A DNA stretch of 22,762 nucleotides from Eggerthellaceae bacterium (lineage in GTDB: Bacteria > Actinomycetota > Coriobacteriia > Coriobacteriales > Eggerthellaceae): the NCBI GenBank assembly GCA_900754955.1, contig CAAEEV010000087.1, positions 1-22,762 on the forward strand, written 5' to 3'. Within the stretch, counting starts at the first letter, position 1. The number at the start of each line of letters is the position of its first letter. The notes beneath the pieces were generated by a model. That model ran no database searches and was not told the DNA's origin. It saw only the letters and a list, made by a program, of their open reading frames with translations. The position numbers and the translations under genes were made by a program. Shown in pieces: positions 1-22,762 of this stretch.

Positions 1-108
1 AAGCCGCCTTCGCGCGGTGCCGAGCCCTGCACAAGGGGCAAGGTCGGGCGCCACGGCGCCCCGCAGCGTCGGGTAGGTGCGTCGGCGCTCACGCACCGAC
101 GCACCTAC
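1..108 (-). repeat. palindromic repeat element, copy C (truncated by window edge)
   Basis: This is the third member of a dispersed palindromic family whose full copies lie at 10423-10576 and 19616-19769. Positions 1-72 align without gaps to 19665-19736; shared blocks include AAGCCGCCTT, CAAGGGGCAA, TCGGGCGCC and CGCAGCGTCG. The end next to ribBA is a perfect 13-bp hairpin (arms 73-85 and 96-108). Its arm sequence differs from that of the other copies, yet pairing is kept. The ribBA stop codon (105-107) lies inside the hairpin arm, so the element would form the start of the ribBA 3' UTR. There is no U-tract, so it is not a standard intrinsic terminator. The rest of the element lies outside the window. 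Confidence 0.75.
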
Positions 109-1298
109 AGCAGATGGCCCATTTTGTTCTTCTTCGTCTCCAGATAGCGCGCATCGTATTCCGTGGCGGGAACCTTGATGGGCACGCGCTCGGTGATTTC
201 CAGGCCGAAATCGGAGAGCTGGTAGACCTTGTCGGGGTTGTTCGTGAGCAGGCGCATGGTCTTCACGCCGAGGGCGCGGAGGATCTGCGCACCGATGTAG
301 TACTCGCGCTCGTCGCCCGCGAACCCGAGCGCAAGGTTGGCTTCAAGCGTGTCCATGCCCTGATCCTGCAGCTCATAGGCGCGCAGCTTGTTCACGAGTC
401 CGATGCCGCGGCCCTCCTGGCGCATGTACAGCACGATGCCGCGGCCCTCTTCTTCAACCTGCGCCATCGCGTGCGCGAGCTGATCACCGCAGTCGCAGCG
501 CAGCGAGCCGAACGCGTCGCCCGTGAGGCACTCGGAGTGCACGCGCACGAGCACGTCTTTGCCGTCGCCGATCTCCCCTTTCACGAGCGCCACATGGTGC
601 TCGCCGTTGAGCTTGTTCACGAACGCATGGGCGCGGAAGTTGCCGTACTTGGTGGGCATGCGCGTGTCGGCCACATGCTCCACGAGCACGTCGTGCTTCT
701 TGCGGTAATCCTGCAGGTCTTTGATGGTGATGAACGTGATGCCCCACTTCTGCGCGAGCTCCATGAGCTCGGGCGTGCGCATCATCGTGCCGTCGTCGCG
801 CATGATCTCGCAGCACAGGCCGCACTCGGCAAGCCCCGCGAGCCGCATGAGGTCGACCGTCGCCTCGGTGTGGCCGTTGCGCTCGAGCACGCCGTTCTTC
901 TTCGCCATGAGCGGGAACATGTGGCCAGGGCGGCGGAAATCGCCCGGCTGCGCCGCAGGATCGACGCAGGCGCGCGCCGTCACGCCGCGCTCGGCCGCCG
1001 AGATGCCCGTGGTGGTGCTCACGTGGTCGACCGACACGGTGAACGCCGTCTCGTGGTTGTCGGTGTTGTCCATGACCATCTGCGGAAACTGCAGCTTGCG
1101 GCACAGCTCGATGCTCATCGGCATGCAGATGAGGCCCTTGCCGTGCGCGGCCATGAAGTTCACGTTCTCGGTGGTGGCGAACTCGGCGGCGCAGATGAAG
1201 TCGCCTTCGTTCTCGCGATCGGGGTCGTCGGTGCACAGGATGATCTTGCCTGCGCGCAGATCGGCGATCGCCTCCTCGACGGTGTTGAACTTGAACAC
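105..1298 (-). CDS. ribBA: bifunctional 3,4-dihydroxy-2-butanone-4-phosphate synthase / GTP cyclohydrolase II
   Basis: This 397-residue fusion makes both precursors of the riboflavin ring system in the cytoplasm. The RibB half (about 1-203) converts ribulose 5-phosphate to the four-carbon unit and shows the acidic metal/substrate motif [10 protein letters not shown] (24-33), [10 protein letters not shown] (91-100) and RPGHMFPL...GHTEATVDL. The RibA half (about 208-397) opens GTP and shows the zinc ligands Cys257, Cys268 and Cys270 in SECLTGD...LRCDCGDQL and the [10 protein letters not shown] loop. The start is GTG, chosen because AGGAGG lies just upstream and the reading begins [10 protein letters not shown]. 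The gene is third in the ribD-ribE-ribBA operon, 24 bases after ribE, and should be under the FMN riboswitch. It ends inside a palindromic repeat. Length is usual for the family. Confidence 0.97.
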
Positions 1299-1322
1299 GC
1301 TTTCCTCCTATCAGATGTGCGG

Positions 1323-2003
1323 CTAGAAGCCGTTTTGCAGCAGAAACTCACGGGTGAGGCCGCCCGAGCCGGCACCCGTATCCGCGGCGGCGTCGCCGCC
1401 CTCGCGGCACGCGCGCCCCGTCGCGAGCAATCGTTCAACGTACTTGCCGATGATGTCGCATTCGAGGTTGACCGCATCCCCGATGCACTTCGACGCGAGG
1501 TTCGTCATGCCGCGCGTGTGCGGGATGACCGACACGCTGAAGCTCGTCGCGTCGACACGGGCCACCGTGAGGCTGATGCCCTCGATGGCGATCGAGCCCT
1601 TCTCCACCACGTACGCAAGGATGTTCGCCGGCGCCTTGACGGTGTACCACACGGCATTGTCGTCTTGGCGCACATTTGCGATGGTGCCGACGCCGTCGAT
1701 GTGCCCCGAGACGATGTGCCCGCCGAAGCGGCCGTTTGCGGCCATGGCGCGCTCAAGGTTGACGGGGTTGCCGCGGCGCAGCGTGCCGAGCGAGGACCGA
1801 TCGAGGGTTTCGTGCATCACATCGGCCGTGAACGAGATGCGCGTGAACGAGGTGACGGTGAGGCACGTGCCGTTCACGGCGATGCTGTCGCCGACGTGCA
1901 TGTCATCCATGATCTTGAAGGCCTGGATCGTAAGTTGACAGGAATGTGCACCGCGGTTGATCGCCTGAACGGTGCCCACCTCCTCGATGATGCCGGTGAA
2001 CAT
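1323..2003 (-). CDS. ribE: riboflavin synthase alpha chain
   Basis: The enzyme (226 aa) dismutates two 6,7-dimethyl-8-ribityllumazine molecules into riboflavin. Two tandem lumazine-binding barrels are visible. The first begins MFTGIIEEVG and holds VNGTCLTV; the second begins near GGHIVSGHIDGVG and holds the matching IEGISLTV. This internal duplication is the family signature. The C-terminal 25-30 residues (rich in Gly and Ala, ending REFLLQNGF) extend beyond the conserved part. The ATG overlaps the ribD stop as TGATG, which indicates translational coupling within the operon. Lumazine synthase (ribH), which supplies the substrate, is not in the window. This gene is called ribE or ribC in different species. 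Confidence 0.96.
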   Translation of the reverse strand: MFTGIIEEVGTVQAINRGAHSCQLTIQAFKIMDDMHVGDSIAVNGTCLTVTSFTRISFTADVMHETLDRSSLGTLRRGNPVNLERAMAANGRFGGHIVSGHIDGVGTIANVRQDDNAVWYTVKAPANILAYVVEKGSIAIEGISLTVARVDATSFSVSVIPHTRGMTNLASKCIGDAVNLECDIIGKYVERLLATGRACREGGDAAADTGAGSGGLTREFLLQNGF

Positions 2004-3214
2004 CAGCGCTCCTCTCCCTGTGCGCCGGCGACGGCAGACGCGTCAGCACCCTGCGCTTCCTGCGCTTCCAGCACGTCGTACTCAAGCAGCACGTCGGCGT
2101 CGAGGCGCGTGATGCGCGGCGCGGACAGATTCACTGCCGCAAACGCGTCCGCACCCTCTTCCGTGCCACCTTCCACGGCGCACGGCGCGCCTGGAGAACC
2201 GAAGATCGTCGGCGCGACGTACGCCTGCACGCGGTTCACGATGCCAGCGCGAAAGGCCGCAGCGTGGACGGCAGGCCCGCCCTCGACGATGACGCTGTCG
2301 ATCCCGCGCGCCCCGAGCTCGTCCATGAGCGCATCGAGACTCACATGGCCGCACTCGTCGACGGGCAGCTGCACCACCATGCAGCCCGCCTCGCGGTACG
2401 GAGCATGTGTGGTCTCAGGCGCACACGTGGCGATCAGCGTGGGAACACGCCGCGCCGTAGCGACTAGGCGCGCGTCGAGGGGGCACCGCAAATGCGTATC
2501 GCACACGACGCGCAGCGGGCTCGCCTCGGTGAGCTCGACGCCGTCGCGTCGGCAGGTGAGCAGCGGGTCGTCGGCGAGAACGGTGCCCACGCCCACGAGA
2601 ACGGCGGCGTAACGCTGACGATCCTCGCGCACGCGCGCATGAGCGGCCTCACCCGTGATGCGGCACGGCTCGCCGCGGCGGCGCGCCACCCTGCCGTCAA
2701 GCGTCATGGCGAACTTCGCGATCACGAAGGGGCGCTTCGTCGAGATGTAGTGAAAGAACGCCTCGTTGATGCGCAGACACGCGTCAAGAAGCACGCCTTC
2801 GTCAACGACGATGCCCGCCTCGCGCAATAAGCGACAGCCGCGCCCCGCCACGAGCGGGTTGGCGTCGGGGGCGCCCACCACCACGCGCGCGACACCCGCC
2901 TCGATGAGCGCGTCGGTACACGGCGGCGTCTTGCCCGTGTGGCAGCACGGCTCGAGCGTCACGTAAACGGTGGCGCCGCGCGGATCTTCGCCGCGCCGTG
3001 CGCAGTTCGCGAGCGCCTCGCGCTCGGCGTGGAGGCACCCGAACTTGGTGTGCCAGCCCTCGCCGATGATGCGTCCGTCGCGCACGATCACGGCGCCCAC
3101 GAGCGGATTGGGGTTCACGTATCCCGCGCCGAGGAGCGCGAGGTCGAGCGCGCGGCGCATGAAGCGTTCATCCGCGGACGCACCCGCGTGAGCGATCCCG
3201 TATTCATCGACCAT
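2003..3214 (-). CDS. ribD: bifunctional diaminohydroxyphosphoribosylaminopyrimidine deaminase / 5-amino-6-(5-phosphoribosylamino)uracil reductase
   Basis: RibD (403 aa) carries out the deamination and the NADPH-dependent ribose reduction that follow GTP cyclohydrolase II. The N-terminal cytidine-deaminase-like domain (about 13-155) has the zinc site H62-A-E64 and P-C90...P-P-C99. The reductase domain (about 160-380) has FVIAKFAMTLDGRVA, the GVGTVLADDPLLT loop and VIVEGGPAVHAAAF. The last 20 or so residues are Ala/Gln/Glu-rich and probably not conserved. The ATG is supported by GGGAGG upstream in the leader. It is the first gene after the FMN riboswitch and overlaps ribE by one base. A basic tract (ARRRGEP) sits where many homologues have a short Ser/Thr-rich loop. 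Confidence 0.96.
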   Translation of the reverse strand: MVDEYGIAHAGASADERFMRRALDLALLGAGYVNPNPLVGAVIVRDGRIIGEGWHTKFGCLHAEREALANCARRGEDPRGATVYVTLEPCCHTGKTPPCTDALIEAGVARVVVGAPDANPLVAGRGCRLLREAGIVVDEGVLLDACLRINEAFFHYISTKRPFVIAKFAMTLDGRVARRRGEPCRITGEAAHARVREDRQRYAAVLVGVGTVLADDPLLTCRRDGVELTEASPLRVVCDTHLRCPLDARLVATARRVPTLIATCAPETTHAPYREAGCMVVQLPVDECGHVSLDALMDELGARGIDSVIVEGGPAVHAAAFRAGIVNRVQAYVAPTIFGSPGAPCAVEGGTEEGADAFAAVNLSAPRITRLDADVLLEYDVLEAQEAQGADASAVAGAQGEER

Positions 3215-3310
3215 AACGCAGCCTCCCTTCGTCTTCCCGCTTTCGAGGGCGGAGCGCGCTGCTCCGCTCTCATCAGGGCTGGGTGCTGTTCTGGCATGTC
3301 GAAACGAAGA

Positions 3311-3341
3311 AGCGCCCTGAAACCATCGGTCTCAGGGCGCT
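3311..3341 (-). terminator. riboswitch expression-platform terminator hairpin
   Basis: A perfect 10-bp stem (3311-3320 with 3332-3341, AGCGCCCTGA/TCAGGGCGCT) with an 11-base loop lies between the FMN aptamer and ribD. On the minus strand it is followed by TCTTCGTTTCG, a moderately T-rich tract. The arm transcribed first (3332-3341) can also pair with TCAGGGCG inside the aptamer's 5' strand (3474-3481). That gives an obvious anti-terminator alternative for the FMN-free state (inference). Confidence 0.8.
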
Positions 3342-3379
3342 CGATGCACGTATGCCGCGCCGCTACAGCAGCGCTTCCA

Positions 3380-3484
3380 CCTTCTTCCATCCAGACTGTA
3401 CTGTCGGCTTCGGAGTTTCACCGAATCGGCCTTGCGGCTCGCGGGCTGTCACCGCCGGTGGGGAATCGCACCCCGCCCTGAAGA
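3380..3484 (-). promoter_or_regulatory. FMN riboswitch (RFN element) upstream of ribD
   Basis: Read on the minus strand, the region shows the conserved RFN blocks in order. They are CTTCAGGGCGGGGTGC, GATTCCCCACCGGCGGT, AGCCCGCGAG, GATTCGGTGAAACTCCG, AAGCCGACAGTACAGTC and TGGATGGAAGAAGG. This matches the FMN aptamer consensus closely. FMN binding is known to repress riboflavin genes. Here the downstream terminator at 3311-3341 suggests control by transcription termination. Confidence 0.97.
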
Positions 3485-3504
3485 TGTATTCGATTACGGT
3501 TGCG

Positions 3505-3533
3505 AGCATAGCGCAAGCGCATGACGCACGCAA
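3505..3533 (-). promoter_or_regulatory. promoter of the riboflavin operon
   Basis: On the minus strand TTGCGT (3528-3533) and TATGCT (3505-3510) are separated by exactly 17 bases, a good housekeeping sigma-factor promoter. The expected start near 3498 is about 15 bases before the FMN aptamer, so the whole riboswitch would be transcribed. Confidence 0.7.
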
Positions 3534-3719
3534 GAACAGACCCGTAAACGACAACGCCCCTGCGCATGGCGTGCGCTGCGCTATCGCATGCCGCGCATTT
3601 TTGGCAGCACACCGCATCATCGCACACCACACCGCTGCAAAGTTCTACGTCACCACACGCTGCACCCTCGCGCCGCGCACCAGCCCAACAGCACACACCA
3701 TGCACTCATGCGGCGAGCG

Positions 3720-3993
3720 CTGCCAACAAACGGCGTTTTTGCCAATTTCCGGAAAAAATTACGTTTGTTGGAAACTTTGAGTCCTCTGACACGCTGCAGC
3801 AAGACGTTCGAGAAGCGAATGAAAGCTTCGGGCAAAAGGCACTGCACCGTTTCACCAGTTCAATACGATAGCGAATTGAGAATATTTCTTTTCTCTGCAC
3901 GCGTGAGGGTCGCCCAGAGACGATTACGAGAGGCAAATGCGCCAACAAACGTAAAAAATGCCACGTTTTGGCAAAAAATCCGTTTGTTGGCAG
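3720..3993. repeat. AT-rich element with 52-bp terminal inverted repeats (MITE-like, unknown)
   Basis: Two 52-base units, 3720-3771 and 3942-3993, are inverted copies of each other with about 40 of 52 positions identical. Each begins CTGCCAACAAACGG from the outside and ends CGTTTGTTGG on the inside, so each unit is itself bounded by a 10-bp inverted repeat (CCAACAAACG/CGTTTGTTGG). The units hold runs of A and T and stand out in GC-rich surroundings. The 170 bases between them have no convincing coding frame. I see no clear target-site duplication. It lies downstream of corA and upstream of the riboflavin promoter. It may be a non-autonomous mobile element or a pair of large operator or structured-RNA sites; the sequence does not decide. 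The rest of the 3534-4176 gap shows no gene. Confidence 0.6.
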
Positions 3994-4043
3994 ATGCCGA
4001 CGGAAGAGAACGCAACTAAGAGACGCTCGAGACCAGGAGCACT

Positions 4044-4176
4044 GACTGACGGGAGGCAGCACCCGCGGCTGGGCGCGGCGCACGAAACGGAGCGCAACGC
4101 AATGGGGCGGCAAAACCCCGCATCAGAACGTAACATGCGAAACGGAGCGCGACGCAACGGGACGACAGCACCCGCT
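4044..4176 (-). repeat. imperfect 55-bp direct repeat downstream of corA
   Basis: CGAAACGGAGCGC recurs at 4083 and 4138, and the roughly 39 bases after each start are similar. Each ends in a small G-run/C-run hairpin (GGGG..CCCC near 4102-4117, CGGG..CCCG near 4158-4173). A related CGGG..CCCG hairpin lies near 4050-4065 at the same spacing. Read from corA, three short GC hairpins follow the stop codon. They may help end transcription or protect the 3' end, but no T-tract is present. Confidence 0.45.
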
Positions 4177-5115
4177 CTAAAACCACCGCAGGCGCTTGAG
4201 GAGGACGAGCAGCGCGACGAGCACGAGCGCGGTGAGGCCGGTGACGAGGGCGAAGCCGTAGGGAGCGTCGGCGAGCGGGATGCCGCCGAGGTTCATGCCG
4301 AAGAGTCCGCCGATAACCGTGGGCACGCAGAGCACGAGCGTGAGCGTGGCGACGAGCTGCATGGTGCGGTTGAGGTCGTAGTCCATCATGAGGCCGAAGT
4401 GATCGATGGCCGAATCGAGAATGTCGGAGTAGATGCGCGTCGTCTCAAGCGCCTGGCGGTTCTCAAGCGCCACGTCGTCGAAGAGATCCTTCACCTCTTT
4501 GCTGCTGCCGACGAGCACGTAGCGGCGGTAACGCTCGAAGGCGGCGTCGTTCGTCGCGAGCGACGTGGTGAAGTAGACGAACGACGCATCGAGCGCGTAG
4601 AGCTCCTCGAGATCCTTGCGCGAGGGTCGCTCGCTGCTCGACGACACCTCCGTGCGGCAGCGGTTGAGCTCGCGCAGCGCATTGAAGTACGCCGTCGACG
4701 ATGCCATGAGCAGATCGCTCGTGAACTCCTTGATCATCCCCGTGTCGTAGAGTCCCCGCTGCGCCTTGAGGAGGGAGATGATGGGAATGTGGTAGCGCGA
4801 GCACACCGAGATCACGTGATGGGGCGTCTCGAACACCGCGATCGGGATCGTCTCGAAGCCGTGGCTCTCAGGAGCACCGCTGCGCACTGGCGTGTCGACA
4901 ATGAACATCGTGTAGGTGTCGGCCACCTCGACGCGCGACACCTCTTCGAGGTCGAGCGGGGCGCGCAGATCGGCTTCGTCGATGGAGAAACGGCGCGCGA
5001 TCTGGTCGATCTCGGCCGCTGTGGGCGCGAAAAGCGCAATCCAGCAGCCCGCGCGCTCCGTCTCGAGTTTCACGAGCGAGCGCGTCTGCTCATCGGTTCG
5101 AAAATACTCGATCAC
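4177..5115 (-). CDS. corA: CorA-family magnesium/divalent cation transporter
   Basis: A cytoplasmic N-terminal domain of about 250 residues is followed by two membrane helices (about 252-271 and 286-306, GTG numbering). The family signature Gly-Met-Asn (G273-M-N275, in GGLFGMN) sits at the end of the first helix; this loop forms the pore entrance in CorA pentamers. The protein ends in a basic tail, KRLRWF. I chose the GTG at 5115 (MIEYFRT...) because GGGAGG lies just before it, and because the extended -10 at 5145-5150 would start transcription only about 8 bases before the in-frame ATG at 5130. With that ATG the protein has 317 residues instead of 312. It appears monocistronic and is divergent from the helicase gene. 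The transported ion cannot be told from sequence alone. Confidence 0.9.
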   Translation of the reverse strand: MIEYFRTDEQTRSLVKLETERAGCWIALFAPTAAEIDQIARRFSIDEADLRAPLDLEEVSRVEVADTYTMFIVDTPVRSGAPESHGFETIPIAVFETPHHVISVCSRYHIPIISLLKAQRGLYDTGMIKEFTSDLLMASSTAYFNALRELNRCRTEVSSSSERPSRKDLEELYALDASFVYFTTSLATNDAAFERYRRYVLVGSSKEVKDLFDDVALENRQALETTRIYSDILDSAIDHFGLMMDYDLNRTMQLVATLTLVLCVPTVIGGLFGMNLGGIPLADAPYGFALVTGLTALVLVALLVLLKRLRWF

Positions 5116-5144
5116 TGCGCCTCCCTTCATCAGATGCGCCCTTC

Positions 5145-5150
5145 AACATA
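5145..5150 (-). promoter_or_regulatory. probable extended -10 promoter of corA
   Basis: The minus strand reads TGC-TATGTT, an extended -10 element (TGn plus hexamer). No good -35 is seen at 16-18 bases. The predicted start near 5138 leaves a leader of about 23 bases before the GTG at 5115. Confidence 0.45.
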
Positions 5151-5241
5151 GCACGGCGCCCGGAACATCTGCTGCCAAGCTCTGCAAAATCGGCGTAAAA
5201 GATCGCTACGGGACGGAGCCATCTCCGCCCGGCGCATACGC

Positions 5242-5381
5242 CACCGCCGCTACTCCGGCGCGCACGCATCATCGCCGCCGCCCAGGTCCACATGCGCCAC
5301 CGCCGCCGCCCGGGTGGGCATACATCACCGCCGCTGCTCCGGCGCGCACGCATCATCGCCGCTGCTCCGGCGCGCACGCAC
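5242..5381. repeat. 28-bp GC-rich tandem repeat, five units
   Basis: Five head-to-tail units start at 5242, 5270, 5298, 5326 and 5354, each exactly 28 bases. Units 1, 4 and 5 are nearly identical (CAYCGCCGCTGCTCCGGCGC then GCACGCAY). Units 2 and 3 share the first half and diverge in the second. There are no spacers, so it is not a CRISPR array. The period is not a multiple of three and no gene crosses it, so it is probably non-coding. It lies between the divergent corA and helicase promoters. Apart from this array and the two promoters, the 5116-5507 gap shows no gene. Confidence 0.8.
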
Positions 5382-5421
5382 ATACGGTGCCGCACGCGAC
5401 GAGCGGCAGGCGGCGGCGTGC

Positions 5422-5427
5422 TATGAT
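5422..5427 (+). promoter_or_regulatory. probable extended -10 promoter of the SNF2 helicase gene
   Basis: TGC-TATGAT is an extended -10 with a near-consensus hexamer. The expected start is near 5434. The leader then carries an 8-bp hairpin (5449-5456 with 5464-5471, CGTGCGGC/GCCGCACG) before the leader ORF at 5508. Confidence 0.5.
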
Positions 5428-5507
5428 GACTGATGCTCTTTTTCCGATCGTGCGGCCGGCGCTGCCGCACGACACCGGCGGCCGCGCAGTTTCGAGGAGG
5501 TAGGCGC

Positions 5508-5555
5508 ATGACGGTTTCATTCGCATTCCGCCTGTTCAGAGGTGATTTCCGATGA
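5508..5555 (+). CDS. 15-codon leader ORF coupled to the helicase gene
   Basis: ATG at 5508 is preceded by a strong GAGGAGG site at the usual distance and opens a 15-residue frame, MTVSFAFRLFRGDFR. Its TGA (5553-5555) overlaps the helicase ATG (5552-5554) as ATGA. The frame differs from that of the helicase, so it is not a longer start of that protein. The helicase has its own GAGGTGA site inside this ORF. The layout is what is expected for translational coupling; whether the peptide matters or only its translation is unknown. It is too short for homology-based naming. Confidence 0.5.
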   Translation: MTVSFAFRLFRGDFR

Positions 5556-8500
5556 TCACCGAAGCCGATGTCGCCCAAAGGTGCCCCGAGCGCACCATGC
5601 AGCGCGCCCGCCAGATCGCCGAGAAGCCGCGCAACATCGTATCGCCCCAGTGCCGCCTCAGCTACGGGGAGACGAAACTGCTCGCCTTCGTCGCCGCCTC
5701 GAGCGGCTGGACCGACCGCTACCGCGTGCAAGTCGCGCTCGACGAAGATCACGGCGAGGTGCTCGACTTCGCCTGCACGTGCCCCGCGAGCATGCGCACC
5801 GACGGCATGTGCAAGCACGCTGCCGCCCTTGCGCTCGCCTACCTGCGCGAACCTGAGCGCTTCGCGGGGTTCAAGCGCAACCGCGCACCCGAGACGAGCC
5901 CCTCCATCACCGCGTTCATGCATCGCGCCGAGCGCGCCGCGCACGACGACGTTCCCGCAGGATCCGTCCGCATCGACGTAACGCTGTCGTACGGTTTCGA
6001 GAACTGGTCGGCCCGCTTCAAGATCAGAGGCCCGCAGAGCAGCTACGTGATGAAGAGCATCAGCGACTTCGCCGAGGCGTTCGACACGGGCGCCGTCGTG
6101 ACGTACGGCAAGCGCCTCTCGTTCGCGCACACGCTCGGCGCCTTCGACGCGCGCAGCCACCGCCTCGTCTCGTTCATCAGGCGCGCGATCGAGCGTCGCA
6201 GCCAGCAGGACGGAGCCCTCTCCTGGCATACGCGCTCGCGGCGCGCCGCCGTCGGGCGCGCCCTCGACCTGAGCGAAGAGGAGGCCGTCGATCTCGTCGA
6301 CCTCATCGCCGATGCACCGTTCGACCTCGACTGCACCGACGGCAGCATGCCCGCGCACCAGAACGTCACGGTCGTCGACGAGGATCCGCGCGTGCCGCTG
6401 CGCATCGAACGCGAGGAGGACGGCGGCTATCTCATCGAACGCGACGAAGCCATCGTGTTCGCCTGCGCCGCCGATCGCATGATCGTCCTGCGCGACGCGA
6501 CGCTCCACCGCTGCACGCCCTCGTTCGCCCGCGTCGGCGAGTTCCTGCGCAGCGTGTACCGCTCCAACGACGACAGCCTTTTCATCGCCCCCGAGGACGC
6601 ACCGCTGTTCTGCGCGACGGTGCTGCCGCTGCTCGAGGACACCATCGGCGTCGATGCGCCGCCTGAGCTCGAGGCTCTTCGCCCCGTTCCCGGCGAGCTT
6701 ACGTTCTACTTCGATCGCGCCGAGAAAGTCATTTACACGGTGGTGCAGGTGGCCTACGGCGCGCATCGCTTCACGCTCCTCGAGCCGTCGGTGACGCTCG
6801 CGGGAGGCGAGGCGTTCTCCCCCGAGGAAACCGACCGAGACGACGATGCCGTGCCGCTGCGCGACGAGGTGCTCGAGCGGCGCGGCATCGAGCTTGCGCG
6901 CACCTTCTTCGATGCCGACGCCACGCTGTCGCTCGATGACGACGAGGCCGTGGCCGAGCTCTTCCTCGGCGGGCTCGCGCGCTTCCGCGCTCTCGGCACG
7001 GTGTTCACCACACCCGCATTCGACCGCATCGTCTCCTCACGCAAGCCGCGTCTGCAGATCGGCCTCTCCCTCGCCGGCGACCTCGTCGACCTTGACGTGT
7101 CCGCCGACGACCTCGACCCCGCCGACTTGGCGGGCGTGCTCGCGAGCTACCGCAAGCGCAAGCGCTTCCATCGGCTGCGCGACGGGGCGTTTCTCGATCT
7201 CGCCGACATGGACCTCCACGAGCTCTCCCGCATGATGGACGACCTCGGCATCGCAAGCGACGCCCTCGCTGCGGGGCACGTCGAGCTGCCCACCTACCGC
7301 GCGTTCTTCCTCGATCGCGAGTTCTCCGACGCCCGCCGCAGCGCATCGTTCGAAAGCTACGTCAACCGCTTCCGCACCGTGAAGCAAAGCGACTACGAGC
7401 CGCCCGCCGACCTGCAGGGCACGCTGCGCCCCTACCAGCTCGAGGGTTTCCGCTGGCTCTCGGCGCTCACCGACCTCGGCTTCGGCGGCATCCTCGCCGA
7501 CGAGATGGGCCTCGGCAAGTCGATTCAGCTCATCAGCCTGCTGCTCGCACGGCGCGACGAGGCGCGCGACCGGGGCCCGGCGCTCATCACCTGCCCCGCC
7601 TCGCTCGTGTACAACTGGCTCGCCGAGTTTGCCGCCTTCGCACCGAGCCTCACGGTGCGCGCCGTCGAGGGGCCGCCCGCCGAACGTGCGCGCATCCGCG
7701 CCGAGCGCGGCGTCGACGTGTTCGTGGTCTCGTACGACCTCGTGCGCGTCGATGCCGAAGCGTTCGAATCGCGCTCCTACTGGTGCCACGTGATCGACGA
7801 AGCGCAGTACATCAAGAACCACGCCACGCTCACCACGCGCGCCGTGAAGCGCATCCGCTCGGCGCATCGCTTCGCGCTCACGGGCACGCCCATCGAGAAC
7901 CGCCTGTCGGAGATCTGGTCGATCTTCGACTTCCTCATGCCTGGGTTCCTCGGCACCTACGAGCGCTTCCGCAAGCGCTTCGAGCTCGGCATCGTCGGCG
8001 GCGACGAGGAGGCGGCGCACACCCTCCGATCGCTCGTGGAGCCCTTCGTGCTGCGCCGCCTCAAGCGCGACGTGCTGCCCGATCTGCCCGACAAGATCGA
8101 CTCGGTCATCTTCGTGCCGCTCGATGAGGAGCAGCGCCGCCTCTACCTCGCCAACGAGCAGAGCCTGCGCGAGAGCCTCAACCGCCAGAAGAAGAACTCC
8201 GCGAGCCGCACGCCCGACCCCGTCCTCGCGCGCAACCGCATCGAGGTGCTTGCCGAGCTCACGAAGCTGCGCCAGATTGCGCTCGACCCCGCGCTGCTCT
8301 ACGAGAACTACCGCGGAGGAGCCGCGAAAACGCGCGCCATCCTCGACCTCATCGAGCAAACGCGCGCATCGGGCGAGAAGGCGCTCGTGTTCTCCCAGTT
8401 CACAAGCTACCTCGATGAACTCGCCTCCGAGCTTGCCGCGCGGGGCATCGCCTACTACACGATCACGGGATCGACGCCGAAGAAGGAGCGCCTCGAGCGC

Positions 8501-8836
8501 GCCCAGGCGTTCAACGACGACGACGTGCCGGTGTTCCTCGTGTCGCTCAAGGCGGGCGGCACCGGCCTCAACCTCATCGGCGCGTCGGTGGTGATCCACG
8601 CCGATCCGTGGTGGAACGCCGCCGCCGTGAACCAGGCGACCGATCGCGCGCACCGCATCGGGCAGACCGACGTGGTGACGGTGTACAAGATGATCGCGAA
8701 GGGAACCATCGAGGAGCGTATTCTGAGCCTCCAGGAGCGCAAAGCCGCGCTTGCCGACGCCGTGGTGGGCCAAACGGGCGCGGCGGCGCTGTCGAGCCTG
8801 ACGCGGGAAGAGCTCATGGAGCTGCTCGAGGGGTAG
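5552..8836 (+). CDS. SNF2-family DEAD/DEAH-type helicase with SWIM zinc finger
   Basis: This 1094-residue protein has an N-terminal SWIM zinc-finger motif, C75-x-C77-x9-C87-x-H89, followed by a long region of about 530 residues without motifs I recognise. A complete SNF2/RapA-like ATPase core occupies about 630-1090. It includes motif I DEMGLGKS (650-657), motif II DEAQ (749-752), LTGTPIENRLSEIWSIFDFL, and in the C-terminal lobe KALVFSQFTSYLD, GGTGLNLIGA and DRAHRIGQ. Such proteins are DNA- or nucleoprotein-translocating ATPases; bacterial SWIM-SNF2 proteins are common but their targets are mostly undefined. The ATG at 5552 follows GAGGTGA and overlaps the leader ORF stop. The gene stands alone on the plus strand and converges on rnr. 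Confidence 0.93.
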   Translation: MITEADVAQRCPERTMQRARQIAEKPRNIVSPQCRLSYGETKLLAFVAASSGWTDRYRVQVALDEDHGEVLDFACTCPASMRTDGMCKHAAALALAYLREPERFAGFKRNRAPETSPSITAFMHRAERAAHDDVPAGSVRIDVTLSYGFENWSARFKIRGPQSSYVMKSISDFAEAFDTGAVVTYGKRLSFAHTLGAFDARSHRLVSFIRRAIERRSQQDGALSWHTRSRRAAVGRALDLSEEEAVDLVDLIADAPFDLDCTDGSMPAHQNVTVVDEDPRVPLRIEREEDGGYLIERDEAIVFACAADRMIVLRDATLHRCTPSFARVGEFLRSVYRSNDDSLFIAPEDAPLFCATVLPLLEDTIGVDAPPELEALRPVPGELTFYFDRAEKVIYTVVQVAYGAHRFTLLEPSVTLAGGEAFSPEETDRDDDAVPLRDEVLERRGIELARTFFDADATLSLDDDEAVAELFLGGLARFRALGTVFTTPAFDRIVSSRKPRLQIGLSLAGDLVDLDVSADDLDPADLAGVLASYRKRKRFHRLRDGAFLDLADMDLHELSRMMDDLGIASDALAAGHVELPTYRAFFLDREFSDARRSASFESYVNRFRTVKQSDYEPPADLQGTLRPYQLEGFRWLSALTDLGFGGILADEMGLGKSIQLISLLLARRDEARDRGPALITCPASLVYNWLAEFAAFAPSLTVRAVEGPPAERARIRAERGVDVFVVSYDLVRVDAEAFESRSYWCHVIDEAQYIKNHATLTTRAVKRIRSAHRFALTGTPIENRLSEIWSIFDFLMPGFLGTYERFRKRFELGIVGGDEEAAHTLRSLVEPFVLRRLKRDVLPDLPDKIDSVIFVPLDEEQRRLYLANEQSLRESLNRQKKNSASRTPDPVLARNRIEVLAELTKLRQIALDPALLYENYRGGAAKTRAILDLIEQTRASGEKALVFSQFTSYLDELASELAARGIAYYTITGSTPKKERLERAQAFNDDDVPVFLVSLKAGGTGLNLIGASVVIHADPWWNAAAVNQATDRAHRIGQTDVVTVYKMIAKGTIEERILSLQERKAALADAVVGQTGAAALSSLTREELMELLEG

Positions 8837-8981
8837 GCGGCGCCGAACGGGACGAAGGCGCCCTCGCGTGCCGCATTCACACCGCGCCAGCGCAGATAAT
8901 CCGCAGATGCGGGCCGATCTCGCGCGGCGCATCACCGCTGTGCGCCGAAGACCTGCGAACGCAGGCGCGTTACCCTGCGCG

Positions 8982-11252
8982 CTACGGGCGCGACCCGCGC
9001 GCCAGGGAGAACGCAAGCGTGCCCGCCTGCGCGTCGGCGGCGCGCAGCGTCACGGCGATGCGCTGGCCGAGCCTCCAGCGACGGCCCGTCTCCTCCCCCG
9101 TGAGCGCATGGCGCTCGGCATCGAAGGCGAAGTACTCGTCGCCAAGCGCGCGCACGGGAAGGAAGCCCTCCGCCGTGCATTCGAGCCGCACGAACAGACC
9201 GCCCTGGGCAACGCCCGACACCACACCCGAGAACGAGGCGCCGACGTACTGCTCAAGGTACTCGATCATCTTGAGCTCCTGCGACTCCCGTGCTGCATCG
9301 TCGGCCACGCGCTCCGCATCGGACGCGTGCTCAGCGATCCACGGCAACGCGGCAACCTCCTGGTCGAACAGCTGCGGGCGCCGCGTGAGGCACGCGTGGA
9401 GCATGCGGTGCACCACGAGGTCGGGATAGCGGCGAATGGGGCTCGTGAAATGGCAGTATGCAGCCGAAGCAAGCCCGTAGTGCTCCTCACGCGCGGGGCG
9501 GTACACCGCGCGCTTCATCGCGCGCAGCAGCAGCGATGAGACGAGTTCCCCCTCCGCCCGCTTGCGGCTCGCCGCAAGCGCTTCCTGGATCGCCGCCGCC
9601 TCGCCGCGCGCAAGGCGCACGCCGAGCTCGTCGGTGAACCACGGGAATTCCTCAAGCACGGGAACGAGACTTGCGAGCGAAGAAGCGGACGGGCGCTCGT
9701 GCACGCGGAACACGCACGGCCACTCCCGCGCGCACAACGCGCGCGCCACCGCCTCGTTCGCGAGGATCATCGCCTGCTCGACAAGGCGCGTCGCGGCGTT
9801 CTTCTCGCGCAGCGTGATCTCGACCGCCCGCCCCTCGTCGTCGAGACGCACCTTCGCCTCGGGTACGGAGAAGTCGATCGCGCCGCAGCGCGTCCGGATG
9901 CCCTCGCGCAGCTCGCCGAGGCGCGCGAGCGTGCGCACGCGCGACGCCACGTCCGCGGCTGCGTCGGCATCGGAAGCGCGCTCGATGAGGCGCTGCGCCT
10001 CCCCGTAGGACAGGCGCGCGTGCGAGCGGATGAGCGCGGGGTAGATCTCGTAGCGCACGAGACGCCCACGCGCATCGAGAAAGAGATCGACCGTCAGCGT
10101 GCGCCGCTCCTCACCGGGACGCAGCGAACAGAGATCCTCGGACAGCTCGGGCGGCAGCATGGGAATCACACGATCGACGAGGTACACGCTCGTAGCGCGA
10201 CGGCGCGCGTCGAAGTCGATCGACGAGTTCCACGGGACGTAGTGCGCCACATCGGCGATGTGCACGCCAAGCCGCCACCGCGCCTCCCCCGCCCCCTCCC
10301 AGCCCTCGCCCGAAAGCGGACGGATGGAGGAAGCCGCAACACCAAGAGAGCCACCAGTCGTTCGTAACGTCAGCGAGGCGCCGTCTGGTGCGGGAGAATC
10401 AGTGGAATCGCCGGTCGAACCCAAGTCAGCGAGGGTTTCCCTGGTGCCCGAGGTTCGCGGGATCGCGGGGGCGAAGCCTACTTCGGTAGGCGAGCCCCCG
10501 GGATCACGCGAAGATCGGGTGCCAGGGGAAGCCGCAACGTCGGCAGGTTCCGACGGTGCGTCAGCACCGACGGAACAAATAGACAGCGCATCATCAAAGT
10601 CGCGCGCGTCTTCGGGGTCGATCGTGAACACGAAGCGGTCGCGCAGGTCGCGGTAGCCCTCTGCAAGCGCACCTGCCGCATCGAGCTGCGCGGAAGCCGC
10701 CTCTTCGAGGGCTGAAGGCGAGAACGACGTCTCAAGCTTGTGGCGCGCGATCACCACCTCGACGCCCGCCCGTGCATCAGCACCCTCGGCAAGCACCTCC
10801 TCAACCACACCCGTGGCCGCTGAGGTGCGCGTGGGATACTCCACGATGCGCACGCGCACGAGCGCGCCGTCGGGCACCTGAGGCGCATCGGCGCGCCGCG
10901 TGAAGATGTCGTACGGGATGCGCGGATCTTCGGGAACCACCACGCCGAACGGTTCAGCCTCTTCGTAGCGCCCGATGAGCACCTCGTGCGCGCGCTCAAC
11001 CACACGCACGACGCGCGCGGCGGGATTTCCGTTCGAGCCGCGCCCGGCAGCCGTGCGCGCACCGCGGCGCGCGTCTACGATCGGCGCCACTTCCACCACG
11101 TCGCCGTCGAACGCGCCGCCGAGCGCCTTACGCGGAATGAAGAACGCCCCCTCCGACGTCTGAACGAAGCCAAACCCCTCAGTGCGCACCACGAGCACGC
11201 CGCGCGGGTGCGAGCGGGGTTTGCGGCGGGTATGGGCACGCGAACGCGACAC
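8982..11252 (-). CDS. rnr: ribonuclease R (RNB-domain 3'-5' exoribonuclease) with large in-frame insertion
   Basis: This processive exoribonuclease for structured RNA has 756 residues. N-terminal OB/cold-shock-like segments (GVLVVRTEGFGFVQ, GVVVPEDPRIPYDIF) precede the RNB catalytic domain. The acidic metal site is D212-PEDARDFDD (D218, D220, D221), and the C-terminal S1 domain spans about 670-756. Normally the DARDFDDA motif is followed within about ten residues by the WRLGVHIADVAHYV strand. Here that strand begins at residue 326, leaving about 100 extra residues (about 225-324) rich in Gly, Ser, Thr, Pro and Ala. DNA for residues 226-299 is a palindromic repeat found elsewhere in the window. 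The frame stays open and all catalytic residues remain, so the protein is probably active with a disordered surface loop (inference). The start is GTG, 25 bases after the protease gene. It is the last gene of an ftsE-ftsX-S41-rnr cluster. Confidence 0.94.
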   Translation of the reverse strand: MSRSRAHTRRKPRSHPRGVLVVRTEGFGFVQTSEGAFFIPRKALGGAFDGDVVEVAPIVDARRGARTAAGRGSNGNPAARVVRVVERAHEVLIGRYEEAEPFGVVVPEDPRIPYDIFTRRADAPQVPDGALVRVRIVEYPTRTSAATGVVEEVLAEGADARAGVEVVIARHKLETSFSPSALEEAASAQLDAAGALAEGYRDLRDRFVFTIDPEDARDFDDALSICSVGADAPSEPADVAASPGTRSSRDPGGSPTEVGFAPAIPRTSGTRETLADLGSTGDSTDSPAPDGASLTLRTTGGSLGVAASSIRPLSGEGWEGAGEARWRLGVHIADVAHYVPWNSSIDFDARRRATSVYLVDRVIPMLPPELSEDLCSLRPGEERRTLTVDLFLDARGRLVRYEIYPALIRSHARLSYGEAQRLIERASDADAAADVASRVRTLARLGELREGIRTRCGAIDFSVPEAKVRLDDEGRAVEITLREKNAATRLVEQAMILANEAVARALCAREWPCVFRVHERPSASSLASLVPVLEEFPWFTDELGVRLARGEAAAIQEALAASRKRAEGELVSSLLLRAMKRAVYRPAREEHYGLASAAYCHFTSPIRRYPDLVVHRMLHACLTRRPQLFDQEVAALPWIAEHASDAERVADDAARESQELKMIEYLEQYVGASFSGVVSGVAQGGLFVRLECTAEGFLPVRALGDEYFAFDAERHALTGEETGRRWRLGQRIAVTLRAADAQAGTLAFSLARGSRP
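10369..10576 (-). repeat. palindromic repeat element, copy B, embedded in rnr
   Basis: The core at 10423-10576 is 154 bases, the same length as copy A, and like it runs from AAGTCAGCGAG to a terminal hairpin. That hairpin (10547-10559 with 10564-10576) has a GTCA loop and 12 of 13 pairs. The body is a long imperfect palindrome (10434-10533) centred on GCCTAC-TTCG-GTAGGC at 10476-10491, flanked by CGGGGGC/GCCCCCG. A partial extra start (GTCAGCGAGG...CTGGTGC) is at 10369-10396. The element is translated as rnr residues 226-299. Confidence 0.8.
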
Positions 11253-11277
11253 GGCAGCCTCGGCTCGAAGCGTTGCG

Positions 11278-12564
11278 CTACGCGAGTGAGCGCGCGGTGT
11301 CGAGCGCCACGAGCAGCTGCACGTCGGAGGACAGCTCCTCGGCAGCGATCTCGATGTCGGGCACGATACCCACGCCGTTGATGTCGTGGCCGAGCGGGCT
11401 CAGATAGTAGGCAGCGGTGTAGCGCACGGCACCGCCGAAGGAAAGCTCGCGCGTCACCTGCACCGAACCCTTGCCCTTCGTCGTCTGGCCGACCACCTCG
11501 GCGCGCTGGTTGTCCTGCAGCGCAGCAGCGAGCACCTCAGCCGCCGCCGAGGTCTGCTCGTTGACGAGCACCACCATGGGCGCATCGGTGAGCGTCACGC
11601 CCGACGCGGTGCGGGTCGTTACGCCGTCGACGCCGTTGATCTGCACGAGCACGCCGCTCTGAATGAACAGGCTCGCGATGTCGACCGCCTGCGTGAGGTA
11701 GCCGCCGGGATTGTTGCGCAGATCGAGCACGAACGACGTGGCGCCCTGCGCGCTCAGATCCTCCACCGCCGTCTGCACGAGCTCGGAAGAGGACTGCGTG
11801 ATCTGCTGAAGGCTGATGTAGCCCACCCCGTCGACGAGATTCGTCTCCACGTTCGGCTCGTCGTAGCGCTGGCAGACAAGCGTGGTGGTGTACTCGGTGC
11901 CGTCGGCCGTCTCGGCGTTGGTGGGATGCACCCAGGTGATCGTGACGCTTTCGCCGTTCTTCGCCGCGATGGCGTTCACCACCTCGGTCATCGACCACGC
12001 ATGGCTGCTGTCGCCGTCGATCGAGACGACGTAGTCGCCCGGGCGCACGTTCTTAGCCTCGGCCTCGGAGCCCTCGAAGACGTCCGTGACGTACGCGCGT
12101 CCGTTGTAGTCGGAGAACAGCACGCCGACGCCCGCATACGAGCGATCGGTCGTTTCCCTGATCTGGTTCGCGTACCGCTCGGGATCGTAGTAGGCCGCAT
12201 ACGGATCGCCCGTGCTCTTGAGCAGGGCGTCGATCATCTCATCCGTCGACGCCTGGAGGTCGTAGGTGTCGAAGCTGTTCTCGGCGAGCAGGTCCTCCAC
12301 CTCTTCGATGCGCGCCGTGATGGAGTCGTACACCGTCTTCTGCGATGCGGGGCCCTGCGTCGCCTGCGCCTCCTCGCCGACTGGGAAGCCGAGCGAAGCG
12401 ACGAACGACACCTGACTGCGCACGGCGAAACCTGCCGCGAACGCGACGACGAGCGCGATGAGCGCAATGCACACGCGCGCCACGCGGCGGTTGCGCAGGC
12501 GGTCGCGTGCAGCGACGCCCACCTGCTTCTTCCGTCGCGCGGCGCGCTTCGATTCCTCAGCCAT
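11278..12564 (-). CDS. S41-family carboxyl-terminal processing peptidase (catalytic Ser displaced)
   Basis: The protein (428 aa) has a basic cytoplasmic N-terminus, one membrane helix (about 28-49) and an extracytoplasmic part with a PDZ-like domain (about 140-235) and a tail-protease domain (about 245-405). The dyad lysine and assisting glutamine are clear in TTKGKGSVQ (K365 and Q369). The family nucleophile is the serine 25 residues before that lysine, in T-A-S-A-S-E; here the aligned stretch reads T338-S-A-A-A-E343, so the aligned residue is Ala340 and the only Ser is one place earlier. The protein may be inactive, or Ser339 may serve. It lies 42 bases after ftsX and 25 before rnr, so a role in envelope protein turnover linked to FtsEX is plausible but inferred. 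Confidence 0.9.
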   Translation of the reverse strand: MAEESKRAARRKKQVGVAARDRLRNRRVARVCIALIALVVAFAAGFAVRSQVSFVASLGFPVGEEAQATQGPASQKTVYDSITARIEEVEDLLAENSFDTYDLQASTDEMIDALLKSTGDPYAAYYDPERYANQIRETTDRSYAGVGVLFSDYNGRAYVTDVFEGSEAEAKNVRPGDYVVSIDGDSSHAWSMTEVVNAIAAKNGESVTITWVHPTNAETADGTEYTTTLVCQRYDEPNVETNLVDGVGYISLQQITQSSSELVQTAVEDLSAQGATSFVLDLRNNPGGYLTQAVDIASLFIQSGVLVQINGVDGVTTRTASGVTLTDAPMVVLVNEQTSAAAEVLAAALQDNQRAEVVGQTTKGKGSVQVTRELSFGGAVRYTAAYYLSPLGHDINGVGIVPDIEIAAEELSSDVQLLVALDTARSLA

Positions 12565-12606
12565 GATGTTCCGTCCTGGGAGATCCCACGTTCATAAGCG
12601 GTGCGG

Positions 12607-13515
12607 CTACACCTTGAGGTAGCGGCGCATGGCGAACGCCGAGCCCACGAGGCCCACCACGAGGCCGATGACCACGAGGGCGATGCAGATGAACAGGTAC
12701 GTGGTGCTGCCCACATCGAAATTCAGGAACTTGATGGCGTTCTCGAGCTGCGGGATCGCGAAGATGCGCAGCAGCTGCAGGCAGCCCACCGCCAACAGCG
12801 AGCCGATGATGGCGTGCAGGGCACCCTCCATGAGGAAGGGCCCGCGGATGAAGCCGTTCGACGCACCCACGAGGCGCATGATGGCGATCTCCTTGCGGCG
12901 CGCCAGAATGGCGAGACGGATCGTGTTGTTGATGAAGATGAGCGCAATAAAGATGAGCAGCGCAATGAGCGCCACGCCGATGTAGCGCACGTAGTTCGTC
13001 ACCATGAACAGGCGCTCGACCGTGGTCTGGCCGTACTTGATCGAGTCGTGCGGGTTCTCCTCGTCGGCGATCTTCTGGAACGTGCTGTTCGCCTCGAGCT
13101 GGTTCGCCACGCCCTCGACCATCTGGGGATCGGAGAGTTCGACGTCAATCGACGCGGGCAGCGGGTTGCTGCCGTCGAGCTGCTCGATGATGCCCGGCGT
13201 GGTGGTCGACGCCTCGAAGTTCTCGAGGGCCTGGTCCTTCGTGGTGAACGAGACGTTCGCCACGCCGTCGAGGCCGCGCACGTAATCCATCACGCTGTCG
13301 ATGTCGTCCTGCGAGGCGTCATCGGCGACATATGCCGTGATGGACACTTCGCTCTCAACCGACGACATGAGGCGCTCGATCATCGCACCGCCCACGAGGA
13401 ACACGCCGATGATGAGCAGCGAAAGGAAGATCGTGATGATGGAACCGAGCGTAGTGGAGAGGTTGCGGGTGAAGCCCTGCAGCGACTCCTTGAAGAAATA
13501 GCCGATGCTAGACAT
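12607..13515 (-). CDS. ftsX: cell division ABC transporter permease-like protein FtsX
   Basis: FtsX (302 aa) is the membrane partner of FtsE. The complex does not import a substrate but uses ATP to activate peptidoglycan hydrolases at division or elongation sites. Four membrane helices are visible at about 22-44, 177-196, 227-252 and 272-294. A large extracellular loop (about 50-170) between the first two is where FtsX contacts its hydrolase or adaptor. The family stretch [26 protein letters not shown] is at 206-231. The ATG lies inside the end of ftsE (8-base overlap), as is usual for this pair. The hydrolase partner is not in the window; the adjacent S41 gene is a candidate functional neighbour only. 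Confidence 0.96.
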
Positions 13516-14374
13516 CGAAACCGTACACCCCCCTGTCCTGGTCGCGCGTCAGATGACCGCGGTCGAGCGCGATGACGCGACGGCGCATGTTGTCGACCAT
13601 CTCGCGGTCGTGCGTGGCGACGAGCACCGTGGTGCCCGTGCGGTTGATGCGCTCGAGCAGATCCATGATGCCGCGCGAGGTCTGGGGGTCGAGGTTGCCC
13701 GTCGGCTCGTCGCAGATGAGCAGCGGAGGACGGTTCACGATCGCACGCGCGATGGACACGCGCTGTTGCTCGCCGCCCGAGAGCTGGTCGGGCTTCTTGT
13801 TGAGCTTCTCCTGCAGACCCACGAGGCGCAGCACCTCGGGCACCTGCGTCTTGATGACGTGACGGCTCTTCCCGATTACCTCGAGTGCGAATGCCACGTT
13901 CTCGAACACCGTCTTGTTCGGCAGGAGCTTGAAGTCCTGGAACACGCAGCCGATGTTGCGGCGCAGGTACGGCACGCGCCAGTTGCGCATGGTGGTGAGG
14001 TCCTCGTCGGCCACGTAGATCTTGCCCTCGGTGGGCTTGATCTCGCGGGTGAGCAGCTTGATGAAGGTGGACTTGCCCGAGCCGGAATGACCCACGAGGA
14101 AGAGGAACTCGCCCGCGTAGATGCGCAGCGAGATGTCCGAAAGCGCAGGCTTGTTGGGCTGCGCCGGATAGATCTTGGTCACGTGATCGAAGGTGATGAC
14201 CGGCGCGCCCATCTGCTCGGGAACGTCGTCGATCTCAAGCACGGGCAGCGACTGAGACAGCTGCGAGGTCATCTGAGCCCTGCTGCTGCGGGAGCGCTGT
14301 CCGCGGGGAGCGGCATGGCTGCCACGGCGAGCCTGCTGCTGCGGGCCGCGCTCCCGACTGGTATCATTCGCCAC
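13508..14374 (-). CDS. ftsE: cell division ATP-binding protein FtsE with N-terminal extension
   Basis: This cytoplasmic ABC ATPase powers FtsX. It shows Walker [10 protein letters not shown] (95-103), the Q-loop glutamine in [10 protein letters not shown] (Q146), the signature LSGGEQQR (198-205), Walker [13 protein letters not shown] (D222, E223) and the switch histidine in VATHDRE. At 288 residues it is about 60 longer than typical FtsE. The excess is an N-terminal stretch (1-57) rich in Arg, Gln and Ser before [12 protein letters not shown]. The start is GTG with GGAG eight bases upstream; internal Met35 and Met56 have no comparable site, so the extension is probably translated. It overlaps ftsX and is preceded by a likely promoter. 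Confidence 0.95.
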
Positions 14375-14416
14375 AGTTTGCTCCGTTCAAGTAGTGATGT
14401 GCACTGGGACTGAACA

Positions 14417-14422
14417 ATTCTA
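14417..14422 (-). promoter_or_regulatory. probable promoter of the ftsE-ftsX-S41-rnr cluster
   Basis: The minus strand reads TGC-TAGAAT, an extended -10, in the gap between the transketolase stop and ftsE. A weak -35 (TTTTGG) lies 16 bases upstream. The expected start is near 14410, about 35 bases before the ftsE GTG. Confidence 0.45.
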
Positions 14423-14430
14423 GCAGAAGC

Positions 14431-15402
14431 CTATCGGGCCAAAACCTTCTTCACAGCTTCAACAATGGCCTGAGCGTCGAGCTCGAAGTAGCGCATGAGC
14501 TCCTCGAACTCGCCCGATTTGCCGAAGCGGTCGCGCACGCCGACGAACTCGACGGGCGTCGGACGGTTGGCTGCGAGCAGCTCGGAGACCGCCGAACCGA
14601 GGCCACCGATGACCGAGTGCTCCTCGGCCACCACGACACGACCCGTCTTCCCCGCCGAAGCGAGGATCGTATCGACGTCGAGCGGTTTCACGGAGAAGGC
14701 GTCGATCACCTCGGCGCTGATGCCCTCCTCGGCAAGTGCGTCAGCAGCGAGCAGCGCCTCGCGGATCTCCACGCCGTTCGCCACGATGGACACGTCGGTG
14801 CCCTCGCGCAGCACGTAGGCGCGGCCGATCTCGAGCTCGACCTCGTCGTCGTAGACGCACGGCACGCTCGCGCGGCCCATGCGCACGTACACCGGGCCGG
14901 GCGTCGCCGCCGCCAGCTTGATGGCCGCACGCGCAGCCGCGTAGTCGGCCGGCACGAGCACGCGCATGCCGGGCAGCCCGCGCATGAGCGACACGTCCTC
15001 GAGCATCTGGTGGCTGCCGCCGTCGGGCCCCACCGACACGCCCGCATGCGTGGGGGCGATCTTCACGTTGAGGTTGGAATAGCACACCGTGTTGCGAATC
15101 TGATCGTAAGCGCGGCCCGTGCCGAACACGGCGAACGAGCCCGTGAAGGCGATCTTGCCGGTGAGCGAGAGACCCGCCGCCACGTCGATCATGTTCTGCT
15201 CGGCGATGCCGCAGTTGAACAGGCGACCCTCGTAGGCCGGATCGGCAGCGGCGAACTTGGCGGTGGTGGTGGAGCCGGACAGGTCGGCATCGACGGCGAC
15301 GACGGGCACGCCGGCCCCTGCGAGCTCGGCGAGCGTGACGCCGAACGCGGCGCGCGTGGCCTTCTTGACGGATGCCTGCTCCGGTGTTGCGAGCTTAACC
15401 AC
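14431..15402 (-). CDS. transketolase, C-terminal subunit
   Basis: This 323-residue protein is the pyrimidine-binding plus C-terminal half of transketolase and works only with the N-terminal half encoded just upstream. Together they move two-carbon units between sugar phosphates using thiamine diphosphate. The catalytic glutamate is E68 in GIAEQNMIDVAAGL. APTHAGVSVGPDGGSHQMLEDV and the C-terminal Rossmann-like part (VVVAEEHSVIGGLGSAV) follow. The start is GTG with GAGGAGG immediately upstream, 10 bases after the partner's stop, so the two are co-transcribed. Splitting of transketolase is common in many bacteria and archaea and is not a mutation here. Confidence 0.94.
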   Translation of the reverse strand: MVKLATPEQASVKKATRAAFGVTLAELAGAGVPVVAVDADLSGSTTTAKFAAADPAYEGRLFNCGIAEQNMIDVAAGLSLTGKIAFTGSFAVFGTGRAYDQIRNTVCYSNLNVKIAPTHAGVSVGPDGGSHQMLEDVSLMRGLPGMRVLVPADYAAARAAIKLAAATPGPVYVRMGRASVPCVYDDEVELEIGRAYVLREGTDVSIVANGVEIREALLAADALAEEGISAEVIDAFSVKPLDVDTILASAGKTGRVVVAEEHSVIGGLGSAVSELLAANRPTPVEFVGVRDRFGKSGEFEELMRYFELDAQAIVEAVKKVLAR

Positions 15403-15412
15403 TTCTCCTCCT

Positions 15413-16240
15413 CTATTCCGCGTCCGCGCCCAGATCGGCGAGCGCGCACTCGAGCTGCTCTGCGTTGGGGGCCTTGCCGTGCCAGCCCGCCTGGTTCTCC
15501 ATGAAGGAGACGCCCTTGCCCTTCACCGTCTTGGCGATGACGGCGTGCGGCACGGTGCCGCCTGCGGCCTTGAGCGCGCCGAGCACCTCGACGAGCGCCT
15601 CAATGTCGTGGCCGTCGACCGTCGTCACGTCCCAGCCGAAGGCGGCGAACTTCGCGCCGATGTCCTCGGGGCTGCACACGTCGGTGATCTTGCCGTCGAT
15701 CTGCAGACCGTTGTTGTCGACGATGGCCACGAGGTTGCCGAGTTTCTGCTGGGCGGCGAACATGGCGGCCTCCCAGACCTGGCCCTCTTCGCACTCGCCG
15801 TCGCCGAGCACGGCGAACACGCAGCCCTCAGCGCCGTCGAGGCGCAGGCCCGCCGCCGTGCCGGCCGCGATCGACAGACCCTGGCCGAGCGAGCCGGTGG
15901 ACACCTCGACGCCGGGAACGAGCGAGGAGTCGGGATGGCCCTGCAGGCGCGTGCCGAGCTTGCGCAGCGTCATGAGCTCCTCGGTCGGGAAGTAGCCCGC
16001 GTGGGCGAGCGTGGCGTAGAGCGCCGGGGCCGCATGACCCTTCGCGAGGAAGAACCAGTCGCGTCCTTCCATCTTCGGGTTCGCCGGATCGTGCTTCATC
16101 ACGCCGCCGAAGTAGAGGGCGGTGAGAATGTCGGTGCACGAGAGCGAGCCGCCCGGGTGCCCGCTTCCCGCTTCCGCGATCATGCGAACGATGTCGATGC
16201 GGATGTCGTTCGCAGTTTTGGCCAATGAGCTGGCGTCCAT
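15413..16240 (-). CDS. transketolase, N-terminal subunit
   Basis: This 275-residue protein is the thiamine-diphosphate-binding half of transketolase. It shows GHPGG (27-31), the LGQGLS stretch (118-123) and the diphosphate/magnesium motif GDGECEEGQVWEAAMFAAQQ ... VDNN (147-177). I chose the ATG at 16240 (MDASSLAKTAND) because AAGGA lies six bases upstream and family proteins begin here. The frame stays open a further 138 bases to an ATG at 16378, but that stretch covers the likely promoter and has no family similarity. The length fits stand-alone N-terminal subunits. It is the first gene of the pair and divergent from the arylsulfotransferase. Confidence 0.94.
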   Translation of the reverse strand: MDASSLAKTANDIRIDIVRMIAEAGSGHPGGSLSCTDILTALYFGGVMKHDPANPKMEGRDWFFLAKGHAAPALYATLAHAGYFPTEELMTLRKLGTRLQGHPDSSLVPGVEVSTGSLGQGLSIAAGTAAGLRLDGAEGCVFAVLGDGECEEGQVWEAAMFAAQQKLGNLVAIVDNNGLQIDGKITDVCSPEDIGAKFAAFGWDVTTVDGHDIEALVEVLGALKAAGGTVPHAVIAKTVKGKGVSFMENQAGWHGKAPNAEQLECALADLGADAE

Positions 16241-16280
16241 GCTGTTCCTTCCCCGTCGGGTTGAAAATCTTGCTCTGCTC

Positions 16281-16286
16281 ATTCTA
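16281..16286 (-). promoter_or_regulatory. probable promoter -10 of the transketolase pair
   Basis: The minus strand has TAGAAT about 40 bases before the chosen ATG; no strong -35 is seen. The same hexamer occurs before ftsE and secA. Confidence 0.4.
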
Positions 16287-16334
16287 GCGAACCTGAAGCG
16301 CAGTGCAGCCTGGGATGGACAACGGTGCGCACTC

Positions 16335-16363
16335 TGCACACAGACGGCGCCAAGGGATATCAT
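16335..16363 (+). promoter_or_regulatory. probable promoter of the arylsulfotransferase gene
   Basis: TGCACA (16335-16340) and TATCAT (16358-16363) are separated by 17 bases. The expected start is near 16370, giving a leader of about 67 bases before the ATG at 16437. Confidence 0.5.
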
Positions 16364-16436
16364 AGAAACGTCCACCACGCACGATCCGTCGGGCGCCCCC
16401 TACGCGCACCCGACACACAGGACGACAAGGAGCACC

Positions 16437-18278
16437 ATGGGCACAGCAGCACGCCACGACGCCGACGAGCACGCCGACTCCCCTGGCACCGCGCCGCGCA
16501 AACGCCGCTTGAAACCGCTCGTCATCGGCATCGCGATCGTCGTTGTGGTCGCCCTCGTGGCAACGGCGGCGGTGCTCATCGTCGCAAAGGGCTTCACCGA
16601 GCAGGAGAAGCAGGTGCGCTCCGACTGGACGGTGGAAACGGGCGACATGCTCAAGCGCAACGACGAGCTCGCCGTCACCGTCTACGACGCCAACGTCGAC
16701 TCCGCCCTGCGCGTCATCCGCGTCGTGCCGGACGAGCAGGACGACGACGTGTTCACCTACTACGACACGGCGGTGCAGGACCGCCTCGCCGACGCGATCA
16801 CCGACATCCAGACCTGCGGCATCGAATGGACCGCCGAGAACCCGCTCGCCATCCTCAATCCCTTCGGCACGGGCACGAACGGACTCTACCTCTACTTCAC
16901 CACCGACCGCCCCACCGCCGTCTCCTACACCGTCAGCGCCGAGGGCACGACCGACTTCACGGCCACCGCGCGCGACGTCTCCGTCGAGGCGGAGGTGGAG
17001 GCCGCCGTGGCGGGCAAGACCCGCACGCACAGCTTCCAGCTGATCGGCCTCGTGCCCGGCAAGACGAACCACGTCACGCTCACCATGACGGGGCCCGCCG
17101 GCAACGTGACGAACACGGTTACGTTCGACATCGCGATGCCCGCGCCCACCTCGGGCTACCCCACCCAGCTCGACAGCGTCGAAGGCACGAGTGCGCGGGC
17201 GGCCTCAAGCGGCCTGTACGCCCTCGTGCGCACCAACGGCTACCTCGGCTACGGGTTCTTCTACGACAACGACGGCGCCATGCGCTACGAGATGGCCACC
17301 GAGGGGCTCGGACTCGACCGCATCCTGTTCGCAGACGACGACATCGTCGTGTGCTCGTCGGCGCACGGGCTCGCGCGCATCGACGGACTCGGACGCGTGG
17401 TGCGCACCTACCCGCTCGGCGGCTACGAGCTGCACCACGACATCAACTACGGACCCGACAACACGGTGGTCGCCCTCGCGGAGGCACCGGGGCGCACCAC
17501 CGTTGAAGACCTCGTCATCGAGGTCGATCTCGAAACCGGCGCCGTAACCGAGCTCGTCGACTTCTCCGAGCTCATGGCCGACTACAAAGATACCTACACG
17601 CACGTGATCGGCGCCACCGACACTTTCTTCTGGCAGGCGGGAGAATGGGATTGGATCCACCTCAATACGGTGGAATACCTGCCCGGCGAGGACTCCCTCA
17701 TCGTGTCGTCGCGCGAAACGTCGGCCATCATCAAGGTGACGGACGTGCACGGCGAGCCTGCGGTGAGCTACCTCATCGGCGATGAGAGCGTGTGGAACGG
17801 CACCGCCTACGAGGACCTCGTGTACGAGCAGGTGGGAACGTTTACGCCGCAGTACGGCCAGCACAGCGTGGAATACGACGGGGCGGGCCCCGAGGAAGGC
17901 ACGTACTACCTGCTCATGTACAACAACAACTACTGGGCGCTCAGCACACGCGACGACTTCGAGGTCGACCTCGAGGGAACCGACGTGTCGCGCGATCTGT
18001 ACAACGGCACGGCAAGCTACGTGTACCGCTACCTCGTCGACGAGAACGCGGGCACCTACGAGCTCGTCGCATCCTTCGCCGTGCCCTACTCGAGCATCGT
18101 GTCGAACGTCGCGCACGCGCCTGCCGGCACGAACTACGTGGTGAACAGCGGCATCGGCAACACCTTCGGCGAATACGACGAGTCAGGCGAGCTCATCCGC
18201 GCGTTCTCCTACACCTGCACGCTGCAGGGCTACCGCGTCTTCAAGCACGACTTCGCGGGCTTCTGGTTCGCCGGCTAG
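16437..18278 (+). CDS. membrane-anchored arylsulfate sulfotransferase (ASST family)
   Basis: ASST enzymes move a sulfate group directly from an aryl sulfate to a phenolic acceptor without PAPS. The 613-residue protein has a short basic N-terminus, one membrane helix (about 27-50) and an extracytoplasmic part. A beta-sandwich-like domain (about 60-235) precedes a propeller domain (about 240-613). The four active-site residues known from the E. coli enzyme can be placed by motif: H334 (ELHHDINYGP), H408 (DWIHLNTVEY), R426 (IVSSRETSAIIKV) and H476, the sulfohistidine nucleophile (YGQHSVEY). All are present, so it is probably active. The start ATG follows AAGGAG. The gene is single, divergent from transketolase and convergent with prfB. 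A role in sulfating or desulfating diet- or host-derived phenols in the gut is inferred from the family; the acceptor cannot be read from sequence. Confidence 0.92.
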   Translation: MGTAARHDADEHADSPGTAPRKRRLKPLVIGIAIVVVVALVATAAVLIVAKGFTEQEKQVRSDWTVETGDMLKRNDELAVTVYDANVDSALRVIRVVPDEQDDDVFTYYDTAVQDRLADAITDIQTCGIEWTAENPLAILNPFGTGTNGLYLYFTTDRPTAVSYTVSAEGTTDFTATARDVSVEAEVEAAVAGKTRTHSFQLIGLVPGKTNHVTLTMTGPAGNVTNTVTFDIAMPAPTSGYPTQLDSVEGTSARAASSGLYALVRTNGYLGYGFFYDNDGAMRYEMATEGLGLDRILFADDDIVVCSSAHGLARIDGLGRVVRTYPLGGYELHHDINYGPDNTVVALAEAPGRTTVEDLVIEVDLETGAVTELVDFSELMADYKDTYTHVIGATDTFFWQAGEWDWIHLNTVEYLPGEDSLIVSSRETSAIIKVTDVHGEPAVSYLIGDESVWNGTAYEDLVYEQVGTFTPQYGQHSVEYDGAGPEEGTYYLLMYNNNYWALSTRDDFEVDLEGTDVSRDLYNGTASYVYRYLVDENAGTYELVASFAVPYSSIVSNVAHAPAGTNYVVNSGIGNTFGEYDESGELIRAFSYTCTLQGYRVFKHDFAGFWFAG

Positions 18279-18347
18279 CCACGCCGCGCGACATGCGCAC
18301 CGCGCCGCCGGGCAAGCGCACCGCGCAGCAGCGCCACCTCTCATAAA

Positions 18348-18389
18348 ACGAGGCGCCCTCCCCCGCCGATGCGGGAGCGGGCGCCTCGT
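18348..18389 (-). terminator. intrinsic terminator downstream of prfB, shared with the convergent gene
   Basis: An 11-bp stem (18348-18358 with 18379-18389, ACGAGGCGCCC/GGGCGCCTCGT) encloses a second small stem CCCGC-CGAT-GCGGG. On the minus strand it is followed by TTTTAT, a proper U-tract, so it best serves prfB. On the plus strand there is no T-tract, but the stem may still stop transcripts from the arylsulfotransferase gene. Confidence 0.85.
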
Positions 18390-18427
18390 CGCAATGACGT
18401 CGATGGCGCGCGTTCGGCGCGTGAAAG

Positions 18428-19531
18428 CTAGCCCTCCGTGCTCGTGTGCCACTTGTGGTAGCCGATGACGAACTCCTCGAGGTCGCCGTCGAGCACGGCA
18501 TCCACGTTGCCCGTCTCGACACCGCTGCGCAGATCCTTCACGAGCTGATAGGGATAGAGCACGTAGTTGCGGATCTGCGAGCCGAAGGAATTCTCCATGC
18601 GCTCGCCGCGCAGCGCGTCGATCTCCTCCTGACGCTTGCGCTCCTCGAGCTCGTAGAGTTTGGCGCGCAGCACGCGGAAGGCGGCTTCCTTGTTCTGCAG
18701 CTGGCTCTTCTCGTTCTGGCACGTGACCACGATGCCCGTGGGCTCGTGGGTGAGGCGCACGGCCGAGTCGGTGGTGTTCACGCACTGGCCGCCCGGACCG
18801 CTCGAGCGGTACACGTCGACGCGCACGTCGGCGGGGTTGAGGTTCACCTCGATATCGTCGGGCAGAACGGGCAGCACCTCGACGCTCGCGAATGTGGTGT
18901 GACGGCGCTTCTTGTCGTCGGTGGGGCTGATGCGCACGAGGCGGTGCACCCCGATCTCGCTGCGCAGCATGCCGTAGGCGTTGCGCCCCTCGATCTGGAT
19001 GGTGGCCTTGTCGAGGCCGACGGCGTCGGTGCCGGGCACCACGTCGAGGTCGATCACCTTCCAACCCTTCGACTCGGCGTAGCGCGTGTACATGCGCCAG
19101 AGCATCTCGGTCCAGTCCTGCGCCTCGAGGCCGCCCTGGCCGGGGTTCACCGTGAGGATGGCGTCACCGGCGTCGAACTGCCCCGAGAACCACGATGCGA
19201 TCTCGAGCGCCTCGAGCTTGCGCGCGAGCTCGGCGGTCTGCGCGGCGTACTCCTCAGCGAACGACGCGTCCTCGGCCGCCAGTTCGAAGGCGGCGCGCGC
19301 GTCCTCGAGGCAGCTCACCGCCGCGTCGTACTCGGCGATGGTGTCGCGCAGGTTCGACGCCTGTTTCGACACCGCCTGCGCATGGGCCGCGTCGTTCCAA
19401 AAATCAGGCGACGCGATCTCGGCGTCGAGCTTTTCAAGCTCGGCCGTCTTGTCGTCAATGTGGAGGAACGCCCGCGCGTCGTCCACGCGCTGCGCGAGCT
19501 CCTCCAGTTCTTTTTCTTCTCTCTCAGTCAT
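18428..19531 (-). CDS. prfB: peptide chain release factor 2 (SPT tripeptide, no frameshift site)
   Basis: RF2 (367 aa) reads UGA and UAA stop codons on the ribosome and triggers peptide release. The GGQ catalytic motif is at 247-249 (SSGPGGQCVNTTDSAVRLTH). The N-terminal coiled part (1-110) and the codon-recognition domain align well with the family. The stop-codon tripeptide, Ser-Pro-Phe in classical RF2, reads S202-P-T204 (RLVRISPTDDKKRRHTTFASV). The programmed +1 frameshift found near codon 26 in E. coli prfB is absent: the frame is continuous across the equivalent LAQRVDDARAFLHID segment. The ATG has only a weak GAGAG site. A promoter lies at 19588-19616 and a terminator follows the gene. 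Confidence 0.96.
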   Translation of the reverse strand: MTEREEKELEELAQRVDDARAFLHIDDKTAELEKLDAEIASPDFWNDAAHAQAVSKQASNLRDTIAEYDAAVSCLEDARAAFELAAEDASFAEEYAAQTAELARKLEALEIASWFSGQFDAGDAILTVNPGQGGLEAQDWTEMLWRMYTRYAESKGWKVIDLDVVPGTDAVGLDKATIQIEGRNAYGMLRSEIGVHRLVRISPTDDKKRRHTTFASVEVLPVLPDDIEVNLNPADVRVDVYRSSGPGGQCVNTTDSAVRLTHEPTGIVVTCQNEKSQLQNKEAAFRVLRAKLYELEERKRQEEIDALRGERMENSFGSQIRNYVLYPYQLVKDLRSGVETGNVDAVLDGDLEEFVIGYHKWHTSTEG

Positions 19532-19587
19532 ATGCTCTCTGTCGATTGCCGATTCGCAGATTCCAACTCGAAATGCGCAGGGAATCC

Positions 19588-19616
19588 ATCATAGCGAAAC
19601 TCGTAGTATGAAACAA
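19588..19616 (-). promoter_or_regulatory. promoter of prfB, abutting the palindromic repeat
   Basis: On the minus strand TTGTTT (19611-19616) and TATGAT (19588-19593) are exactly 17 bases apart. The -35 hexamer touches the end of repeat copy A, whose conserved edge begins at 19616. The leader to the ATG is about 50 bases. Confidence 0.6.
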
Positions 19617-19769
19617 AGTCAGCGAGAGGCGCTGCGGCGCCCGAGGTTGCCCCGCCTTGAGGCCAAGCCGCCTTTGTGCGGCGCTGCGCCTCAAACAAGG
19701 GGCAAGATCGGGCGCCGCAGCGCTTCGCAGCGTCGACAGGTTCCGCGTTTGCGTCAGCAAACGCGGAAC
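19616..19769 (-). repeat. palindromic repeat element, copy A, between secA and prfB
   Basis: This full-length 154-base copy fills nearly the whole secA-prfB gap. A 28-position stem (19626-19653 with 19699-19726) has 25 Watson-Crick pairs, one G-T and two mismatches. The inner part (about 19655-19698) forms a weaker palindrome. The end next to secA is a perfect 13-bp hairpin with a GTCA loop (19740-19752 with 19757-19769), four bases after the secA stop codon. There is no T-tract. Confidence 0.8.
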
Positions 19770-19773
19770 GAAA

Positions 19774-22569
<2,796 letters not shown>

Positions 22570-22595
22570 AGCGTCGTTCTTCCTTTCATGAAAGC

Positions 22596-22638
22596 GCCCG
22601 CCTCGACGCGGGCACTCGGGATGGTTGCCGTTATTCTA
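22596..22638 (-). promoter_or_regulatory. secA leader: -10-like site and hairpin
   Basis: The minus strand has TAGAAT (22633-22638) without a clear -35. A 6-bp GC hairpin (22596-22601 with 22608-22613, GCCCGC/GCGGGC) then precedes GCTTTC and the ribosome site of secA. The hairpin may be a weak attenuator or the end of an upstream transcript. Nothing else is recognised between here and the window edge at 22762. Confidence 0.35.
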
Positions 22639-22762
22639 GCGCACGGCCCATTGCATCAGGGGAATTACACAGAGGATCTGCCTTTGGCCGTGCGCGTTGG
22701 CGGCGCCGTGCTGCGGGCGGCGGCGCGAGGTCCAGAGGCTCGGAGCGATCATCGTCCCGCCG

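Follow-up and report, generated by a model that had tools for sequence, protein, structure and literature searches.

A palindromic repeat within the RNase R gene of an Eggerthellaceae bacterium probably belongs to a family of mobile, gene-entering elements in Coriobacteriia

The window (the whole stretch of DNA that we analysed, 22,762 nucleotides of an Eggerthellaceae bacterium, contig CAAEEV010000087.1) carries a palindromic element inside rnr, the gene for RNase R. Further copies lie beside secA and ribBA. The features are given below together with the method that delimits each of them, where R1 is a covariance model of the element's core.

1..108, + strand: truncated intergenic copy at the window edge (R1; its second hairpin, 73-108, by eye)
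105..1298, - strand: ribBA, whose stop codon adjoins the truncated copy (ORF)
8982..11252, - strand: rnr, RNase R, 756 aa, frame open across the insert (ORF, domain search)
10329..10340, + strand: outer 12-bp direct repeat GGAAGCCGCAAC (repeat scan)
10354..10396, + strand: partial second copy in rnr, 5' end only (repeat 10369-10396; left part by its visual match to the flank of locus L118)
10411..10576, + strand: full element copy within rnr, with left end CCGGT, core and second hairpin (core by R1; left end from visual comparison of 93 copies; right end from the hairpin scan)
10425..10542, + strand: core of the rnr copy, consisting of GTCAGCGAG, a long stem with an internal purine loop, an apical stem-loop and GCAACGTCG (R1, folding)
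10527..10538, + strand: inner 12-bp direct repeat GGAAGCCGCAAC, at the stem foot (repeat scan)
10547..10576, + strand: second hairpin GTTCCG...CGGAAC of the rnr copy, whose opposite strand encodes CSVGADAPSEP of RNase R (hairpin scan)
18428..19531, - strand: prfB, downstream of the intergenic copy (ORF)
19618..19769, + strand: intergenic copy between secA and prfB, core 19618-19735 and second hairpin 19740-19769 (R1, folding, hairpin scan)
19774..22569, - strand: secA, whose stop codon adjoins the intergenic copy (ORF)

RNase R has the RNB, CSD2, OB_RNB and S1 domains according to a domain search. The original prediction placed about 100 extra codons between the acidic catalytic motif and the strand WRLGVHIADV, and this is what we find: 103 residues separate DARDFDDA from WRLGVHIAD. 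In the relatives parsed (60 of 92 loci; the 32 loci outside the pattern were left out), the distance from DDA to the next strand ranges from 9 to 110 residues, and many have only 9-15. The reading frame is kept over all 756 aa, and the catalytic residues remain as predicted: in an alignment of 45 sequences D212, D218, D220 and D221 do not vary, and neither does W326. An AlphaFold model of RNase R, also from 45 sequences, gives residues 233-308 a pLDDT below 50 and has strands on both sides of them. The model is of moderate quality (mean pLDDT 64.4, pTM 0.53), and it weakly suggests a disordered loop. Most likely, the insert is a translated, neutral, disordered loop; judging by their open frames, in-gene copies in general would be translated.

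Within rnr the conserved strand of the element runs antisense to the gene. The outer stem of the core keeps 18 of 19 pairs inside the coding sequence. On the + strand, the insert region folds into a long palindrome followed by the second hairpin (-113 kcal/mol, z -9.4; none of 200 shuffles folds equally well), similar to the copy in the secA-prfB spacer. The predicted second start at 10369 is real. It belongs to a 28-nt direct repeat, 71% identical, of the element's left end at 10369 and 10425, and the opposite strand of the partial copy encodes SLTLRTTGG of RNase R. The two 12-bp repeats GGAAGCCGCAAC are perfect and spaced 198 bp apart.

A complete unit spans about 166-170 bp. It starts with a CAGGT-like left end, continues with a core of about 118 nt and a few further nucleotides, and ends in a second hairpin, whose loops are mostly GNNA. 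The internal purine-purine loop of the core is conserved. Beyond the CAGGT-like motif, which forms the left boundary, column frequencies over 70 nt upstream of 92 copies reveal no conservation, and by eye we see no U-run after the second hairpin.

R1 was built from an alignment (A1) of 31 cores, among them the rnr and secA copies of the window. Hence the scores of these two copies are by construction: 85.2 bits (E 3e-19) for the rnr core at 10425-10542 on the + strand and 131.5 bits for 19618-19735. The match at 1-71 (46 bits; the copy is cut by the window end) is independent of the training set, and so are the rnr copies of other species, although all R1 E-values are rough because of a short calibration. 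The rnr insert thus shares nucleotides and fold with a palindrome that is intergenic elsewhere, as proposed from the first reading of the sequence. That reading had left out the antisense position of the conserved strand, the placement behind stop codons, the second hairpin and the combination of a full with a partial copy.

The element is common among relatives. A blastn search with the intergenic copy of the window matches 69 of 138 Eggerthellaceae genomes, and R1 matches 104 of the same 138 (with no more than 26 candidates scored per genome). Across the class, 108 of 296 genomes have R1 matches at E <=1e-5. Fifty matched genomes lie outside Eggerthellaceae; the best E-value is below 1e-10 in 40 of them and above it in 10. 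Single-genome searches return 18 matches in G001 and 73, 31 and 41 rows in G030, G116 and G063, respectively, some of these rows being opposite-strand shadows. Genomes carry between one and tens of copies. The family appears to be undescribed for this group, in line with the original prediction: Rfam yields no match above the gathering score (there are microRNA, snoRNA and riboswitch matches only, far below it), and in the open-licence PMC literature we found no description of such a repeat in Coriobacteriia.

The arms of the palindrome vary strongly from copy to copy, yet they match each other. In A1, 93.3% of 1261 cells are paired and both sides have changed in 31 of 41 pairs. The covariation score is 0.556, compared to 0.185 for shuffled alignments and at most 0.115 for slid controls. 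Furthermore, the pairing has a polarity. On the strand that starts with GTCAGCGAG, the outer stems of 93 distinct copies contain 172 G.T and 17 A.C wobbles. A tandem U.G/G.U at two positions, which wobble in 60 and 57 of the 93 copies, accounts for 117 of these G.T cells. Inheritance thus explains part of the excess, but the remaining positions still show 55 G.T and 16 A.C. The second hairpin has no such bias (22 G.T to 19 A.C). In 84 of 88 intergenic copies, the + strand gives the more stable fold. What is conserved in the core is the folded form of one particular strand. The G.T excess on one strand implies that the selected molecule is a single strand of GTCAGCGAG polarity, either RNA or single-stranded DNA (ssDNA).

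Between genes, the element usually sits directly behind a stop codon. The second hairpin of the secA-prfB copy (whose fold has -114 kcal/mol, z -10.7) ends 4 nt from the stop codon of secA, and that of the truncated copy, drawn by eye at 73-108, overlaps the stop codon of ribBA. The same arrangement recurs in other genomes. Of the intergenic copies, 84 have a called gene to their right. In 81 of these cases the gene runs antisense to the conserved strand, and in 56 of the 81 its stop codon is 28-43 nt away. The second hairpin takes up the gap between core and stop codon. The counts come mostly from best-scoring copies that were gathered irrespective of rnr, with a codon-usage gene caller that was trained on the window's own genes and recovers them. 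When all copies of G063 are considered, 34 of 36 with a called right-hand neighbour (the rnr copy included) keep the orientation and two break it. The rule is not absolute either, since both strands of the element are read in RecQ relatives.

At orthologous sites, the presence of the element differs between species. R1 finds it at the secA-prfB junction in one of 30 loci (L286); the junction is also occupied in the window and, judged by their flanks, in L112 and L120. Several other loci, for example L287, have only a few nucleotides from the secA stop to the prfB start. The whole unit, second hairpin included, is either present or absent.

Mobility by itself does not predict so strict an orientation and spacing behind stop codons, which a host function would fit as well. 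The element could be a cis-acting 3'-UTR RNA or an antisense RNA that serves the host in mRNA 3'-end protection, processing or termination, in which case the in-gene copies are by-products. The 28-43 nt spacing speaks for such a role, and so do the RNA-like traits, namely the tandem U.G/G.U wobble, the GNNA loops and the internal purine loop. However, the conserved strand is antisense to the adjoining gene, so that the sense mRNA has the weaker fold. The 70 nt upstream of 92 copies hold no conserved promoter-like motif, and the missing U-run does not favour the idea either. In addition, presence at a single locus varies among species, and the element also occurs within coding genes. We regard a host RNA as possible, but on balance doubtful.

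Alternatively, template switching or gene conversion (palindrome correction) could maintain the complementarity of the arms without any selection on a folded strand. Arms that diverge between copies and still match each other are what such a process leaves behind, and template switching has been proposed for the coding palindromes of nematomorph mitochondria in the relevant part of one study (PMC6649704). Palindrome correction alone, however, would not make G.T 10 times as frequent as A.C on one strand, nor would it conserve a mismatched purine loop and the flanks. This makes it an improbable explanation.

The polarity of the hairpin also raises the question of transposition. HUH-type ssDNA transposition fits hairpins of one-strand polarity in fixed orientation, both of which we observe, and an element of the REPIN/PATE kind could be moved by a RAYT or an IS200/IS605 Y1 transposase. 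Y1_Tnp occurs in 71 of 138 family genomes. Yet G006, G008, G028, G029 and G030, among others, contain many copies of the element but no Y1_Tnp match; a lost or distant transposase is possible there. RVT_1 is found in 30 of the 138 genomes, and neither domain is matched in the element-rich G006, G008 and G030. This distribution rules out a Y1 transposase or a reverse transcriptase as the universal partner, and we do not assign the element to the REPINs mobilised by RAYTs. The second hairpin also departs from the stem length and tail reported for CGTC REPs. Mobilisation by a Y1-type enzyme is therefore quite unlikely.

Nor does the element fit two other known classes of small repeats in the features compared below. 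REPs measure 20-40 bp, and the CGTC REP has a stem of 8-9 bp starting with A/T pairs, a loop of 4-5 nt and a CCA tail, according to passages of PMC3733652. In contrast, our core has 118 nt, the stems of the second hairpin are mostly 9-15 bp long, and their commonest first six bases are GTTCCG (24 of 86 hairpins found). Stem, start and tail thus place the second hairpin outside the CGTC REPs. The same source describes GTAG/CGTC REPs as hairpins that lie close to stop codons or overlap them, with occasional units inside genes, and CGTC REPs as having no known transposase; our element resembles them in the position of its hairpins relative to stop codons, in its occasional intragenic copies and in having CGTC beside the hairpin. 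An inverted-repeat-bounded MITE would share terminal inverted repeats among copies. Here these are absent: the arms differ between copies, and the CAGGT-like left end is not an inverted repeat of the right end, CGGAAC. As for a target-site duplication, the 12-bp direct repeat in rnr lies partly inside the element.

Relatives differ in the rnr copy. We compared 120 RNase R homologs listed among 7743 matches. P0001 (756 aa, 97% identical to RNase R of the window) has the insert. P0002 (690 aa, also 97% identical) lacks exactly 66 of its residues, or 198 bp, and the gap fits between the two 12-bp repeats GGAAGCCGCAAC of the window. P0002 retains the residues encoded by the second hairpin, which makes a deletion between the repeats likelier than an empty site. 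Hence, as far as protein sequences can tell, P0002 is more likely a deletion derivative. Other Adlercreutzia-like RNase R proteins have a short loop. Relatives without the insert, which were to be expected if the insert is a repeat, thus exist both as P0002 and as the many proteins with loops of 9-15 residues, and the segment is not a conserved amino-acid insert unrelated to the intergenic copies. Intact homologs with the insert in other species argue against a sequencing artefact.

An element core lies within rnr in five of 89 sources examined (the window, G116, G113, G063 and G032), and it is antisense to rnr in all five. R1 matches the copies of G116, G113, G063 and G032, none of which is in its training set, at E-values from 1e-16 to 2e-12. 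Weak matches in the rnr loci L229 and L259 fall outside the insert and were discarded. The carriers are dispersed over a tree of 64 sequences, which means either repeated insertion or many losses.

RNase R is not the only host. Copies inside genes are a minority of all copies, and they sit in frame in six different, unrelated housekeeping genes, whose identities are confirmed by Pfam and NCBIfam and whose domains are intact. The inserts lie between domains or at a domain edge or loop. In G063, three of 41 rows are in genes with open frames (rnr, recQ and tsaB-rimI-tsaD); in G030, three of 21 lower-scoring copies are in genes (priA, hisZ-hisG and hypF). None of the 23 further copies of G116 is in a gene, and neither is any of the 88 best-scoring copies, which were chosen irrespective of rnr and judged with the gene caller trained on the window. 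A codon-score test did not flag the recQ, tsaB-rimI-tsaD and rnr copies of G063; these were recognised from their open frames.

Seven of 10 in-gene cores, compared to 20 of 88 intergenic cores, have a length divisible by three. When intergenic cores are read in the frame that most in-gene copies use, 86% of them are open, versus 44% of mononucleotide shuffles. Outer-stem pairing amounts to 92.6% in genes and 95.2% between genes. A peptide of the form DAA..CGSKPSS.TEV.F.GLSPQS.A..SLTLRTT is common to recQ, hisZ-hisG and hypF and partly present in priA. The rnr inserts of the window and G063 end in another reading frame, and RecQ relatives also use the opposite strand. The reading frames of the encoded peptides differ between copies while the fold stays.

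A tblastn comparison of RecQ, PriA and RNase R homologs with 98 element copies (low-complexity and composition corrections off) extends this picture. Among 120 listed homologs each, element-coded peptides occur in RecQ in 24 proteins in minus and 14 in plus reading, in seven PriA proteins and in two RNase R proteins. These counts replace a regular-expression count on RecQ that left 85 of 120 rows unclassified. In total 47 of 360 proteins match at E 1e-6, compared to none with three shuffled sets. Most RecQ matches are to copies that are themselves inside recQ or hypF. With only the 88 intergenic copies as target, 15 of 360 proteins remain: nine RecQ (three minus, six plus), six PriA and no RNase R. 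Source names include Gordonibacter for RecQ and unclassified Eggerthella for PriA.

RecQ proteins that are 97-99% identical carry zero, one or two element units. P0330, P0303 and P0302 have 664, 711 and 758 aa, that is, steps of 47 residues or 141 bp, and are 97.6-99.0% identical where aligned. In P0302, the second unit almost matches the rnr unit of the window. Another RecQ protein, P0253, contains the two ends of the element only.

Although loop length does vary among the parsed relatives, R1 matches in four rnr copies outside its training set, and a fold that is kept while the peptides are read in different frames, effectively refute the view of the rnr insert as an ordinary segment of the protein, specific to the lineage, with a chance similarity to the repeat at the DNA level.

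The closest parallel is found in Rickettsia. Rickettsia palindromic elements (RPEs; Ogata et al. 2000 and 2002, as cited in passages of PMC10969869 and PMC2229807) are multi-copy palindromes of 105-150 bp that lie in frame in unrelated genes, with the products apparently kept. Our element is likewise a multi-copy long stem-loop palindrome, with a unit of about 166-170 bp that includes a second hairpin, and it also enters unrelated protein genes in frame (six here, known from their sequences). In-frame copies in five further genes strengthen the resemblance to RPEs that the original prediction drew from rnr. Unlike RPEs, the Coriobacteriia element has a second hairpin, a strand-polar fold and strong covariation. 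It lies mostly behind stop codons, is open in more than one reading frame and in both orientations, and inhabits Coriobacteriia instead of Rickettsia; the closest relative with a name, L001, belongs to the Actinomycetota. By analogy with the descriptions of RPEs, not with their sequences, the element may work like an RPE.

ERIC and YPAL/RU-2 elements (about 127-168 bp) are at times located at 3' ends and are rarely intragenic with in-frame fusions, and an orientation-dependent mRNA effect is reported for ERIC (PMC2229807 and PMC10969869, in the parts that deal with these elements). In contrast to ERIC and YPAL, copies in Coriobacteriia do not share arms, the host group is another one, and TA-bounded ends are not established.

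A different kind of parallel may be drawn to the attC sites of integrons. These conserve structure without sequence, act through a folded bottom strand and directly follow stop codons. Our element seems comparable in conserving structure over sequence, in its one folded strand and in its place behind stop codons. Unlike attC sites, its copies follow housekeeping genes (secA, ribBA) and not cassettes at the junctions that we inspected.

Overall, the original interpretation is supported. The element is probably an unrecognised Coriobacteriia family of short mobile palindromes, which act like RPEs, spread through one folded strand (ssDNA or RNA) and are tolerated in loops. We propose that a trans-acting enzyme recognises the folded single strand, be it ssDNA or RNA, and that the element is moved or copied in this form. 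Insertions would survive where the gene stays unbroken. One such place is behind a stop codon, another a flexible loop entered in frame, for example the loop that follows the catalytic aspartates of RNase R. Short direct repeats on either side of the palindrome could later give rise to deletions that remove large pieces and keep the frame. P0002 is a candidate for such a loss, and perhaps RecQ P0253 and P0330 are as well.

A bolder reading, which we offer tentatively and do not favour as it stands, is that of a class-wide selfish nucleic acid travelling as RNA or ssDNA in a folded, single-stranded form. Such an element would possess a dedicated insertion mechanism that reads gene 3' ends, and it would repeatedly seed peptide segments in RNase R, RecQ, PriA, HypF, HisZG and TsaB-RimI-TsaD.

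Rickettsia is the best-known case of palindromic elements inserting into genes in frame, which other small repeats do more rarely, as far as the cited parts of PMC10969869 and PMC2229807 go. Our results add in-frame palindromic elements, with many insertions, in another phylum and in human gut bacteria. The many insertions and the natural plus and minus variants make the origin of protein segments from selfish palindromes directly testable. RNase R, an enzyme for structured RNA, is among the recurrent hosts of the element. Gut bacteria related to Eggerthella and Adlercreutzia are carriers of a palindrome of about 170 letters. Since it occurs in 104 of the 138 Eggerthellaceae genomes, and the copies examined lie mostly at the 3' ends of genes, it bears on annotation, strain typing and possibly mRNA decay.

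The element is also read on its opposite strand in RecQ. A tblastn search against the element copies showed that this strand codes for the zinc-loop inserts of 14 of the 120 RecQ homologs listed (P0246-P0282 and others), and the resulting peptide reads VVRNVSE..AEDCGESPTKR.

The RNase R loop that carries the element also holds other palindromes in other genomes. At three loci in relatives (L083, L084 and L244) these are either GTCCACTGGAC-centred or of the form GGAAGCCCC...GGGGCTTCC. At a further locus (L257, genome G039) the rnr insert consists of the element's second hairpin and a CHPERSGEAAESKDL-coding stretch, which we take to be the translation of a widespread repeat.

Element copies can also be paired. 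Searching genome G116 with the covariance model R1 revealed head-to-tail pairs with a spacing of 136-166 bp:

C24:16858/17024, head-to-tail pair
C92:37400/37565, head-to-tail pair
C86:57139/57275, head-to-tail pair

The window contains further repeats and one known RNA structure:

3375-3489, minus strand, FMN riboswitch (RF00050, 116.8 bits) preceding the riboflavin genes
3705-3745 and 3968-4008, 41-nt inverted repeat in the spacer ahead of a presumably CorA-like ORF
5234-5396, tandem array of 28-bp units; downstream of it lies a long ORF (5552-8836), presumably a SNF2-like helicase

The 41-nt inverted repeat contains a TTTGCCAACAAACGG-like motif and does not match R1.

In genome G002 (locus L284), the secA-prfB spacer is filled by another kind of palindrome, roughly 150 bp long as judged by eye. 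Hence, this junction is open to more than one palindrome family.
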